This document shows positions 1 to 64,000 of a stretch of 64,000 nucleotides of DNA, piece by piece. The stretch is from assembly GCF_000305935.1 (NCBI RefSeq), contig NC_018870.1, positions 513,942-577,941 on the forward strand, given 5' to 3'. Position numbers and translations under genes: made by a program. Numbering within the stretch: the stretch's first letter is position 1; each line of letters begins with the position of its first letter. Origin of the DNA: Thermacetogenium phaeum DSM 12270 (GTDB lineage Bacteria > Bacillota > DSM-12270 > Thermacetogeniales > Thermacetogeniaceae). A model generated the notes under the pieces. It searched no databases, was not told where the DNA came from, and saw only the letters and a program-made list of their open reading frames with translations.

Positions 1-594
1 CTGCACCCCTTCATGCCTTTCCTCACCGAAGAGATCTGGCAGCACCTTCCCCACCAAGGGGAGAGCATCGTGGTGGCTCCCTGGCCTGAAGTGCAGCAGA
101 ACTTCGATGACGCGAAGAGCGAGGCGGAGATGGAATTTCTGATGGAGGTAATCCGCGGCATCAGGAATATGCGCGGGGAGATGAACATACATCCGGGGCG
201 TTCCGTCAGGTGTGTTGCCATAGCCGTTCCGGAGCATGGCGCTCTCTTGCAGAGCTACAGGTCTTATGTGGAAAACCTGGCCAACTGCGATCCCCTTGAG
301 GTCGTGGGACCTGGGCAGTCGAAGCCGAAGCAGGCTTTGAGCACTGTGGTCAGGGGCACGGAAATCTACCTGCCTCTGGCAGGGCTGGTGGATCTGGATA
401 AGGAGCTTGCCCGCCTGGAGAAAGAGGCGAAGACCATTGAGGGGGTTTTGCAGCGGGTGCAGAAGAAGCTTTCCAATGAGCAGTTTCTTGCCAAAGCGCC
501 GCCGGAGGTGGTAGAGAAGGAGCGGGAAAGGGAAGCCGAACTGAGAAGGACCAAAGAGGCCCTCAACCGCCGGCTGGCGGCCCTGAAGTCTTGA
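1..594 (+). CDS. valS: Valyl-tRNA synthetase, C-terminal part
   Basis: The frame is open from base 1, so this is the 3' end of a gene that starts before the window; about 197 residues remain. The opening LHPFMPFLTEEIW is the class I synthetase anticodon-binding region as found in ValRS. The last ~65 residues, from LDKELARLEKEAKTI onward, form the charged C-terminal coiled-coil arm that ValRS uses to contact tRNA. The enzyme charges tRNA-Val in the cytoplasm. The catalytic HIGH and KMSKS motifs lie outside the window. The gene stops with TGA, followed by ~150 bases before the next promoter. Confidence 0.95.
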   Translation: MHPFMPFLTEEIWQHLPHQGESIVVAPWPEVQQNFDDAKSEAEMEFLMEVIRGIRNMRGEMNIHPGRSVRCVAIAVPEHGALLQSYRSYVENLANCDPLEVVGPGQSKPKQALSTVVRGTEIYLPLAGLVDLDKELARLEKEAKTIEGVLQRVQKKLSNEQFLAKAPPEVVEKEREREAELRRTKEALNRRLAALKS

Positions 595-750
595 GTCCCG
601 GCGGTTGCTGCTTCCGGCGGCTTTTTGGAAGCAATAGCCTACATGTGTCAATTATTGTTTTAAACATAATATTCCAGACATAATATTTAATGAGAGGTTA
701 AGGCAGGACCGGCCTCGATTTAGTATTTTCCGGGCGCCCTTGTCCTTCCC

Positions 751-779
751 TTGACACCTCGCTGCCCGTTCAGTATAAT
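751..779 (+). promoter_or_regulatory. Sigma-A promoter of the cysE-cysS operon
   Basis: A perfect TTGACA (751-756) and a perfect TATAAT (774-779) are separated by 17 bases. Transcription would start near 786, at the beginning of the T-box leader. Confidence 0.9.
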
Positions 780-785
780 GAATCA

Positions 786-1048
786 ACAAAGTAACCCTTT
801 TGGTTTTAAAGACGGTGAACGAGAAGAGTAGGTACAGGGCGAAGCCCCAGAGAGGAACCGTCACCGGCTGGAAGCGGTTCCGGCAGAGCGGTACCGAAAG
901 TGCGCTCGGGAGTCGCGGTGCCGAATTAAAGTAGGCATCGACGGGAGGGAACCGTTAGCATTCCCAGGCAGAGGGGTGTTGTTTTGCCCGAAGCAGAGTG
1001 GAACCACGGAAGAAATCCTTTCGTCTCTGAAGGCGAAAGGATTTTTTA
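786..1048 (+). promoter_or_regulatory. T-box riboswitch (tRNA-Cys specific) of cysE-cysS
   Basis: The leader has the T-box order of parts: a stem I start (GAGAAGAGTAGGTA), an AGAGA-type distal loop, a specifier region, the linker GTAGGC...GACGGGAGG...CCGTTA, the antiterminator T-box AGAGTGGAACCACGG (995-1009), and an intrinsic terminator. The likely specifier is TGC at 919-921, just before CGAATTAAAGTAGGC; another TGC at 901-903 would give the same answer. Cys fits the downstream serine acetyltransferase and cysteinyl-tRNA synthetase. Uncharged tRNA-Cys should stabilise the antiterminator and allow readthrough. Specifier choice was made by eye. Confidence 0.9.
1013..1048 (+). terminator. Intrinsic terminator of the T-box leader
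   Basis: AAATCCTTTCG pairs with CGAAAGGATTT around a short loop and is followed by a T run. It sits directly after the T-box sequence, with which it is mutually exclusive. Confidence 0.88.
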
Positions 1049-1076
1049 TTAAACGGAGAATCAGGAGGGGATAAGA

Positions 1077-1772
1077 ATGGAGCTATTCCGGAGAATCAAG
1101 CGGGATATCCAGGTTGTTTTTGAGCGGGACCCCGCAGCAAGAAGCATTCTGGAGGTTATCCTCTGTTATCCGGGTTTCCATGCCATCCTGTTGCATAGAA
1201 TTGCTCACTGGTTTTACAAGCGGGGGTTGGTGCTGCTCCCCAGGCTGATCTCCCAATTAAACAGGGCCTTAACGGGTATTGAGATCCATCCGGGAGCGAA
1301 GATTGGGGAGGGTTTGTTTATCGATCACGGAATGGGAGTGGTGATCGGTGAGACTGCGGAGATCGGTGATAATGTGACCATCTACCAGGGGGTCACCCTG
1401 GGAGGCACCGGCAAGGAGAAGGGAAAGCGCCATCCGACAGTCGGAAATAATGTGGTGATCAGCGCCGGCGCCAAGGTGTTGGGTTCGCTGGTGATCGGCA
1501 ATAACGTCAAGATCGGCGCCGGCTCCGTGGTACTCAAGGATGTGCCGGACAACTGCACCGTTGTGGGAGTACCCGGCAAGATAGTGAAGCGCGACGGGCG
1601 CAGGATACGGGAAGCAGGGGAGGAAGGTATCGACCTCAGGCACAATCAACTCCCCGATCCCATCGGTGAGATGCTCCTCTCCCTGCAGCGGAGGGTATTG
1701 CAGCTGGAAGGCAGGATTGCGGAACTGGAGGCTGAATGCAGTGGCTCTAATGGTGTACAACACATTGTCTAG
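1077..1772 (+). CDS. cysE: Serine O-acetyltransferase
   Basis: 231 residues. Makes O-acetylserine from serine and acetyl-CoA, the first step of cysteine synthesis in the cytoplasm. The N-terminal helical part is followed by a left-handed beta-helix with hexapeptide repeats from about residue 65 ([43 protein letters not shown]). These are typical of the short CysE form. The C-terminal ~35 residues look coiled-coil. ATG follows AGGAGGGG. It lies just after the Cys T-box and its 3' end overlaps the start of cysS by about 30 bases, so the two are co-transcribed. Confidence 0.95.
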
Positions 1773-3264
1773 GAGAAAAGAGGAGTTTGTCCCGGGAGTG
1801 AACCAGGTCAGGATGTATGTCTGCGGCCCCACCACCTACAACTTCATCCACCTGGGAAATGCCCGTGCCCTGGTGGTTTTCGACACCATCAGGCGTTACC
1901 TGGAGTATAAGGGCTATAGAGTCAAGTATGTCCAAAACTTCACCGATATCGACGACAAGATCATCAATAGGGCGCGGGAAGAAAACACCAGCGCCCGGGA
2001 GCTTGCCGAAAAGTACATCGGGGAATACTTCCGGGATGCCGACGCCTTAAGGGTGAAGCGGGCCACCGTTCACCCCCGGGCGAGCGAGCACATACCGGAG
2101 ATGATCGACATGGTCAGGGTCCTTTGCGAGAAAGGGATCGCCTATGAGTACGGTGGGGATGTCTATTTCTCCGTGCGCTCTTTTCCAGGGTACGGCAAGC
2201 TTTCGGGGCGAACCCTGGAGGAGATGCTGGCCGGGGCGCGGGTGGAAGTGGATGAACGCAAGCGCGATCCCCTGGATTTTGTGCTTTGGAAGGCGGCCAA
2301 ACCGGGGGAGCCTTTTTGGGAGAGTCCGTGGGGCGCGGGGCGGCCGGGATGGCACCTGGAGTGTTCGGTGATGTCCCTTAAGTATCTGGGATTTGGTTTC
2401 GACATTCACGGTGGGGGGAGCGACCTCATCTTCCCCCACCATGAAAATGAGATCGCCCAGGCCGAGGCCTATGCCGGTTCTGAGCCTTTTGCCCGCTATT
2501 GGGTCCACAACGGATTTGTTACCGTGGACGAGGAAAAGATGTCCAAGTCCCTGGGCAACTTCTTTCTCGTCAGGGGGCTTTTACAAGAGTGGGCTCCCGA
2601 GATCCTGCGCTTCTTTCTCCTATCCACACATTATCGCAGCCCGCTGGACTTCAACGACGCTGCACTGAAAAATGCTCGCAAGAGCTTTAACAGGCTGGGG
2701 AACACCCTCGATCTCCTTAACGATACCGTTGGGGATGGGCAAGGAAAAAAGACGGCTGGAAGACTGGCGCGGGAGGCAGAGGCCTTCCGCAGCCGGGTGG
2801 CGGATTGTGTGGCTCAATTTGAAGAGGCCATGGATGACGACTTCAACACCGCCCTGGCCCTGGCCGCCCTCTTCAATATGGGGCGGGAGATCAACGGCTT
2901 TATCAACGGCGACCAGTTTCAGCCGACGCCGGGGGTGCTCTACCTGCTGGCGCAGATCAGGGAGTATTACCTGAACCTCCTGGATGTGCTCGGGCTGGTG
3001 CCGGGGGAGAAGAGGGAGCTGGGAGAGGAATACCGCCAACCCCTTATCAGGATTGCCCTTTCCCTTAAGGACGAAGCGGGCGGCCGGCTTCCGGACAGGC
3101 TTCCCGACGGCCCCCGGGAGCTGCTCGAGCTGCTGCTGAAGATCCGCCGGGAGGCCCGGCAGCAGAAGAATTACCAATTGTCCGACGCCCTGCGCGATGC
3201 CTTGAGGGAAGAGGGGATCATTATCGAAGATACCCCCCGTGGCACGCGCTGGCGGCTGGTATAG
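1741..3264 (+). CDS. cysS: Cysteinyl-tRNA synthetase
   Basis: 507 residues from GTG 1741; ATG 1750 is the alternative. I prefer 1741 because GGAGG at 1727-1731 is well spaced, and the open frame upstream lies within cysE. Class I signature ([10 protein letters not shown], then the HIGH-like HLGNAR), zinc-site region HLECSVMS / [15 protein letters not shown], and KMSKS in [10 protein letters not shown]. It attaches cysteine to tRNA-Cys. Full family length. It overlaps cysE and shares the T-box leader, so charged tRNA-Cys level controls its expression. Confidence 0.96.
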
Positions 3265-3276
3265 GAAAGGATGTTG

Positions 3277-3993
3277 ATGGATATGAAAGTGGAACTCATA
3301 GCCTATACTCCCGAGCCGGAGGCTACGGTGGCCGCAGCGGCGCGGCTCTGCTACTCCTCCCGGGGTGCCGTCGGCTTGAAGGAGGCGCTGACCGATGCCG
3401 AAGCGGCTTCCCTGATCAAAAGGCTGATCTCAATGGGGCACCTTTCCCCAACGGAGCACGCCAGCTTTACCTTTGCCATCGAAGGGGTGAGCAGGGCGCT
3501 GTCGCACCAGCTGGTACGCCACAGGATCGCCTCCTATTCCCAGAAGTCGCAGCGCTATGTGGACGAGAATAATTTTTCCTACATCGTTCCACCCTCTATC
3601 GCCGCCCAACCGGACGCCCTGGAGCTATACCGAAAGGCGATGGAGGAGTTGCGGGAGGCCTACCGGAAGCTGGCCGGGGTTGTTCCCAGAGAGGACGCCC
3701 GTTACCTGCTTCCCAATGCAGCCGAGACGAAGCTGGTCTGCACCATGAACGCCCGCTCCCTTTACAACTTTTTTCGCCTGCGCTGCTGCCGTCGCGCCCA
3801 GTGGGAGATCAGGGAGCTGGCCTTGAAGATGCGGGAGGAGGTGCGGCGGGTGGCGCCGGTTCTCTTTGCCCTCGCCGGCCCGTCCTGCGAAACCGAGGGG
3901 ATTTGCTGGGAAGGAGAATTCTCCTGCGGCAGGGCACGGGAGGTGCGTAGCAGGGGGGTGGCGGCCGATGGAGGAGATGATCTGGGGGCGTAA
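3277..3993 (+). CDS. thyX: Flavin-dependent thymidylate synthase
   Basis: About 238 residues. Methylates dUMP to dTMP using methylene-tetrahydrofolate and FADH2/NADPH. The ThyX signature is RHRIASYSQKSQRY (RHR followed by S seven residues later), near residue 75. Three in-frame ATGs (3271, 3277, 3283) are possible; GGAAAGG at 3264-3270 best suits 3277 or 3283. It begins a few bases after cysS and its 3' end overlaps rlmB. In related Clostridia mrnC often sits between cysS and this gene; there is no room for it here. Confidence 0.93.
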   Translation: MDMKVELIAYTPEPEATVAAAARLCYSSRGAVGLKEALTDAEAASLIKRLISMGHLSPTEHASFTFAIEGVSRALSHQLVRHRIASYSQKSQRYVDENNFSYIVPPSIAAQPDALELYRKAMEELREAYRKLAGVVPREDARYLLPNAAETKLVCTMNARSLYNFFRLRCCRRAQWEIRELALKMREEVRRVAPVLFALAGPSCETEGICWEGEFSCGRAREVRSRGVAADGGDDLGA

Positions 3994-4714
3994 TCCCGTT
4001 CTGGAGGCCTTGAAGGCGGGCCGCCCTCTTAACAAAATAGTCGTCGCCCGGGGCAGTCGCGGCAGCATCGGTGAGATCCTCACTCGCGCCCGGGAGGAGG
4101 GGATCCCCGTGCAGTTCGTAATGCGCTCCGTTATCGACCGCCTGGCGGAAGGCAAGAACCACCAGGGTGTTGCCGCTTTTCTGAGCCCCAAGGAGTACAC
4201 TACCGTAGAAAGCATCATCCAGCAGGCTGCGCTGCGAAGGGAGGATCCGCTTGTTGCCGTCCTCGTCGGATGGGAGGACCCCCAGAACCTGGGGGCGCTG
4301 ATCCGCAGCGCCGAGGCGGCCGGGGCGCACGGTGTGATTATACAAAAGCGCCGGGCGGCCCCTCTCACTGGCGCCGTGGCCAAAGCATCGGCGGGCGCTC
4401 TGGCCCATCTCCCCGTGAGCAGAGTGGCCAACCTCTCCCGCACCCTCCGCGACCTGAAGGAGGTGGGGCTGTGGGTGGCCGGCGCCGATGCGGCCGGGGA
4501 ACTCCCCTATTATGAGGCTGACCTGGCAGGGCCCCTCGCCCTGGTGATCGGTGGGGAAGGAAAGGGCCTGGGGCACCTGGCGGATGATTGCGATTTTTTG
4601 GTACGGATCCCGATGGCCGGAAAAACCGGGTCGCTTAACGCTGCAGTGGCGGGTTCCATTCTTCTCTTTGAAGCGATGCGCCAGCGGGCCCTGCGGTCGG
4701 CCGGGACGGAGTGA
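3968..4714 (+). CDS. rlmB: 23S rRNA (guanosine-2'-O-)-methyltransferase RlmB (SpoU/TrmH family)
   Basis: 248 residues from ATG 3968. The frame is open further upstream, but that stretch lies in thyX and does not look like the family N-terminus, whereas MEEMIWGRNPVLEAL does. The N-terminal substrate-binding domain is followed by the SPOUT trefoil-knot motifs: LVGWEDPQNLGALIRSAEAAG, LVIGGEGKGLG and IPMAGKTGSLNAAVAGSI. Methylates a ribose in 23S rRNA. Starts inside the end of thyX, so translation is probably coupled. Upstream purines (AGGGGGG) give only a modest ribosome site. Confidence 0.93.
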   Translation: MEEMIWGRNPVLEALKAGRPLNKIVVARGSRGSIGEILTRAREEGIPVQFVMRSVIDRLAEGKNHQGVAAFLSPKEYTTVESIIQQAALRREDPLVAVLVGWEDPQNLGALIRSAEAAGAHGVIIQKRRAAPLTGAVAKASAGALAHLPVSRVANLSRTLRDLKEVGLWVAGADAAGELPYYEADLAGPLALVIGGEGKGLGHLADDCDFLVRIPMAGKTGSLNAAVAGSILLFEAMRQRALRSAGTE

Positions 4715-4734
4715 GTGCGGGAGAGGGTTAACAG

Positions 4735-5265
4735 TTGGACGGTATCTTGCTTGTGGACGGTTACAATGTTATCAGCTCCTGGCCTGAATTTAAGGACTTA
4801 AAAGAGGCCGAGCTGGCTCATGCGCGCGACCGGCTGATCGCCATCTTGAGCGAATTCCGTGCCTTCTGCGGGATGCGGGTGATCGTTGTCTTCGATGCCC
4901 ATCAGGTAAAGGGCGGCACTGAGCAATGTGAGCAGTGTCAGGGGATTGAGGTGGTCTACACCAAGGAGGGAGAGACGGCCGACAACTGGATCGAGAAGTT
5001 CGCTGCCCGCCAGCGCCGAGAGGGGACACCGGGAAAGCCGCCTCTCTTCGTTGTTACCTATGACTGGTTGGAGCAAAGGATTATTTCTGCGCAGGGCGCC
5101 TACCGGATCACCCCAGAAGAGCTGCGGCGTGAGATCCAGAGGGCCAAAGAAGAGGGAAAAGGTTTTTTTCAGGAAGCGTGTGATCGGATTCCCCTCGACT
5201 ACCGCCTCCCGGACTCCGCAAAAAAGCTGTTTGAAAACTGGCGCAGGCGCAAAACCCCCGGCTGA
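4735..5265 (+). CDS. yacP: YacP-like NYN-domain ribonuclease
   Basis: 176 residues from a TTG start preceded by GAGAGGG. The N-terminus ILLVDGYNVISSW carries the first acidic residue of the PIN-like NYN fold. VVFDAHQ, ETADNWIEKFA and VVTYDWLEQ supply the remaining acidic positions. In Bacillus subtilis the homologue (Rae1) is a ribosome-associated endoribonuclease; the function here is inferred from that. The basic C-terminus fits RNA binding. Its place between rlmB and sigH is the standard Firmicute order. Confidence 0.88.
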   Translation: MDGILLVDGYNVISSWPEFKDLKEAELAHARDRLIAILSEFRAFCGMRVIVVFDAHQVKGGTEQCEQCQGIEVVYTKEGETADNWIEKFAARQRREGTPGKPPLFVVTYDWLEQRIISAQGAYRITPEELRREIQRAKEEGKGFFQEACDRIPLDYRLPDSAKKLFENWRRRKTPG

Positions 5266-5665
5266 AGGCTGTTCCGGCGCCGCAAGATTCCAGTGGACAA
5301 ACAGATCTGGGATTGCCACCAGAACCAGCAAGGGCGACAATATCACAAAACTGCAGCCGCTGAAGCGGTTGACTTGGGACGGGTTTTTATCGTATAATTT
5401 CTTGTGTGTGCGGACAAGCCGAGATTCTTCAAGCCTTCGGAAAATCCCTGTTGAATTGAGAATCATGAATCTACCTTTTTGTGCCTCCGAATCAATTGCT
5501 GAAGAGATAAGTGAGAGAGGTGTGCCTAATGTGTGTTTTTGGGCTTGAAAGCACCGCGGTGGAATTTAGCATTTCGACTTTGTAAAAAACATGTTACTCC
5601 TTTAGGAGAACTGTTGCAGCAGCGTAGTTTTTACCCCTAAAATCTCCTGGGAGGCGATGTTGTTA
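5266..5665 (+). other. Intergenic region upstream of sigH
   Basis: About 400 bases without a convincing gene. It contains the promoter at 5369-5398 and a short palindrome CTCCTTTAGGAG near 5604. I see no transposon ends or riboswitch core. Confidence 0.6.
5369..5398 (+). promoter_or_regulatory. Probable sigma-A promoter for sigH
   Basis: TTGACT (5369-5374) and TATAAT (5393-5398) with an 18-base spacer, in the yacP-sigH gap. It would give sigH a leader of ~260 bases. Confidence 0.7.
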
Positions 5666-6310
5666 ATGTCTACCCTCGCGCGGCAAGAGGCAAGTGAAGC
5701 TTTTCAATGTATGTCTGATGAGGACATTGTGGAGCTGGCCAAAGATGGTCGCGACGTCGCACTTGAGCACCTGATCAACAAGTACAAGAATTTTGTAAGG
5801 GCTAAAGCGAGGTCTTATTTCCTAATAGGTGCGGACCGCGAGGATATTATTCAAGAGGGGATGATCGGGCTTTTTAAGGCGATTCGGGATTTCCGGGGTG
5901 ACAAGCTCTCTTCGTTTAGGGCATTTGCGGAATTGTGCATCACGAGACAGATAATCACCGCTATTAAGACGGCAACATGCCAGAAGCATATACCGCTTAA
6001 TTCTTATATTTCTTTGAATAAGCCGATCTATGATGAGGATTCCGACCGTACCCTGATGGATGTGATCTCCGGCTCCAAGATCAGCGATCCGGAGGAGCTG
6101 ATCATCAGCCAGGAGGAGTTCGACGATATTGAAGGAAAGATGCGGGAGATCCTGAGTTCCCTGGAATGGAAGGTTCTCATGTCCTACCTGGAGGGCAAAT
6201 CGTACCAGGAGATGGCGATGGATTTAAACAGGCATGTCAAGTCTATCGACAATGCCCTGCAGAGGGTAAAGCGCAAACTGGAGCGCTATCTGGAAAAGCG
6301 TGAACATTAA
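5666..6310 (+). CDS. sigH: RNA polymerase sigma-H factor
   Basis: 214 residues from ATG 5666; ATG 5657 is too close to GGGAGG, and TTG 5660 is possible. Region 2 is clear (LIDKY-like LINKYKNFVRAKARSYF, then ADREDIIQEGMIGLFKAIRDF), with region 4 near the C-terminus (LEWKVLMSYLEGKSYQEMAMDL). Sequence and position after yacP match SigH, which drives early sporulation and competence genes in bacilli. Five SigH-like promoter arrangements elsewhere in this window suggest a wider role here, but that is inference. Confidence 0.95.
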   Translation: MSTLARQEASEAFQCMSDEDIVELAKDGRDVALEHLINKYKNFVRAKARSYFLIGADREDIIQEGMIGLFKAIRDFRGDKLSSFRAFAELCITRQIITAIKTATCQKHIPLNSYISLNKPIYDEDSDRTLMDVISGSKISDPEELIISQEEFDDIEGKMREILSSLEWKVLMSYLEGKSYQEMAMDLNRHVKSIDNALQRVKRKLERYLEKREH

Positions 6311-6316
6311 AGAATC

Positions 6317-6345
6317 TTGATCTTCTGAGATTTCCCTTGTATAAT
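6317..6345 (+). promoter_or_regulatory. Sigma-A promoter of the tRNA cluster
   Basis: TTGATC (6317-6322) and TATAAT (6340-6345) with a 17-base spacer, ~34 bases before the first tRNA. Confidence 0.8.
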
Positions 6346-6378
6346 ATGTAGTGTCTAAAGGAGATATCTGAAAAGCGG

Positions 6379-6455
6379 GCCGACGTAGCTCAACTGGCAG
6401 AGCGGCTGACTTGTAATCAGCAGGTTTAGGGGTTCAAGTCCCCTCGTCGGCTCCA
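6379..6455 (+). tRNA. tRNA-Thr (UGU)
   Basis: Acceptor GCCGACG pairs with CGTCGGC (6445-6451). The anticodon stem GCTGA/TCAGC encloses loop CTTGTAA, giving anticodon TGT. The T arm has GGTTCAAGTC, and CCA is encoded (6453-6455). Confidence 0.97.
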
Positions 6456-6469
6456 GGGAGAAAAGATGT

Positions 6470-6554
6470 GGAGAGGTACCCGAGTGGTCAAAGGGAGCAG
6501 ACTGTAAATCTGCCGGCGCAGCCTTCGCAGGTTCGAATCCTGCCCTCTCCACCA
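6470..6554 (+). tRNA. tRNA-Tyr (GUA)
   Basis: Acceptor GGAGAGG pairs with CCTCTCC. Anticodon loop CTGTAAA gives GTA. A long variable arm makes it a class II tRNA, as expected for bacterial tRNA-Tyr. CCA is encoded. Confidence 0.97.
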
Positions 6555-6557
6555 TAT

Positions 6558-6633
<76 letters not shown>

Positions 6634-6634
6634 C

Positions 6635-6710
6635 GCCCACATAGCTCAGCGGGTAGAGCGTCGCCTTGGTAAGGCGGAGGTCACCGGTTCAAGCCCGGTT
6701 GTGGGCTCCA
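6635..6710 (+). tRNA. tRNA-Thr (GGU)
   Basis: Acceptor GCCCACA pairs with TGTGGGC. The loop TTGGTAA gives anticodon GGT. CCA is encoded (6708-6710). Last gene of the four-tRNA unit. Confidence 0.96.
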
Positions 6711-6717
6711 GGAGAAA

Positions 6718-6752
6718 TTAAGCCCTGCAAGGAAAGAGCAGGGCTTAATTTA
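6718..6752 (+). terminator. Terminator after the tRNA cluster
   Basis: TTAAGCCCTGC pairs with GCAGGGCTTAA around AAGGAAAGA and is followed by a T-rich stretch (TTTATTTTG). Confidence 0.88.
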
Positions 6753-6927
6753 TTTTGCGTTCGGATGCTGCCGGCGGCCGGACGCTTGTTGGATTCCTTG
6801 GGGGAAATCGGTTGCAACAGGGATGCCCGCGCATCATTGCCAAGTGGGCCAGCATTAACAATTAAAACCATTCTGCATAAATTATATTATCAGTTCGGCT
6901 CAGAATTGCATGAGAGGGGGGAGTCAG

Positions 6928-7104
6928 GTGAGCTGGAAAAGAGATAACAACAATGATCAGGAATGCAATTGCTGCATCAGGATAGAAGAGAGTTTTGTCT
7001 TGATAGTCTGCGGCGAACTGGATCCTAATCAGTTAAGGGAGAACTTGAAAACCTTTATCGAAATGCGCGACAACAAGGTTATGGCAAACGTGAAGGACGA
7101 ATAA
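6928..7104 (+). CDS. Small protein of unknown function
   Basis: 58 residues from GTG 6928, with GAGGGGGGAG ending 5 bases upstream. The sequence is acidic with a Cys pair (CNCCIRIEES) near the N-terminus and an amphipathic middle (LRENLKTFIEMRDNK). I do not recognise a family. A strong ribosome site and a strong terminator 10 bases after the stop make it a plausible real gene. It has its own unit between the tRNAs and the decayed accessory region. Confidence 0.6.
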   Translation: MSWKRDNNNDQECNCCIRIEESFVLIVCGELDPNQLRENLKTFIEMRDNKVMANVKDE

Positions 7105-7113
7105 AGGAAAGAC

Positions 7114-7145
7114 GGGGCCCCCCGGATTCCCGGGGGGCTTTGCCC
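7114..7145 (+). terminator. Intrinsic terminator, strong GC stem
   Basis: GGCCCCCCGG and CCGGGGGGCT form a short-looped stem, followed by TTTGCCCCTTTGG. It closes the 6928-7104 gene. Confidence 0.75.
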
Positions 7146-7289
7146 CTTTGGTTTTAATGTAGTAAGCCCTGCCGTCAATCTCGACTTTGGCGAAGTTCAT
7201 CCTTTCACCTGCACCCCCGCTGGTCAGCGCCATACGGTGTCGCATCTATCTATCGGTTTAGGTGTTGCTGCCTGCAGGGATGGCCACCG

Positions 7290-7466
7290 GGTCCGCTTTT
7301 ATAGCGCCCCGGCTCTCGCAACAGAGTTGTTTTTTCACTTCTTTAACAACTGAGTGGTATGAACCCCGTATTCCGATGATAGCTGTGAGAGGGTTTTCTC
7401 CTCTTTGAGAATCTCCAGTACGCTCTTGCTTTTGAATTCCGGCGAATATTATTTGCGAACAAACAT
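7290..7466 (-). pseudogene. Remnant of an IS3-family transposase orfA
   Basis: Read on the minus strand from ATG 7466, the codons give MFVRK-stop-YSPEFKSKS, then VLEILKEEKTLSQLSSEYGV and HTTQLLKK. This matches the helix-turn-helix start of IS3-family OrfA (YSPEFK...EGKT...SEYGVHP..I..WKK). Two stops break it: TAA before YSPEF, and TGA at 7335-7337 where the family has the Trp of the WKK motif. Reading past that gives KNNSVARAGAL, also family-like. No orfB, terminal repeats or target duplication are visible, so only a decayed fragment survives. Confidence 0.7.
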
Positions 7467-7556
7467 TTGGTTCTAAAAAACCCTTTCTCGCTGTCTAAAA
7501 TCTTGGGTCCGTTATATGGCGAAGAACCATTTTTTTATTAAATTTTTTTGTTGACA

Positions 7557-7585
7557 GGAGGAAAACGAGATTTTTTGTCGAAAGC
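7557..7585 (+). promoter_or_regulatory. SigH-like promoter upstream of the chemosensory cluster
   Basis: AGGA (7559-7562) lies 17 bases before GAAA (7580-7583), in the arrangement AGGAAAA-N11-GTCGAAA. This fits the known SigH pattern (RNAGGAWWW, N11-12, RNNGAATWW) with one mismatch in the -10. Confidence 0.45.
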
Positions 7586-7661
7586 GTTCAACATAAACAT
7601 TGGAATAAGTTGCTAAAGAGGGAGAGGAGTGTTTTTAACTACAGTGCTGGCACAGAAATTG

Positions 7662-7710
<49 letters not shown>

Positions 7711-7807
7711 CCTGTTGATAACAAACTTGGAGTAGATTTTTATAGAGGTTTGTTTTGTTTTCTTAAGGGTACAATTCCAGGAGTGACTCCTGAGATTCCT
7801 GGTGTTG

Positions 7808-7891
7808 TGCCTTTTTGTATTTTCTGATGATTTCAAGTTGATCAATGACATTTACGGTTACTGCGTGGGAGACGCAGTGTGTGCAGAGTAG
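7808..7891 (+). pseudogene. GGDEF-domain (diguanylate cyclase) fragment
   Basis: The frame from 7808 gives CLFVFSDDFKLINDIYG, then YCVGDAVCAE, then TAG. This matches the start of the GGDEF fold (LFIDLDxFKxINDxYGHxxGDxVL), with one residue missing in the DxD turn. Neither the upstream half nor the GGDEF catalytic loop is present. It ends four bases before the chemoreceptor remnant, so two unrelated signalling genes have been joined here by deletion. Confidence 0.6.
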
Positions 7892-7894
7892 TGG

Positions 7895-8272
7895 CTGCTA
7901 CGGACAGGGCTAATATTTAGGGAGCCGGCGCGTGCTGGTGAGTACGGCAAAGGTTTTGTTGTGGTGGCAGACGAGGTATGGAGCAGCAGACGAAGGCTAT
8001 TGACGAGAGCCGCCGAACTGTTCACGATCGAGCAGGACATGAAGGCGGTAAACGCTGGAGCACAGGAGATAGTTGATAATTCCGCCCAGATTGCTGCTGC
8101 TCTAGATCAGGCGCGCAAAGGAGTGGAACAGATTGCTACGGCTGCTCAAGAAGCTGCTTCAGCCTCAGAAGAAGCTGCTGCTGCGGCACGCCAGCAGGCT
8201 GCGGGCGCAGGAGAACTTGAGCGTGCGATTGAAGAGATAGCGGCGATGGCTGACGAACTGCAGCAGTTGTAG
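7895..8272 (+). pseudogene. C-terminal fragment of a methyl-accepting chemotaxis protein
   Basis: The frame reads LLRTGLIFREPARAGEYGKG then FVVVADEV. This resembles the receptor hairpin tip ([27 protein letters not shown]) with scrambled early residues. A short shifted stretch follows, then ~75 residues typical of the C-terminal signalling helix (DNSAQIAAALDQARKGVEQI, EAASASEEAAAAARQQAAG). No sensor, membrane or HAMP part remains. A GTG at 7961 could start translation of the last 103 residues, but function as a receptor is unlikely. It lies 12 bases before the triple CheW gene. Confidence 0.75.
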
Positions 8273-8284
8273 GAGGGGGCCCTG

Positions 8285-9880
8285 ATGTCAGACGAAAAGA
8301 GGCAACTGGTTTGCTTTTATCTTGGTAAAGAGAAATACGGTGTTAACATTGATTTTGTGCAGGAGATCATCAGGATGCCTGTGCTCATGAAGGCTCCCCT
8401 CACACCTCCCCACATCGAAGGGTTGGCCAACCTGAGGGGCACGATCCTGACGGTAGTCAACGGTAGGGTTCGCTTTGGGATCGAGCGTCGTGAATTTGAC
8501 GAATCCAACCGGGTCATCGTCCTCGACTATCAGGGAAAGAGACTTGGCTTTATTGTTGACCGTGTTTCCGATGTAGTCACTGTTTCTGAAGAGGACATCG
8601 AAAAGAAAGAAACAGGTCGCGGCGAATTTGTTGAAGGTGTGGCGAAGGTCACCGAAGAAGGCTCACTTGTCCTCATCGTCAATGTGGAGAAGCTTTTCCC
8701 GAGGGTAGCGAGGAAGTCTGCTGCAGCGGCAAGTCACCGCACTTTTGCTGCTGATGATAATGGGAAAACAAAGGAGCAAGAAGAAGAGAGCCAGCTTGTC
8801 AGCTTTCGGGTAGGCAAAGAAGAATTTGCTCTTGAAATTGTCGATGTGCAGGAGATCGTTTATCTTCCGGAAGAGATCAGCCAGGTTCCTGGTGCGCCTT
8901 ACTACTGTGAGGGGCTTGCTTCATTGAGGGGTAAGCTACTTCCCATTATCCGTTTAGGGAGCATCCTTGGGACTGGGGAAGAAGAATTTGACGAGCGGGC
9001 TCGGGTGGTGGTGGTCAACATTGTTAGGGGAGGCAGGCGGCTCACAGCCGGGCTTGCTGTAGACGGTGTTTCTGAGGTGCTGCGTGTGCCCAAGAGGTTT
9101 ATCGAGCCTGTTCCGGCGCTTTTAAGGACGCGAGAGGCGGAGTTTCTTGCTGGAATTTGCAACATTGACAGCAGTAGGCTGGTGCACGTTCTCGATGCAG
9201 GTAAACTGTTCAGCGATGCAGACTACGAAGCCTTGCTTTACGAGCAAGGGGATGAGGAAGAAGATAAGGGCACTTTGGATCTCAGGGATGAAGAGGAGCA
9301 GTATGTCACCTTTCAGCTTGACGCTCAAGAGTATGGAGCACCGATCTCTCAGGTTCAGGAGATCATCAGGGTTCCCCAGATATTTGCAGTTCCCCGGGCT
9401 CCGGAGTTTGTGGACGGGGTCATCAACATCAGGGGTGAGATTGTCCCTGTAGTTGACCTCAGGAAGCGGTTTGGTCTGGAAGAGCGGGGACTTAGTGAAG
9501 TGAACAGGATCATTGTTGTTGACCTTGGGAATGCGAGGACAGGGTTGATTGTTGACGCAGTGCGCGAGGTTCTGGGTCTTTCGCGGGGTGATATCGAGCA
9601 GGTCTCTGAAGTTTTTGTTGAGTCAGGCAAGGCCAGCTTTTTGAGCGGGATCGGCAAGGTGCATCAGGGTGAGCGGATCCTGATCCTGCTCGATCTTTTG
9701 CGGCTGCTCAGCAGAGAAGAAAGAGATGAGTTGAAGCATTTCAGCAGCGAAGTCGAACAAGAGAGTAGGGAGGAACTCACCGGGCCTGGACAGTTCAGCG
9801 GTGAAGCTGGCGAGGAAGTCGAAGAAGGGAGTGAGCCGGGGCCATCTACTGATGAAGAAGACCAGGGTCCTGGTTGTTGA
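8285..9880 (+). CDS. Triple CheW-domain coupling protein
   Basis: 531 residues, ATG after AGGAGGGGG. Three consecutive CheW domains, roughly 5-145, 165-305 and 335-475. Each opens with the same pattern ([60 protein letters not shown]) and has the GLANLRG/GLASLRG/GVINIRG turn. The last ~55 residues are acidic. CheW couples receptors to CheA; three in one chain could bridge several partners in an array. It heads the intact part of the cluster, and the cheB remnant overlaps its 3' end. Confidence 0.93.
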
Positions 9881-10296
9881 TGATTCGGCACTGATGCGCA
9901 AGTATATCAAGCGGATCTTGGAAGAGGACCCTCGCCTTGAGGTAGTCGATGCTGCAAGAGACGGGGAGTTAGGGCAGCGGCGCGGGCCAATATCGAGAGA
10001 TCCCTTCTGTGGAGGTAACCATTCGGAGCCTTCGGCAGTTTGCGAGTGATGATCAGATTATCGGGGTCATGCTCACCGGGATGGGTGATGACGGAGTAGA
10101 GGAGATGGTCGAGATCAAAAGAGGAGGCGGCTACACGATCGCCGAGTCTGAGGAGACCGCAGTTGTTGGGGGGATGCCCCGCAAGCTCGCGAAGCGTGGT
10201 GGTGCAGACGTTTTAGCACCGGCTTATGAGATTCCAGAACTGATCTTTGACGCTGTGGAGGGAAGAAGCCTTGGAAGAACTCAGCCGTCTGATTGA
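9852..10296 (+). pseudogene. cheB: CheB remnant with a large internal deletion
   Basis: The N-terminal ~38 residues ([18 protein letters not shown]...DAARDGE) are the start of a CheB receiver. That frame ends at TGA 10047-10049. In a second frame, [30 protein letters not shown] and VVGGMPRKLAKRGGADV give the last ~90 residues of the methylesterase domain, ending at 10296. More than half of the normal ~350 residues are missing, including the rest of the receiver and the catalytic Ser and His regions. The join near 9970 is also out of frame. It cannot be a working receptor methylesterase. Confidence 0.88.
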
Positions 10297-10840
10297 ATTG
10301 CTCAACAGTGAGGACGAGCTGGAGAGGCTGCGTGCGGCAGAAGAATTAGGTGACCACACTTCATCAGAGGCTGTTTTATCGCTGGTATCCTGTCTTGAAA
10401 AAGACGAGAGCCGTTTTGTCCAGGAAGCCTGTGTAGCTTCTCTCTGCCGGATCGGCACAGAAGAGGTGGCTGAAGAAGTAGCGAAACTTTTGCGGAGCAG
10501 TAATCCTTATGTCCGCAACGCTGCTTCAGAGATCCTCCAGCTTCTGGGGGACAGAGCAGAGCGTGTGATTGAGCTTCTCCTTCGGGATCCTGCCCCTGAT
10601 GTACGTGCACTTGCAGTGAGGGTTGTGGGAGAAGGGCTGTTTTCTAGTGCTTCTGCGTTGCTTCGTTCGGTTGTGCTAAATGACCCGGACGTAAACGTAG
10701 TTGCCAGTGCTGCCGAGTATTTAGGTGAAATTGGCGGTTCTCGTGAAGACCAGGATGCGCTCAATGCGGCGCGGGCGCGCTTTTCGGATCCTTTCCTTGA
10801 GTTTGCCGTAGAAACTGCAGTCCGGAAGATGGAGGAGTAG
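10271..10840 (+). CDS. HEAT-repeat protein in chemosensory cluster
   Basis: 189 residues from TTG 10271; GGAGGG at 10257-10262 supports it, and an upstream TTG at 10247 is less well placed. Helical HEAT-like repeats of about 30 residues run throughout (RLRAAEELGDHTSSEAVLSL, FVQEACVASLCRIGTEEVAE, YVRNAASEILQLLGDRAERV, DVRALAVRVVGEGLFSSASA). Such repeats are protein-binding scaffolds; the partner here is unknown. Its start lies inside the cheB remnant and its stop is 3 bases before the cheR remnant, so it belongs to the original operon. Confidence 0.85.
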   Translation: MEELSRLIELLNSEDELERLRAAEELGDHTSSEAVLSLVSCLEKDESRFVQEACVASLCRIGTEEVAEEVAKLLRSSNPYVRNAASEILQLLGDRAERVIELLLRDPAPDVRALAVRVVGEGLFSSASALLRSVVLNDPDVNVVASAAEYLGEIGGSREDQDALNAARARFSDPFLEFAVETAVRKMEE

Positions 10841-10843
10841 AAG

Positions 10844-11271
10844 TTGGTGAACAGGCCTTTTTTTTCGATCTTCGGTGAAGAGTTTGCCCGGCTTACAGAT
10901 TACATCTACCGCAGGACGGGTATCTTTTACGATGAGAACAAGCGCTACTATGTGGAAAAGCGCGTCTTCGACCGGATGAAGGCTACGGGCCACGAAAAAT
11001 TCCGGGACTACTTCCTCTACCTTCGCTGCGATGCTTCTGGGGAAGAGTTTCAGAGGCTGGTGAATGCGCTTACAGTAAACGAGACTTACTTTTTCAGGGA
11101 GTACGACCAGTTGAAGTGTTTTGCGGAAGAGGCGCTCCTGGAAATGCTTAAGGATAAGGGTGGCAGACAGCGGGTGGATTTATTTTCCTTGGGCACTCCG
11201 AATCGATGAGCAGGATCGCTCCCATATTTCGAATCCGCAAGTTTAAGAACGCCATTATTTATCAGAAGTGA
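10844..11271 (+). pseudogene. cheR: CheR remnant with an internal deletion
   Basis: A TTG (10844) or GTG (10847) start follows GGAGGAG. The first ~115 residues are a good CheR N-terminus (GEEFARLTDYIYRRTGIFYD, VNALTVNETYFFREYDQL). The frame then ends at TGA 11207-11209 before the SAM-binding core. In another frame just downstream, APIFRIRKFKNAIIYQK-stop (to 11271) is the usual CheR C-terminal tail. Roughly 130-150 residues, including the AdoMet pocket, are missing. The protein cannot methylate receptors. Confidence 0.87.
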
Positions 11272-11282
11272 GGGGGAGTGCA

Positions 11283-11666
11283 GTGGGAAAGAAGATCCTT
11301 GTTATTGATGATTCTTCGACGGTGCGCAGTTACTACCGGAAGCTTCTCGAAGCCAACGGTTTTATCGTAACCGAAGCGCTCAACGCCTATGAAGGCATTG
11401 AAAAGGCCTTAGAAGAAGAATTCGACCTTTACCTTGTGGACATCAACATGCCTAAGGGTACCGGTGTCGACTTTCTCAGGGAAGTTCGGTCTAATCCAGA
11501 GTTGGTTGCCGTACCTGCTGCCGTTATTTCCGCTGAAAGAGAAGAAAAAGACGTGGAGTTGAGCCTTTCTGCTGGGGCGAACGTTCATTTCGCTAAGCCT
11601 TTGAAGCCGGAGACCTTGCTGGAAATCGGCCGGATTCTGACTGGGGAGGTCGCAACAAGTGGATGA
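11283..11666 (+). CDS. CheY-like single-domain response regulator
   Basis: 127 residues from GTG 11283, with GAGGGGGAG just upstream. Complete receiver: acidic pair in ILVIDDSS, phospho-acceptor Asp in YLVDINMP (about residue 53), Ser/Thr switch region in AAVISAE, and Lys in VHFAKP. There is no output domain. Probably phosphorylated by the CheA that starts 8 bases before its stop. The downstream target (flagellar motor, pilus or other) is not shown by the sequence. Confidence 0.9.
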   Translation: MGKKILVIDDSSTVRSYYRKLLEANGFIVTEALNAYEGIEKALEEEFDLYLVDINMPKGTGVDFLREVRSNPELVAVPAAVISAEREEKDVELSLSAGANVHFAKPLKPETLLEIGRILTGEVATSG

Positions 11667-14394
11667 TGTCTTAGGCGATCTTGTGGAGGGATTTCACGAA
11701 GAAGCCAGCGAACTGCTGGAGGACTTGACCGACCTGATTCTTGCCTTAGAGGAGGATCCGGGGAACAAGGAAGCTGCTGAGGAACTTTTCCGGAAGGCGC
11801 ACACATTAAAGGGTGCTGCTGGTCTTGTTGGGGCGTCTCGAGTCTCTGAGGTGACCCACATCCTTGAGGAAGTGTTGGAGGATATAGCTGCCGGGAAAAA
11901 GGTTTTCAGGGCCGAGGTTGCCGACCTTTTGCTTCAGGGTTTTGACTATGTGAAGGAGCTGGTGGAGACCTTTGCTGCTGGAAAAACGGCAGATGAAGAG
12001 AAGCATAAGCACCTCCTGGAGGCGCTTTTAACCTTGAAGGAAGGTGAGAAAAGTTCGGATGGTGGGCAAACCAGTTCTCCGGACAGTATCGGTAACGATT
12101 TTTTGCTAAAGCTTGCACCTCAGGCCTGGGCGAAAATTCTCGATGTTTTGGAAGAAGAAAAGAAGAGCGTTTACCAAGTCGTTTTGAAGTTTGACCCAGA
12201 GCTTTTCTTTACTGGCCAGGATCCCTTACTTATCATCGATGACTTTCTCAAGGCCGGGGATGTGATCGAGTTTGTTTGCCACGCAGAAGAGTTACCCCCT
12301 CTGGATGAAATCGAACCTGAGCGGATCTACACTTGGTTTGAAATTTACTTAGGAGCCCCGTCTGGTGTGCTCTCTGAGTTGGAAGATTTTGTTGAGTTTC
12401 TCGACCCCCAACTCAACTTTGTGCTCATTCGGGAACCGAATTACGAAAGCCTTTTGTCTTCCCTTAGCCTGGACGCGACAGTGTGCCGGGATCTGAGAAA
12501 TGTGGCCGGATCTCGTCTTGGTAACATCAAAAAACTCTTGACTGCAATCCACCGCGTCTTGGTTCTGAGACCCGGTGCTGAAGAAACACCGGCTCTTTCC
12601 AACCTAGCCGCTCTCTTGAAGGAAGAGTGTCTCGAGACGGCTTTGGAGACGCACGGTCATGAGAGGCTTCGGTGCGTAGTATTTGCCCTGTGTGTTTTTG
12701 CCTGGATGCTTTCGGGGTGTGTCAGCTCTGGGCTGGACGGCGAGTCGGAAAAGAACGTGGAGGAGACCTTGAAAGATCTGTGTCGGAGTTTAGAGCTTCT
12801 GCTTGGAGAGCAGGCCGAGGGCAAGGATTTCTCCGGGGAAGCCAAGCCAAAAGACAGCTTTCCGAAAGAAAGAAAAAAAGTTTTGAAAGAGATCCTGCGC
12901 CAGCAAAAGATTTATCTTGCTTTGAACCGGAGTAGCAAAGATCGCTTTGGGCCTTCATTGTTCCGGGTGATTTCCTGCATTGCCTTGGCCCTCGGCTGTA
13001 GTGATGTAGCAGAGCGTGTTCAGCTTTTTTCGGACCTTGAGTGGGATGCGTGCCTGGATGTATTGAACCACTTGGAAGCCCTGGTGGGTGGTGAAGAAGA
13101 AGGAGAGGCCCGGGCGGCTGCTGAACCCGGCAGTTCTTCGAGCGCCGTGATCCAAGCCCCGGTTCAGGCTCACCAGCCTAAGGGCCGGGCCAAGAAGTAC
13201 CTTCGAATTGAGGAAAGTCGTGTTGAGAAGCTTTTCGAGTTGGCAGGAGAATTGGTGGTTGCCAAGAACAGTCTACCGTATCTGGTGCGCAAGCTTGAGC
13301 TTCACTGGGGGATTCCCGATGCGGCCAGGGAACTGAAAGAAAGGTATCAGGCACTTGAGCAGATCAGTCGTGAGCTGCAGGATTTAGCGATGGAATTCCG
13401 GCTTCTTCCTGTATCGCAGATATTTCAGCGGTTCCCGCGTTTTGTGCGTGATGTCAGTAGGAGCTTAGGCAAGCAGGTGCGGCTGGTTATCGAAGGGGAG
13501 GAGACACATTTTGACAAGACGGTGCTGGAGAAGATCTACGAGCCCTTGGTTCACCTTGTGCGCAACTCTTTGGATCACGGTATTGAGCCCTCGGAGGAGA
13601 GGGTCCGTCTTGGGAAGGAAGCGGAAGGGAGGCTTGTGCTGCGGGCTGGTCGTGAAGGGCACTTTGTGTTCATTGAAGTGTCAGATGACGGGAGGGGAAT
13701 CGATCCTGGGCGCATCAGAGATGCTGCTGTAGAAAAGGGATTGCTCAGCGAGCAGGCAGCAAGTCAGCTTTCCGATGACGAGGTCGTCCAGCTTATCTTT
13801 CACCCTGGTTTCTCGACTGCGAAAAAAGCAAATGAGCTTTCTGGCCGCGGAGTCGGGATGGATGTTGTCAAAGACGTGGCCGAGCAGTTAGGGGGCAGTG
13901 TGCAGCTCAGCAACTCTCCTGGTTCTGGGTTGACAGTGCGTTTGACTTTTCCTCTCACTTTGGCGACGACCAAGGTTTTAGTTGTTCGGGCTGGTGGTGG
14001 AATTTATGGGCTTCCCCTTGAAGGTGTTGAAGAAGTTCTCCGGGTTCAGACCGATCAGTTCCAGCTTCTTGGTGGAAAAGAAGCGGTTTACCTTCGGGGC
14101 AGAACGGTTCCTGTGGTTCGGCTGAGGGAGTTGTTAGGGCTGACGGGAGATTCTTCTGGGGAATTTAGCTATGTTGTAGTCTTGAAAGTTGGGGTAGGTC
14201 TTGTGGTCGATGATTTTGAAAACGAGCTTGACGTACTTTTGAAGCCGCTTCCGGGGGAGCTTGGAGGTGTGAATCTTTATGCGGGGGGTTCACTCCTTCC
14301 CGACGGTAGCATTCTGCTTGTGCTCAACCCTGAAGAATTGCTGGCAGGGGGGGGAACTAGTTCATGCCTGTTGTTAGAAGCGGAGACACTTTAG
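11659..14394 (+). CDS. cheA: Chemotaxis-type histidine kinase CheA
   Basis: 911 residues from GTG 11659, overlapping the CheY gene. Hpt domain at residues 1-110 with phospho-His 48 in KAHTLKGAAG. Dimerisation region ~515-600, then ATPase (HLVRNSLDHGIEP at ~631, SDDGRGID at ~674, GRGVGMDVV at ~729), and a C-terminal CheW-like domain ~770-905. The stretch from ~130 to ~500 is unusually long for CheA. It shows no second Hpt histidine motif and no receiver, and I cannot assign it beyond possible response-regulator binding. ATP-binding and Hpt residues are intact, so the kinase should be active. Confidence 0.93.
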   Translation: MDDVLGDLVEGFHEEASELLEDLTDLILALEEDPGNKEAAEELFRKAHTLKGAAGLVGASRVSEVTHILEEVLEDIAAGKKVFRAEVADLLLQGFDYVKELVETFAAGKTADEEKHKHLLEALLTLKEGEKSSDGGQTSSPDSIGNDFLLKLAPQAWAKILDVLEEEKKSVYQVVLKFDPELFFTGQDPLLIIDDFLKAGDVIEFVCHAEELPPLDEIEPERIYTWFEIYLGAPSGVLSELEDFVEFLDPQLNFVLIREPNYESLLSSLSLDATVCRDLRNVAGSRLGNIKKLLTAIHRVLVLRPGAEETPALSNLAALLKEECLETALETHGHERLRCVVFALCVFAWMLSGCVSSGLDGESEKNVEETLKDLCRSLELLLGEQAEGKDFSGEAKPKDSFPKERKKVLKEILRQQKIYLALNRSSKDRFGPSLFRVISCIALALGCSDVAERVQLFSDLEWDACLDVLNHLEALVGGEEEGEARAAAEPGSSSSAVIQAPVQAHQPKGRAKKYLRIEESRVEKLFELAGELVVAKNSLPYLVRKLELHWGIPDAARELKERYQALEQISRELQDLAMEFRLLPVSQIFQRFPRFVRDVSRSLGKQVRLVIEGEETHFDKTVLEKIYEPLVHLVRNSLDHGIEPSEERVRLGKEAEGRLVLRAGREGHFVFIEVSDDGRGIDPGRIRDAAVEKGLLSEQAASQLSDDEVVQLIFHPGFSTAKKANELSGRGVGMDVVKDVAEQLGGSVQLSNSPGSGLTVRLTFPLTLATTKVLVVRAGGGIYGLPLEGVEEVLRVQTDQFQLLGGKEAVYLRGRTVPVVRLRELLGLTGDSSGEFSYVVVLKVGVGLVVDDFENELDVLLKPLPGELGGVNLYAGGSLLPDGSILLVLNPEELLAGGGTSSCLLLEAETL

Positions 14395-14621
14395 TTTTCA
14401 CTGGCAGCCTCACTGTGGAGGATGCTGGGGAAGTAAAACAAAAGTTGCAGGAGTTGAAGGGGGCAACGGAGCCGCGCCTCGATCTGAGCGGGCTCGAGCG
14501 CTTCGACTTCAGCATCGCCCAGCTTCTTTTGGCTTTTGTTCGGGAGGTCAAGCTGATTGGTTTTATTCCTCCTTCTGATACCAGGTTGAGCAACATCTTG
14601 AGGTTTCTCGGAGTGTGTTAG
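14364..14621 (+). CDS. STAS-domain protein
   Basis: 85 residues; ATG 14364 overlaps the end of cheA by 31 bases. The STAS pattern (LVFTGSLTVEDAGEVKQKL, PRLDLSGLERFDFSIAQLLL) covers the whole protein. Where anti-anti-sigma factors have the phosphorylatable Ser/Thr (DLSGL..ID..G), here the string is DLSGLERFDFSIAQ with Ser at that place. STAS proteins switch partners by phosphorylation or bind other STAS/kinase proteins. In this cluster it may be a small docking or output element. Confidence 0.82.
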   Translation: MPVVRSGDTLVFTGSLTVEDAGEVKQKLQELKGATEPRLDLSGLERFDFSIAQLLLAFVREVKLIGFIPPSDTRLSNILRFLGVC

Positions 14622-15770
14622 GTGTTGGATTATCTGGCGGGCTTCATTTCAGGATTGGTCCTCGGAACTGCAGCAGTTTCGCTTGTTTTCCGGAAAAAGA
14701 AACCTTTGCAAGAACCCCCTCCACCAACCCCGATTCCGCAGATTGAGGAATCAGCGAAGGAACAGATGGACACGAGAATGCTGGAAGAATTCTTCTTGAC
14801 GGTAAGAAATGTGGCTGACATTGTGGAAAAAGTGCTGGAAGAAACGCGGGTAGAGATAAGAAAAAGTACTGAGAAGTGGATAGAAGCAGTTGAACAAATG
14901 GTAGGAAGCTCTCGTGAAGGAATTGCTCAACTGAAGACAACCATTGCAGCAATTGTTTCTCGTGAGGAGGAAAAAACCGAGGATCTTTTAGAAAGAAGCC
15001 GAGATTCTGCTTCTCAGATCGTAGATACCAGCAGGGCTGCTGTCAGAAGGTTTACAGAGTGCAGTGAACAGTTTCTGGGGATAATCCAGGAGCTTCAGGA
15101 GAGCCGTTTCCGGGACTTCAAGCTGCAGATTGAGGGTGTTCTTCGACAGTCGAATATCCTCGCTTTGAACGCCGGTATTGAGGCTGCGCGGTTGGGAGCA
15201 GCAGGACGCGGCTTGGGGGTCATTGCTGGGGAGATTCAAAAATTAAACAAAATGGTTGATGAATCCCTTGATGCCATTGGGGATTTGGTGGATTCGTTGG
15301 AGTCGCAGCTGCTGGAGTTTTCCAAGACCCTTGAGGTGGTTGCTCAGGATTCGGTTAAGGCGATCGAGTATGGTGAGAGGGTGCTGGAGGCCAGTCTTGC
15401 TGAGCTCGACCGCAAGGTTGACAGCATTGCTTCTGCTCTTTCTGGGGTTGGTGGGAGGCTGGACGAGGTTGCTGGAAACCTGGGAGCAGTTGTTGAAGTG
15501 TTCCAGTATCAGGACATAGTTTCTCAGAAGCTGGGGAACATGCAGGGGGTTGTTAGGGAGTTGAGCGAGGTGCTCGATAAAGCGGTAACTTCGCTTTCCA
15601 GAAGCGAATTTGCAAACGTGCGGGAAGAACTCCTTAGTCGGATTCAGAAGCTCTACACGACCCAGAGTGAGCGGAGGCACCACGAGGATGCGACAGGTCA
15701 AAAGTGTGTTGACGAAAAGCGGGTAGGTCAGGTTATTTCCGAACTTGGAGAGAATGTCGAGCTTTTTTGA
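14622..15770 (+). CDS. Membrane-anchored MCP-type signalling protein without a sensor domain
   Basis: 382 residues from GTG 14622, one base after the STAS gene. One N-terminal membrane helix (LAGFISGLVLGTAAVSLVF), a proline-rich turn, then cytoplasmic coiled coil to the end. The receptor tip lies near residue 178 (SNILALNAGIEAARLGAAGRG). There is no periplasmic domain or HAMP. It probably nucleates a CheA/CheW array from the inner face of the membrane or senses an internal state. With cheR and cheB broken, methylation-based adaptation by local enzymes is unlikely. Confidence 0.85.
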   Translation: MLDYLAGFISGLVLGTAAVSLVFRKKKPLQEPPPPTPIPQIEESAKEQMDTRMLEEFFLTVRNVADIVEKVLEETRVEIRKSTEKWIEAVEQMVGSSREGIAQLKTTIAAIVSREEEKTEDLLERSRDSASQIVDTSRAAVRRFTECSEQFLGIIQELQESRFRDFKLQIEGVLRQSNILALNAGIEAARLGAAGRGLGVIAGEIQKLNKMVDESLDAIGDLVDSLESQLLEFSKTLEVVAQDSVKAIEYGERVLEASLAELDRKVDSIASALSGVGGRLDEVAGNLGAVVEVFQYQDIVSQKLGNMQGVVRELSEVLDKAVTSLSRSEFANVREELLSRIQKLYTTQSERRHHEDATGQKCVDEKRVGQVISELGENVELF

Positions 15771-15803
15771 GTAGGGGTTGAAGCAAGAGAGGGAGGTGGC
15801 TTC

Positions 15804-16175
15804 GTGAGCAGGCGAGTGCTGGCAGTTGACGATTCAGCCACAGTGAGGTCAAGCCTCAAGCTCGTCTTGCAGGAAGCGGGTTGCGATTTGGTTTTAGCTG
15901 CGGATGGTGAAGAAGCTCTGAACAAGATAAAAAGGTCAAAAGAGAAGTTTCACCTGATCATTACCGACCTGAACATGCCGAAGATGAACGGGATCGAGCT
16001 GATCAAAGCGGTGCGTTCACTGCCGGATTACCGTTTCGTTCCGATCCTGATGTTGACGACCGAGTCCCAAGCTGACAAGAAACTGGAGGGGAAGAAGGCA
16101 GGAGCTACCGGCTGGATCGTCAAGCCGTTTACTCCCGAGCAACTCATCGGGGTGATTCAAAAGGTTCTAAGATAG
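15804..16175 (+). CDS. CheY-like response regulator
   Basis: 123 residues, GTG 15804 after GAGGGAGG. Full receiver: VLAVDDSATVR (acidic pair), phospho-acceptor Asp in LIITDLNMPKMNG (about residue 57), Thr in LMLTTESQ, Lys in WIVKPFTPEQ. No output domain. This is closer to classical chemotactic CheY than the one at 11283. It is the last intact gene of the cluster. Confidence 0.92.
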   Translation: MSRRVLAVDDSATVRSSLKLVLQEAGCDLVLAADGEEALNKIKRSKEKFHLIITDLNMPKMNGIELIKAVRSLPDYRFVPILMLTTESQADKKLEGKKAGATGWIVKPFTPEQLIGVIQKVLR

Positions 16176-16522
16176 CAAGGAATCCAAACATATGTTGGGC
16201 TCTTAAATTTTTAAAAGAACTGTCTTGACAATAGGGCCACCTCTGCGGCTCCGACAGAGGAACGAAAAAAGGTTTTATCCTTTAAGCTCTAAAGATAAAG
16301 AGCAAGTTAAACTTTCTCCTGCCCAAAGGATTTCTGATTTGTTGAATTACCAACGGCAGGAATAATGCCAAACTTTGTCCAATTATAATATTATTTGGCG
16401 TTAAACTCCACCAGGAAAGCCCGTCCGCTCAAGGATGAGAATTTTAAATAATGCATATTACCGAGAGCCTAGAGGGGGTAATCATAATGCTATATAATAC
16501 CAGATATCACAGAATAACCCAT

Positions 16523-16535
16523 GGGGGGGGGGGGG
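16523..16535 (+). repeat. Poly-G tract (13 G)
   Basis: Uninterrupted run of 13 G in an AT-rich context. It is prone to slippage and also to sequencing error; it is not inside a recognisable gene. Confidence 0.95.
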
Positions 16536-16712
16536 CATTATTTGACAACCAAACCAATTTTCAGAAAAAATGTATAATCATCTCCATCCGTGTGTTTTTA
16601 CCTCCATGAGTTTCAGGCCTTCCTCGTAATTTCCTGATTTCCCCTGGAAACCGAAGAGGTTTTTTCATTTGAGGTTATTTCTTGACCGTTGAATTTAAAA
16701 AATTAAAAGAAA

Positions 16713-16809
16713 GCCGGCGGGTGACCCTGCAGAGGGTTTCACAGCCACGGCATTGCCTCGCCTGATAGGCTTTATCTCTGCTTTCGCCGCAGTTGGCCCG
16801 TGCTCCGGC
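16713..16809 (+). ncRNA. Unidentified branched RNA-like element
   Basis: Nested perfect pairings: outer GCCGG (16713-16717) with CCGGC (16805-16809); hairpin GTGA-CCCT/AGGG-TCAC (16721-16742); inner stem CACGG (16746-16750) with CCGTG (16798-16802). The inner stem encloses GCCT/AGGC (16760-16770) and CTGC/GCAG (16778-16792). The minus strand has some likeness to a class I c-di-GMP aptamer around its GCGAAAGC loop, but the conserved core is not there. Could act as an RNA on either strand; no family assigned. Confidence 0.35.
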
Positions 16810-16856
16810 GAACATGGGGTATGCGGCTTGCTGTAGCATGAAATAAGGGATGGTCC

Positions 16857-17025
16857 GATGGTAAAAAACTGGTAGTTTTCGATCTGGCGGGCGAACTTTA
16901 CGGCGTGGACATATTCGACGTCCGGGAAATAGTCGGGGATACGCCAGTTACCAGAATACCAGGGCACATTAACCCATGTGTGGGAAGGAGTAATGCTCAC
17001 CTCAACGGACATCTTCCGAGAAAAT
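16857..17025 (+). pseudogene. CheW remnant
   Basis: The frame reads DGKKLVVFDLAGELYGVDI then FDVREIVGDTPVTRIPG, a clear CheW N-terminus. No start codon fits in frame. After IPG the match breaks, and a shifted frame ([11 protein letters not shown]) loosely resembles the following NLRG strand. Only about 55 of ~150 residues are recognisable. It abuts the chemoreceptor gene, so a cheW-mcp pair probably once stood here. Confidence 0.7.
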
Positions 17026-17086
17026 GCTTTCTAAGATTCTAAGAAAGGGGGAAAAATCGCTCCGCCGAGCAGGAGCGACCGGTGGT

Positions 17087-19117
17087 ATGAAGGAAAAACT
17101 TATGGGAAGCTTGCAAGTGAGGATGACTGTTTTGTTCGGGCTGGTTGTTCTAATCGGGTGCCTTGTCCTGTCGTTGATGAGTGAGAGGCGCACAGAGCAA
17201 GCTCTGGAAATAGAGGCTAAGGACGCCATGCTCAAAGTGGCTAAGCAGGCCGCTGAGACCCAGGACAGCAGGATCCAGGCGCGGCTTTGCCTGGTGAAAA
17301 GCGTTGCCGCCCAAGATGTTATCCGCGGCAGGTGGGGTGAACGCGAAGCAAAACTGGATGAAAAAATGGCAGCCCTTCGCAGCGAAATGCAAACTGCAGC
17401 TGAACTCGGCTTCAAACAGTTCGGCATTGCCGACAGGGATGGGAACACATTCTTTTCCGACGGCGGCAAGGCCAACATCGCCGATCGGGAATACTTTAAG
17501 ATTGCCCTTAGTGGAGAGACTGCCGTCTCCAGCACGATCGTCAGCAGAGATGATGATTCCGTAGTATTCGCCTATGCAGCACCGATACGCCACTATGCCA
17601 CCAACGAGATAACCGGTGTACTGGTCGGTCTGGTGGACGCCACCATGTTCAGCAACTTGGTGGCCGACGTTACTTACGCCCGTACCGGTTATGCCTTTGC
17701 TGTTGACGGCAACGGCAAGACCATTGCCCATAAGGACATTGAGAGGGTATTGTCCCAGGAAAACCTGATTGAGCAGGCGGGGTCCGACAATTCTCTCCTG
17801 GCAGAGGCAGTCTCAAGGATGGCGAGGGGGGAGGAAGGGGTCAGCACATATACATTCCAGGGTCAGGAAAGGATCATGGCCTATGCACCGGTTAAAAGTA
17901 CCGGCTGGTCACTGGCGGTCACCGCCCCTGCAGCCGAGGTGCTGGAAGAAGTGTCCAGCCTTAAGCATTCACTGCTGACTTTATCTGTGGTAATAATAAT
18001 CATTGCTCTCTTGCTGACTTACGTAATGGCAAGAACCATTGCCACTCCTCTGATCGTGGTAGAGAAACATCTGGGGCACATAGCGGGTGGTGACTTCACG
18101 CAGCTTGTGCCGGAGAAGTTTCTCAATATGAAGGACGAGATAGGGAAGCTGGCCCGGGCGGTGGATGGGATACAGGCCGGCATCAGGCCGCTTTTATCGG
18201 ACCTCAAAGATAGCGCCAAAATCCTGTCCGGCAATTCAGAAAATCTAAGCGCTGCCTCAGAAGAGATCGCCTCCTCCTCCAGTGAAGCGGCCAAAGCCAT
18301 TGAGCAGGTGGCTGCAGGTGCCTCAGAACAGGCGGAGCATCTGCAGGAGATCCTCAAGCTTACAGAAAACATAGCCCATCATCTGGAGAACGTAGAAAAC
18401 GAACTCGGCAACGTCAAGGACGGCAGCGAAGAGGCCTCCAGGCTGGCCGGAGTGGGCAAGAAAGAGTTGGACGTTCTTATCGCCTCCATCAACGGCGTGC
18501 ATGAAGCCTTCAAAGGTGTCGTCGAGAAGCTGACCGTCTTAAGCAACTCCGTCAATCAGGTCGGTGAAATACTGGAAGTGATCAACAGTATAGCCGACCA
18601 GACGAATCTCCTGGCCTTGAACGCCGCCATTGAAGCGGCGCGTGCCGGGGAAGCCGGCCGCGGTTTCGCCGTTGTGGCGGAGGAGGTCCGTAAGCTGGCC
18701 GAAGAATCCCGCGCTTCTTCAGAAAAGATCAAGGGCCTGCTGGGCACCATTGCGGCTGAGACAAATGAAGTGGTGAACACGTCGGAGAGCGTCGACAAAC
18801 AGGTTGTCGAGCAATTGGAGAGTGTGAACAACACGGTCAGGTCCTTTGATGATATCCTGGCTTCGGTTGCGGCAATAATGCCGAAGATCGAAGAAACTTA
18901 CCGCCATATGGACTTGACCCTCAGGGCCAAGGACACGATACTGGATCGAGTTCAGAGCATCAGTGCGGTATCAGAGGAGACATCGGCTTCGGCCCAGCAG
19001 ATATCGGCCTCGGCTGAAGAACTGTCGGCTTCCACCGAAGAGATAGCGGCTAACGCCCAGGAAGTATTAAAAGTGGCCAAAAACCTGGAAGAGCAGGTGG
19101 AGCGCTTTAAGATATGA
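17087..19117 (+). CDS. Methyl-accepting chemotaxis protein with dCache-type sensor
   Basis: 676 residues from ATG 17087 (AGGAG 11 bases upstream); an ATG at 17024 has no ribosome site and lies in the cheW remnant. First membrane helix ~12-30, then an extracytoplasmic sensor ~35-290 with the Cache signature ([17 protein letters not shown]), second helix ~295-312 ([15 protein letters not shown]), HAMP, then a full signalling domain with tip near residue 500 ([18 protein letters not shown]) and [15 protein letters not shown]. Binds a small extracellular ligand of unknown identity. Complete, unlike the receptor remnant at 7895. Confidence 0.94.
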
Positions 19118-19385
19118 GAATAGAATCGCAATTTTTTCGGGTGAATGGCCGTTAAATCACCGAAGTGCCCATGATTCTGGGGTCGGTCAGCAGTCTCCCT
19201 CCTGGATTTGGTGAGGGTGAATTTTGCCTCGTTGCCCTTTTTTGACTGCTGTGATAATATTATCAATCCTGTTGTTGCGGTGGTAAGAGAAGCGGGATGG
19301 AAGCGGCTACAAAAAAATTTTTTCTAGCCTGGCAGGAGAATTGTTTGGGCACGGCAAAATAAATAAATAAAAAGGAATAAATCCA
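19118..19385 (+). other. Gap between receptor gene and cobalamin riboswitch
   Basis: About 270 bases. TTGACT at 19242-19247 is a possible -35, but no good -10 stands 16-18 bases away. No gene seen. Confidence 0.5.
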
Positions 19386-19632
19386 TATCCGGACAGGTGG
19401 CCTTTAGCAATAAAGGCTGAAAAGGGAAACCGGTGCGAATCCGGTGCGATCGCGTCACTGTGAGGGGAAGCCCCCCTGCAAGGTGCCACTGTCCGACACT
19501 TGATATCCCGCGGAGGGCCGGAGCCGGCTCAAGAAGGCATCCGCTCCCGACTGCAGAAGGGGATATTGGGTGCTGGATGGGAAGGCGCAGGGTGGGAATG
19601 CACCCGAGCCAGGAAACCTGCCTGTACCGGGG
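19386..19632 (+). promoter_or_regulatory. Cobalamin riboswitch of the cbi operon
   Basis: Typical AdoCbl-type landmarks in order: GACAGGTGGCC near the start, GGGAAACCGGTGCGAATCCG (core), the B12 box TGCCACTGTCC (about 19484-19494), a long variable arm, and GAGCCAGGAAACCTGCCTG at the 3' end. It precedes cbiB and, given tight spacing downstream, probably the whole cbi unit. Expression should fall when cobalamin is plentiful. Confidence 0.95.
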
Positions 19633-19694
19633 ACACCGATGTCCTACGCTAGATAGGGAGGTTGTCCGCTTGCTCACCCGTTTTTGGTGGCTGC

Positions 19695-19724
19695 AGCCCC
19701 GGTCTTGTGTAGGCCGGGGTTTTC
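19695..19724 (+). terminator. Riboswitch expression-platform terminator
   Basis: GCCCCGGTCT and AGGCCGGGGT form a stem around TTGTGT, followed by TTTTC. It sits between the aptamer and cbiB. Confidence 0.8.
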
Positions 19725-19743
19725 AATTTGGGGTTGTGGTGGC

Positions 19744-20739
19744 ATGTTCGGAATAACGGCTGGAGGAACGCTTCTGCTGGCAGTTGGGCTGGATCTCTTG
19801 ATCGGTGACCCGGAGAGCCGGTTCCACCCGGTGGCCCTGCTGGGAAAAGCGATCGCCGGATTGGAGGGTCTTCTGTATAGGGATGCCGCTTCTAGCGCTA
19901 GCCGGCGCCTGGCGGGTGCCGTTCTCGTTCTGGTCAGCGCTGCGCCTGTTTGCATCATCAGCTCACTTTTGCTGGCCCTTCTGGAGAGAGAGAGCCCGCT
20001 TCTGGCGGCGGCAGCAGGAGGGTTTTTCCTCTGGAGCACCATTGGAGCGAACAGCCTGAAGCGGGAGGCCCGCCGGGTTCTGGAATTTCTTCAGGATGGC
20101 GATCTCCAAGCGGCGCGGGAGCGGCTGGGGCTGATCGTGGGCAGGGATACGGAGCACCTGGATGAGGGGGAGATCACCAGGGCTACAGTGGAAACCGTGG
20201 CGGAGAACATTTCCGACGGGGTTATCGCTCCCCTCTTCTACTTCGCCGTCGGTGGGGTTCCCCTGGCCTTGACCTACCGGGTGATCAATACTCTGGATTC
20301 CATGGTGGGCTACCGAAACGAGAGGTACCGGGAATTCGGCTGGTTTGCCGCCAGGCTGGACGATGTTGCCAATTTCCTCCCCGCCCGCCTTACCGTACTT
20401 CTTCTGGTGGCCGGTGCTTTTCTCCTCGGTTACGACTGGCGCCGCGCCCTGTCCGTCACCTGGAGGGACGGGAGGAAACACGCAAGCCCCAACAGTGGCT
20501 ATCCGGAAGCGGCGGTGGCAGGCGCCCTGGGCATCCGGCTGGGAGGCCTCAATTACTATCAGGGTATCCCCTCGCTAAGAGCGCATCTGGGGGATCCCCT
20601 GCAGCCTCTGGAGAGGTCTCAGATCGCTGCAGCCGTAAGGCTGGTCGACGCTGTGCTGTTCCTGTTTCTGTTCCTCTATTATGCCCTCTTCCTGCTTGCC
20701 GGCGGAAGCAACATCTTTCCCGGAGGGGGTTGGCGATGA
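19744..20739 (+). CDS. cbiB: Adenosylcobinamide-phosphate synthase CbiB
   Basis: 331 residues from ATG 19744. The frame is open upstream but crosses the terminator, so the longer start is rejected. Family motifs: LLIGDPESRFHPVALLGK at the N-terminus, DTEHLDEGEITRATVETVAENISDGVIAPLF in pieces around residue 140, and HASPNSGYPEAAVAGALGI near 245. Several membrane helices. It joins the aminopropanol phosphate arm to the corrin ring. The arm precursor comes from the PduX-like and CobD proteins encoded next. Confidence 0.95.
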   Translation: MFGITAGGTLLLAVGLDLLIGDPESRFHPVALLGKAIAGLEGLLYRDAASSASRRLAGAVLVLVSAAPVCIISSLLLALLERESPLLAAAAGGFFLWSTIGANSLKREARRVLEFLQDGDLQAARERLGLIVGRDTEHLDEGEITRATVETVAENISDGVIAPLFYFAVGGVPLALTYRVINTLDSMVGYRNERYREFGWFAARLDDVANFLPARLTVLLLVAGAFLLGYDWRRALSVTWRDGRKHASPNSGYPEAAVAGALGIRLGGLNYYQGIPSLRAHLGDPLQPLERSQIAAAVRLVDAVLFLFLFLYYALFLLAGGSNIFPGGGWR

Positions 20740-21668
20740 TCTTGCAGGGAACTGCCCTGATGCCGGGTTCCTGCGGGGAGCTGGTGCAGGGTACGCTACA
20801 AGGGGTTAATTTCCTGGTGACCTGTCCGGTCAACTGGTTCAGCAGGGTTACCGTTCATGTCGGCCCCTCGCTCAGGGATGCTTATCCGGCAGGGCGCTCG
20901 AAAACGGCACGGGCGGTGCGGAAGCTGCTCGACTGGTGTGGCTGCGAGGATTTCGGGGCGGTGATTGAGGTTGCCTCCACTATCCCTGTGGGCAAAGGGA
21001 TGGCCAGCAGCACCGCCGACCTGGCTGCCGGCTGTTATGCCGTGGCAGCGGCCCTGGGGATCCGGCCGGATCCAGCTTTAATAGCCCGGATTGCCCTCTC
21101 CATCGAGCCCTCCGACGGGACGTTCCTGCCCGGCATCGCTCTCTTTGACCACGTCAGGGGGCGGCTTCGTGAGGGGCTGGGAAACCCCCTTTCCTTGGGC
21201 ATCCTAGTTCTCGACTTTGGTGGCCGGGTGGATACCCTGGGGTTCAACAGGCGCCCGGACTTGCGTGATTTGAACAGGGAGAACGAGCCCCAGGTGGAGC
21301 GCGCTTTGGATCTCGTCCGGCAGGGGCTGCTTCAAGGGGACCCGGTTCTTCTGGGACAGGGGGCAACGATGAGCACTCTGGCACACCAGAGGATTCTCCC
21401 CAAGCCCCGCCTTGAAGAGCTGATCGATTTTGCCGGCAGGCTGGGCGCCTATGGTGTCAATGTGGCCCACAGCGGCACCGTGGCCGGGGTGCTGGTGGCG
21501 CCGGGGATGGAAAGGGACTGCGGTTTCACCTGCAGGATCCTTGAACGCTTTCCGGAGTTGAAGGCCTGCTACCCCCTACGCCTGGTAGGGGGAGGGCCGC
21601 GCTTTCCGGGGAAAATCTCCGGCCGGAGGGGAGGTGGGTGCCGTGCAGAGGCATCAACACGGGGGTGA
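20736..21668 (+). CDS. pduX: L-threonine kinase (PduX-like GHMP kinase)
   Basis: 310 residues; ATG 20736 follows GGAGGGGG and overlaps the cbiB stop. The GHMP kinase ATP loop is IPVGKGMASSTADLAAG (about residue 90). MPGSCGELVQG at the N-terminus is characteristic of the PduX branch. It would make L-threonine-O-3-phosphate, the substrate of the CobD decarboxylase encoded next. Co-location with cbiB and cobD supports this over other GHMP kinases. Confidence 0.85.
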   Translation: MILQGTALMPGSCGELVQGTLQGVNFLVTCPVNWFSRVTVHVGPSLRDAYPAGRSKTARAVRKLLDWCGCEDFGAVIEVASTIPVGKGMASSTADLAAGCYAVAAALGIRPDPALIARIALSIEPSDGTFLPGIALFDHVRGRLREGLGNPLSLGILVLDFGGRVDTLGFNRRPDLRDLNRENEPQVERALDLVRQGLLQGDPVLLGQGATMSTLAHQRILPKPRLEELIDFAGRLGAYGVNVAHSGTVAGVLVAPGMERDCGFTCRILERFPELKACYPLRLVGGGPRFPGKISGRRGGGCRAEASTRG

Positions 21669-22737
21669 CCTGACTCTGATGGCGGGGCGGTACGGAAGGC
21701 GCCCGGAGGATTTCCTGGATTTCAGCGTCAATGTCAACCCTTTAGGCCCTTCGCCGGGGGTTGCCTCCCTGCTGCGGGACGGGCTAAAGTACGCCACCGT
21801 TTACCCGGAGCCGGGTTGCCGGTCTTTAAAAGAAAGGTATGCCCCCTTTTTCGGGGTTCGGCCGGAGCAGCTGATCTTCACCAACGGCGCCGTGGAGCTC
21901 ATCTATCTGGTTTTCATCGCCCTCCGACCGCGCACCGTGCTCATCCCTGCCCCGACCTTTCGGGAGTATGAGCTGGCGGCCAGAGCCTGGGGAGGGCGAC
22001 TGAAAATGCTCCGGTTGGAGCCGGTCAAGGGGTTCATCCCCGGTACGCAATCCTTGATGCGGGCTGCCCGGGGTGCCGAGCTGGTTTTCCTCTGCAACCC
22101 CAACAACCCCACGGGTAGCCTGATCCCGCCGCAGGTTCTGGAGACCTTTCTTGAATTCTGCGAGGCCGAAGGGGTTTTTGCCGTGGTCGATGAATCGTTT
22201 CTGCTTTTTCACCCCCGCTGGCGGGAGCTGACCGCAGGGACGGCGGCCGCTGCCAGCAGGCGGCTTCTCGTTCTGCAGTCCCTGACGAAGTTCTTTGCCA
22301 TACCGGGACTGCGCCTCGGCTGCGGCATCGCCCATCCCGAGACCATCTCTCTTCTGGCGCGGTTCCATCCCCCCTGGCAGGTCAACGGCCTTGCCCAGGC
22401 TGCGGCTCTGGCCGCTTTGCAGGATGAAGGGTATGCCTTCCGATCGCGCCACTTAGTCGAAGAGGAGAGGTCGCGGCTGGCGGCCGCCCTCTCGGCCCTG
22501 CCGGGGATCCGGGTTTATTCCTCAGAAGCAAGCTATCTCCTGATAGAGCTGGCTTCACCCCTTTCGGCGCCCTTTGTTGCCGAAAGGCTCGCCCAAAGGG
22601 GGATCCTGGTGCGGGACTGCAGCAACTTTGCCTTTTTGGATGAACGCTTCATCAGGGTGGCCGTCAAGGGGCGCCGGGAAAACGAACTGCTGGTTCGGGA
22701 GCTGGCAGGGCTGCTGGCGGGGGTGTTCAAAACATGA
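21643..22737 (+). CDS. cobD: Threonine-phosphate decarboxylase CobD
   Basis: 364 residues from GTG 21643; GTG 21634 is also in frame but sits on the ribosome site. PLP-dependent fold type I: DFSVNVNPLGPSPGV at the N-terminus, FLCNPNNPTG (about residue 152), and SLTKFFAIPGLRLGC containing the PLP lysine (about residue 213). Converts threonine phosphate to aminopropanol phosphate for CbiB. Histidinol-phosphate aminotransferase is the nearest alternative, but the B12 context favours CobD. Overlaps the kinase gene by 26 bases. Confidence 0.9.
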   Translation: MQRHQHGGDLTLMAGRYGRRPEDFLDFSVNVNPLGPSPGVASLLRDGLKYATVYPEPGCRSLKERYAPFFGVRPEQLIFTNGAVELIYLVFIALRPRTVLIPAPTFREYELAARAWGGRLKMLRLEPVKGFIPGTQSLMRAARGAELVFLCNPNNPTGSLIPPQVLETFLEFCEAEGVFAVVDESFLLFHPRWRELTAGTAAAASRRLLVLQSLTKFFAIPGLRLGCGIAHPETISLLARFHPPWQVNGLAQAAALAALQDEGYAFRSRHLVEEERSRLAAALSALPGIRVYSSEASYLLIELASPLSAPFVAERLAQRGILVRDCSNFAFLDERFIRVAVKGRRENELLVRELAGLLAGVFKT

Positions 22738-23056
22738 GATCCGTGCCCCTGTCGGCACCGTCCAGAAAAGGACGATGTTCCTGTTTTTTGGGATGAGGCC
22801 GCCATGTTGCCTTTGGTAAGTGCCGATGCCCTAAGTTGCACCTGCTGCGAGAAGAGGCGGCCTGATAAAGCCCCGGAAGCGAGGACTCGGAAACGATTCC
22901 GCAGCGGCCTGCTGCCTGCCGGGGATAGGGAGGTGGTTTTTATGATTGTCCGCCGCATCGTTTTGTAGGGGTTGTTGATGTTGGCCTTGAGGCCTGTTCA
23001 CAGGAGGCGGGTTGTAAGGGCTGGAGATGGTAAAAAACTAGGGGGGAGTGAGCTTC
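22738..23056 (+). other. cobD-cbiM intergenic region
   Basis: Holds tandem hairpins right after cobD (GTGCC/GGCAC and CGTCC/GGACG, then a T-rich stretch), the structured element at 22796-22924, and an open frame 22804-22968 of 54 codons with a CTCCEKRR string. Its last part could also be an 8-codon peptide (ATG 22942, AGGGAGG upstream). I do not call either as a gene. Confidence 0.5.
22796..22924 (+). ncRNA. Unidentified structured leader upstream of cbiM
   Basis: AGGCCGCC (22796-22803) pairs perfectly with GGCGGCCT (22856-22863). Next comes a three-way arrangement: CCCCGG (22871-22876) with CCGGGG (22919-22924), enclosing hairpins CGGAA/TTCCG (22888-22901) and GCAGC/GCTGC (22901-22915). It has no B12 box. 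Its place before a cobalt transporter suggests metal or corrinoid control, which is inference. Confidence 0.4.
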
Positions 23057-23863
23057 GTGCTTTTCCGGAGGTGTTTAAGAAAGGCGGTATTCCGGCGGCC
23101 GAAGAAGCCGATCCTGGTAGCGCTTTTGGTCGTGGTTTTGCTGCAGGCACCTGCTGCTGCCTATGCCATGCACATCATGGAAGGATTTTTGCCGGCAAAG
23201 TGGTGCCTTTTCTGGTGGCTTCTCACGATTCCCTTTATCCTGGTCGGGATGTTCTCCATTTCAAAAACGGTAGAGCGGCACCCGCAGTTGAAGATGCTGT
23301 TGGGGGTGGCGGGGGCCTTTGCCTTTGTGCTGTCCGCCCTGAAGATCCCTTCGGTGACCGGCAGCTGCTCGCACCCGACGGGCGTCGGCCTCGGGGCGAT
23401 ACTCTTCGGGCCTGCGGCCATGAGCGTTCTGGGGTGCATAGTGCTGCTTTTCCAGGCCCTGCTGCTGGCCCACGGGGGTATCACCACCCTTGGGGCAAAC
23501 GCCTTTTCCATGGCGGTGGTGGGACCCTTCGTTGCCTATTATATCTATAAGCTCTGCTGCCGGCTGAAGGCACCGCTGTGGCTCGGGGTTTTCCTGGCGG
23601 CCATGCTGGGTGACCTCCTGACCTATGTCACCACCTCTTTGCAGCTGGCCCTGGCCTTTCCCGCCCAGGTTGGCGGGTTTACGGCGTCACTGGTGAAGTT
23701 TATGGGGATCTTCGCCGTCACCCAGCTGCCCCTGGCTGTCAGCGAGGGGCTCTTGACGGTGGTCGTCTTCAACCTCCTGGCGGCGTACAACAGGCGAGAG
23801 CTGAAGGAGCTGTCGGTGCTTGGCGGTGAGAGCAGATTTACGGAAGGAGCCGGAATGCGATGA
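23057..23863 (+). CDS. cbiM: Cobalt ECF transporter substrate-capture protein CbiM
   Basis: 268 residues from GTG 23057, with GGGGAG 9 bases upstream (GTG 23048 is too close). A signal-like hydrophobic N-terminus ends at AAAYA, directly followed by MHIMEGFLP. That places the metal-binding Met-His-x-Met at the new N-terminus as in CbiM/NikM. About six further membrane helices; [12 protein letters not shown] and [12 protein letters not shown] are family motifs. It is the S-component that binds Co2+. Followed at once by cbiN, cbiQ and cbiO. Confidence 0.94.
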
Positions 23864-24192
23864 GGATGAGAAACCTTTTGTTGATCCTCCTGGTGGTACT
23901 GCTGGCGGCATTGCCTTTGTGGCTGCAGAGGGGGGCCGAGTTCGGGGGGGCCGACGGTTTGGCGGAGGAGGCCATCGGCGAACTCCGGCCCGGATACGAA
24001 CCCTGGTTTAAGACCCTTTGGGAGCCTCCCAGCGGGGAGGTGGAAAGCCTCCTCTTCGCCCTGCAGGCGGCACTGGGTGCCGGGTTCATCGGCTATTACC
24101 TCGGTTATGGGAAGGGGAAGAGGGATGCCTCAAACGCAGGGAGAGGGACGGCTCCCGACGAGAAGTCTTTGGATGCCTTCAGGAGAACCTGA
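23860..24192 (+). CDS. cbiN: Cobalt transporter accessory protein CbiN
   Basis: 110 residues; ATG overlaps the cbiM stop (ATGA). Two membrane helices (~4-22 and ~66-84) with an extracytoplasmic loop containing [12 protein letters not shown] and [19 protein letters not shown], the conserved CbiN segment. It helps load cobalt into CbiM. The basic tail (GKGKRD...) lies in the cytoplasm. Found only with cobalt-specific CbiM systems, which supports cobalt over nickel. Confidence 0.9.
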
Positions 24193-24266
24193 GGGAATGG
24201 TTGCCTGTAAATCTTTTGGTGGAGGCCACCCGATTCCCGGCGGCATAAGGAGGTAGCGCTTAAGCC

Positions 24267-25070
24267 TTGCTCAAAATCGACCAGTATGCGTACACCAACC
24301 GGTTGGCCGGGATGCACCCGGCGGAGAAGGCCCTTTTGGCCGTCCTGACGCTCGTTGTCGGCCTGGTCTTTTTCACCCCCTTGGTCTCTTTATCGATCAT
24401 TGCGGTAATGGCCGTGATGACGGTTGTCCGGGCGGGGATACCCTTGCGCTTCTACTGCAAGTTGATGCTGTTGCCATTTGCCTTCCTTGTCCTGGGTGTA
24501 TTCACCGTGGCTCTGACCGTTGCCGGGGACGGCGCCTCCTTTCTCTGGAGTGTGCGGATCGGAGGTTATGCGGTCGGGGTGACCGCTTCCGGGCTGCAGC
24601 AGGCGGGGGAGCTGTTCTTGAAATCGCTCGGGGCGGTCTCCTGCCTCTACTTTTTGTCCCTGACGACGCCTCTGGTGGAGGTGTTGGCCGTACTCCACAG
24701 GATGCGCTTCCCCTCCCTGTTGATCGAATTGATGTCCCTTGTTTATCGCTTTATTTTCGTGCTCCTGGAAACCGCCGATAAGATCTACATATCTCAGAGT
24801 TCGCGCTGGGGTTACGCCAGTTTAAAGACATCCTATCGTTCTCTGGGGCAGCTCCTGTCCAGTTTGTTCGGGAAGGCTTACTACAATTCTCAAATGCTTT
24901 TTTTGGCCCTGTCATCCCGATGCTATACGGGGAAGCTCAACCTGCTGGAAAGGCCGCTGACTTTTTCCAGAAAGAATATGGCGCTGATCGTCCTGCTGCA
25001 GATTTTGCTGATCGCCATCGGCCGTCTGGCGCCGGCCGGGATGGGAATCCCATGGAGGTGTACCGGTTGA
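24267..25070 (+). CDS. cbiQ: ECF transporter transmembrane protein CbiQ
   Basis: 267 residues from TTG 24267; AAGGAGG lies 13 bases upstream. Five to six membrane helices. The cytoplasmic coupling helices carry the AxxSRG-like motifs QSSRWGY (about residue 174) and ALSSRCYTG (about residue 214), where the ATPase docks. It is the T-component linking CbiM to CbiO. The last bases overlap the cbiO start (TTGA). Confidence 0.9.
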   Translation: MLKIDQYAYTNRLAGMHPAEKALLAVLTLVVGLVFFTPLVSLSIIAVMAVMTVVRAGIPLRFYCKLMLLPFAFLVLGVFTVALTVAGDGASFLWSVRIGGYAVGVTASGLQQAGELFLKSLGAVSCLYFLSLTTPLVEVLAVLHRMRFPSLLIELMSLVYRFIFVLLETADKIYISQSSRWGYASLKTSYRSLGQLLSSLFGKAYYNSQMLFLALSSRCYTGKLNLLERPLTFSRKNMALIVLLQILLIAIGRLAPAGMGIPWRCTG

Positions 25071-25945
25071 AGAGTGAAGCCATCCTGGAGACGAAGAACT
25101 TGAGTTTCAGTTACTTTGACGGCAACCCGGCTCTGGTCGACCTCAGCATTTCCATCCCTGCCGGGAAGAGGATCGCTTTTCTGGGGCCCAACGGGGCGGG
25201 GAAGACCACCCTGTTTCTGCACTTCAACGGCCTGATGAAGCCGGAACGGGGAAAGGTCTACGTGGCGGGGAAGGAGATCCGCTACGATCGCGCCTCCCTT
25301 CTGGAGGTGCGCAAAAAAGTGGGGATCGTCTTCCAGGATCCGGACACCCAGTTGTTCTCGGCGAGCGTCAGGCAGGAGGTGGCCTTCGGACCTTTAAACC
25401 TCGGGCTGCCCCGGGAGGCCGTGCTGAGGCTGGTGGACAAAGCCATGGAAGAAACGGACATCGGCGACCTGCAGGAGAGGCCGACTCACTTCTTGAGCTA
25501 CGGCCAGAAGAAGAGGGTGGCCATCGCCGATATCCTGGCCATGCAGCCGCAGGTGCTGATCTGTGATGAGCCCACCGCTTGGCTGGATGCCGTTCATGCC
25601 CGCCGGGTGATGGGGATCCTGAGCGACATCAACAGCAGGGGGGTTACCGTGATTATCTCCACCCATGATGTGGATCTTGCCTATTCCTGGGCGGAGTACA
25701 TCTTTGTGATGAAGGCCGGGAGGGTGATCGGCGAGGGAACGCCTGATCGGGTGTTTGCCGACGGCGATCTCCTCCGGGAGGCGGAGCTGGCCAAACCGTT
25801 TGTCGCGGAGGTCTACGAGGAGCTCACGGCCAGGGGATGGGTGAAACCGGACGCCCCGCCGAGGAGTGTGGAGGAGCTCCTGGCCAGGATCCGGGACGGG
25901 GATGGCGCCGCCGGCCGGGCTGCTTCCGGCAGCGGTAGGGAATGA
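25067..25945 (+). CDS. cbiO: Cobalt ECF transporter ATPase CbiO
   Basis: 292 residues from TTG 25067, with GGAGGT 7 bases upstream (ATG 25052 is an alternative). ABC ATPase: Walker A GPNGAGKTT (about residue 38), Q-loop VFQDPDTQLFS, signature LSYGQKKRVAIAD, Walker B VLICDEPTAWLD, switch His in IISTHDVD. Drives cobalt uptake with CbiMNQ. The ~25 C-terminal residues beyond the family core are Gly/Arg rich. Confidence 0.94.
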   Translation: MKSEAILETKNLSFSYFDGNPALVDLSISIPAGKRIAFLGPNGAGKTTLFLHFNGLMKPERGKVYVAGKEIRYDRASLLEVRKKVGIVFQDPDTQLFSASVRQEVAFGPLNLGLPREAVLRLVDKAMEETDIGDLQERPTHFLSYGQKKRVAIADILAMQPQVLICDEPTAWLDAVHARRVMGILSDINSRGVTVIISTHDVDLAYSWAEYIFVMKAGRVIGEGTPDRVFADGDLLREAELAKPFVAEVYEELTARGWVKPDAPPRSVEELLARIRDGDGAAGRAASGSGRE

Positions 25946-26115
25946 GAGAGGGTGCGGCTGATCGCCGGGACCATAGAGGCGGTGAGGTGTTTCGAGGGGG
26001 GTGCCCGCCTGAAGCGCTCCGCCCGGTCGCGGAGGCTGTTGCTGAGGTTGGGATGTTAAAAAAAGGCTTGGGGAGGCCTTTTCTTAATTTGACGGATGAG
26101 ATGGGAGTGGGGCAG

Positions 26116-27294
26116 ATGTTTCTGGAAAGGGAGTGCCCGGTCGGCTACCGCCGGCATGAAGGCAAACTGTTGCGCCGGGGTTATACCACCGGAACCTGTG
26201 CGGCCGCTGCCGGCCGCGCTGCAGCTCTGGCCCTGCTCGGGCAGAACCCGGAGCAGGTAACCGTCAGGCTTCCGGGCGGCTCCCTCGTTTCCCTGCGGGT
26301 GGGGGGCTGGGAGCGGTTTGCTGACCGTGCCAGAGCCTGGGTGATCAAGGATGCGGGGGATGACCCCGATGTGACCCACGGGGCGCGCATTGAAGCGACC
26401 GTCAGATTCTTCCCCGGTGAGGGGGTCGAGGTCCTCGGGGGTTGCGGTGTGGGTGTGGTTACCAGGCCGGGGCTGGCGGTTCAGCCCGGCCGGCCTGCCA
26501 TCAATCCCGGGCCCCTTCAGATGATCCGGGAAAATGTGGCGGCTGTGCTGCCCTCCGGGTGCGCAGCGGAGGTCGTGATCGCGGTTCCCGATGGGGAGAG
26601 GCTGGCCCAGAAGACGATGAACCCCCGGCTGGGGATCGTCGGCGGCATTTCCATTCTGGGCACTACGGGTATCGTGGAACCGATGTCGGAAGAGGCCTTC
26701 CGGCAGGCCCTTCTCCCCCAACTGCAGATCGCCCGCAGCGCCGGAATCGGCACCCTGATTTTCACCCCCGGACGCAGTGGGGTGAGGCTGGCGCAGCAGC
26801 TCCTCGCTTCCCCTCCCGAGGCCGTCATTCTGACCAGCAATTTTATCGGCTTCTTGCTGGAGGAGTGCCGGCGGCTGGGCTTCCGGAGGGTCGTTCTCTG
26901 GGGGCATGTCGGTAAGCTGGCCAAGGTTGCCGCCGGAGTCTTTCAGACGCACAACCGGGTGGCTGACGGAAGGGCTGAGGTTGTGGCCGCCCTGGCAGGC
27001 ACGCTGGGGGCGGAGGCCTCTCTTCTGTTGCGGATCCTGGAGGCGCCGACTGTGGAGGCCATGGTCGTTCTCCTCAAAGAGGCAGGCCTGCAGGGGGTCT
27101 GGAGGCATCTGGCGGAGCGGGCCAGCCGCCGCGCCGTTGACTACGCCAGGGGCGACCTCAGCGTAGGGACGGTTCTCTTTTCCCATAAGGAGGGAGTGCT
27201 GGGATGCGACCGGACGGCAATCGCCCTGCTCACAGAGGCCGGCTGGCTGAAGGGGGCTCAGGGCCTGCCGCCGGGAGGGCCGGGCTGCATCTGA
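26116..27294 (+). CDS. cbiD: Cobalt-precorrin-5B C1-methyltransferase CbiD
   Basis: 392 residues from ATG 26116, preceded by GGAGTGGGG. The frame is open from 25942, but the first ~58 codons do not resemble the family. LLRRGYTTGTCAAAAGRAAA is the conserved N-terminal motif; GDDPDVTHGA, INPGPLQMI and LGTTGIVEPMSEEA are also typical. It methylates C1 after acetaldehyde loss in the anaerobic pathway. Its presence, with CbiG, marks the oxygen-independent route. Confidence 0.93.
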   Translation: MFLERECPVGYRRHEGKLLRRGYTTGTCAAAAGRAAALALLGQNPEQVTVRLPGGSLVSLRVGGWERFADRARAWVIKDAGDDPDVTHGARIEATVRFFPGEGVEVLGGCGVGVVTRPGLAVQPGRPAINPGPLQMIRENVAAVLPSGCAAEVVIAVPDGERLAQKTMNPRLGIVGGISILGTTGIVEPMSEEAFRQALLPQLQIARSAGIGTLIFTPGRSGVRLAQQLLASPPEAVILTSNFIGFLLEECRRLGFRRVVLWGHVGKLAKVAAGVFQTHNRVADGRAEVVAALAGTLGAEASLLLRILEAPTVEAMVVLLKEAGLQGVWRHLAERASRRAVDYARGDLSVGTVLFSHKEGVLGCDRTAIALLTEAGWLKGAQGLPPGGPGCI

Positions 27295-27383
27295 GGCCGG
27301 GCATCGCTTTGACTCTTGAGCTTTCGGCTGCTGGGCTTGCCTTGAAGGGATGCGTAATCATCGTCAGGAAGGGAATGGTTGCT

Positions 27384-28769
27384 GTGGCTTGTGTGACTGT
27401 AGTGGGGATCGGCCCCGGCAGCAGGGATTACCTTCTTCCGGCTGCATTGGAGGCCGTCAAGGAGGCCGATGTTTTGGTGGGGGGGAGGAATGCCTTGGCC
27501 CTCTTTGCCTCGCCGGAAAAGGAGCAGCGCTTGCTGGACCGTAATCTGGAGGGCGCTTTGGATTACATAGCGGCGGCCGCGAAAAAGAAGCGGGTGGCGG
27601 TGCTCCTCTCCGGGGATCCCTGTTTTTTCAGCTTGCTTCCCCGTCTGCGGGAGAGGCTGGGTCCGGAGAACCTGCGGGTTATCCCCGGGATCAGCTCTGT
27701 ACAGCTGGCCTGCGCCCGGATCGGCCTGCCCTGGCACGACCTCCGCTTCGTTAGTGTTCACGGTCGGGGGCTGGAGCAGCTGGAGAGTGTCGGCGATGCC
27801 GGGAAAGTGGCGGTCTTGACCGAGGAGCGTTATCCTCCCGCTGCGGTGTGCCGCTTTTTTATGGAGCGGGGGGCTGGTTTTGCTGCCGTCTGGGTATTTA
27901 CGGACCTGGGGCTGCCCGGGGAATTGATCACCAGGACCGACCTTTCCGGGGGTGCCCGGCTGAAGGGGAGAGGGAACAGCGTCGTCATCCTGCTGCGGGA
28001 TGAGGACGTTTTTCCCGGTTTTCAGGCGGAAGGCGGCGCCGTTTCGGAGGAGCCTGGCTGTTCTCCGGCAGGAGGGGAAAGGATAGCGGATTACATGGCT
28101 TCGCCGGATGACCGCACCGGAGGCACGGCGGCGTCTGGGAGCGGGAGCCCGGCAGCGCCCGGCCGGGAGTGGGCGGATGTGGTCACTCCCGGCCTGCCCG
28201 AAGACCTCTTCCTGCGTGGGGAGGCCCCCATCTCTCAGGAAGAGGTGCGCGCCCTGGTCCTGTGTAAGGCAGGCTTGCGGCGGGGGATGGTTGTCTACGA
28301 GATCGGAGCGGGGACCGGGAGCTGGACGGTGGAGGTGGCACGCCTGATTGCCCCCGGTTTCGTCTGGGCGGTAGAGAGGGACCCTGTAGCGGCCGGGCTC
28401 GTCCGCTCCAACCTGAAAAGGTTCGGACTTTCCAATGCCGCGGTGGTGGAGGGGGAGGCTCCGGCGGCCTGTGCCGGCTTCCCCAAGGCGGACTGCGTTC
28501 TGGTCGGTGGGAGCGGCGGTAAGCTGCAGATGATCATCGCGGCGGCCGAAAGCTGGCTGCGCCCCGGAGGGTGCCTGGTTCTCTCGGCGGTGACACCCGA
28601 TACATTCAGCACCGCCTGGCAGCAGCTTCAGGGCGAGGGATGGGAGCGGCAGGAGGCCGTTCTTTTAAACCTGGCGCGGGTCGTCCCGCGCGGGAGTGCC
28701 CGCATCTGGCAGGGGGAGAATCCGGTGTTTCTGCTGAGGGCGTTCTCTACGGGAGGGAAAGAGGAATGA
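27384..28769 (+). CDS. cbiET: Fused precorrin-6Y methyltransferase CbiE-CbiT
   Basis: 461 residues from GTG 27384, ten bases after AGGAAGGG; ATG 27375 is too close to that site. Residues 1-~205 are a CbiE tetrapyrrole methylase (VVGIGPGSRDYLLP, LLSGDPCFFSLLPRL, VIPGISSVQLACARIGLPW). A Gly/Ser/Ala-rich linker runs to ~265. Residues ~265-461 are CbiT, with SAM loop YEIGAGTGSWTVEVARL. Together they methylate C5 and C15 and decarboxylate the C12 acetate. The fusion corresponds to CobL of the aerobic pathway. Confidence 0.94.
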   Translation: MACVTVVGIGPGSRDYLLPAALEAVKEADVLVGGRNALALFASPEKEQRLLDRNLEGALDYIAAAAKKKRVAVLLSGDPCFFSLLPRLRERLGPENLRVIPGISSVQLACARIGLPWHDLRFVSVHGRGLEQLESVGDAGKVAVLTEERYPPAAVCRFFMERGAGFAAVWVFTDLGLPGELITRTDLSGGARLKGRGNSVVILLRDEDVFPGFQAEGGAVSEEPGCSPAGGERIADYMASPDDRTGGTAASGSGSPAAPGREWADVVTPGLPEDLFLRGEAPISQEEVRALVLCKAGLRRGMVVYEIGAGTGSWTVEVARLIAPGFVWAVERDPVAAGLVRSNLKRFGLSNAAVVEGEAPAACAGFPKADCVLVGGSGGKLQMIIAAAESWLRPGGCLVLSAVTPDTFSTAWQQLQGEGWERQEAVLLNLARVVPRGSARIWQGENPVFLLRAFSTGGKEE

Positions 28770-29500
28770 GTAAAACCGGAAAACTGTACGGGATCGGGGT
28801 CGGCCCCGGTTCCCCTGACTTGCTGACGCTGAAGGCTGTTCGCATCTTGCAGGAGGTCCCTTTGGTCTTCGTCCCGCGCGGGGAGCGGGGGGAGAGGAGC
28901 CGGGCGCTGGAGATCATTTCCCCCTTCCTGCGGGATCAAGAGGTGAGGGAGTTTGTAGCGCCCATGACGCGGGACCGCTCCGCCCTGGACAGAATGTGGC
29001 GGCAGGCTGGAGAAGAGGTGCTGGCCGTGCTGGATGGGGGGAAGGATGCTGCTTTCCTCACCCTGGGGGACAGCCTGCTCTACAGCACCTATTCTTACCT
29101 CTTGGAGACCCTGCTGCGGTTGAGGCCGGGTCTGGAAGTGGAGACCGTCCCCGGGATCGCCTCCTTCAGCGCCGCCGCCGCCCTTTGCAACCGCGCCCTG
29201 TGCTGCGGGCAGGAGAGCCTGGCGGTGGTTCCAGCCACGCGGGGAATGGGCTTCCTCAAGGAGGTGCTGAACACCTTTGAGAATGTGGTTCTGTTAAAGG
29301 TGGCACCGGTCTTCGATGAGCTCCTGGCGCTGCTGGCGGAGGTCGGGCGCTTAGATGAAGCAGCCTACATCTGCAGGTGCGGGATGGATGGCCAGTTCCT
29401 GCTGGGAAGCCTGGCGGCCGCTGCCGAGGTGCCGAGGGATTATTTCTCCCTGGTGCTGGTGGGGAACAGGAAAGGGCGAGAAGGAGGGCATGGATTATGA
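28766..29500 (+). CDS. cbiL: Cobalt-factor II C20-methyltransferase CbiL
   Basis: 244 residues; ATG overlaps the previous stop (ATGA). Tetrapyrrole methylase fold: LYGIGVGPGSPDLLTLKAV at the start, TLGDSLLYSTYSYLLE, and VPGIASFSAAAALCN for AdoMet binding. The GDSLLYSTY string is typical of the C20 enzyme. In-frame sequence further upstream lies inside cbiET and is excluded. Confidence 0.93.
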   Translation: MSKTGKLYGIGVGPGSPDLLTLKAVRILQEVPLVFVPRGERGERSRALEIISPFLRDQEVREFVAPMTRDRSALDRMWRQAGEEVLAVLDGGKDAAFLTLGDSLLYSTYSYLLETLLRLRPGLEVETVPGIASFSAAAALCNRALCCGQESLAVVPATRGMGFLKEVLNTFENVVLLKVAPVFDELLALLAEVGRLDEAAYICRCGMDGQFLLGSLAAAAEVPRDYFSLVLVGNRKGREGGHGL

Positions 29501-30294
29501 GCGGGATTGCGGGATCCGGAATCGTCTATTTCGTCGGAGCCGGGCCGGGGGACCCGGAGCTTATTACCCTTAAGGGAAAGCGCCTTTTGCAAGAGGCCGG
29601 ACTGGTGCTCTACGCAGGATCCCTGGTTAACAAAGAGCTGCTGAACTTCGTGCACCCGGGGGTCCCCTGCCACGATACCGCCGGCCTGACCCTGGAAGAG
29701 GCCTTAGCCCTGATCAAGGAGGGGGTGGCCGCCGGGAAGACCGTGGTGCGGCTGCATACCGGAGACCCTGCTCTCTACGGCGCCGTTCAAGAGCAGATGG
29801 ATGCCCTTGAGCGGGAGGGGATACCCTACAGGGTCGTTCCCGGCGTCAGCTCCTTTTTAGCGGCAGCGGCTCTTCTGGGGAGGGAGCTGACGGTTCCCGG
29901 CGGGACCCAGACCGTCATCTTGACCAGGCAGGGGGGGAGGACACCGGTTCCCCCTCAGGAATCATTGAAGGAACTGGGAAGGCACGGCTCGACCATCTGC
30001 CTCTTTTTAAGCGCCGGCCTCCTCCAGCAGGCTGCCGCCGACCTGATGCTGCATCTTTCCCCGGAGACCCCCGCCGCCGTCGTGGAACGGGCCTCCTGGC
30101 CCGATGAGCGGGTAATCCGCACCACCCTGGGGAACCTGGCCGACGCCGCCCGGTCGGCAGGTATTACCAGGACGGCCCTGGTCTTCGTCGGCGACTTTTT
30201 GGCCTCCCGGGGGAAGAGGTCCCTTCTCTACGATCCCCGTTTCAGCCACGGTTACCGGTGGGGAAGGGAAGAACAGGACGATGGCCGGGATTAA
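29497..30294 (+). CDS. cbiF: Cobalt-precorrin-4 C11-methyltransferase CbiF
   Basis: 265 residues; ATG 29497 overlaps the cbiL stop. VYFVGAGPGDPELITLKGKR, LVLYAGSLVN, HTGDPALYGAVQEQ and VPGVSSFLAAAALLGRELT are the classical CbiF/CobM motifs. Adds the C11 methyl group using AdoMet. Confidence 0.95.
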   Translation: MSGIAGSGIVYFVGAGPGDPELITLKGKRLLQEAGLVLYAGSLVNKELLNFVHPGVPCHDTAGLTLEEALALIKEGVAAGKTVVRLHTGDPALYGAVQEQMDALEREGIPYRVVPGVSSFLAAAALLGRELTVPGGTQTVILTRQGGRTPVPPQESLKELGRHGSTICLFLSAGLLQQAAADLMLHLSPETPAAVVERASWPDERVIRTTLGNLADAARSAGITRTALVFVGDFLASRGKRSLLYDPRFSHGYRWGREEQDDGRD

Positions 30295-31384
30295 AGAAGG
30301 GATTGGCGCTCTGCCCGGCAGGGTAGCCGTGATCTACCTGACGCCTGCCGGAGGGGTTCTGGCGGAGCGATTGGAGCGGGAGCTGCCCGAGAAGGGGATC
30401 GAGGTGGAGGTGCTTCCGCCGACCGCCGACCCGGCCGGGTTGGTTCGCGGCTGCTGGGGCCGTTATGAAGGCTTAGCTTTGATCATGGCGGTGGGGATCG
30501 CCGTTCGGCTGATTGCCCCTCTGCTGAAGAGCAAGTGGGAGGATCCCGGTGTCGTCGTGGTGGATGAAGGGGGGAAGTTTGCGGTCAGCCTGCTCGGTGG
30601 GCACTGGGGTAAAGGCAACAGCCTGACCCGCCTGACGGCGTCCATTCTGGGGGCGACGCCGGTTGTGACGACGGCTACCGATGTTCAAGGGAGGCAGGCT
30701 GTGGATACCCTGGCCAGGGGCTGGGGGATGCGGCCGGTTCCCCGGGAGCTGGTGAAGCGGGTCAACGGAGCGATCCTGAGGGGGGAAAGGGTGGTTCTCT
30801 ATACGGAGTGGGCGCTCCCCGAACGGTGCCGCCTGCCCGGGATGGAGGTTGTGCCCTGGCGGGGTGACGGAGCCGCCCTTGCGGCTGCCGAGGGCCGTCC
30901 GGTGCTCATCACCAGCCGCCTCCCGCAAGCCGCTCTCTCCGGCTGCCTCTGCCTCTGCCCTCCCAGCCTGGCGGCGGGGATCGGTTGTAAAAGAGGGGTT
31001 TCCGCCGCCGAGGTGGAAGAGGCCTTGAACCAGGCCCTGCGGAGGGCGGGACGCCGCAGGGAGAGTGTTGCCGTTTTGGCAAGCCACGAGGCGAAGGTTG
31101 ATGAGGTCGGGCTGCTTGAGGTTGCCCGGAAGTGGGGATTAACTCTGGTTTTCTTCGGCGCTGGGGTTCTTGGAAGGATTCTCAACGAAAACCCCGGCCT
31201 TGCGGATTCCGAATTTGTGCGTCAACAGATGGGGGTTGGTGGAGTATGCGAGACAGCGGCCTTGGCTGCCGTCCCGGTGGGGGAACTGGTGCTCGACAAA
31301 ACGAGGCTGGGCAGGGTGACGGTCGCCCTGGCGGAGGCCGGCTTACTGTGGTCGGAATCGGGCCTGGCGCTCCGGAGGATTTGA
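30281..31384 (+). CDS. cbiG: Cobalt-precorrin-5A hydrolase CbiG
   Basis: 367 residues, ATG overlapping the cbiF end. N-terminal part has ALIMAVGIAVRLIAPLL, DEGGKFAVSLLGGHWGKGN and TDVQGRQAVD; the C-terminal part has GIGCKRGVSAAEVEEAL, SHEAKVDEVGLLEVA and GVGGVCETAAL. It opens the lactone and releases acetaldehyde, a step unique to the anaerobic pathway. The 3' end overlaps the cbiH start. Confidence 0.94.
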   Translation: MAGIKEGIGALPGRVAVIYLTPAGGVLAERLERELPEKGIEVEVLPPTADPAGLVRGCWGRYEGLALIMAVGIAVRLIAPLLKSKWEDPGVVVVDEGGKFAVSLLGGHWGKGNSLTRLTASILGATPVVTTATDVQGRQAVDTLARGWGMRPVPRELVKRVNGAILRGERVVLYTEWALPERCRLPGMEVVPWRGDGAALAAAEGRPVLITSRLPQAALSGCLCLCPPSLAAGIGCKRGVSAAEVEEALNQALRRAGRRRESVAVLASHEAKVDEVGLLEVARKWGLTLVFFGAGVLGRILNENPGLADSEFVRQQMGVGGVCETAALAAVPVGELVLDKTRLGRVTVALAEAGLLWSESGLALRRI

Positions 31385-32073
31385 GCGGCAGGGCTCTCGA
31401 GGCTCTGAGGCAGGCGGAGGTGATCGTGGGTTACCGGCCCTACATCCGGCTGCTGGAGGGGGTTCTTTCTCCAGAGCAGGAGGTTATCGGGAGCGGCATG
31501 AGGCAGGAGCTGGAGCGCGCCCGGCTGGCGGTGGACCTCGCCTGCTCCGGTCGCAGGGTGGCGGTTGTGAGCAGCGGTGACGCCGGGGTCTACGGGATGG
31601 CCGGGCCGGTGCTGGAGCTGCTGGGGAAGTCGGGCGGACGGGATCGAGTTGAATTTCAGGTTGTTCCGGGGATTACCGCTGCTTCTGCGGCGGCGGCGCT
31701 ACTGGGGGCGCCTTTGATGCACGACTTTGCGGTGATCAGCTTGAGCGATCTGCTCACCCCCTGGGAGGTGATCCTCCAGAGGATCGAGGCGGCTGCAAAG
31801 GGGGACTTTGTGATCGTCTTCTACAATCCCCGGAGCAAAAAAAGGGTGAACCAGATCGGGGAGGCGCGAGAGGTCATTCTCAAATACAGGCGCCCGGATA
31901 CCCCGGTGGGGATCGTGACTTCCGTCGGACGCCCGGGGCAGATGCTGGTGATCTCCGACCTCAACGGGTTCCTCTCTCAGGAGATCAACATGCATTCCCT
32001 GGTGGTGGTGGGAAACAGCCGCTCTTACGTCAGGGATGGCTTTCTGATCACCCCGAGGGGCTATCGGCTGTAA
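31348..32073 (+). CDS. cbiH: Precorrin-3B C17-methyltransferase CbiH
   Basis: 241 residues from GTG 31348, with GGAGG 10 bases upstream. The longer open frame is out-of-frame cbiG sequence. MVGIGPGAPEDLSGRALEAL, IVGYRPYIRLLE, SSGDAGVYGMAGPVLELL and VVPGITAASAAAALLGAPL are characteristic CobJ/CbiH motifs. Catalyses C17 methylation with ring contraction. It appears as a plain single-domain enzyme with no ferredoxin or CbiG fusion. Confidence 0.94.
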   Translation: MVGIGPGAPEDLSGRALEALRQAEVIVGYRPYIRLLEGVLSPEQEVIGSGMRQELERARLAVDLACSGRRVAVVSSGDAGVYGMAGPVLELLGKSGGRDRVEFQVVPGITAASAAAALLGAPLMHDFAVISLSDLLTPWEVILQRIEAAAKGDFVIVFYNPRSKKRVNQIGEAREVILKYRRPDTPVGIVTSVGRPGQMLVISDLNGFLSQEINMHSLVVVGNSRSYVRDGFLITPRGYRL

Positions 32074-32087
32074 GGGGGTGATGGCTG

Positions 32088-32888
32088 ATGCTCCTGGTTT
32101 TGGCGGGCACCAAGGACGGCAGGGATCTGGCCGGCATCCTGGCGGCGGAGGGTTTCCGAGTACTGGCCAGCGCCGCCACGGCGTACGGAGGGGAGCTGCT
32201 CCAGGAGGTGCCGGGGATCGCCGTGCACGTCGGGAGGCTGGATGCCGAAGGGCTGAACCGGCTGATGGAGGCCTATGACATCAAAGGCATTGTGGATGCC
32301 ACCCACCCCTTTGCGGTGGAGATCTCCCGGCTGGCCCGGGAAGCGGCCGCTTCCCGGCGGATTCCCTGTCTGTGCTGGGAACGGCCGCCGGCGTCTCTCT
32401 GCAAAGAGAACTCGCAGCTTCTTCATCGTGCTGCCGATTGGGAGGGGGCAGTTCGCTGCCTGGCGGCGCTCCGGGCGAAGCGCCTTTTTCTGGCGGTCGG
32501 GGTCAGGCCGCTGGCTTTCTTCGTGAACCATCCGGCGCTGCGCGGCCGTCATTTCCTGGTCAGGGTGCTTCCCCTCCCGGAAGCGGTCGCCGCCTGCCGC
32601 CGTTTGGGGCTGCGCCCGGAACAGATCTGTGCCCTGCAAGGGCCGGTTACGCAGGAGCTGAACCGGGCGCTCCTGGAGCATTTCCGTGCCGAGGCCCTGG
32701 TAACGAAGGAGAGCGGCCCTGCCGGAGGCACTGGGGAAAAGGTTGCCGCCGCCCTCTCTTTGGGGATCCCTGTGGTGCTGGTGGATCGCCCCCGCGTAGA
32801 GAGCGCCGCTCCGAAGGCCTCCACGGTGGAGGAAGTGCTCCGCTGGGCGGCGGAGGTGGAAGGACGAAGGGATTATGATAAGCTATAA
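32088..32888 (+). CDS. cbiJ: Cobalt-precorrin-6A reductase CbiJ
   Basis: 266 residues, ATG after AGGGGGTGATGG. LLVLAGTKDGRDLAGIL is the NAD(P)H-binding N-terminus; IVDATHPFAVEISRLA and CWERPP are the family signature; FLAVGVRPLAFF and VTKESGPAGGTGEKV follow. Reduces cobalt-precorrin-6A. The product goes to CbiET. The 3' end lies just ahead of the cbiX-cbiC fusion. Confidence 0.93.
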   Translation: MLLVLAGTKDGRDLAGILAAEGFRVLASAATAYGGELLQEVPGIAVHVGRLDAEGLNRLMEAYDIKGIVDATHPFAVEISRLAREAAASRRIPCLCWERPPASLCKENSQLLHRAADWEGAVRCLAALRAKRLFLAVGVRPLAFFVNHPALRGRHFLVRVLPLPEAVAACRRLGLRPEQICALQGPVTQELNRALLEHFRAEALVTKESGPAGGTGEKVAAALSLGIPVVLVDRPRVESAAPKASTVEEVLRWAAEVEGRRDYDKL

Positions 32889-32898
32889 GGAGGACGGG

Positions 32899-33945
32899 AT
32901 GATGTCTGTGGAAAAGGGTATTTTGCTCCTGGGCCACGGCAGCCGGCGCCAAGATGCCAATGAGGGGTTGAAGGCGCTGGCCGCAATGGCCGCGGCAGGT
33001 CTGGGGGTGCCGGTGGATCCGGTTTACTTTCAGTTCGGCCGCCCCACGCTGGCCGAGGGGGTGGCGCGGCTGGTCGCCGAAGGGAAAAAGGAGATCATCA
33101 TTATTCCCGCTTTTCTTTTTCCCGGGATGCACCTTCACAAGGACGTTCCGGAGGCTCTGGAGGATTTGCGGCTGCAGTACGGTGATGAGGTACGGTTTGT
33201 CCTGACCCCCTGCATCGGGCCCGATCCCCGCCTGGTGGAGATCGTTTGGGAGAGGCTTCAGGAGGCTGCCGGGGAGGTTTCCACTAACGGCCGCCTCTCC
33301 GGGGAGAGGGTCTGCGATCCCGGCGCCATAACGGCGCTTAGCCGCGCCCTGATCGAGGATAATATAGGTGAGGAATTTTTCCGGAAGAGATTCCCCGGCG
33401 GGGAGGGGGAAATCGTGCGCCGGGTCGTTCATGCCCTGGGCAACCCTGCCGTGGCGCCTTTGATGCGCTTCCATCCGGAGGCGGTGGCTGCCGGTGTTGC
33501 CGCCCTTAAGAGGGGAGCGCTCCTCTTTACCGATGTGCGGATGGTGCAGGTGGGGATCAACAAAGGTGCCTTAAAGGAACTGAAGGGAAAGGCCGTTTGT
33601 CTGATCCATCACCCCAGGGTCTGTGCCGCAGCCAGGGCGGCGGGAGTGACGCGCGCCATGGCCGCAGTCCGCGCCTTTAAAGAGCAGCTTCCCGGCAGCG
33701 TGGTGGTGATCGGGAACGCTCCCACCGCCCTGGAGGAGGTGCTGGACCAGGTGGAGCGGGGGTTGGAACCCGCCTTGATTGTCGGAACCCCGGTGGGGTT
33801 TGTGGGGGCAGCGGAGTCCAAAGCCCGCCTCCTCGAGAGCCGTGTCCCCTACATCACTCTGCTGGGAAGACAGGGGGGGAGCCCCGCGGCAGTGGCGGTG
33901 GTGAACGCCTTGCTGGCCCTGGCCCGGGGGGAGGCCGGACTGTAG
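32899..33945 (+). CDS. cbiXC: CbiX-CbiC fusion: sirohydrochlorin cobaltochelatase and precorrin-8X methylmutase
   Basis: 348 residues from ATG 32899, just after GGAGG. Residues 1-~120 match the small CbiX chelatase: LLLGHGSRRQDANEGL with the metal-site His, and IPAFLFPGMHLHKDVPEAL with the second His cluster. From ~135 it is a full CbiC: FTDVRMVQVGINKGAL, VVIGNAPTALEEVLDQ and VGTPVGFVGAAESKARL. The chain joins cobalt insertion at the start of the pathway to hydrogenobyrinate-type rearrangement near its end. Both halves look complete, with no break between them. Confidence 0.93.
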   Translation: MMSVEKGILLLGHGSRRQDANEGLKALAAMAAAGLGVPVDPVYFQFGRPTLAEGVARLVAEGKKEIIIIPAFLFPGMHLHKDVPEALEDLRLQYGDEVRFVLTPCIGPDPRLVEIVWERLQEAAGEVSTNGRLSGERVCDPGAITALSRALIEDNIGEEFFRKRFPGGEGEIVRRVVHALGNPAVAPLMRFHPEAVAAGVAALKRGALLFTDVRMVQVGINKGALKELKGKAVCLIHHPRVCAAARAAGVTRAMAAVRAFKEQLPGSVVVIGNAPTALEEVLDQVERGLEPALIVGTPVGFVGAAESKARLLESRVPYITLLGRQGGSPAAVAVVNALLALARGEAGL

Positions 33946-34096
33946 CGTTTGAGAAGAGCTGTCGGTGGTTGAGCGACGGTTTTTGCTGAGCCTGGGAGCA
34001 GGCTGCTGTTCTTAAGCGCTTGGCACGGCCTTCCGGGTAAAACGACTTGGATTTGGCGGCTGGGGTAGAATCTCGAAAACAACAGGAAAGGATGAA

Positions 34097-35647
34097 TTGA
34101 GCGTGGCTACGGCGATTATGGTTCAGGGGACTGCATCCAACGTAGGGAAGAGCATCCTGGTGACGGCCCTCTGCCGCATTCTTTATCGGGACGGTTACCG
34201 GGTGGCTCCCTTTAAAGCGCAGAACATGGCCCTCAACTCCTTTGTTACTGAAAACGGAGGGGAGATGGGGCGCGCCCAGGCCTTGCAGGCGCAGGCCGCC
34301 GGGCTCAAGCCGCGGGTAGAAATGAACCCCGTTCTTTTAAAACCTACCGGGAATGCTTCCTCTCAGGTCATTGTGCTCGGCAGGCCGATCGGGAACATGA
34401 CTGCCAGGGACTATCATCTGGGAAAGAACCTCGACCTGCTGCAGGTGATCGAGGAGGCACTGGCCCGCCTCCGCCAGGATTATGATGTGATTGTGATCGA
34501 AGGGGCCGGGAGCCCGGCCGAGGTGAATCTTAAGGAGAGCGACCTGGCCAACATGCGCATTGCCCGCCTGGCGGAGGCACCGGTTTTGCTGGTGGCCGAC
34601 ATCGACCGCGGAGGCGCCCTGGCCTCTGTGGTGGGAACGCTCGCCCTGCTCGACCCGGAGGAGGCGGAGCTCGTCAAGGGCGTCGTCATCAACAAGTTCC
34701 GCGGCGACCTCTCCCTCCTCCGGCCGGCCCTGGAAATTCTGGAGCAGAAGACCGGCCGGCCGGTGCTGGGGGTGCTCCCTTACCTGAACCTGCGCCTCCC
34801 GGCGGAGGACTCCGTCTGCCTGGACGATGGGGATTCCGGACAGGGCGGGGAGATAGATATCGCCGTTATTTTTCTCCCCCGCATCTCCAACTTCACAGAC
34901 TTCGACCCCCTGGCGCTGGAGCCCGGCGTGCGGGTCCGGTATGTGCGGGACGGGGAGCCGTTGGGGAACCCCGACCTGGTGATCCTCCCGGGCACCAAGA
35001 ACACCACCGAGGACCTGCTTTATCTTTATGAAACCGGTTATGCCGCCGCCGTGCGCAGGGCGGCCCGGCAAGGCATTCCCGTCTGCGGCATCTGCGGGGG
35101 CTTTCAGATGCTGGGCAGGGAACTGCGCGATCCCCAGCATATTGAGTCTACCAGGGACGGACTCCCCGGCCTCGGCTTGCTCGATGCGGTGACCACCTTT
35201 GCTGCGGACAAGGTGTTGGCACAGGCAAAGGGGGAGATCTGCGCCAGCGAGGGGCCTTTTGCCGGCCTGACCGGAATGCAGGTAGAAGGGTACGAGATCC
35301 ACATGGGGCGCACCGAACTGGGTCCCGGAGAGCGCCCTCTTTTGCGGGTTCGGGAGCGGCGGGGGAGCAGCGCTGCCGGTTGGGATGGGGCGGTTGACCG
35401 GAAGGGGCTGGTCTGGGGCACTTATTTCCACGGGCTTTTTGACAACGACCACCTCCGGCGGGGATTGCTGGAGTGGCTCCGGAGGCGCCGGGGCTTGCAA
35501 GAGCGCCCTCAGGTGGAGGTGGATTCCTGCGCTCTGCTGGAAAAGGAGCTCGACCGCCTGGCGGATGTCTGCCGGGCCTCTTTGGACATGGAAAAGGTTT
35601 ACCGACTGATGGGGCTGGTGCCGCCCGCTGCGCCGGGGAGACCTTAA
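34097..35647 (+). CDS. cobQ: Cobyric acid synthase (CobQ/CbiP)
   Basis: 516 residues from TTG 34097, after AGGAAAGGA. N-terminal synthetase-type ATPase with VQGTASNVGKSILVTALCR and PFKAQNMALNS. The C-terminal class I glutamine amidotransferase domain has CGICGGFQMLG with the nucleophile Cys, and EIHMGRTELG. Amidates four peripheral carboxylates of adenosylcobyrinate diamide. Last gene of the cbi unit. CbiA, which makes the a,c-diamide, is not in the window. Confidence 0.95.
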   Translation: MSVATAIMVQGTASNVGKSILVTALCRILYRDGYRVAPFKAQNMALNSFVTENGGEMGRAQALQAQAAGLKPRVEMNPVLLKPTGNASSQVIVLGRPIGNMTARDYHLGKNLDLLQVIEEALARLRQDYDVIVIEGAGSPAEVNLKESDLANMRIARLAEAPVLLVADIDRGGALASVVGTLALLDPEEAELVKGVVINKFRGDLSLLRPALEILEQKTGRPVLGVLPYLNLRLPAEDSVCLDDGDSGQGGEIDIAVIFLPRISNFTDFDPLALEPGVRVRYVRDGEPLGNPDLVILPGTKNTTEDLLYLYETGYAAAVRRAARQGIPVCGICGGFQMLGRELRDPQHIESTRDGLPGLGLLDAVTTFAADKVLAQAKGEICASEGPFAGLTGMQVEGYEIHMGRTELGPGERPLLRVRERRGSSAAGWDGAVDRKGLVWGTYFHGLFDNDHLRRGLLEWLRRRRGLQERPQVEVDSCALLEKELDRLADVCRASLDMEKVYRLMGLVPPAAPGRP

Positions 35648-35659
35648 AAAGGCTTTTGA

Positions 35660-35728
35660 GGGGCTTTGCGGGACGTTGGAACAACCGGGGTGGCTTTCAA
35701 CCGCAAGGTTGTTTTAAAGCCCCTTTTC
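35660..35728 (+). terminator. Terminator at end of cbi operon
   Basis: GGGGCTTT (35660-35667) pairs with AAAGCCCC (35716-35723), enclosing AACAACC/GGTTGTT (35680-35713). TTTTCCTTT follows. Confidence 0.85.
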
Positions 35729-36067
35729 CTTTAAGAGGGCTTTTGGGCTGCTTGTCACATCCCTTTCCTACCGGCGGCAGGAGTTTCTGGTATAATGGAA
35801 ATGTTGGGCTGTCCGACTGCCGGAACTGACCCGGATAGCTCTTGCTTTACCTTAAGAATCGGAACGCTCGCCGTGAAGATCCGGACGGGAAGGCACCCAG
35901 TGCCGGGCACCGGCGGTTAATAAGAGGAAGGGCGGCGAACCGGCGGCATGATGCCGGATCGGGTGCACCGGCTTTTCTTCCGGGGAAATCGACAGGAAGA
36001 ACCGGGGCTTTTGCCGAAGTGCAGGATGGTGTTATTTCGATAACCCGTTAAAGGTGGCGGCAGGACT
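35729..36067 (+). other. Leader region of murJ
   Basis: TATAAT at 35791-35796 has no strong -35. A frame 35842-36051 (69 codons) has no convincing ribosome site. GC-rich repeats such as ACCGGCGGCATGATGCCGG suggest folding, and a hairpin GTTAT-TTCG-ATAAC (36031-36044) stands just before the ribosome site. No riboswitch class recognised. Confidence 0.5.
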
Positions 36068-37675
36068 TTGAGGAAGGAACAGCTGTTTAAGGCGGCGGGG
36101 ATTATTGCGGCCGCCTCCCTATGCAGTAAGATTTTGGGATTTTTTCGGGAGACTGCCCTGGCTGCCGTTTTCGGTGCGACGAAGGCTACCGATGCCTACC
36201 TGGTCGCTTCGATCATCCCCTGGATGCTTTTTTCCGTTGCCAGCAGTGCCCTCACGACCACCCTGATTCCCGTTTTTACCCGACGCCTGCACGACGCCGG
36301 TGCAGAAGCAGGGGATCGCTTCATCAATAACGTGATCAATTTTGTTCTGCTCTTCTGCCTGGTGATGGTGCTGCTGGGTGTCGTTTTCGCCCCCCTGCTG
36401 GTGAGGATCGTGGCGCCGGGCTTTCAGGGGGAGACCGCCCGGCTGACGGTAGAACTGACCAGGATCCTTCTGCCGATGATGATTTTCTTGGGCTTGGCCG
36501 CAGTGATCACCGGTTACCTGCAGGCCAGGCAACGCTTCACCTGGCCCGCTCTGGTGGGGATCCCCTTCAATATCATCATGATCCTGGCCATTGTTCTGGG
36601 CGGGAGGGCCTGGGGGATTGCGGCGGTGGCGGTAGGCACCGTTCTGGCTACGGTCAGCCAGTTGTTTACCATGGCGCCGGGGCTTAAAGGTTTTCGCTAT
36701 CGTCTGTTGCTGGACTGGCAGGACCCCGGCTTGCGCAGACTGGTCAGGTTGATTATTCCGATTTTGCTGGCCACCGGTGCCGGGCAGCTGGGACTGGTCG
36801 TCGACCGGATGCTGGCCTCCGGCCTGGCCGAAGGGAGCATCTCCGCCCTCAATTTCGGTTCCCGCCTCACCCAACTGCCCCTGGGAATCTTCATTATGGC
36901 GGTGACGACGGTGCTCTACCCCACCTTCTCACAGTACGCTGCCGAAGGGGACCTCGGCGGGCTGCGCCGCGCCCTGGTTGCCGGGGTGCGCGTCAGCCTT
37001 TTTCTCACCATCCCCATGGCGGTCGGCCTGATCGTCCTCCGTGAACCAATTGTGCGGGTGCTCTTCGAGCGCGGCGCCTTTGACAGCCGGGCGACTTCGA
37101 TGACGGCTTATGCCGTTCTCTTCTTCAGTCTGGGGCTTGTCCCGATGGCCCTGCGGGAGGTTATCAGCCGCATCTATTTTTCCCTGCAGGATACGATTAC
37201 TCCCATGCTCCTCGGCCTGGGGGCGGTCGCAGTGAACATCGGACTGAATTTCCTTCTGGTGCGCCCCCTTGCCCACGGAGGCCTCGCCCTGGCGACCTCG
37301 CTGGCCTCTTTCTTCGCCGTGGTTCTTCTCTTTTCCTGTTTGCGGCAGCGTCTCGGCGGGCTGGGGGGGAGGATGATGTGGGACTGCTGCTGGCGGGTTG
37401 CCATTGCTGCGGCGTTCATGGGCTGTGGGGTAAGTAGTTTTTACAGAATGGCGGCGGGGCTGGCTGCAGGAAGGGGTTTTCTGGCTGATGCGGGGCTGCT
37501 TCTGGTCTCCATCTGCCTGGGGGTTGCCCTCTATGCCCTGGGGGCCGTTCTCCTCAGGCTTCCCGAAACCGGTCTTTTCCTTGATTTTGCCCGTAAAGCC
37601 TCTCGCCGGCTGCTGTCCGGCGGCCGCCGGGTGTTTTGTCAGCAGCAGAAAGCGAAAGGGATAGACCGGCTGTAA
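36068..37675 (+). CDS. murJ: Lipid II flippase MurJ (MviN family)
   Basis: 535 residues from TTG 36068 with an AGGTGG-type site. About 14 membrane helices. ILGFFRETALAAVFGATKATDAYLVA in the first helices and QLGLVVDRMLASGLAEGSISALNFG in the middle are MurJ/MviN hallmarks. It moves lipid-linked peptidoglycan precursor across the membrane. Wzx-type flippases are the alternative, but the N-terminal motif favours MurJ. The 3' end overlaps a bidirectional terminator. Confidence 0.9.
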   Translation: MRKEQLFKAAGIIAAASLCSKILGFFRETALAAVFGATKATDAYLVASIIPWMLFSVASSALTTTLIPVFTRRLHDAGAEAGDRFINNVINFVLLFCLVMVLLGVVFAPLLVRIVAPGFQGETARLTVELTRILLPMMIFLGLAAVITGYLQARQRFTWPALVGIPFNIIMILAIVLGGRAWGIAAVAVGTVLATVSQLFTMAPGLKGFRYRLLLDWQDPGLRRLVRLIIPILLATGAGQLGLVVDRMLASGLAEGSISALNFGSRLTQLPLGIFIMAVTTVLYPTFSQYAAEGDLGGLRRALVAGVRVSLFLTIPMAVGLIVLREPIVRVLFERGAFDSRATSMTAYAVLFFSLGLVPMALREVISRIYFSLQDTITPMLLGLGAVAVNIGLNFLLVRPLAHGGLALATSLASFFAVVLLFSCLRQRLGGLGGRMMWDCCWRVAIAAAFMGCGVSSFYRMAAGLAAGRGFLADAGLLLVSICLGVALYALGAVLLRLPETGLFLDFARKASRRLLSGGRRVFCQQQKAKGIDRL

Positions 37676-37695
37676 TGCCGCCTATCCCTTCTTAG
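37655..37695. terminator. Bidirectional terminator between murJ and FBP aldolase/phosphatase
   Basis: AAGGGATAG (37656-37664) pairs with CTATCCCTT (37682-37690). The first arm lies in the last codons of murJ. Convergent genes share it. Confidence 0.75.
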
Positions 37696-37727
37696 TTCCT
37701 GGTGGCCGCAGGTTTTTGAACCGGCCC

Positions 37728-38825
37728 TTATTTTCTTAAGCTGATAAAGCGTTCCTTAAGCCTTTTCGATACCTGCGGCATGGTCGTGTATTCCATCTCA
37801 TCGAGCGGCAGGCGATGCGGTTCGAAGGGCCCCATGCGGCGCATGTAATCGGCCACATTGTTGGCCAGCTCTCGTGCCCTGTCAAAGGCGGGATCGTCGA
37901 AGAGATCCTGCGGTCCGATCAGTTTTCCTTCGCTGAGCTGGAAGCCCAGGGCGATCACCCGCGGCGGGCCGTCGAACCGTGTGGGATGGGCGTCTTTGAG
38001 GGCCACGGGCATCAGGGGCCCGTTGTGGGAACCGCGCATCCAGCCCGCAACCAGATGGGGATAGGTGAAGGGCTCCAGAGCCTCACCTACTGCGGGGAAC
38101 CCGCTCTGGCAGCGGACGATGCAGACGGGATCGTCCTTTCCTACATAGCGTCCCGCCATGAGATTGAGCCGCTGGGTGCTGGAGACGGCGGCGATATCCC
38201 CCGTCTCCCGCTGGAAGACCCGTTTGACGCAGAAGCGGCCGGGTGCTCCGATAAAGACCAGCATGTCGTAAATCTCCTCCGGCGTCGAGAAGATGATCTT
38301 CTTATTCTCGACGGTATCCCGCACATCGAAGTCAAAGCCTTTGTGCATCTTCGGGTCGATAACCAGGCCGATGGTGTTGAAGGGATCGGCGAACATTTTG
38401 TACAGGGGGAGGTTCCACGCTCCCGGTTCCGTCTTGTCTGCCATGAAGATAATGACCGGTTCGCTTTCTCTTTCTTCGAATTCCATCTCGGCGATCCCGG
38501 GGCCCAACCCCTTTATATTTCCGGAAAAGGCGTCTGCCAGGAGGTCCTGCCCCGCTCCGTAGAGCTTCAATTTCTTGGCCACATCGGTGCAGGCGACGAA
38601 GACATCCCAGGCGAGCTGGTGCACTTCTCCGTTGTTGCGGCCTGCTTCGTGAGTCATGATCAGGTTGATATCATCCCCGACATGGGTAACGTAGGAGTCG
38701 ATGAGCAAAGGGCTTCCGCTCAGCATTTCCTTTGCTTTTTCCAGCAACTCGGGGTGTACGCTTGAGTGTCCGACGCAGCCTCCGACGTCAGCCTTGATTA
38801 CTGTGAGAGTGATCTTCTTCCCCAT
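37728..38825 (-). CDS. Fructose-1,6-bisphosphate aldolase/phosphatase (class V)
   Basis: 365 residues, ATG after AAGGAGG. Begins KKITLTVIKADVGGCVGHSS with the N-terminal metal-binding Asp and His. GRYVGKDDPVCIVRC holds the Tyr and the Schiff-base Lys of the bifunctional enzyme; DKTEPGAWNLPLYKMFADP is another family block. It condenses triose phosphates and removes a phosphate, pushing carbon toward gluconeogenesis. Known from archaea and deep-branching or thermophilic bacteria including some acetogenic Clostridia. It suggests one-carbon or syntrophic growth, which is inference. Confidence 0.96.
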   Translation of the reverse strand: MGKKITLTVIKADVGGCVGHSSVHPELLEKAKEMLSGSPLLIDSYVTHVGDDINLIMTHEAGRNNGEVHQLAWDVFVACTDVAKKLKLYGAGQDLLADAFSGNIKGLGPGIAEMEFEERESEPVIIFMADKTEPGAWNLPLYKMFADPFNTIGLVIDPKMHKGFDFDVRDTVENKKIIFSTPEEIYDMLVFIGAPGRFCVKRVFQRETGDIAAVSSTQRLNLMAGRYVGKDDPVCIVRCQSGFPAVGEALEPFTYPHLVAGWMRGSHNGPLMPVALKDAHPTRFDGPPRVIALGFQLSEGKLIGPQDLFDDPAFDRARELANNVADYMRRMGPFEPHRLPLDEMEYTTMPQVSKRLKERFISLRK

Positions 38826-39033
38826 GATGGTCCTCCTTCACAATTGTGTTTATATATGTGCTATACTAATTCTCATTTTATGCTATACATTTCGACGGCA
38901 GGACTGCTAGTTCCTTCAGGTAATTTGAAAAAATTTTTTGGCCTGGGGTATTCCCCCTCTTTCTCCTCTCTTCGCCGGTGTCGATGTCGCCAAGCGGGCG
39001 GCGGCGATCCCTGAACAATTCATTACTAAAAGG

Positions 39034-39060
39034 AGGATCTGCCAGGTTTTTGACGAAATA
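39034..39060 (+). promoter_or_regulatory. SigH-like promoter ahead of the fold-back element and galU
   Basis: AGGA (39034-39037), 17 bases, then GAAA (39055-39058): AGGATCT-N11-GACGAAATA. Same architecture as at 7557. Confidence 0.4.
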
Positions 39061-39086
39061 CTCTTTTTGGTGAATTGTTACTGTAA

Positions 39087-39119
39087 ACCAAGCTGCCAGC
39101 GGTGGCACCAACAGAGGAA
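39087..39119 (+). repeat. Dispersed hairpin repeat, copy 1
   Basis: ACCAAGCTGCCAGCGGTGGC then ACCAACAGAGGAA. The hairpin TGCCA/TGGCA is followed by the shared tail ACCAACAGAGGAA. Related to copies at 39222 and 61384. Confidence 0.7.
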
Positions 39120-39221
39120 CGAGACCGTCCCGCTCGATTGCTGACCTCTTAACAGGTCATAGGGTTAAACCAAAAGATCCGGGAGCAAGCGCAAGGATAA
39201 ACTGAAGCGTATTTTCAGGCA

Positions 39222-39255
39222 GACCACCACGCCGCCTCCGGCGGCACCAACAGAG
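39222..39255 (+). repeat. Dispersed hairpin repeat, copy 2
   Basis: GACCACCACGCCGCCTCCGG then CGGCACCAACAGAG. Nearly identical to the copy at 61384. It is enclosed by GTATTTTCA (39209-39217) and its complement TGAAAATAC (39258-39266). Confidence 0.8.
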
Positions 39256-39257
39256 CA

Positions 39258-39530
39258 TGAAAATACCCGATGGGTCTACCGGCGAGCGACCTATGGAAGG
39301 CCGGGTAACAGGACAGGCGAAGCGAGGATGACAGGTCGGGATGCGAGTACAGACACCCCTTGACCTGCGATGGAATGGATTTGCTGCGAGGCCAAACGCT
39401 GCGTTTGACAGAAGCAGTTCGCAACTTGTTACGCAGCATCCCAGAGCTGTCCCGAAGCGAGCCGTCGTCCTGTCCGGCCTGGAATCGGGAGTCGAGCGGT
39501 AGACCGGCGGGTGAACTCGATGTATTTTCA
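39258..39530 (+). ncRNA. 273-nt fold-back element, candidate structured RNA
   Basis: Nested perfect pairings along a rod: TGAAAATAC (39258-39266) with GTATTTTCA (39522-39530); GGTCTACCG (39273-39281) with CGGTAGACC (39497-39505); GGCC (39299-39302) with GGCC (39476-39479); GGACAGG (39311-39317) with CCTGTCC (39469-39475); GACAG (39330-39334) with CTGTC (39447-39451); GGGATGC (39338-39344) with GCATCCC (39436-39442). An internal loop has CGAAGCGAG on both sides, allowing tandem G-A pairs, which favours RNA. It does not show RNase P, 6S, SRP or tmRNA motifs. A MITE-like element is the alternative. Confidence 0.5.
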
Positions 39531-39563
39531 GGGTAGGTTATAGAGTGTAAGGAAGTGACTGCA

Positions 39564-40532
39564 TTGCAGAAGAATGAAGTGAGAAAGGCCATCATCCCGG
39601 CTGCCGGATGGGGGACGCGCTTTCTGCCGGCCACCAAAGCCCAGCCCAAAGAGATGCTCCCTATCGTGGACAAACCGGCCATTCAGTACACGGTCGAAGA
39701 GGCGGTTGCCTCCGGAATCGAGGATATCATCATCGTCACCGGAAGGAACAAGCGCGCCATCGAAGACCACTTCGACAGGGCACTGGAGCTGGAGATCATT
39801 CTAAAAGAAAAGGGACAAGAGGAACTCCTGCACCTGATCGAAGACATTTCCAATCTGGTCGACATTCACTATGTGCGGCAGAAGGAAGCCCTCGGCCTCG
39901 GCCATGCCGTTTACTGTGCCCGAAAGTTTATTGGGGACGAGCCCTTTGCCGTGTTGTTGGGTGATGATCTCATCGACGCGCAGGTGCCCTGCCTGCGCCA
40001 GCTGCTCGATATCTACGAGGAACGCCGGGCACCGGTGCTGGCGATTCAACAGGTGCCCGAAGAGGATGTGTCCAGGTACGGCATCATCAGGCCGGCTGCT
40101 CTGGAGGACAGCGCTTCCCTCTTCCGGGTGGAGGACCTGGTGGAAAAGCCCGCCGTCGGGGAGGCTCCTTCCCGCTACGCGGTCATCGGACGCTATATCA
40201 TTACACCGGAGATCTTCGATATTATTGAAACCCTTCCTCCCGGTGCCGGAGGGGAGATCCAGCTGACCGACGCCCTGTGCAGGCTGGCCAAGAGGCGGCC
40301 CATTTATGCTTATCTCTTTTCCGGGGAAAGATATGACGTAGGGGATAAACTCGGTTTTCTGGAGGCCACGGTGAAGTTCGCCCTGGGGCGCCCGGAGCTG
40401 GGAAGAAGCTTTCTCGGATTTCTAAGAAAGCTGGTGCTTGAGAATCATGAGGATGGAGGTGAAATGGATGCGGGAGAGAGTGGAGGCCGTTCTCAACAAG
40501 GTGCGGCCGTTCCTCCAGCGCGATGGCGGTGA
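39564..40532 (+). CDS. galU: UTP-glucose-1-phosphate uridylyltransferase
   Basis: About 322 residues from TTG 39564, well spaced after AAGGA; GTG 39555 is possible but very close to that site. [21 protein letters not shown] is the nucleotide-binding N-terminus. [20 protein letters not shown] and [11 protein letters not shown] are family motifs, and the catalytic/sugar region is [15 protein letters not shown]. Makes UDP-glucose for envelope or storage polysaccharide. The last ~30 residues are not GalU-like and overlap the start of the NifU-like gene. Confidence 0.93.
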
Positions 40533-40695
40533 CGTTGAACTCGTGGATGTTGACGAGCAACAGGGCATTGTCAAGGTGCGCTTGAAAGGGGCATGCGGCG
40601 GCTGAGCGATGGCTATTGTAACCCTGAAACAGGGGATTGAGCGGTCGCTCAAGCAAGAGGTCCCGGAAGTCACGCAGGTCGTGGCCGTTCGTTAA
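40468..40695 (+). CDS. NifU-like Fe-S scaffold protein with in-frame TGA (candidate selenoprotein)
   Basis: 75 codons from ATG 40468, with GGAGGTG 7 bases upstream. The frame reads [40 protein letters not shown], then GACGG, TGA (40603-40605), [20 protein letters not shown] and EVTQVVAVR-stop. This is a complete Nfu/NifU C-terminal domain. The normal motif is GACGGC; TGA stands exactly at the second cluster-binding Cys (position 46). Sequence after the TGA is fully conserved in type, so readthrough as selenocysteine is plausible. A recent nonsense mutation is the alternative. Overlaps the 3' end of galU. Confidence 0.75.
40604..40650 (+). promoter_or_regulatory. Possible bacterial SECIS-like hairpin
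   Basis: GAGCGA (40604-40609, starting within the TGA) pairs with TCGCTC (40645-40650). An inner stem CCCTG/CAGGG (40622-40634) has a small loop. If the upper stem is CCCT/AGGG, the apical loop GAAAC begins with G about 20 nt after the TGA, within the usual range for bacterial SECIS. Judged by eye only. Confidence 0.4.
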
Positions 40696-40701
40696 GGAGA
40701 A

Positions 40702-40735
40702 GAAACCCGGGGCGGGAAGGCTCCGGGTTTTCTAC
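40702..40735. terminator. Bidirectional terminator between NifU-like gene and motB
   Basis: AAACCCGG (40703-40710) pairs with CCGGGTTT (40723-40730), with T runs on the plus side and A residues on the other side. It serves two convergent genes. Confidence 0.85.
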
Positions 40736-40739
40736 TTCT

Positions 40740-41450
40740 TCACTCCGGCTCCACTTGTCTGTACTCGGTTCTCAGGATGAGGATGTCGATTCTTCTGTTC
40801 AGCTGCCTGTGCTCCTCCGTATCGTTGGGGTAGCGCGGCCGGTATTCCCCGTAACCGGTTGCCGAAAGGCGCTCCGGAGGGATTCCGCTTGCGGTGATCA
40901 GCTCCCGCACCACATTGGTTGCCCGGGCCGAGGAAAGCTCCCAGTTGGAGGGGAATTGCGGGGTGTGGATTGGCAGGTCGCAGGTGTGCCCTTCGACCCT
41001 GATGTAGTTGGGCACTTCTTTTAGGATATTTCCTACCCGGGAGATGACCCGGCGGGCCTCTGGGGTCAAGGTGGCGGACCCTTTGGCGAAGAGGATGGTT
41101 TCCTGGAAGCTGATCACGAGGCCGCGCTCCTCCTGGCGCACGGTAACCTGGTGCCGGAGGTTCTGTTTTTCCAGGTATTCCTTCAGCTCCGCCTCCACCT
41201 GGGCCATCTGGGCGGCTTCACCACCCTCGCCGGGAAGGATGGCCGCCCCGTCGGGCAGCAATCCCGAGGGTGTACCTCTTAGGGTGATGCTGAGGTTTTC
41301 CGCCAAGGCGCGGAACTTTTCCATGTTGACGTTGCTGATGACGTACATGGTTATAAAGAAGATCATCAGAAGGGTGATCATGTCCGAGTAGGTCAACAGC
41401 CAGCGCCCCATATCCGGCCCTTTACTCTCTACACTCGTGCGGCGCCGCAT
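40740..41450 (-). CDS. motB: Flagellar motor stator protein MotB
   Basis: 236 residues; ATG directly follows the motA stop. One N-terminal membrane helix (WLLTYSDMITLLMIFFITMY) with the proton/sodium-binding Asp in TYSDMITLL. The C-terminal OmpA-like peptidoglycan-binding domain has IRVEGHTCDLPIHTPQFPSN and NWELSSARATNVVREL. Anchors the stator to the cell wall. No other flagellar genes are in the window. Confidence 0.95.
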   Translation of the reverse strand: MRRRTSVESKGPDMGRWLLTYSDMITLLMIFFITMYVISNVNMEKFRALAENLSITLRGTPSGLLPDGAAILPGEGGEAAQMAQVEAELKEYLEKQNLRHQVTVRQEERGLVISFQETILFAKGSATLTPEARRVISRVGNILKEVPNYIRVEGHTCDLPIHTPQFPSNWELSSARATNVVRELITASGIPPERLSATGYGEYRPRYPNDTEEHRQLNRRIDILILRTEYRQVEPE

Positions 41451-42230
41451 TTACTCCTCCCTCCTTAAGGCCTCGCGTTCCCGGCTTTTGCGATCGAGAA
41501 AGACCCGCAGTTTTTCCCTGATAAAGGCCGGGTTTTCTCCCGCCTGGAGGGAGAGGATCCCTTCCATGGAGAGCTCCCGGTACAGCCTCTCAGCTTTGTG
41601 CTTGCTCCTCAGTTTGGCGCCGATAGGAAGCCAGAACAGGTTGGCAAAACTGATACCGTAGAGGGTGGCGATGAAGGCCATGGCGATCGCCGGGCCGATG
41701 GAGCTGGGGTCATCCATGTGCCCCAGCACGTTGACCAGTCCCATTACCGTACCGATGATCCCCATCGTCGGGGAATAGCCGCCGGCTGCTTCGAAAATGG
41801 CGATTCCGTTATTATGGCGTTCATCCATGCAGTAAATTTCCGTTTCCAGGAGATCCCGCAGGAGGGTTCCCTCGACACCGTCGATAACGAGCTGGATCCC
41901 GAACCTGAGGAAGGGATCCTCTATTTCGTTGAGGTTTTGTTCCAGGCTGAGCAGCCCTTCTCTGCGGGCCTTGTCGGCCAGATTGACGACGTTGTCGATC
42001 AGGGAGATAAAGTCGTATTCCTGCTTTTGAAAGGCGATTTTTAAGAGTAGGGGAGCCTTTTTCAATTCCTCCAGGGTAAAGGAGATCGCCGTCGCTCCCA
42101 GGGTTCCCCCCAGGACGATTAATGCTGCGGTTACCGAAAGCAAAGATCCTGGTGTTCCGCCTTCCATAACAAAGGCGATCATCAGTGCGGCAAACCCAGT
42201 GATAATGCCTGTAATCGTCGTGACGTCCAT
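41451..42230 (-). CDS. motA: Flagellar motor stator protein MotA
   Basis: 259 residues, ATG after GGGAGG. Four membrane helices. The cytoplasmic loop has charged residues around KARREGLLSLEQ, and GYSPTMGIIGTVMGLVNVLGH carries the conserved prolines near helix 3. Forms the ion channel with MotB. Operon with motB and no gap. A SigH-like promoter precedes it. Confidence 0.95.
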   Translation of the reverse strand: MDVTTITGIITGFAALMIAFVMEGGTPGSLLSVTAALIVLGGTLGATAISFTLEELKKAPLLLKIAFQKQEYDFISLIDNVVNLADKARREGLLSLEQNLNEIEDPFLRFGIQLVIDGVEGTLLRDLLETEIYCMDERHNNGIAIFEAAGGYSPTMGIIGTVMGLVNVLGHMDDPSSIGPAIAMAFIATLYGISFANLFWLPIGAKLRSKHKAERLYRELSMEGILSLQAGENPAFIREKLRVFLDRKSREREALRREE

Positions 42231-42624
42231 GGAAAAACCTCCCGGTCGCTGGGATAATTACTAATTGTTCGATAATCCGGGACGTTTTTCCTGCCGCAAT
42301 CTGACGAAATATGAAAAATGGTGGGTTGTCTTGTCCCCCATTGGACCATAAATGCCGCTACCGGCAGAGCGGCGAAAAAGGGTTGCCCCCTGCCGGTGTG
42401 GCGCCCCTGGGGATGCTGCTTCCCTTCTTGAAGGGGCATAACGCCCTGCCGCAGCGGGATGTGAGACGGGCGGCCCTCGGATACCGCGGGGCAGCCTGGA
42501 GGGGCTGAAAGTTTGGCGGTTTAAAGATAGTATCCGGGTGCAAGAGTTAAGAGCAGGTGTTACCCTTCGACCAGGACGGGACCTGTACGGCGGGATGGAG
42601 AAGTTTGGTTTGATGGTGCCGATT
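42231..42624 (-). other. motA upstream region
   Basis: Nearly 400 bases between two minus-strand genes. Contains the SigH-like site and GC-rich hairpins (for example CCGGCAG 42361-42367 with CTGCCGG 42390-42396). Overlapping open frames have no ribosome sites or family features. No riboswitch core identified. Confidence 0.5.
42267..42292 (-). promoter_or_regulatory. SigH-like promoter of motAB
   Basis: On the minus strand AGGA, 18 bases, then GAAC in CAGGAAAAACG...TTATCGAACAA, about 37 bases before the motA start codon. Confidence 0.45.
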
Positions 42625-43446
42625 TTAAGCGAACCACTTATTGCGGTATTTGTAGATATAGTTCTCGGCCAGGTAGTTGAGGGGTTTCCGGGCCGTAGTG
42701 AACTTCTCGGCGAGCAGTGAGAAAACGTGGTCGAGTCCCTGTTCCCGGGCTTCATCATAAGTGGCTGCCAGATCGTAATAACGCCGCCCCTCTTCCTCGT
42801 AATCGTGAAGGGTGCGCCTGCTGCGTCCCAGATAGCGCACCGGGGTGCGGTCGCAGGGCGCCTCGGCATTTAGGGTGTATTCCGGATAGATCCCCGTGAT
42901 GAACAGGGAAATGTCGGCCAGCCTTTTGTAAAAATCGTAGCGGTAAGGGAGTTCCACCAGGCTGGCCAGCTCCTGTACGTCGTCAAAGTCGAGTTCGCTG
43001 AAGTGGCGCTGGTAGGTCAACCCGCGGGCCTTGTAGACGACCGTTGTGCTGTCCACCCTGGTGAAAGAAGCCAGCATCCGGGCAAGATAAGCGCGGACGT
43101 CCTTGTTTTGGAGCAGCTGTGAAGCATCTCTGGCATCGAAGACGGGGATGCGCTCCCTTCGACTGACGATCTCCAACGTGTAGCTCTGCCTTTCCAGCTC
43201 TTTTTTGGCCTGCAGGAGCAGGATGCTGAAGAGGAGAAAGGGGGAGATCTTTAGAAAAATGTTCTCCTCTTCGCGGACGCGCCGGAAGAGCTTTTCATCA
43301 TCCAGCATTATCTCGACCAAATCGGGTTTATCCTTTAAGAGGTCGCAGATATGATCATGGTCCTGCCTTTTGTCGACTACTGTGGAAACGATAAAATAGA
43401 GGTCCTCCTCAGACAGGTCTCGCAGATAGGACAGCGCCACGCCCAT
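42625..43446 (-). CDS. Protein of unknown function
   Basis: 273 residues from ATG 43446, with GGGAGG 8 bases upstream; a GTG at 43455 overlaps that site. Predominantly helical and charged, no signal peptide or membrane helix. Visible features are an acidic start (LRDLSEEDLYFIVSTVVDKR) and a C-terminal aromatic-basic stretch (LAENYIYKYRNKWF). I do not recognise a family. It is read toward motA, with ~390 bases between them. Length, ribosome site and coding character support a real gene. Confidence 0.75.
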   Translation of the reverse strand: MGVALSYLRDLSEEDLYFIVSTVVDKRQDHDHICDLLKDKPDLVEIMLDDEKLFRRVREEENIFLKISPFLLFSILLLQAKKELERQSYTLEIVSRRERIPVFDARDASQLLQNKDVRAYLARMLASFTRVDSTTVVYKARGLTYQRHFSELDFDDVQELASLVELPYRYDFYKRLADISLFITGIYPEYTLNAEAPCDRTPVRYLGRSRRTLHDYEEEGRRYYDLAATYDEAREQGLDHVFSLLAEKFTTARKPLNYLAENYIYKYRNKWFA

Positions 43447-43942
43447 GCGTTCCACCTCCCAAGAATTTTACAATTACCCGGTCAGAGTACCGAAATACGG
43501 GAGACAACGGAACCTTTAACAGCGAACAGAAGTGAGGCCTGAAAAGCGTGCGGAGTTTAAGGTTAGGAAGAATCCTTACTCTTTATATTTTAGTTTAACA
43601 TGGTCGGATACATTCCTCAATGGGATCTCAACCCAGCTGCAGGGCCGGACTTTTGCCGTTGGGATACTTTTTCATCATCGGCCTTCCCCCCGAAACGGTA
43701 TTCTCTTGATAGAGGCCTCCCTGAAAAAGGGGTGTTGGATGCCTGCTGCCGGGAGGCTTCCCGGGAGCAGGCCTTGCAATAACCCGAGGCAGGGCCTTGA
43801 TTCTATTTCGGAACTCTGAAGGTGCTGCCGGAGGACGGCGAGGCGGTATGCCTTGACAAAAGACAGGTAGTGGCTATATATAATACTTATTGAGTATAAT
43901 ACTTTTCTGATGAATGAAGTTAACCTGGAGAGGTGACGTAGG
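43447..43942. other. Divergent intergenic region
   Basis: About 500 bases. Contains a large imperfect palindrome (GCCTGCT...AGCAGGC, 43741-43773, with CCGGGA/TCCCGG inside) and the fmdB promoter. No gene seen. Confidence 0.55.
43853..43884 (+). promoter_or_regulatory. Promoter of fmdB
   Basis: TTGACA (43853-43858). Candidate -10 boxes are TATATA (43875-43880, 16-base spacer) and TATAAT (43879-43884, 20-base spacer). Confidence 0.65.
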
Positions 43943-44218
43943 ATGCCGACTTATGATTACAGGTGTGAAAAATGCGGTCAATTCCAGGTAGCGCAGCGGA
44001 TCACCGAGCCTGCTCTGAAAAGCTGTCCGACCTGCGGAGGGCCCGTGACGAGGCTGATTTCCCGCAATGTAGCGATAATTTTTAAGGGCCCCGGTTTTTA
44101 CTGCACCGACAACAGGAAAGCGTCGGTCTCCGAGGATTCCGATTCCGGTAAGCCGGCCAAGGCGTCTGCTGCCGATGCGGGGGACAAGAACAAGGCCGAG
44201 GCTAAAGCAAAAGGATAA
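43943..44218 (+). CDS. FmdB-type zinc-ribbon protein
   Basis: 91 residues. MPTYDYRCEKCG and CPTCGG form the four-Cys zinc ribbon of the FmdB family (regulatory protein domain, usually ~75-110 residues). FKGPGFYCTDNRK follows, then a low-complexity Ala/Lys/Asp tail. The role is unclear in most bacteria; it was first seen as a regulator of amidase/formamidase genes. It has its own promoter and terminator. Confidence 0.88.
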   Translation: MPTYDYRCEKCGQFQVAQRITEPALKSCPTCGGPVTRLISRNVAIIFKGPGFYCTDNRKASVSEDSDSGKPAKASAADAGDKNKAEAKAKG

Positions 44219-44235
44219 TGATCTTTAACTTCGTC

Positions 44236-44270
44236 GAGCCGCCGCCCAAGAAGGTGCGGCTTTTTTGTTT
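44236..44270 (+). terminator. Terminator after fmdB
   Basis: AGCCGC (44237-44242) pairs with GCGGCT (44256-44261), followed by TTTTTTG. Confidence 0.8.
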
Positions 44271-44344
44271 CTTCGGACAACCTGCTCCTGCCTAGGCATA
44301 AAAAGTGGTAGAACCGGTTATTATTAGTTCCAGAGGTGAGAACG

Positions 44345-44470
44345 TTGGCCGAGAAGAAAGGGGTGCTCAGGTTCCGGCGTGTCGAAGGAAGAGGGGAAAT
44401 CTTCGACCTGTTCCGGCAGGTTGCCGAAAAGATTCGCTCTCAGAAATCCGGCGCGGACAAGTCCGGGTAA
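44345..44470 (+). CDS. Small basic protein of unknown function
   Basis: 41 residues from TTG 44345, with AGAGGTGAG about 6 bases upstream: MAEKKGVLRFRRVEGRGEIF, DLFRQVAEKIRSQKSGADKS, G. Strongly basic with an amphipathic helix-like end. It precedes the DUF421 gene by 30 bases. No family recognised. Confidence 0.45.
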   Translation: MAEKKGVLRFRRVEGRGEIFDLFRQVAEKIRSQKSGADKSG

Positions 44471-44500
44471 AAGTCGCATATCTTTAACAGCAAGGAGTGG

Positions 44501-45238
44501 ATGCCCTTGACGGATGCGCTGCTGTACCTGCAGATGGCCTTGCGGGCGGTGATTGCCTTCTTGGCGATTTTGCTGATAGCCAGGATCCTGGAAAAGGAGC
44601 ATGTCGGGGAGCTTTCACTGTACGAGTATCTGACGGGGATCGCCATCGGTGTCATCGCCGGACGGATCGCCACGACGATGCAGAATCCTTTGCCGCTGCT
44701 GCTGGCTCTTTTTGTGTTCGCTGCCCTGACCTATCTCGTCAGATACTTTACTCTCAAGAGCAGGGCAGTCCGTAAACTGCTGGCCGGCGAGCCGGCGGTC
44801 GTCATTCAAAACGGCAAGATCATGGAGCGGACGATGCGGAGGATGCACTACAGCACCGACGATCTGCTCATGCAGCTGCGGACGAAGGGTGTTTTCAATA
44901 TTTCCGACGTCGAGTTCGCGGTTGTCGAGCCGAACGGAAGGCTGAGCGTTCTGCTGAAGTCTCAAAAGATGCCGGTGACCAGGGAGGATATGCAGATCCC
45001 TAGCCAGTACCGGGGAATCAGCAGCGAGCTGATCGTTGACGGGGAAGTAATCTACCAGAACCTGAGGCAGAACAACCTCGACGAGGCCTGGCTGATCTCT
45101 GAGCTGGCCAAGCAAGGAATCAAATCCCCCCGGGAAGTTATGCTGGCGGGTCTCGACACCCAGGGGAACCTCTACGTGGATAAGAGGCAGGACGACCAAA
45201 GGCACGTTGTCCAGGTGCGGGATGACCCCGGAGAGTAG
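44501..45238 (+). CDS. DUF421 (YetF-like) membrane protein
   Basis: 245 residues. ATG 44501 is close to AAGGAG; TTG 44507 is an equally good start. Three N-terminal membrane helices, with IARILEKEHVGELSLYEYLTGIAIGVIAG typical of the family start. A cytoplasmic domain follows (EPAVVIQNGKIMERTMRRMH, DLLMQLRTKGVFNISDVEFA, VEPNGRLSVLLK). In Bacillus these proteins sit in spore or envelope membranes; biochemical role unknown. Confidence 0.88.
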   Translation: MPLTDALLYLQMALRAVIAFLAILLIARILEKEHVGELSLYEYLTGIAIGVIAGRIATTMQNPLPLLLALFVFAALTYLVRYFTLKSRAVRKLLAGEPAVVIQNGKIMERTMRRMHYSTDDLLMQLRTKGVFNISDVEFAVVEPNGRLSVLLKSQKMPVTREDMQIPSQYRGISSELIVDGEVIYQNLRQNNLDEAWLISELAKQGIKSPREVMLAGLDTQGNLYVDKRQDDQRHVVQVRDDPGE

Positions 45239-45321
45239 TCTTTAAGCGTCCAAGGGCCGTCTCCCTCTTTGAAGTCTGTTCTGGCCTTCCCCTTTCCCAT
45301 TCGCTATGGGAGAGCCGTCAG

Positions 45322-45354
45322 AAAGCGCCCCTTCAATAGGAGGCGCTCTTTTTA
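45322..45354 (+). terminator. Terminator before the phosphohexomutase gene
   Basis: AGCGCC (45324-45329) with GGCGCT (45342-45347), then CTTTTTATT. Confidence 0.75.
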
Positions 45355-45415
45355 TTCCTCCGCAACCCCTTCTATGATTCGGAAAATGTACTATAATAAG
45401 ACAGGAGGTAATAAG

Positions 45416-46873
45416 ATGTCTTTATGCCGTGAAAAAGAAAGAAAAAAAGAGATGAAGAGGATAAAATTCGGTACTGACGGCTGGCGGGCCGTAATCGCCG
45501 AGGATTTCACCTTTGCCAATGTTCGCAAAGTTGCCCGGGCAATAGCCCTCTACGTCAGGGGGACGGGCCTGGCCGAAAAAGGGGTGGTGATCGGTTACGA
45601 CAACCGCTTTTTGTCCGAGCGTTTTGCTGCGGCCGTGGCCGAGGTCATGGCGGGCAGCGGTATTCCCTGCTGGTTGACGGTTGCTGCCACCCCTACTCCG
45701 GTGACCGCCTATGCCGTCAAGGCCTTGGACACAGGAGGGGCGGTGATGATCACCGCCAGCCACAACCCACCCGAGTACAACGGCATCAAATTCATTCCCG
45801 ACTATGCCGGCCCGGCCACAACGGAGATAACGGCGGCTATTGAGAGGTTTCTGGATACACCGGAAACGGCGGAGGAAGTCCCTATAGTACTCCTGGAGCG
45901 GGGGCGAGAACAGGGGCTTGTTCGGGATCTCGACGCCCGGCCGCTCTACCTCCAGCACCTGCGCCGGCTTCTGGATCTTCACGCCATTGGCCGCGGGCGT
46001 TTGCGAATAGTCCTCGATCCCATGTGGGGAGCGGGAATCGGTTATGTGGAGGAGATCCTGAAGGGTGTCTGCAGCAGCATAGAGGTAATTCATAACCACC
46101 GCGACGTCCTCTTCGGGGGGGCACTTCCGGAGCCGACGGCGGCAGAGCTTTCCTCGCTCAGGGAGATGGTGCTGGAGAAGAAGGCGGATCTCGGGCTGGC
46201 CTTGGACGGTGATGCCGACCGGTTCGGGGTCATCGACCGGGGGGGAGAGTACCTCTCTCCCAATGAGGTACTGGCACTGCTTCTCTATTATCTTCTCGAG
46301 CACCGGCGCTGGAGAGGAGCCGTTGCCCGCACTCTGGCGACGACCCATCTGCTCGACCGCATCGCCGAGGATTACGGACTTCCGGTGGTAGAAACCCCGG
46401 TCGGTTTTAAATATATCGGGCAGTCTCTGATCCACCACCGCAGCATCCTGGGGGGAGAGGAGAGCGGGGGGATGAGCATTCAGGGGCATATCCCGGAGAA
46501 GGACGGGATTCTGGCTTTGGTTTTAATTGTGGAGATGATCTCCGCCACCGGGAAGTCCCTCCGCCAGCTTCAAGAGGAGATCTACGAAAAGTTCGGTCGC
46601 CTGGTCAGCGCCCGCCTCGACATCAAGTGTGACCATGAGAAAAAGGATGAAATCCTGAAGCGGCTAGAGGGGTGGTACCCTGCTGCGGTGGGCGGTACCC
46701 CGGTAGCAGACCGCAGCACCAGGGATGGTGTCAAGCTCCTCCTTGAAGACGGCAGCTGGATCCTGGTGCGCCCCTCCGGAACAGAACCCCTCTTTCGGGT
46801 TTATGTGGAGGCACCCAGCCGGGAGGTGCTGCAGCGGCTGCAGGAATCTGCGAAAAAAGACCTAGGACTGTAG
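45416..46873 (+). CDS. Alpha-D-phosphohexomutase (phosphoglucomutase/phosphomannomutase type)
   Basis: 485 residues from ATG 45416, with AGGAGG 7 bases upstream. Four-domain family signature: FGTDGWRAV, the phosphoserine loop TASHNPPEYNGIKF (about residue 118), metal site DGDADRFG, sugar loop GGEESGG, phosphate loop RPSGTEPLFRVY. Isomerises hexose 1- and 6-phosphates. Together with galU it could feed UDP-glucose synthesis. Exact sugar not decidable from sequence. TATAAT at 45392-45397 may be its -10. Confidence 0.92.
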   Translation: MSLCREKERKKEMKRIKFGTDGWRAVIAEDFTFANVRKVARAIALYVRGTGLAEKGVVIGYDNRFLSERFAAAVAEVMAGSGIPCWLTVAATPTPVTAYAVKALDTGGAVMITASHNPPEYNGIKFIPDYAGPATTEITAAIERFLDTPETAEEVPIVLLERGREQGLVRDLDARPLYLQHLRRLLDLHAIGRGRLRIVLDPMWGAGIGYVEEILKGVCSSIEVIHNHRDVLFGGALPEPTAAELSSLREMVLEKKADLGLALDGDADRFGVIDRGGEYLSPNEVLALLLYYLLEHRRWRGAVARTLATTHLLDRIAEDYGLPVVETPVGFKYIGQSLIHHRSILGGEESGGMSIQGHIPEKDGILALVLIVEMISATGKSLRQLQEEIYEKFGRLVSARLDIKCDHEKKDEILKRLEGWYPAAVGGTPVADRSTRDGVKLLLEDGSWILVRPSGTEPLFRVYVEAPSREVLQRLQESAKKDLGL

Positions 46874-47006
46874 TCTGATTTGCGCCCTCGAAATTGGTTG
46901 CGTCCTGCTTTTTGCAGGAATAGGTTTTATTTTGTCGAATTGCTCATGTTTAAGAAGAAATGGTATTAACGGTATCCGGTACCTGGAGAGCAGGAGGTTT
47001 GCCATT

Positions 47007-48158
47007 GTGGAGGTGGAAGCGCTCGACCGGGTTGTCCAAGAGACGCTGATGGCTCTGGAGAGCGGCAAGGAGGCGATTTACGACATAGCCGAGAACGCCC
47101 GCAGTGAAGTGGAGCGGGTGCAGGAGGAGCTCCTGGTGATCCAGCGCCAGACGTTGGAGACGATTCAGGAGGTGGACAGGCTTACCAAACTGGAAAAGCA
47201 GGCGCGCCTGCACCTGATGACCGTGAGCAGGGATTTTCACCGATATGATGAGGAGACGGTCAAAAGCGCCTATGACAGAGCGATGAACCTGCAGGTGCGC
47301 CTTTTCGTGCTCCGGGAGCAGGAGAAGAATCTGCGCCAGCGCCGCGATGAGCTGGAAAGAAGCCTGCGGCGCTTGAGGCATACTGTGGAAAAGGCCGAGA
47401 TGCTGGTTACCAGGATCGGTGTCGTCCTCCAGTTTCTGCACGGCACCTTAAGCCAGATCAGCGTTCAGTTGGGGAACGTGCAGAAGCAGCAGCAGCTGGC
47501 CTTGAAGGTGCTGCTTGCCCAGGAGGAAGAACGACGACGCATCGCCCGGGAGATCCATGACGGCCCGGCTCAGGCTCTGGCTAACATCGTTTTGCGGGCC
47601 GACTACTGCGAGCAGCTGTTATCTCGTGACCCAGCGAAACTCAAGCAGGAGCTGGAGAAGCTGAAGGACCTGGTGCGGGCCAGCCTTCGGGATATCAGGA
47701 AGATCATCTTTGACCTGCGACCGATGCCTTTAGACGATCTGGGGCTGGCTGGGGGGGTGCGGCGCTTTCTGGAGGACTTTCAAGAGCGCTACGGGCTGCC
47801 TGTAGAGTTCCTCTTCTTCGGACGGGAGCTGCGGTATGACCCTGTTCTGGAGGTGGCGGTCTTCAGGATCATTCAGGAGGCTTTGAACAACGCCCAAAAG
47901 CACGCGGCCGCCGGCAGGGTTACCGTGAAGCTGGAACTGCACCCCCGGCAGGTGCTCGCCGTCATCAGGGATGACGGCAAGGGGTTTGTCCCCGGAGAGA
48001 TGGTAGAGGGAGGGGAGCACTACGGGCTGTTAAACATGAGGGAGCGAGCCCGTTTTCTCGGCGGAGAGGTGAGGATTACTTCCGCGCCTGGTGAGGGAAC
48101 GGAGGTCATAGTGATGATTCCCGTATGTGAGGAGGAAGAGGCTGATGGGGAAGATTAA
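47007..48158 (+). CDS. DegS-like cytoplasmic sensor histidine kinase
   Basis: 383 residues from GTG 47007, with AGGAGG 9 bases upstream. No membrane helix. A long coiled-coil sensor region at ~1-180 is followed by the HisKA_3 box EERRRIAREIHDGPAQALAN (phospho-His), then HATPase (FRIIQEALNNAQKHAAAGRV, IRDDGKGFVPGE, LNMRERARFLGG). Length and layout match DegS. The overlapping response regulator is its likely partner. Confidence 0.92.
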   Translation: MEVEALDRVVQETLMALESGKEAIYDIAENARSEVERVQEELLVIQRQTLETIQEVDRLTKLEKQARLHLMTVSRDFHRYDEETVKSAYDRAMNLQVRLFVLREQEKNLRQRRDELERSLRRLRHTVEKAEMLVTRIGVVLQFLHGTLSQISVQLGNVQKQQQLALKVLLAQEEERRRIAREIHDGPAQALANIVLRADYCEQLLSRDPAKLKQELEKLKDLVRASLRDIRKIIFDLRPMPLDDLGLAGGVRRFLEDFQERYGLPVEFLFFGRELRYDPVLEVAVFRIIQEALNNAQKHAAAGRVTVKLELHPRQVLAVIRDDGKGFVPGEMVEGGEHYGLLNMRERARFLGGEVRITSAPGEGTEVIVMIPVCEEEEADGED

Positions 48159-48798
48159 GGTCCTGATTGCTGACGATCATCCTCTGATCAGGGAGGGGCT
48201 GCGGCATGTTTTGGAACTCGACCCGCAGATAGAAATCGTCGGTGAGGTCGGCGACGGGCAGGGCGCCATCAACCTGGCCCGCAGCATGCGCCCCGACGTC
48301 ATCCTGATGGACTTGAAGATGCCCGGGACGAGTGGTGTTGAGGCCTGCCGGGTGATCAGTACGGAAATGCCTGAAATCAGGATCATCATCCTCACCGTGT
48401 CTGAGGATGACGAGATGCTCGAGGTGATCAAGACCGGAGCCTGTGGCTACCTGCTCAAGGATGTGGAACCCGCAGAGCTGATAAAAGCGATCCGCAGTGT
48501 TATGGAGGGGGTGCCCGCCTTCCATCCGGTGGTCACCGGGAGGTTGCTGAGCGAATACCAGCGCCTCAGCGCCGCTCCTGCCGATGAGGAGGATGGAATC
48601 GCAGCCCTGACGGCGAGGGAAAAGGAGGTGCTGGCTCTGATCGCCCGCGGGGAGTCGAACCGCAACATAGCCCGCCGGCTCTTCATCAGCGAAAAGACCG
48701 TCAAGAATCACGTCACCAGTATTTTTCGCAAGCTAAGGGTAGAGGACCGTACTCAGGCCGCCATTTATGCAATCAAAAGGAATATGGTAAAGATTTAG
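48145..48798 (+). CDS. DegU/NarL-family response regulator
   Basis: 217 residues from ATG 48145, overlapping the kinase gene; GAGGAGGAAGAGG upstream. Receiver with acidic pair in IADDHPLIREG and phospho-acceptor in VILMDLKMPG; Lys in GYLLKDVEPAE. LuxR-type HTH at the C-terminus (ALTAREKEVLALIARGESNR, NIARRLFISEKTVKNHVTSI). DNA targets unknown. In Bacillus DegU controls motility, competence and exoenzymes, themes also present in this window. Confidence 0.93.
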   Translation: MGKIKVLIADDHPLIREGLRHVLELDPQIEIVGEVGDGQGAINLARSMRPDVILMDLKMPGTSGVEACRVISTEMPEIRIIILTVSEDDEMLEVIKTGACGYLLKDVEPAELIKAIRSVMEGVPAFHPVVTGRLLSEYQRLSAAPADEEDGIAALTAREKEVLALIARGESNRNIARRLFISEKTVKNHVTSIFRKLRVEDRTQAAIYAIKRNMVKI

Positions 48799-48864
48799 CG
48801 GAGATCCCGGTTCTTTAACCCCAATTATACCTCCCGCATATACTGGGAGGGGGAGGGGGTAAAA

Positions 48865-49356
48865 GTGACCTGGGTGCTTGTGGGTGTCGGTCTTTGCGCT
48901 TTTGTTCTCTTCAGCCTGCTTTTTGTAGCCTGCTGTTATTCCCCCTGGTTTCGCTTTTCCACCAAACCAGATGTCAGCGTTCTTCTGGTCGTCCGCGATC
49001 AGGCCCCTATTATCGAGGGGCTGGTCAAAGGGCTCCTTTCCTTTTTCCGGACTTCCCCTTACGCTTGGGAACTTGTGGTCGTTGATGAATCATCGCGCGA
49101 CGAGACCCTTGAGATCCTCCGCCGCCTGCTGCGAAAACACAGCTTCACCCTGATCGCGGCTGGTGCGGGGGAGGACCCCCTGCAAGCCGGCCTTTCTGCC
49201 TGCCGGGGAGGCACTGCCTATTATATGCGCCTTACCGGAAAGGTTGAGCTTAAGGCGGCTGTTGCCGTCGTCAGGTGCCTGGCCGCCGGGGGAAGGCTTC
49301 CCGAATGCGGCGTTTACCACCCCTGTGGTGTGATCCCCGGGACCTCCGTCCGGTAA
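48865..49356 (+). CDS. Membrane-anchored glycosyltransferase-2-like protein, short
   Basis: 163 residues from GTG 48865, with GGGAGGGGGAGGGG upstream. One N-terminal membrane helix (WVLVGVGLCAFVLFSLLFVACC), then a GT-A-like start: VSVLLVVRDQAPIIEGLVKG and LVVVDESSRDETLEILRRLL. The DxD and acceptor parts of a full GT2 are missing, and the normal length is about twice this. It may be a truncated enzyme or a non-catalytic family member. It lies just before the pilus locus. Confidence 0.6.
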   Translation: MTWVLVGVGLCAFVLFSLLFVACCYSPWFRFSTKPDVSVLLVVRDQAPIIEGLVKGLLSFFRTSPYAWELVVVDESSRDETLEILRRLLRKHSFTLIAAGAGEDPLQAGLSACRGGTAYYMRLTGKVELKAAVAVVRCLAAGGRLPECGVYHPCGVIPGTSVR

Positions 49357-49392
49357 GCGGCGGGGAGTAATACCTAAAAAAATCGTGACTTG

Positions 49393-49420
49393 AGGGCGAT
49401 TTTGCGGTTGACTGAATAGT
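49393..49420 (+). promoter_or_regulatory. SigH-like promoter of the flp/tad locus
   Basis: AGGG (49393-49396), 17 bases, then GAAT (49414-49417): one mismatch in the -35, perfect GAAT in the -10. Confidence 0.4.
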
Positions 49421-49442
49421 GTTAATATTCTTCTAGGACTAG

Positions 49443-49492
49443 GTAGAGACCCGGCCAAAGCGCTGTCCATCCCGTGAGGGGTGGTGGAATAC
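49443..49492 (+). promoter_or_regulatory. Hairpin in flp leader
   Basis: CCATCCC-GTGA-GGGGTGG (49467-49484) has a GNRA-type loop, enclosed by GGTA (49442-49445) and TACC (49490-49493). No riboswitch class recognised. Confidence 0.35.
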
Positions 49493-49517
49493 CGATAATT
49501 CACAGGGGGTGGAAAGA

Positions 49518-49697
49518 ATGAAAGAGATCCTTCGGCGTCTGGTTTGGGATCAAGAGGGACAGGGTATGGCGGAGTACGGTTTGATTCTGGCGTTGATCGC
49601 GGTGGCGGTGATTGCGATCTTAGGGACGATGGGAGGGCAAATAGGCGACACATTCCAAAAAGTTGTGGATAAACTTCAGGATGCTAATAACCAGTGA
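49518..49697 (+). CDS. flp: Flp/Fap-type pilin
   Basis: 59 residues from ATG 49518, after AGGGGGTGG. Short basic leader, then QGMAEYGLILALIAVAVIAI: the Flp prepilin cleavage region with the conserved Glu-Tyr pair and a hydrophobic helix. It should be cut by the prepilin peptidase at 50080 and assembled by the Tad proteins downstream. The first gene of the pilus locus, likely the major subunit. Confidence 0.93.
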   Translation: MKEILRRLVWDQEGQGMAEYGLILALIAVAVIAILGTMGGQIGDTFQKVVDKLQDANNQ

Positions 49698-50079
49698 GAA
49701 GGCCCAGGAACCAATCTTGTGCTTTATTAATGATGAATTAAGCAATATCATGTTAATTAATAATCACGATGTTAAGAACTCCTTTTTCTTCGCCCTACAG
49801 CTGTAGGGTTTCTGTTTCACAGGGGAGATACCCGTGCCGTCCCCGGCGGCATCGTTGGAGAACAGCATCTGGTGATCGAGGTGTTGGTCGGCAGTGGTTG
49901 GTCGTTGGACTGGAAGAGAAGAAACTGGCCCAGCGGGTCCCGGCGCTACCGGCGGCCGATTGCCGGCTGCCGCCGGCCTAACCGGCGTTGTCCGGGACGG
50001 AATCTTTAAGCGACGGGAGCCGGCCTGCAAAGCCCCGCAGGCCTCCGGCTTCCGACATCCATAAGGTCAGGGGATCGCC
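49698..50079 (+). other. Gap between flp and prepilin peptidase gene
   Basis: About 380 bases. A perfect 16-base palindrome CCCTACAGCTGTAGGG followed by T-rich sequence acts as terminator (see 49793). The rest is GC-rich and shows no convincing gene. Confidence 0.55.
49793..49819 (+). terminator. Attenuator/terminator after flp
   Basis: CCCTACAG/CTGTAGGG stem followed by TTTCTGTTT. It would let flp be made in excess over the rest of the operon. Confidence 0.65.
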
Positions 50080-50610
50080 GTGTGCGCCGATGTGGTACTT
50101 CTGCTGACTCTCATTATCTGCCTCTGGACGGATCTCCGGGAGCGCAGGATCTACAACAAGGTTGTTCTCCCTGCCGCTGCCGCCGGAATTCTCCTTCAGA
50201 CCGCCCAGCACGGCCTGCCGGGCCTAAAATCCGGCCTGGCGGGCTGTGGTTTGGGGCTTCTGCTCTTCTTCCTTCCCTTTGCCCTGGGCGGCCTGGGGGC
50301 GGGGGATGTCAAGCTGCTGGCTGCGGTAGGGGCCTTGAAGGGCCCCCTTTTTGTCATTTTTACGGCTCTGGGAACCGCCCTGGCGGGAGGGGTGATCGCC
50401 GTATTCATTCTCATCGGGCAGCGCCGATTGTGGGCGACCATGAAGCGGCTCCTCTGGGCATTGGCAATCGGTCTGGGAGGCAGGAGCGTTGGCGGGAAGG
50501 CGGCCTTGCTGCTCCTGGAACGCACCCCCTATAGCTCCCTTTTCCCTTTGGGAGCGGCGATTTTTCTGGGAGCAGCCTTGGCCTATTTTTACTGCATTTT
50601 TCTTCAATAG
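50080..50610 (+). CDS. Prepilin peptidase (CpaA/TadV type)
   Basis: 176 residues from GTG 50080. Type IV prepilin peptidase core without the N-methyltransferase domain: WTDLRERRIYN and GLGAGDVKLLAAVGAL hold the two catalytic Asp residues. About six membrane helices. Cleaves the Flp leader. Followed by tadE-like genes. Confidence 0.9.
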   Translation: MCADVVLLLTLIICLWTDLRERRIYNKVVLPAAAAGILLQTAQHGLPGLKSGLAGCGLGLLLFFLPFALGGLGAGDVKLLAAVGALKGPLFVIFTALGTALAGGVIAVFILIGQRRLWATMKRLLWALAIGLGGRSVGGKAALLLLERTPYSSLFPLGAAIFLGAALAYFYCIFLQ

Positions 50611-50815
50611 CCGCTCCCTCCGGCCCGACAGGTGGAGGTGCTCCGCCGGAGCAGGCGGCGAGCGGGTCTTTAAAGGTCCGGGAAAGGTCCGGGCGTTCCC
50701 TTGGCGGGCATCATCCCTAGGTCTCTCGGGGCTGTCGAGTAGGGACCGGTAAGCGCAGGGATTGTTGTATTGGTAACCAACCCTGTTGGTTTTTGCCGAG
50801 GTAGGGGGTTGAGGA

Positions 50816-51208
50816 ATGTTAATGATTATCAAGCGCGACTGCGGGCAGGCTGTGCTGGAATTTGCCCTCGTCCTCCCCATCCTGCTGCTTCTGCTCTTCG
50901 GGATCATCGAGTTCGGTATCATTTTCCACGACAACCTGGTGTTAAACCAGGCGGCGCGCGAGGGGGCACGCCTGGGAGCGGTAGGAGGGACGGACGAGGA
51001 GATCCGGATGACGGTGGAACGGGTTGCCGCAGGGCTCGATCCTGCACGCCTGCAGCTGGAGATCGACCCCCCTGAAGATGAGCGGCTGCGGGGGGATGGC
51101 CTCCGGGTGGAGGTGCGCTATAGCGTTCCCATCGTCACTCCCATCTTGGCGGAGTTTCTCCCCAATCCCTACCCTCTGGCGGCGGCGGTGACGATGCGCG
51201 TGGAATAG
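50816..51208 (+). CDS. TadE-like pseudopilin
   Basis: 130 residues. GQAVLEFALVLPILLLLLFG is the TadE signature (Glu in the pilin-like helix), followed by GIIFHDNLVLNQAAREGAR. A minor pilin-like component of the Tad apparatus. ATG 50816 after GAGG. Confidence 0.88.
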   Translation: MLMIIKRDCGQAVLEFALVLPILLLLLFGIIEFGIIFHDNLVLNQAAREGARLGAVGGTDEEIRMTVERVAAGLDPARLQLEIDPPEDERLRGDGLRVEVRYSVPIVTPILAEFLPNPYPLAAAVTMRVE

Positions 51209-51221
51209 GGGGTGCTTATGA

Positions 51222-52253
51222 TTGACGGTTGATGGACCGCCGGCAGCCGGCCACCGGAGAAGGGGCAGGGGAGCCACAGGGCGGGGAAACCTTAACATAA
51301 TCAAAATTCTCTCCGGAGAAAGGGGTACCGCCCTGGTGCTGGTGGCCTTAGCCCTGGTGGTCATCCTGGGCTGCGCCTCCCTGGTTACGGACATCGGATT
51401 GGTCTACTCCACCAGGACGCGCCTGATCAACACCGCCGATGCCGCCGCTTTGGCCGGTGTGCAGGAACTCCCTGGGGACCCCGAACGGGCGCGGGAGGTG
51501 GCGGAGGAATATGCCGCTGCCAACGGTATTTCCCCGGAGGAACTGGTTGTGGAGGTGGCGGCGGATCGGCGCTCGCTCACGGTGCGGCCGCATCGCCAGG
51601 TGCAGTTTCTTTTTGCCCGGGTTCTGGGGTTCACCGGTCAGGATGTGGAGGCTGCGGCCACTGCTGTGGTGGCACCCCTGACCGGGGCCTCGGGGGTGGT
51701 GCCCTTCAGCATCGAAGAGCAGGAGCTGGAATTCGGCCGGGAATACGTTTTAAAAGAGGGAGCGGGGAACGGTCCCGCCCAGGATGGGGATGACGGAAAA
51801 AAGCACGGCTGGTACGGAGCCCTTGATCTCGATAACAGCCCCGGGGGTGGGGCCGACGACTATAGGGAACAGGTGAAGAACGGCTACCCGGGTCTGCTCC
51901 GCGTTGGTGACAGGGTACTCACCGAGGCGGGAAACATGTCGGGCCCCACGACAGAAGCGGTCAACTACCGCATCGGGCGGTGCAGGGAAGGCTGCACCTT
52001 CGAGAACGCCCAGAGGGGTTGCCCGCGGGTGGTGATCGTACCCGTTGTCCGGGTGGTGGAATGGGATGGGAACCACCCTAAAGAGGTGGAGATCCGCGGA
52101 TTTGCGGCCTTCTTCCTGGAAGGGGTAGGCGGCCAGGGCAAGGATAACTATGTTGTTGGACGTTTTATCAGGACCGTCGCCTCCGGGGAGTTAGCAGAAG
52201 AAGGACAGGAGGAGCAGGACTACGGGCTTTACGGCGTTAGGCTGGTTCGTTAG
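51222..52253 (+). CDS. TadG-like protein
   Basis: 343 residues from TTG 51222, eight bases after AGGGGGTG; the first ~25 residues look atypical, and no other start codon is in frame. ERGTALVLVALALVVILGCA is a TadG/TadE-type N-terminal helix, and TRTRLINTADAAALAGVQEL is the conserved DAAALAG box. The remaining ~200 residues are an extracytoplasmic domain with two Cys (RCREGCTFENAQRGC). No von Willebrand domain is seen, unlike long TadG proteins. Confidence 0.8.
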   Translation: MTVDGPPAAGHRRRGRGATGRGNLNIIKILSGERGTALVLVALALVVILGCASLVTDIGLVYSTRTRLINTADAAALAGVQELPGDPERAREVAEEYAAANGISPEELVVEVAADRRSLTVRPHRQVQFLFARVLGFTGQDVEAAATAVVAPLTGASGVVPFSIEEQELEFGREYVLKEGAGNGPAQDGDDGKKHGWYGALDLDNSPGGGADDYREQVKNGYPGLLRVGDRVLTEAGNMSGPTTEAVNYRIGRCREGCTFENAQRGCPRVVIVPVVRVVEWDGNHPKEVEIRGFAAFFLEGVGGQGKDNYVVGRFIRTVASGELAEEGQEEQDYGLYGVRLVR

Positions 52254-52267
52254 TTTTTTAAGATCAT

Positions 52268-53032
52268 TTGAACGAGGTGAGTAAAAAGGTGCGTCCCAGG
52301 ATGATGATCGCCCTGGCCGTGGTTCTTGCCGCTATAGCTACTGGGGCATGCTATCTCTACCTGCAGCAGGCAGTGGAGGGAGTGGCTGCTGATGAGGAAT
52401 ATGCTTCCGTTGTTGTTGCCAGGACGGCCATCCAGGCCAGGACCCCGATAGAGAGGGAGATGGTGGAGCAGGTGAAACTGCCCGCCTCCGCCGTCCACCC
52501 CCATTCCCTGCGTAAACTCGATGATGTGATCGGTAAAGTGGCGCTGGAGCCCTTGGTGGCCGGGGAGCAGGTGCTGAGCGACCGGCTGGTGGCGCAGGGG
52601 GATGCTAAGTCGGGACTGCCTTACCGCATTCCGCCCGGCAAGAGGGCGGTGACGGTGCCGGTGGATGAGGTGGTTGCGGTCGGCTGGCAGCTGCGGCCGG
52701 GAGACCACGTAGACGTTTTAGGGACGGTGGAGGTACCCGGGAAGGAGGGCCGGGTGACCGTAGTGGCCCTTCAGAATGTGGAGGTCCTGGCCGTCGGGAA
52801 GGAAATAGAACCCGAGCGAGATGGGAAGCAGAGTGAAGTGAAAACGGTAACCCTGGCCGTGACCCTGGCCGAGGCGCGGCTGCTGGTGCTCGCCGGTGAG
52901 GAAGGCGTGATCAGGCTGGCCCTGCGCAACCCGGTGGACCATGAAAAAACGGCTGTTCCACCTTGCGAGATCAAGGATCTGCTGGCTGCCGGCGCAGCCG
53001 CAGCAGCGGTCGGTGCCGGGGGTTCCCGATGA
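52268..53032 (+). CDS. cpaB: Flp pilus assembly protein CpaB (RcpC)
   Basis: 254 residues from TTG 52268 (GTG 52277 possible). N-terminal membrane helix, SAF domain (VVVARTAIQARTPIEREMVE), then RcpC domain (GKRAVTVPVDEVVAVGWQLR, PGDHVDVLGTVEV). Periplasm-side or wall-side assembly factor. Overlaps nothing and leads to cpaE after ~20 bases. Confidence 0.88.
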   Translation: MNEVSKKVRPRMMIALAVVLAAIATGACYLYLQQAVEGVAADEEYASVVVARTAIQARTPIEREMVEQVKLPASAVHPHSLRKLDDVIGKVALEPLVAGEQVLSDRLVAQGDAKSGLPYRIPPGKRAVTVPVDEVVAVGWQLRPGDHVDVLGTVEVPGKEGRVTVVALQNVEVLAVGKEIEPERDGKQSEVKTVTLAVTLAEARLLVLAGEEGVIRLALRNPVDHEKTAVPPCEIKDLLAAGAAAAAVGAGGSR

Positions 53033-53051
53033 TTGGCGGGGAGTGAGAGCT

Positions 53052-54296
53052 TTGGAAGAGGCGAAGAGGAAAAGGATCCGGGTTCTCATCGTCGATGACG
53101 TGCCGGAAACCTGTGAGAATATCCGGTGCCTGCTGCACTTCGAGCCGGGCGTCGAGGTGGTGGGGGAGGCCCGGGACGGGGAGGAGGCCGTCAACAAGGC
53201 GGAAAAACTGCGGCCGGATGTCGTTCTGATGGACATCAACATGCCGGTGATGGACGGTATTGCCGCCACCGAGGCGATTTCCTGCCGCGTTCCGGGCAGT
53301 TCCGTTATTATCATGTCCGTTCAGGGGGAGCAGGAATACCTGCGCCAGGCCATGATTGCCGGAGCCAGGGACTACGTCGTCAAGCCCTTTACCAGTGATG
53401 AGCTGACCGCCGCCATCTACCGCGTCTACGAACTGGATCAGAGGCGGCTGGATAGGGTGCAGAATCTCCACGCCGGGAGCTTCGGCCAACCGCGGGGGCA
53501 GGTGATCACCGTTTTCAGCACCAAAGGAGGGGTGGGCAAGACGACTCTGGCGGTGAACCTGGGGGTCTGCCTGTCTCATCTGTTCGGGTTTTCGGTGGCC
53601 CTGATCGACCTCGACCTGCAGTTCGGGGACGTGGCAGTGCTGCTCGATCTCACGCCCCGTCGCTCGATCGCCGATTTGGCTGCTGACTTTAACCAGCTGG
53701 ATGAGGAGCTCCTGGAGGCGACTCTGGCACGCCATTCTTCAGGGTTGCGCGTCCTGGCCGCTCCGCCGCGCCCCGAGTATGCTGAAATGGTGAGCCCGCC
53801 TCTGGTGGAAAAGGTGATTAAACTCCTCTCCAACCGCTACGACTATATTCTGGTGGACACCCCGGGGAGCTTCACAGATGCCGGTATGGTCGCCCTAGAC
53901 TATGCCCACCAGATTCTGCTGGTTCTTTCCCTCGATCTGCCTACCCTCAAAAACATCAAGCTCGGCTTGGAGGTTCTTGACTCCCTGCACCATAAGGATA
54001 AAGTCAGGGCAATTCTCAACAGGTCGAATATGGAGTTGGGGATCGGGCCGGGGGATGTGGAGAAGAGCCTGGGGATTTCCCTGGCGGCTCAGATTCCCAG
54101 CGACGGACGCGTCGTTGTGGAGGCGGTTAATGTGGGAAGGCCCTTCGTCCTCAGCCACCCTAAGAGCCGGGTTGCGGAAAGCCTGCGGCAGCTTGCCGGG
54201 GAACTGGCACGGACTAATTCGCAGGTGCAGCAGGAGAAGAAGAAAAAAGGGCTTTTGCGGTCATTTAATCCTCTGAGCGCCTTACAGGATGGGTGA
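53052..54296 (+). CDS. CpaE/TadZ-like receiver-ATPase fusion
   Basis: 414 residues from TTG 53052, ~9 bases after GGGGAG (GTG 53043 possible). Residues 1-~125 form an intact receiver (RVLIVDDVPETCENI, VVLMDINMPVMDG, YVVKPFTSDEL). From ~140 a MinD-type ATPase with deviant Walker A VFSTKGGVGKTTLAVNLG, then ALIDLDLQFGDVAVLLDL and YILVDTPG. Probably positions the pilus machine. An intact phospho-acceptor Asp is notable, since many TadZ receivers are degenerate. Confidence 0.88.
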   Translation: MEEAKRKRIRVLIVDDVPETCENIRCLLHFEPGVEVVGEARDGEEAVNKAEKLRPDVVLMDINMPVMDGIAATEAISCRVPGSSVIIMSVQGEQEYLRQAMIAGARDYVVKPFTSDELTAAIYRVYELDQRRLDRVQNLHAGSFGQPRGQVITVFSTKGGVGKTTLAVNLGVCLSHLFGFSVALIDLDLQFGDVAVLLDLTPRRSIADLAADFNQLDEELLEATLARHSSGLRVLAAPPRPEYAEMVSPPLVEKVIKLLSNRYDYILVDTPGSFTDAGMVALDYAHQILLVLSLDLPTLKNIKLGLEVLDSLHHKDKVRAILNRSNMELGIGPGDVEKSLGISLAAQIPSDGRVVVEAVNVGRPFVLSHPKSRVAESLRQLAGELARTNSQVQQEKKKKGLLRSFNPLSALQDG

Positions 54297-54301
54297 TTGC
54301 T

Positions 54302-55666
54302 TTGTCGCTTTTGAAGAGATTGCAGGAAGAAAGGCCGGAACGGCCGGGACCTCTACAAGAAGCGGCCGCAGCCGGTGGGCCGCGGCAGGATAACCTCTGG
54401 GATTTAAAGTTTGCCCTGCATCAGAGGGTCGTGGAGGAGCTGAAGCAACTTCGCAAGTTCGATGCAGGGGGAACGGAAGAGCGCCGTCAGGCTGAGCCCA
54501 GAATCCGGGAGATCGTCGAAGGTTACCTGTCGGAGAAGGGGCTCCTCCTGACGCGCGGTGATCAGCAGCGCCTTTTCCAGGAGCTGCTGGACGAGGTTTT
54601 CGACTTTGGGCCGATCAGTCCTCTCTTGCGTGACCCGACCATTTCTGAAGTGATGGTTAACGGCCCTTCGCAGGTGTACGTGGAACGAAATGGAGTGCTG
54701 GAGTATACCGGTGTGCGCTTCCGGGATGACGACCACGTGCTGCGGGTGATCGAAAAGATGGTGGCACCGCTCGGCCGCAGGATCGATGAGTCTTCCCCGA
54801 TGGTTGATGCCCGTCTCCCCGACGGTTCACGGGTGAACGCCATCATTCCGCCCCTTGCTCTCAACGGCCCCACCTTGACAATCAGGAAGTTCAGCAAAGA
54901 CCCCTATCAGATCGCCGACCTCATCCGCTTCGGGACGTTGAGCGGGGAGATGGCGAAGTTTATCGAGGCCTGTGTGAAGGCGCGCCTCAATATCGTCGTC
55001 TCCGGTGGAACCGGATCGGGGAAGACCACAACCCTGAACGTGCTCTCCTCCTTCATTCCGGATGGGGAGCGGATCGTTACCATTGAAGATGCTGCAGAGC
55101 TGCAGCTGCGGCAGGAGCACTGGGTGCGCCTGGAAACACGCCCCCCCAATATTGAGGGCAAGGGGGCCGTCACCATCAGGGACCTGGTGCGCAATGCCTT
55201 GAGGATGCGGCCGGACCGGATCATCGTCGGAGAGGTGCGCAGCGGTGAGGCTCTGGACATGCTCCAGGCGATGAATACCGGGCATGACGGCTCTCTGACC
55301 ACTGGCCATGCTAATTCCCCCCGGGACATGCTGGCCCGGCTGGAAACGATGGTCATGATGGCCGGAATGGAACTTCCGGTGCGGGCGATCAGGGAACAGA
55401 TCGCCTCTGCCCTCGACCTGATCATCCATCAAAACCGCCTGCGGGACGGCAGCAGAAGGATCACCCACATCACCGAGGTCCAGGGAATGGAGGGGGACAC
55501 CATCGTCCTCCAGGATCTCTTCGTCTTTGAGCAGACAGGTCTGGAGAGACGGGGGCAGGTTCTGGGGAGGTTCCGGAGCACGGGGATAAGGCCGAAGTTT
55601 ATGTGGAAATTCCAGGCTGCCGGGATCGTGCTTCCCGACGAGATCTTCTTAAAGAGCGGGGTGTGA
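54302..55666 (+). CDS. cpaF: Pilus assembly/secretion ATPase CpaF (TadA)
   Basis: 454 residues from TTG 54302, 9 bases after AGGATGGG; GTG 54293 overlaps that site. VirB11-like ATPase: N-terminal domain to ~150, Walker A VSGGTGSGKTTTLNVLSSF, Asp box RIVTIEDAAELQL, and His box GHDGSLTTGHANSPRDMLAR. Powers Flp pilus assembly. Its start overlaps the cpaE end. Confidence 0.93.
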   Translation: MSLLKRLQEERPERPGPLQEAAAAGGPRQDNLWDLKFALHQRVVEELKQLRKFDAGGTEERRQAEPRIREIVEGYLSEKGLLLTRGDQQRLFQELLDEVFDFGPISPLLRDPTISEVMVNGPSQVYVERNGVLEYTGVRFRDDDHVLRVIEKMVAPLGRRIDESSPMVDARLPDGSRVNAIIPPLALNGPTLTIRKFSKDPYQIADLIRFGTLSGEMAKFIEACVKARLNIVVSGGTGSGKTTTLNVLSSFIPDGERIVTIEDAAELQLRQEHWVRLETRPPNIEGKGAVTIRDLVRNALRMRPDRIIVGEVRSGEALDMLQAMNTGHDGSLTTGHANSPRDMLARLETMVMMAGMELPVRAIREQIASALDLIIHQNRLRDGSRRITHITEVQGMEGDTIVLQDLFVFEQTGLERRGQVLGRFRSTGIRPKFMWKFQAAGIVLPDEIFLKSGV

Positions 55667-55669
55667 AGG

Positions 55670-56629
55670 ATGTACACCGTTCTGGTTCTGACCTTTGCTG
55701 CGACTTTCCTTTTTGTCCTGGGAGTCTGCGCCCTGCTTTCGGGGAACTACACCCTCGTTGCAGAGCGCCTGGCCCGCTGTACTTCCCGCAGAAGGCCGGC
55801 AGTAAGTGGGGCGGAGCGGCGGGAGGGCGGAGCTTTCGGCCGCCGGTTGCTGCGCCGCGGAGGAAGAATTTTTGCTCCTCTGAAGATCGGTGAAAGACTG
55901 GAGGAAAAGCTCGCCCGGGCCGACATCCCCCTGCGGGGGGAGGAGTTTCTTTTCCTGGTTGTGCTCCTCGCATTAGGGGTTCCTTTGCTCCTCTTCTTTT
56001 TAGGTGCGAACCTGCGGCTGGCAGTTGCAGGTGGGCTGGTCTCCTCTCTGCTCCCCTGGATTTACGCCGAGCGGCGGCGGCAGAAGCGCCTGCACCTTCT
56101 GAGCGACCAGCTTGCCGATTCCCTCACGGTTATGGCCAACGCCCTTAGGGCCGGCCACAGCTTCCTGCAGGCCATGGAGATGGTAGCCGGGGAAACAGCG
56201 CCCCCACTGGCAGAAGAATACGGAAGAGCCTTACGGGAGATGCAGCTCGGTACCTCCGCAGAGGCGGCCTTGAACAATCTCTCCAAGCGGGTGGGGAGCG
56301 ATGATCTCGACCTAATGATTACCGCCTTGCTGATCCAGCGCCAGGTAGGGGGGAACCTCTCCGAGGTGTTGGACAAGATTGCGGAGACCATCAGGGAAAG
56401 GGTGCGCATCAAAGGGGAGATCAGAACCCTCACAGCCCAGGGGAGGCTGTCGGGGCTGATCATCGGCCTGCTGCCCCTGGTCTTGCTGGGGCTTCTCTTC
56501 GTCATCAACCCGGTTTACGTCGCTACTCTTTTTAGCGATCCCCTGGGAATCCTGCTGGTGGGTAGCGCGGCCTTAGGCGAGGTTCTGGGTATCGCGATCA
56601 TCAGGCGGATTGTGGACATCCGTGTCTAG
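55670..56629 (+). CDS. tadB: TadB-like inner membrane protein
   Basis: 319 residues, ATG 4 bases after cpaF. T2SF domain (LADSLTVMANALRAGHSFLQ, ALNNLSKRVGSDDLDLMITA) between membrane helices at the N-terminus, ~100-130 and ~265-310. Platform protein of the Tad machine, works as a pair with TadC. Confidence 0.9.
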   Translation: MYTVLVLTFAATFLFVLGVCALLSGNYTLVAERLARCTSRRRPAVSGAERREGGAFGRRLLRRGGRIFAPLKIGERLEEKLARADIPLRGEEFLFLVVLLALGVPLLLFFLGANLRLAVAGGLVSSLLPWIYAERRRQKRLHLLSDQLADSLTVMANALRAGHSFLQAMEMVAGETAPPLAEEYGRALREMQLGTSAEAALNNLSKRVGSDDLDLMITALLIQRQVGGNLSEVLDKIAETIRERVRIKGEIRTLTAQGRLSGLIIGLLPLVLLGLLFVINPVYVATLFSDPLGILLVGSAALGEVLGIAIIRRIVDIRV

Positions 56630-56646
56630 CAGGAGGGGATGGGCGC

Positions 56647-57561
56647 GTGCTGGTGCCGGTCTTGGCATTGGTCTTTTTGAGCTGTTGTCTGCTGTTTTTG
56701 GGGATCTTGCGGCTGCTTTTTCAAGATCGCCTGCTGGTGGCTGAGCGCTTGCAGCGGATCAAAGGGGGCGAGAAGGCCCCCAGGCTGCGCGAGGAACTCA
56801 AGCAGCCTCTTCTGGCCAGAATCGGAAAGCCGGCCTGGCACAGACTGTCGGGCTTCTTTACCCGCCGCATGAGCGGTGAGAAGCGGGAACAGTTTCGGCG
56901 GCGCCTAGAAGCGGCGGGAAATCCGGCGGGTTTGGAGCCGGGTGGCTTTCGCCTCCTTCAGGCTCTGCTGGCCTTACTGTTGGGAGGTGCCGGAGCGGCC
57001 TGGGCTGCGGCCAACGGCAGCGCCGGGAAACCGCTGCTGCTTCTCTCCCTGGCCGGGATGGTGGTCGGGGCGTTGCTGCCGGAGCTCTTCCTGGAGATCA
57101 AGATTAATGAAAGGCGCAGGGCTGTAGCGCGCTCCCTCCCCGACGCTCTCGACCTTCTCACCGTGAGCGTGGATGCCGGGCTGGGCTTTGACCTCTCCCT
57201 CGTTAAAGTTACCGAGAGATTCCGGGGGGTGCTCTCTGAGGAGCTGAAGCGCCTCCTCCAGGAAATGAAACTGGGGGTGCCCCGGCGGGAGGCCCTGCAG
57301 AACCTGGCCAAACGAACGGGAGAGGAGAATCTGACGAGCTTTGTCAACTCGCTGGTGCAGGCGGAGCATCTGGGGGTCAGCATCAGCAATATTCTGCGGC
57401 TGCAGTCCGCGGAGATGCGCCGCAGGAGGCGCCAGCGGGCTGAGGAACTGGCGATGCAGGCCCCCGTCAAAATGCTGTTTCCTCTGATTTTTTTCATTTT
57501 CCCCGCCCTCTTCGTGGTGCTGCTCGGTCCCGCTCTGATCCAGATCCTAAGACACCTGTGA
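56647..57561 (+). CDS. tadC: TadC-like inner membrane protein
   Basis: 304 residues from GTG 56647 after AGGAGGGG. T2SF domain (LPDALDLLTVSVDAGLGFDL, LSVTERF-like LVKVTERFRGVLSEELKR) with C-terminal helices (MLFPLIFFIFPALFVVLLGP). Partner of TadB; last gene of the pilus locus. Confidence 0.9.
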   Translation: MLVPVLALVFLSCCLLFLGILRLLFQDRLLVAERLQRIKGGEKAPRLREELKQPLLARIGKPAWHRLSGFFTRRMSGEKREQFRRRLEAAGNPAGLEPGGFRLLQALLALLLGGAGAAWAAANGSAGKPLLLLSLAGMVVGALLPELFLEIKINERRRAVARSLPDALDLLTVSVDAGLGFDLSLVKVTERFRGVLSEELKRLLQEMKLGVPRREALQNLAKRTGEENLTSFVNSLVQAEHLGVSISNILRLQSAEMRRRRRQRAEELAMQAPVKMLFPLIFFIFPALFVVLLGPALIQILRHL

Positions 57562-57720
57562 AAAGCGGCTCTGCTCCGGCGGCTGCCGATACCTGCCGGA
57601 GGCGGATAACGCAATTGTGGCTGCAGCGGCAGGAGGCGGCTGCAAACGCCTTTGCTTTTGGATGCCTTCTAACGGGATGGGTCTTTAACAAGAGAGTGAA
57701 TGAAACAAGGGGGAATGTTC

Positions 57721-58074
57721 GTGGAGATTTATAATACCACACGACAAGTTGTGCTGGCGGAGGACGTCCAGGTCGCCGTAAACTTCTTCGACCGGCTCAA
57801 GGGATTGCTGGGAAGGCGGGAATTCCGGGTGGGGGAGGGGCTTCTTTTGAAACCCTGCAGGGCCGTGCATTCGTGCTTTATGCTGTTTCCGATCGATGTC
57901 GTCTTTCTGGACGACCAAATGGTCGTCGTACACATCATTGAGGGCTTACCCCCTTTCCGTTTAAGCCCGGTTATTTATGAGGCCAGTTCTGTGCTGGAGC
58001 TCCCCGCGGGCGTGACCCGCTTGAGCGGCACCCGGATCGGAGACCGGCTCTCTTTGCGCGTCTCCTTTCATTGA
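57721..58074 (+). CDS. DUF192 protein
   Basis: 117 residues from GTG 57721, 8 bases after AGGGGGA; ATGs at 57700 and 57715 are alternatives. DRLKGLLGRREFRVGEGLLL, CRAVHSCFMLFPIDVVFLD and VLELPAGVTRLSGTRIGDRL are the DUF192 blocks. Often secreted in other bacteria, but no signal peptide here. Function unknown. Confidence 0.85.
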   Translation: MEIYNTTRQVVLAEDVQVAVNFFDRLKGLLGRREFRVGEGLLLKPCRAVHSCFMLFPIDVVFLDDQMVVVHIIEGLPPFRLSPVIYEASSVLELPAGVTRLSGTRIGDRLSLRVSFH

Positions 58075-58422
58075 ATTTGCTGCACCCCTTCTTCTCCCGC
58101 ATCTTCGCAAAGCTGATTTGACGAAGGCATGAATCTCCTGTAGTCATTGGCAGGAATTTTCTGTTTTTAATGGAACTTGATCAGCTGTAGGCCGTCGCGG
58201 CCGCCCGGAAGGCGGTGGGAGGAGCGCCAACCGGCTGCTTTGGACGTAAATCGTAGTTTCATTGCTGCTGCAAGGCCTCCGGGCGGGCAGGGAAAAGTGT
58301 CCGGAACGCATCCATGTTCGTTCTCCTTCAGGCCTTCGGCAAAAAACCTGCTCTTTATCCTCGAAAGGCGGCCGATTTCCGGGGTTGGTGGGTCGAGCCC
58401 TGATTAAGGAAGGGAAGGAATC
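58075..58422 (+). other. comFA upstream region
   Basis: About 350 bases. Contains the SigH-like site at 58152-58176 and GC-rich inverted repeats (GGCCGTCGCGGCC near 58191). No gene seen. Confidence 0.55.
58152..58178 (+). promoter_or_regulatory. SigH-like promoter of comFA-comFC
   Basis: AGGA (58152-58155), 17 bases, then GAAC (58173-58176): AGGAATT-N11-ATGGAACTT. Competence genes are known SigH-linked targets in some Firmicutes. Confidence 0.45.
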
Positions 58423-60498
58423 ATGAGGCTGTTTTCGCTGTATCTGGCAGAGGGGAGGGGATGGGGGCTGGTTTTTCTCTCCCCCGATCCCATCTTCGAT
58501 TTTACCTTCCTCCGCACTCAGGGGGAGGTAACTTGCCTGGAGCCGCTCACCCCCTTTCTTCCCGTTGGCATCGCCGGCTGCCTTTTTCACGGCATCTTGA
58601 GGCAATACCGGGCGGCCGACCTGTCTTCGGCCGCACCTGTGCCGCTTGAGGAGCTGCGGGATCTCTGCCTCCGGGAGGCCGGACGGATGGATTTCCCCTT
58701 CTGGGATTGGGGGGAAGAGAACCGGCCGGCCGCTCTCGAAGGCCCTTCTCCTGCTGTTCATCCCCTTCCCCGGCGGGACGAGTTGGGGGAGGTGGCCTCC
58801 CTGCTCGCCGGCAGACTTCTAAGCCTCCGGGAGATCGCCCGCCTTGCCGGGTACCCCGGTGAGGGGGGAACGGCGGCTCTGCAGCGCGTCCTGCAGGTTC
58901 TCTGTCTCCGGGGAGCGGCTGCCCTGGTGCCCGCCCTTTATCCTCTGAAGGGAAGCCTTGTGCGCTGCCAGCGCTGCGGTTGGGAGGGCATTCCGGATAC
59001 CGGTTTCTGCCGGGCATGCAGGAGTGAGGCCTGCTGCACCTGCCCGGAGTGCCGCCTGATGGGGCCGTTGAGCCTCTGTGAGCCCCTTTACACCGCAGTG
59101 CCGCAGCGGTCTGCCGAACGCCAGGCATTGGAAAAGGCGGGCGTTTGGGGCCGCCTCCAAAAACTTTTCGGTCTGGGGAAAAGGGATGGGGGGAGGGAGG
59201 AGGCCGGGGGGCGAGAGGTTTTGTGCACTCCTCTGTTCTTCGGAGTCGCCCCTTGGGGAAAGAGCAACTGCAGGGCGGAGGCAGCAAAAGGGGGAGCGCC
59301 TTCCTCCGCGGTGAGGCCGAGGCACCCCTTGCGCCTGGAGGTCCGCCTGACCCCGCCCCAGGAGGCCGCGGCTGAGGCGCTGCGGGATTTCGGCGCCCGG
59401 GCTGCTCCCGGCAGCACATTTTTGGTCTGGGCCGCCTGTGGGGCCGGCAAGACGGAGGTTTCCTTCCCCCTTTTAGGTGATGCCCTGAGCCGGGGTGAGG
59501 AGGTGCTCTTTGCCACCCCCAGGCGCGATGTGGTGCTGGAGATCGCCCCCCGGCTCACCCGTGTGTTCGGAAAGAAGGTGATCGTTCCCCTTTACGGGGG
59601 GAGCGGCAATCTGGGGAGGGAGGCTCCCCTGATTGTGGCCACCACCCACCAGGCTTTGCGCTTTTACCGCAAGTTTGACCTGGTGATCCTGGATGAAGGG
59701 GATGCTTTCCCCTATGCCGGCAGCCGAATGCTGCACTTCGCCGTAGAGAGGGCGCGCCGCCCCGGCGGCAGGCTGGTTCTCTTAACCGCCACTCCGGCGC
59801 CCTGGATGTTCGGGAGCGGCCGGAAGGGAAGTTTTGCCATGATAAAAATACCTGCCCGGCCTCACGGGTTCCCGCTCCCGGAGCCCCGTTTTTTGACTGT
59901 CGACCCTTTGCAGAATACCGGGGGGAAGAAGCGGCTGCGCAGGGAAGTGCTGGATTTGATCGCCTCCCTGTTGAAGCTGCCCGGGGCGCGGCTGTTTATT
60001 TTTGTGCCTTCTGTGGCCCTCACGGGGGTTGTGGGCGAGGCCCTGCGGGCCGCAGCCGGGGAGCCTCCTTTGGAAGGGATTTGTCCGGAGGCGTTTCAGT
60101 GGAGCCATGCCGGCGACCGCCGCCGCGATCTAAAAAGGGAGAGGTTTATGGCGGGGGATTTCCCCGTCCTGGTGACTACCACCATCATGGAGCGGGGGGT
60201 TACCGTGCCCCGGGTTCACGTCGTGGTTCTGGATGCGGGGGAGGAGATGGTCTTTGACACCCCGACACTTGTGCAGATCGCCGGTCGCTGCGGCCGCAGC
60301 CCCGATTACCCCACAGGTGAGGTCTGGTTCGTCGACAGCGAGATCAGCAGGGCGATGGAGGAGGCCAGGGCGCAGATCCGCTCCTTCAATGAGGAGGCCC
60401 GGCGCAAGGGCTACTTGAGAGATGACTACGGCATCCTCTTGAAGGAGCTCCAGGCGTTTCCCTCCGGCGTGAAGGGGAGCGTCAAAGATGTGCCTTAG
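58423..60498 (+). CDS. comFA: Competence DNA helicase ComFA
   Basis: 691 residues, ATG after GGAAGGGAAGGA. N-terminal ~185 residues are unassigned, followed by a zinc-binding part (CQRCGWEGIPDTGFCRACRS, CCTCPEC). The SF2 helicase core has Walker A WAACGAGKTEVSF (about residue 350), DEGD in LVILDEGDAFP (motif II), TATP (motif III) and QIAGRCGRS (motif VI). Drives uptake of transforming DNA. Longer than Bacillus ComFA (~460). comFC follows directly. Confidence 0.92.
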   Translation: MRLFSLYLAEGRGWGLVFLSPDPIFDFTFLRTQGEVTCLEPLTPFLPVGIAGCLFHGILRQYRAADLSSAAPVPLEELRDLCLREAGRMDFPFWDWGEENRPAALEGPSPAVHPLPRRDELGEVASLLAGRLLSLREIARLAGYPGEGGTAALQRVLQVLCLRGAAALVPALYPLKGSLVRCQRCGWEGIPDTGFCRACRSEACCTCPECRLMGPLSLCEPLYTAVPQRSAERQALEKAGVWGRLQKLFGLGKRDGGREEAGGREVLCTPLFFGVAPWGKSNCRAEAAKGGAPSSAVRPRHPLRLEVRLTPPQEAAAEALRDFGARAAPGSTFLVWAACGAGKTEVSFPLLGDALSRGEEVLFATPRRDVVLEIAPRLTRVFGKKVIVPLYGGSGNLGREAPLIVATTHQALRFYRKFDLVILDEGDAFPYAGSRMLHFAVERARRPGGRLVLLTATPAPWMFGSGRKGSFAMIKIPARPHGFPLPEPRFLTVDPLQNTGGKKRLRREVLDLIASLLKLPGARLFIFVPSVALTGVVGEALRAAAGEPPLEGICPEAFQWSHAGDRRRDLKRERFMAGDFPVLVTTTIMERGVTVPRVHVVVLDAGEEMVFDTPTLVQIAGRCGRSPDYPTGEVWFVDSEISRAMEEARAQIRSFNEEARRKGYLRDDYGILLKELQAFPSGVKGSVKDVP

Positions 60499-60534
60499 AT
60501 GTCTGCGGGGCACGGCGAGAAGGGTGGGATGGCG

Positions 60535-61362
60535 ATGAGGGACTGGAGAAGAGTGGCGCTCGAAATGCTGACAGGCCTTGTTTTTGCCCGGGATCCCGGC
60601 TGCCCCTTGTGCGGGCGTCCGGGGTTTCCCGGTCACCTCTGTCGGGCCTGCATGGAGATGTTGGCGGAGCTCGGGCGCGGGATGGTGGTCTGTGAGAAGT
60701 GCGGGAGGTTCTGTCCCGGTTTGAGGGAGGGGAGCCTCTGCCGGGAATGCGTGGAGGAACCGCCACCTTACATCAAGGCCCGCGCCGTCGCCCCTTACGA
60801 GGGGCAGCTAAGGGAGGCTCTGCATCAGTTCAAGTTTTTCGGGAGGAAGGAGCTGGCCGGACCTTTCGGAGAGGTGATGGCGGCTCTGGCGGCGGCGTTC
60901 TTCCCCCTGCGGCCTGCCGGTGTGGTGGTTCCCGTTCCCCTGCCTGAAAGGCGCGAACGGGAGCGCGGTTTCAACCAGGCGGCGCTTCTGGCAGGGGTGA
61001 TCGGGGATATTTTGAGGCTTCCCGTTTTTAAGAGGGCTCTCGTCCGCACCAGAGAGACGCCGAGCCAGGCCACCCTTTCCCGGGGGCAGCGGCAGGCCAA
61101 CCTTTGCGGTGCCTTTGCGGCAGGGGAGGATTCCTCTGCGGTTGCGGGCCGGAACGTTCTGCTGGTGGACGACGTTTATACCACCGGGGCGACCGCCTCG
61201 GAATGCTCAGGCGCCTTGCTGGCAGCAGGAGCCGGGGCGGTCTACGTGGTCACCCTGGCAACGGGTATTGAAATACAGAGCAAGGGGCCGCCTCCCGCCC
61301 CGGCAGAGGAGCAAATGGGTAAAGCCCATACCGGGGCGGCAGACTGCCGGAGCTGTGAGTGA
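60535..61362 (+). CDS. comFC: ComFC-like phosphoribosyltransferase-fold protein
   Basis: 275 residues from ATG 60535 (ATG 60499 and 60529 also in frame); AGAAGGGTGG is best placed for 60535. N-terminal zinc ribbon (CPLCGRPGFPGHLC, CEKCGRFC), then the PRT domain with VVVPVPLPERRERERGFNQA and the PRPP loop VLLVDDVYTTGATASEC. Needed for transformation in other Firmicutes. Adjacent to comFA, as expected. Confidence 0.9.
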   Translation: MRDWRRVALEMLTGLVFARDPGCPLCGRPGFPGHLCRACMEMLAELGRGMVVCEKCGRFCPGLREGSLCRECVEEPPPYIKARAVAPYEGQLREALHQFKFFGRKELAGPFGEVMAALAAAFFPLRPAGVVVPVPLPERRERERGFNQAALLAGVIGDILRLPVFKRALVRTRETPSQATLSRGQRQANLCGAFAAGEDSSAVAGRNVLLVDDVYTTGATASECSGALLAAGAGAVYVVTLATGIEIQSKGPPPAPAEEQMGKAHTGAADCRSCE

Positions 61363-61383
61363 CCGGAAGAGTTTTTTCAGAGT

Positions 61384-61421
61384 GGACCACCATGCCGCCG
61401 GCGGCGGCACCAACAGAGGAA
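61384..61421 (+). repeat. Dispersed hairpin repeat, copy 3
   Basis: GGACCACCATGCCGCCGGCG then GCGGCACCAACAGAGGAA. Closely matches the copy at 39222. The GCCGCC/GGCGGC arms form a hairpin. Confidence 0.8.
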
Positions 61422-61423
61422 AA

Positions 61424-61579
61424 ATGGTTTATCCTTGCCGGCGCAGCGGAGATCGTTACTTGCCCTTAGCGGAGGAGCAGCAAACGGCAGCCGAATCGAG
61501 ACAGAATGTCGAGAGAGGTGACTCTGCAGCAGGGATGCCGCCACAGGAGCCGGCCGGCTACCGTCTGCAGGGCTATTAA
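61424..61579 (+). CDS. Possible small protein, unknown
   Basis: 51 residues from ATG 61424, with AGAGG (part of the repeat tail) 5 bases upstream: MVYPCRRSGDRYLPLAEEQQ, TAAESRQNVERGDSAAGMPP, QEPAGYRLQGY. Composition is mixed and no family is recognised. It may be a chance frame. Confidence 0.3.
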   Translation: MVYPCRRSGDRYLPLAEEQQTAAESRQNVERGDSAAGMPPQEPAGYRLQGY

Positions 61580-61766
61580 GTCGGGTTGAACCGGGACGGC
61601 AGGTGGGATTCTTCCCGAGAGGCGGGTTTGTGAGGCGTTATCGGGAATTTAAGCCGGAAGTTCGGAGAGCAAGCGCAATGGTAATCCGAAGCGGATCTCC
61701 GGGATATGTATAGAAATAAGGGGCCGGGCGCAATAATAAGAGAGCCAGAAGAGGAGGGATCTCGGC

Positions 61767-62408
61767 GTGCCTTTTTTGCTGTTGTTGTTGCTGTTTCCGC
61801 TCTTGCTGCTGCTGTTATTTTTAAACGTGGCCACTTTTTCCTTTTCCCGCCTGGGAATGTCTCCTGAGAGTGCCTTTCTTTTTTTAACCGCTTCGATAAT
61901 CGGGAGCACCGTCAACATACCGCTTTCCCGCCGGCGGGTGCTGGTGCGGGAGCGGCGGGCCTTCCCTTTTTCGCTCTTTCTCTTTTACTACCCGCCGGTT
62001 GTGCAGGAGCGGGTGATCTACCTTAATGTTGGGGGAGCGGGACTCCCGGCCCTTCTCTCCCTCTATCTGCTGTTGGGCGGCCGGGCACCGCTGATACCAT
62101 CTCTGTTTGCCCTGATTATCGTCACCATCGTAGCTAAGGCCATGGCCAGGCCGCACCCCGGGGTGGGTATCGTTATGCCTGCCTTTATTCCCCCGCTGGT
62201 GGCCGCAGCTGCGGCGCTTCTCTTCTCCCCGCCGGGGCAGGCGGCACCTGTTGCCTACGTCGCCGGGACCATGGGCACCCTCATCGGTGCCGACCTTTTG
62301 AACTGGAGGGCGATTCAGAATCTCGGGGCGCAGGCAGTAAGCATCGGCGGGGCAGGCATCTTCGACGGGATTTTCCTGGTCGGGGTGATCGCTGCCTTTA
62401 TCGGCTGA
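61767..62408 (+). CDS. DUF1614 membrane protein
   Basis: 213 residues from GTG 61767. Six or so membrane helices; FNVATFSFSRLGMSPESAFL-type start, IIGSTVNIPLSRRR, and RPHPGVGIVMPAFIPPLVAA and GTMGTLIGADLLNW match DUF1614. Function unknown. GGAGGGAT upstream. Confidence 0.82.
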   Translation: MPFLLLLLLFPLLLLLLFLNVATFSFSRLGMSPESAFLFLTASIIGSTVNIPLSRRRVLVRERRAFPFSLFLFYYPPVVQERVIYLNVGGAGLPALLSLYLLLGGRAPLIPSLFALIIVTIVAKAMARPHPGVGIVMPAFIPPLVAAAAALLFSPPGQAAPVAYVAGTMGTLIGADLLNWRAIQNLGAQAVSIGGAGIFDGIFLVGVIAAFIG

Positions 62409-62603
62409 TGATGGAGCGATTGTGAAAGTTACGGGATCCGTTTTTAAAATAATGGTAAAATAATGGTGAGCGAATTGTACCTGATCCCCCTCTCCACCCT
62501 TGTACTCTCCGGAGAACCGTCTGAATTCCTGAAAGAGCGGGAGAAGCGGATTGTACTTGACATCGAGGGGAAAGGATTACCTCTGAGTCGAGGAGGCGTT
62601 GCC

Positions 62604-62975
62604 ATGCCTGATGATAAAGGGCCGGATTTTTCGCCGGAATTTATGGATAAATACCGGTTTCTCCAAAGGGAACGGGCTGTGAGAATACGGAAGCTTGAGG
62701 AACAGGCCCGGAAGAAAGCAAGAGAAATTGCCGCAGTTCTTAAAGAAAAATATGGAGTAAGCAAGGTTTACCTTTACGGCTCGCTGGCATGGGGCGGCTT
62801 CACGGAGGGATCTGATATCGACCTCCTTGTTACCGGTTATCAGGGCCATGATTTTTGGAGGATGTATGTAGAGGTGGAAAGAACGGGAGCGCCGTTCGAA
62901 ATCAGCCTGGTTTGCGAGGAAGATGCCCATCCGTCCTTACGGAAGGCGGTTATCGAGAGGGGAATTTTATTATGA
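62604..62975 (+). CDS. MNT-type nucleotidyltransferase (putative antitoxin)
   Basis: 123 residues from ATG 62604, with GAGGAGG 8 bases upstream; the longer frame from 62463 has no ribosome site. The minimal nucleotidyltransferase core is KVYLYGSLAWGGFTEGSDID, LLV: Gly-Ser, then the Asp-x-Asp pair. In MntA/HepT systems this protein AMPylates the HepT toxin. The ATGA overlap with the next gene supports a two-gene module. Confidence 0.85.
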   Translation: MPDDKGPDFSPEFMDKYRFLQRERAVRIRKLEEQARKKAREIAAVLKEKYGVSKVYLYGSLAWGGFTEGSDIDLLVTGYQGHDFWRMYVEVERTGAPFEISLVCEEDAHPSLRKAVIERGILL

Positions 62976-63481
62976 CTATAGAGGAATTTCTTCTTGTTAA
63001 AGCTAAAATAAAACGGGAATTGGAAAATATCTCCCTTTTAGAAGATGAGCTGGCTGGTTATAAACTTTTCCCGGTGATCGAGACTGATTCATTGGGGGGA
63101 TTCTACCTGGAGGACAATGCCGCCTGCAGAATCATTGGTTCTATTCTGCATGATTATTATGTTGCCGTTGAAAACATCTTTAAGGCGGTTGCCAGGAGGA
63201 TTGACGGCGTATTATTAGCGGGTGAACAGTGGCATAAGGAATTGTTGGAGCAAATGACTCTGGATGTTCCCGGGATACGCCCGCCGTTGCTCAGCGGGGA
63301 AACATCGGAAAAGCTTGACAAGTTGAGAGGATTTCGTCACGTATTCAGAAATGTTTACGGTTTCAACCTGGCATCTGAAAGGATTCGTGAGTTGTTGGCA
63401 GAACTCCCGGTAACCTCTTCTTATTTCAAGAGGGATGTGGACGATTTTATAAAGAAAATGGAGAAACTGCTATTTCAATAA
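62972..63481 (+). CDS. HepT-like HEPN protein (putative toxin)
   Basis: 169 residues; ATG overlaps the MNT stop. All-helical, with SILHDYYVAVENIFKAVARR and LRGFRHVFRNVYGFNL. The latter resembles the HEPN catalytic region (R-x4-6-H/Y), with RHVFRNVYGF in place of the more usual RNxxxHxY. Possibly an RNase or an AMPylation target. Longer than most HepT (~140). Pairing with the MNT gene is the strongest evidence. Confidence 0.78.
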   Translation: MTIEEFLLVKAKIKRELENISLLEDELAGYKLFPVIETDSLGGFYLEDNAACRIIGSILHDYYVAVENIFKAVARRIDGVLLAGEQWHKELLEQMTLDVPGIRPPLLSGETSEKLDKLRGFRHVFRNVYGFNLASERIRELLAELPVTSSYFKRDVDDFIKKMEKLLFQ

Positions 63482-63570
63482 TTCATCCATAGGAATGTTC
63501 GGGATTTGATGCTCTTACGCATCGAGTTTCCGCAATATTCTTTGGAGGGATTGACCGGCCTTTTCTGACG

Positions 63571-63605
63571 AACCGCTACTGTTATTCCAGTGGCGGTCTT
63601 TTATT
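63571..63605 (+). terminator. Terminator after the MNT/HepT pair
   Basis: ACCGCTACTG (63572-63581) pairs with CCAGTGGCGGT (63587-63597), then CTTTTATTTTG. Confidence 0.8.
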
Positions 63606-63811
63606 TTGCATGAGCGGGTTCACCACAGCCAGCGACGGCATCCACGAAGTGGTCGACGATGTGGTCTACGCCCGAGCAGTATGGCCGACGAGATAAACCC
63701 GGCAGAGGATCCCCAAAATGAAGATCCCTGGCAGGATCTCTGGTTCTACTCCAACCCCATCTTTGTCAAGGTGGTATGGGCTCGAGTGAGCGGGCGAGTG
63801 AGCGCGGGCTC

Positions 63812-63840
63812 TTTACATGGGCCGCAGTGGTGAGTATAAT
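63812..63840 (+). promoter_or_regulatory. Promoter of the second cobalamin riboswitch
   Basis: TTTACA (63812-63817) and TATAAT (63835-63840) with a 17-base spacer, ~30 bases before the aptamer. Confidence 0.75.
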
Positions 63841-63865
63841 AGTCGTAAAAAATGAATAGGATTAC

Positions 63866-64000
63866 TTTTCAGGTGCCCGCAAGGGAGAATAGGGAATCAG
63901 GTGTAAATCCTGAGCGGTCCCGCCACTGTAAACAGGGACGAACCCGAAGGAGCCACTCGGTTGGCCCACCAGCCGGGGAAGGTTCGGGGGAGAATGAGCT
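63866..64000 (+). promoter_or_regulatory. Second cobalamin riboswitch, cut by window end
   Basis: CAGGTGCCCGCAAGGG, GGGAATCAGGTGTAAATCCTG, the B12 box CCGCCACTGTAAACAGGG, GGAGCCACTCGG and CCAGCCGGGGAAGGTTCGGG follow the AdoCbl riboswitch order. Its controlled gene lies beyond the window. Confidence 0.93.

Follow-up and report, generated by a model that had tools for sequence, protein, structure and literature searches.

The 310-nt leader (22738-23047) separating a cobD-type gene from the cobalt-uptake gene cbiM in Thermacetogenium phaeum DSM 12270 probably descends from a second cobalamin riboswitch, close to cbiM, of which only a remnant persists. This reading comes from sequence comparison: Rfam detects no aptamer in the leader, and the former presence and loss of one would follow from what is kept beside it. 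The stretch of DNA that was analysed (64,000 nucleotides, hereafter the window) corresponds to G000:C1:513942-577941 of a genome made up of a single contig of 2,939,057 bases. The preliminary description correctly placed the leader between cobD and cobalt transporter genes, the downstream order according to Pfam being CbiM, CbiN, CbiQ and an ABC ATPase; by eye, the GTG at 23057 has a better Shine-Dalgarno spacing for cbiM than the GTG at 23048. It also located the main cobalamin riboswitch 3 kb upstream, where an RF00174 match indeed heads the gene cluster about 3.2 kb from the leader and is followed by its own platform motif (19652-19664) and a terminator-like hairpin (19695-19721) (Table 1). 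Other RNA elements of the window are a second cobalamin riboswitch (63854-64000), which is cut by the window end and complete in the genome at 577795-577977, a T-box leader (806-1031) and four clustered tRNA genes (6379-6707).

Table 1. Features of the cbiM leader and its surroundings (positions in the window)
Feature	Position	Strand	Basis or remark
Intact cobalamin riboswitch heading the gene cluster	19378-19639	+	RF00174, 115.7 bits
cobD-type aminotransferase gene	21634-22737	+	PF00155, read as CobD
Leader part between cobD and the putative platform remnant	22738-22922	+	no recognisable aptamer, no relative found
8-bp stem, 5' arm AGGCCGCC	22796-22803	+	perfect pairing with 22856-22863
8-bp stem, 3' arm GGCGGCCT	22856-22863	+	folding and inverted-repeat scan
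Predicted three-way junction	22871-22924	+	minimum-free-energy structure, -54 kcal/mol
Probable remnant of a cobalamin-riboswitch expression platform (P13 3' strand, Shine-Dalgarno, spacer, start codon)	22923-22949	+	nhmmer, E 0.0064
Platform motif GATAGGGAGGTGG with Shine-Dalgarno GGAGGTG at 22929-22935	22924-22936	+	exact match
Short upstream ORF MIVRRIVL, 8 codons	22942-22968	+	ATG 22942 to TAG 22966-22968; 8 nt after GGAGG
cbiM, cobalt-uptake component	23048-23863	+	PF01891

The significant signal in the leader is a piece situated directly 3' of the predicted stems (22923-22949). An nhmmer model built from 26 family riboswitches with their platforms and run on the window ranks this piece third, after the two true riboswitches and before a match at E 0.32; the piece scores low, at 8.3 bits (bias 4.0). 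When 31 genomes were searched with the leader DNA, a single foreign match came up (28 bases, 93% identical, in G018); it belongs to a cobalamin riboswitch (L005/L156), where it falls in the expression platform, and this platform shares 22 identical bases with the leader. The T. phaeum genome contains GATAGGGAGGTNG as an exact motif three times: two copies follow RF00174 matches and one is in the leader. Among the 19 other family genomes the motif has 27 copies, 23 of which lie directly behind an RF00174 match that ends about 12-15 bases ahead of the motif; the other four (L144, L145, L146 and L149) have no such match. As a control, the reversed pattern was found seven times in the 20 genomes, against 30 times for GATAGGGAGGTNG. 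In 398 sampled genomes of the phylum, a 22-mer with up to three mismatches gave 29 sites versus 19 for its control. GATAGGGAGGTG is retained in seven of these 29, six of which show upstream signs of a B12 riboswitch, as judged by simple patterns (a B12-box-like string, GYCACTG and CTACG); the exception is the leader studied here.

The G018 riboswitch whose platform most resembles the leader (L156/L005, G018:C273) is followed not by cbiM but by a gene whose product resembles, by eye, a peptide/nickel-type ABC binding protein. Of the seven RF00174 matches in the T. phaeum genome, the weakest (L092, G000:C1:1383245-1383414, 33.8 bits) comes without the usual platform motif; it could be a cobalamin riboswitch that is divergent or in decay.

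The position of the leader points in the same direction as the platform piece. RF00174 is present in 12 of the 13 family cbiM leaders scanned, and the only one without it (L115) extends just 159 nt before cbiM; these 13 loci overlap the platform loci and are not additional evidence for the motif. The order cobD, riboswitch, cbiM is found in G001, G007, G016 and G018, that is, in all four genomes in which a cobD homologue was found upstream of cbiM, and these represent about three independent cases, because G016 and G018 are near-identical at the cbiM locus. cobD was not found in the fetched stretches of G014, G002, G004 and G003, and the stretches from the other genomes are short. The leader, standing before cbiM with cobD upstream, thus occupies the place of an intact RF00174 riboswitch in these four relatives. 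Three of them (G007, G016 and G018) carry an extra frame between cobD and the riboswitch, presumably a MOSC-domain gene. The cbiMNQO cluster of G002 (L011/L168) has about 1.9 kb between cbiN and cbiQ, unlike the other family loci. The suggestion of a second local control before cbiM therefore survives in part: relatives do have one at the same spot, but it is a cobalamin riboswitch and not a cobalt sensor.

The leader itself contains no recognisable sensor. The RF00174 covariance model has no match in 22600-23100 at E values up to 5, whereas the Rfam scan of the window detected the riboswitches at 19378 and 63854. Nothing was retrieved on the strand of the leader from Rfam as a whole, either in the window at the gathering cut-off or in 22600-23100 with E values allowed up to 5, and the sole match, a weak one to RAGATH-25 on the opposite strand (E 0.34; 15.6 bits, the cut-off being 49), is due to chance. 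The NiCo riboswitch, which resembles this case by the cobalt transporter downstream and by the ligand class first proposed for the leader, differs in that its model has no match on either strand of 22600-23100 at E up to 5. The two models that had been recommended, cobalamin and NiCo, thus both came back empty, and cobalt sensing by the leader is without support, no evidence for it having been found. The B12-box consensus AGCCAGGAGACCTGCC and the L5 region GCGGTCCCGCCACTGT are absent from 22738-22949 with up to three mismatches, so that the initial view of a leader devoid of a B12 box was right. A decayed aptamer in 22738-22922 was also considered and left no trace, as local alignments with the spacer-plus-riboswitch stretches of relatives stay at the level of shuffled sequences: the scores were reached by 22 (G007), 166 (G018), 145 (G016) and 99 (G001) of 200 shuffles, the best alignment, with G007, being marginal (score 22). 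The case for a former aptamer consequently rests on the position and on the 27-nt platform piece, since the aptamer part has no recognisable trace.

The intact family platforms indicate what may be missing. P13 complementarity (a 5' strand CCCTA or similar with TAGGG) is present in all 25 non-redundant platforms, with 3-5 Watson-Crick pairs. In 19 of the 25, the best downstream pairing of the P13 5' strand is made via CTAC in the terminator region, for instance CCCTACG with CGTAGGG. A terminator-like hairpin follows in 26 of 26 platforms under lenient scanning and in 22 of 25 under stricter criteria. The L5-L13 pairing in the family is short (2-5 Watson-Crick pairs, a count given without statistics). 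The bound form of other cobalamin riboswitches has its P13 stem stabilised by an L5-L13 kissing loop (PMC10653944). The relatives have an aptamer (about 180-380 nt), then a P13 hairpin (CCCTA...TAGGG) whose 5' strand may alternatively pair with the CGTAGGG of the terminator hairpin and act as an antiterminator, a role suggested by the pairing, while its 3' strand continues into a perfect Shine-Dalgarno GGAGGTG and a short ORF mostly ending inside the terminator. The antiterminator strand would accordingly be the 5' strand of P13 in the family, versus the 3' strand in the model of the P. megaterium metE riboswitch (PMC10653944). This riboswitch (RF00174, with a P13/L13 platform) resembles the leader in the platform motif and the P13 3' strand, and the leader differs from it in having no aptamer, B12 box, L5, proper P13 or terminator. 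Its P13 is limited to CCTG/TAGG (four pairs, including one G-U); neither the P13 hairpin (CCCTA...TAGGG) nor an L5 for the L5-L13 kissing loop was found in the leader, and the terminator scan gave no terminator-like site between the short ORF and cbiM. The absence of a terminator also means that the leader lacks the intrinsic terminator behind the short ORF expected of a leader-peptide attenuator. The leader fails the tests for aptamer, P13 and terminator and so falls outside the cobalamin riboswitch family, though it is probably derived from a member. In this reading, the aptamer, the P13 5' strand and the terminator are lost or unrecognisable here, and the Shine-Dalgarno strand, the spacer, the start codon and the short ORF remain.

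Of the by-products of this comparison, the most interesting is a start codon that the family riboswitches repeatedly carry after the P13/Shine-Dalgarno strand. The 8-codon frame described beside the folds is real and turns out to be part of the platform element, as it sits where the family platforms have short ORFs. An ATG lies 4-10 nt behind GGAGG in 17 of the 26 family cobalamin platforms, whereas shuffling the next 40 nt gave a mean of 3.1 platforms with an ATG at this spacing and a largest value of 8 (300 shuffles); the family platforms are related and so do not count as independent observations. The first in-frame stop falls inside the terminator-like hairpin in 13 of the 17 ATG-bearing platforms. 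One possibility is that the short ORF and its Shine-Dalgarno have been kept by selection and are translated, loading ribosomes in the 310-nt gap and protecting the message or coupling to cbiM. The retained stretch, which is exactly Shine-Dalgarno, spacer and ATG, agrees with this idea, as do the ATG spacing and the stops within hairpins, and there is a precedent in the translated uORF under riboswitch control published for M. tuberculosis ppe2 (PMC11260477). Nevertheless, the peptide sequences are not conserved among the family platforms, six of the 26 have only a TTG, in a possibly hairpin-like element, and the frame does not end in the hairpin in one clade (L142, L143, L152 and L159). Moreover, the Shine-Dalgarno bases of the leader are predicted to be partly paired, and beyond the family the pattern was set aside as a weak signal, with an ATG in 8 of 43 platforms (mean of shuffles 2.5, largest 8, 200 shuffles). 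Selection for such a mini-cistron seems unlikely.

In its full form, the idea extends to the whole family: B12-bound P13 would hide the Shine-Dalgarno, in the B12-free state a ribosome would open the terminator, and the ORF of T. phaeum would have outlived its switch as a ribosome-loading mini-cistron before cbiM. This extended reading is unlikely. The ppe2 case (PMC11260477) is alike in having a short ORF right behind a hairpin with L13 and Shine-Dalgarno; it differs in being an intact, translational switch with a translated uORF shown, whereas the family platforms additionally have terminators and the leader here is sensorless. A search of the open-access literature, most subscription journals being outside its scope, found no study dealing with this leader or with short ORFs of clostridial cobalamin platforms. 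Behind the cbiB riboswitch of the window (19652-19756) and its counterpart in G007 (L164), the frame after the Shine-Dalgarno strand crosses the terminator region. It starts with TTG (19670) in the window and with ATG in G007, and its stop lies 10-13 nt inside cbiB in both, which would permit translational coupling.

Alternatively, the similarity could be fortuitous, a generic ribosome-binding site and a short frame having arisen in an unconstrained spacer with no relation to a riboswitch. The combination of GGAGGTG, a T-rich spacer and an ATG is a common translation start: the GGAGGTGGTTTTTATG tail by itself is a generic ribosome-binding site, and two sites (L188 and L189) match the 22-mer with one mismatch and have no riboswitch signs. 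The 13-mer, too, stands apart from RF00174 in four of its 27 family copies. Against this, the probability of a match falling in the 310-nt spacer, precisely where relatives keep a platform, is about 1 in 100,000, as estimated from those four copies in 19 genomes and from the genome sizes, and pure coincidence is very unlikely.

The folds upstream of the platform piece bear on a different proposal. Both structures of the preliminary description, the perfect 8-bp stem and the three-way junction, are present by pairing and in the minimum-free-energy fold, and the inverted repeats I1 and I3 agree with the predicted leader folds. Their stability is unexceptional (z = -1.81): 10 of 200 shuffles are as stable or more, and among 188 GC-matched stretches of 129 nt from the window 16% are. 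Perfect stems of 8 bp occur in 14% of 659 stretches of this length. When the leader is folded together with the downstream sequence, the ensemble shifts and the z-score becomes -1.57. According to these models, the leader hardly folds beyond chance. DNA searches with 22738-22922 returned only the self-match, both in 20 family genomes (including that of T. phaeum, the class containing no more) and in 398 sampled genomes of the phylum. Lack of conservation of the stems in relatives is what the preliminary description had itself named as speaking against a structured leader. These searches yielded no homologue of 22871-22924 for a covariation analysis. A pairing of 22891-22902 with 22952-22963, within the short ORF, is complementary at 10 of 12 positions and was rejected as a switch, an equally good inverted repeat appearing in 8 of 40 shuffles. 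An exchange of aptamers, in which a new, unrelated RNA domain made of the stem and the junction would drive the retained Shine-Dalgarno and short ORF, with cobalt or a corrinoid precursor as its possible ligand, could draw on this competing pairing and on the closing stem of the junction, which ends at 22924 where the motif starts, but with folding barely above chance, no homologue in either genome set, an inverted repeat of the sort that shuffles produce and no terminator to control, it is extremely improbable.

The overlapping 54-codon frame, whose conservation had been raised as an objection to a structured leader, was rejected as a conserved protein: it has no Pfam match, and nothing in the 19 other family genomes reaches E ≤ 0.001 (the best match, at 0.0056, contains an internal stop). 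The 141-codon frame of the opposite strand likewise has no Pfam match.

If the leader is the relic of a cobalamin riboswitch, it should be passive, because no terminator remains. Transcription of cbiMNQO would then depend on read-through from the cobalamin operon, in which case B12 control would come from the intact riboswitch at 19378, which probably governs these genes. Read-through is plausible because there is no promoter-like site and no excess of terminators between 19640 and 23060: no sigma-70-type promoter was found in this interval, and its four terminator-like sites, one of which is the riboswitch's own hairpin, compare with 4.4 in shuffles. Two sites on the + strand inside cluster genes (19903 and 22249) count against this picture.

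The recurring Shine-Dalgarno and start codon raise the question of whether terminator-bearing B12 riboswitches also act via the translation of a short ORF. Riboswitch remnants, for their part, are seldom followed, as aptamer models are blind to a site that has lost its aptamer; in this case, the platform is the only mark left. The genus is known from a single genome, which limits the view of the decay, and synteny would date the loss of the riboswitch to one lineage. Two B12 switches in a gene cluster may thereby be reduced to one after the genes of the cluster have come to form a single transcript.
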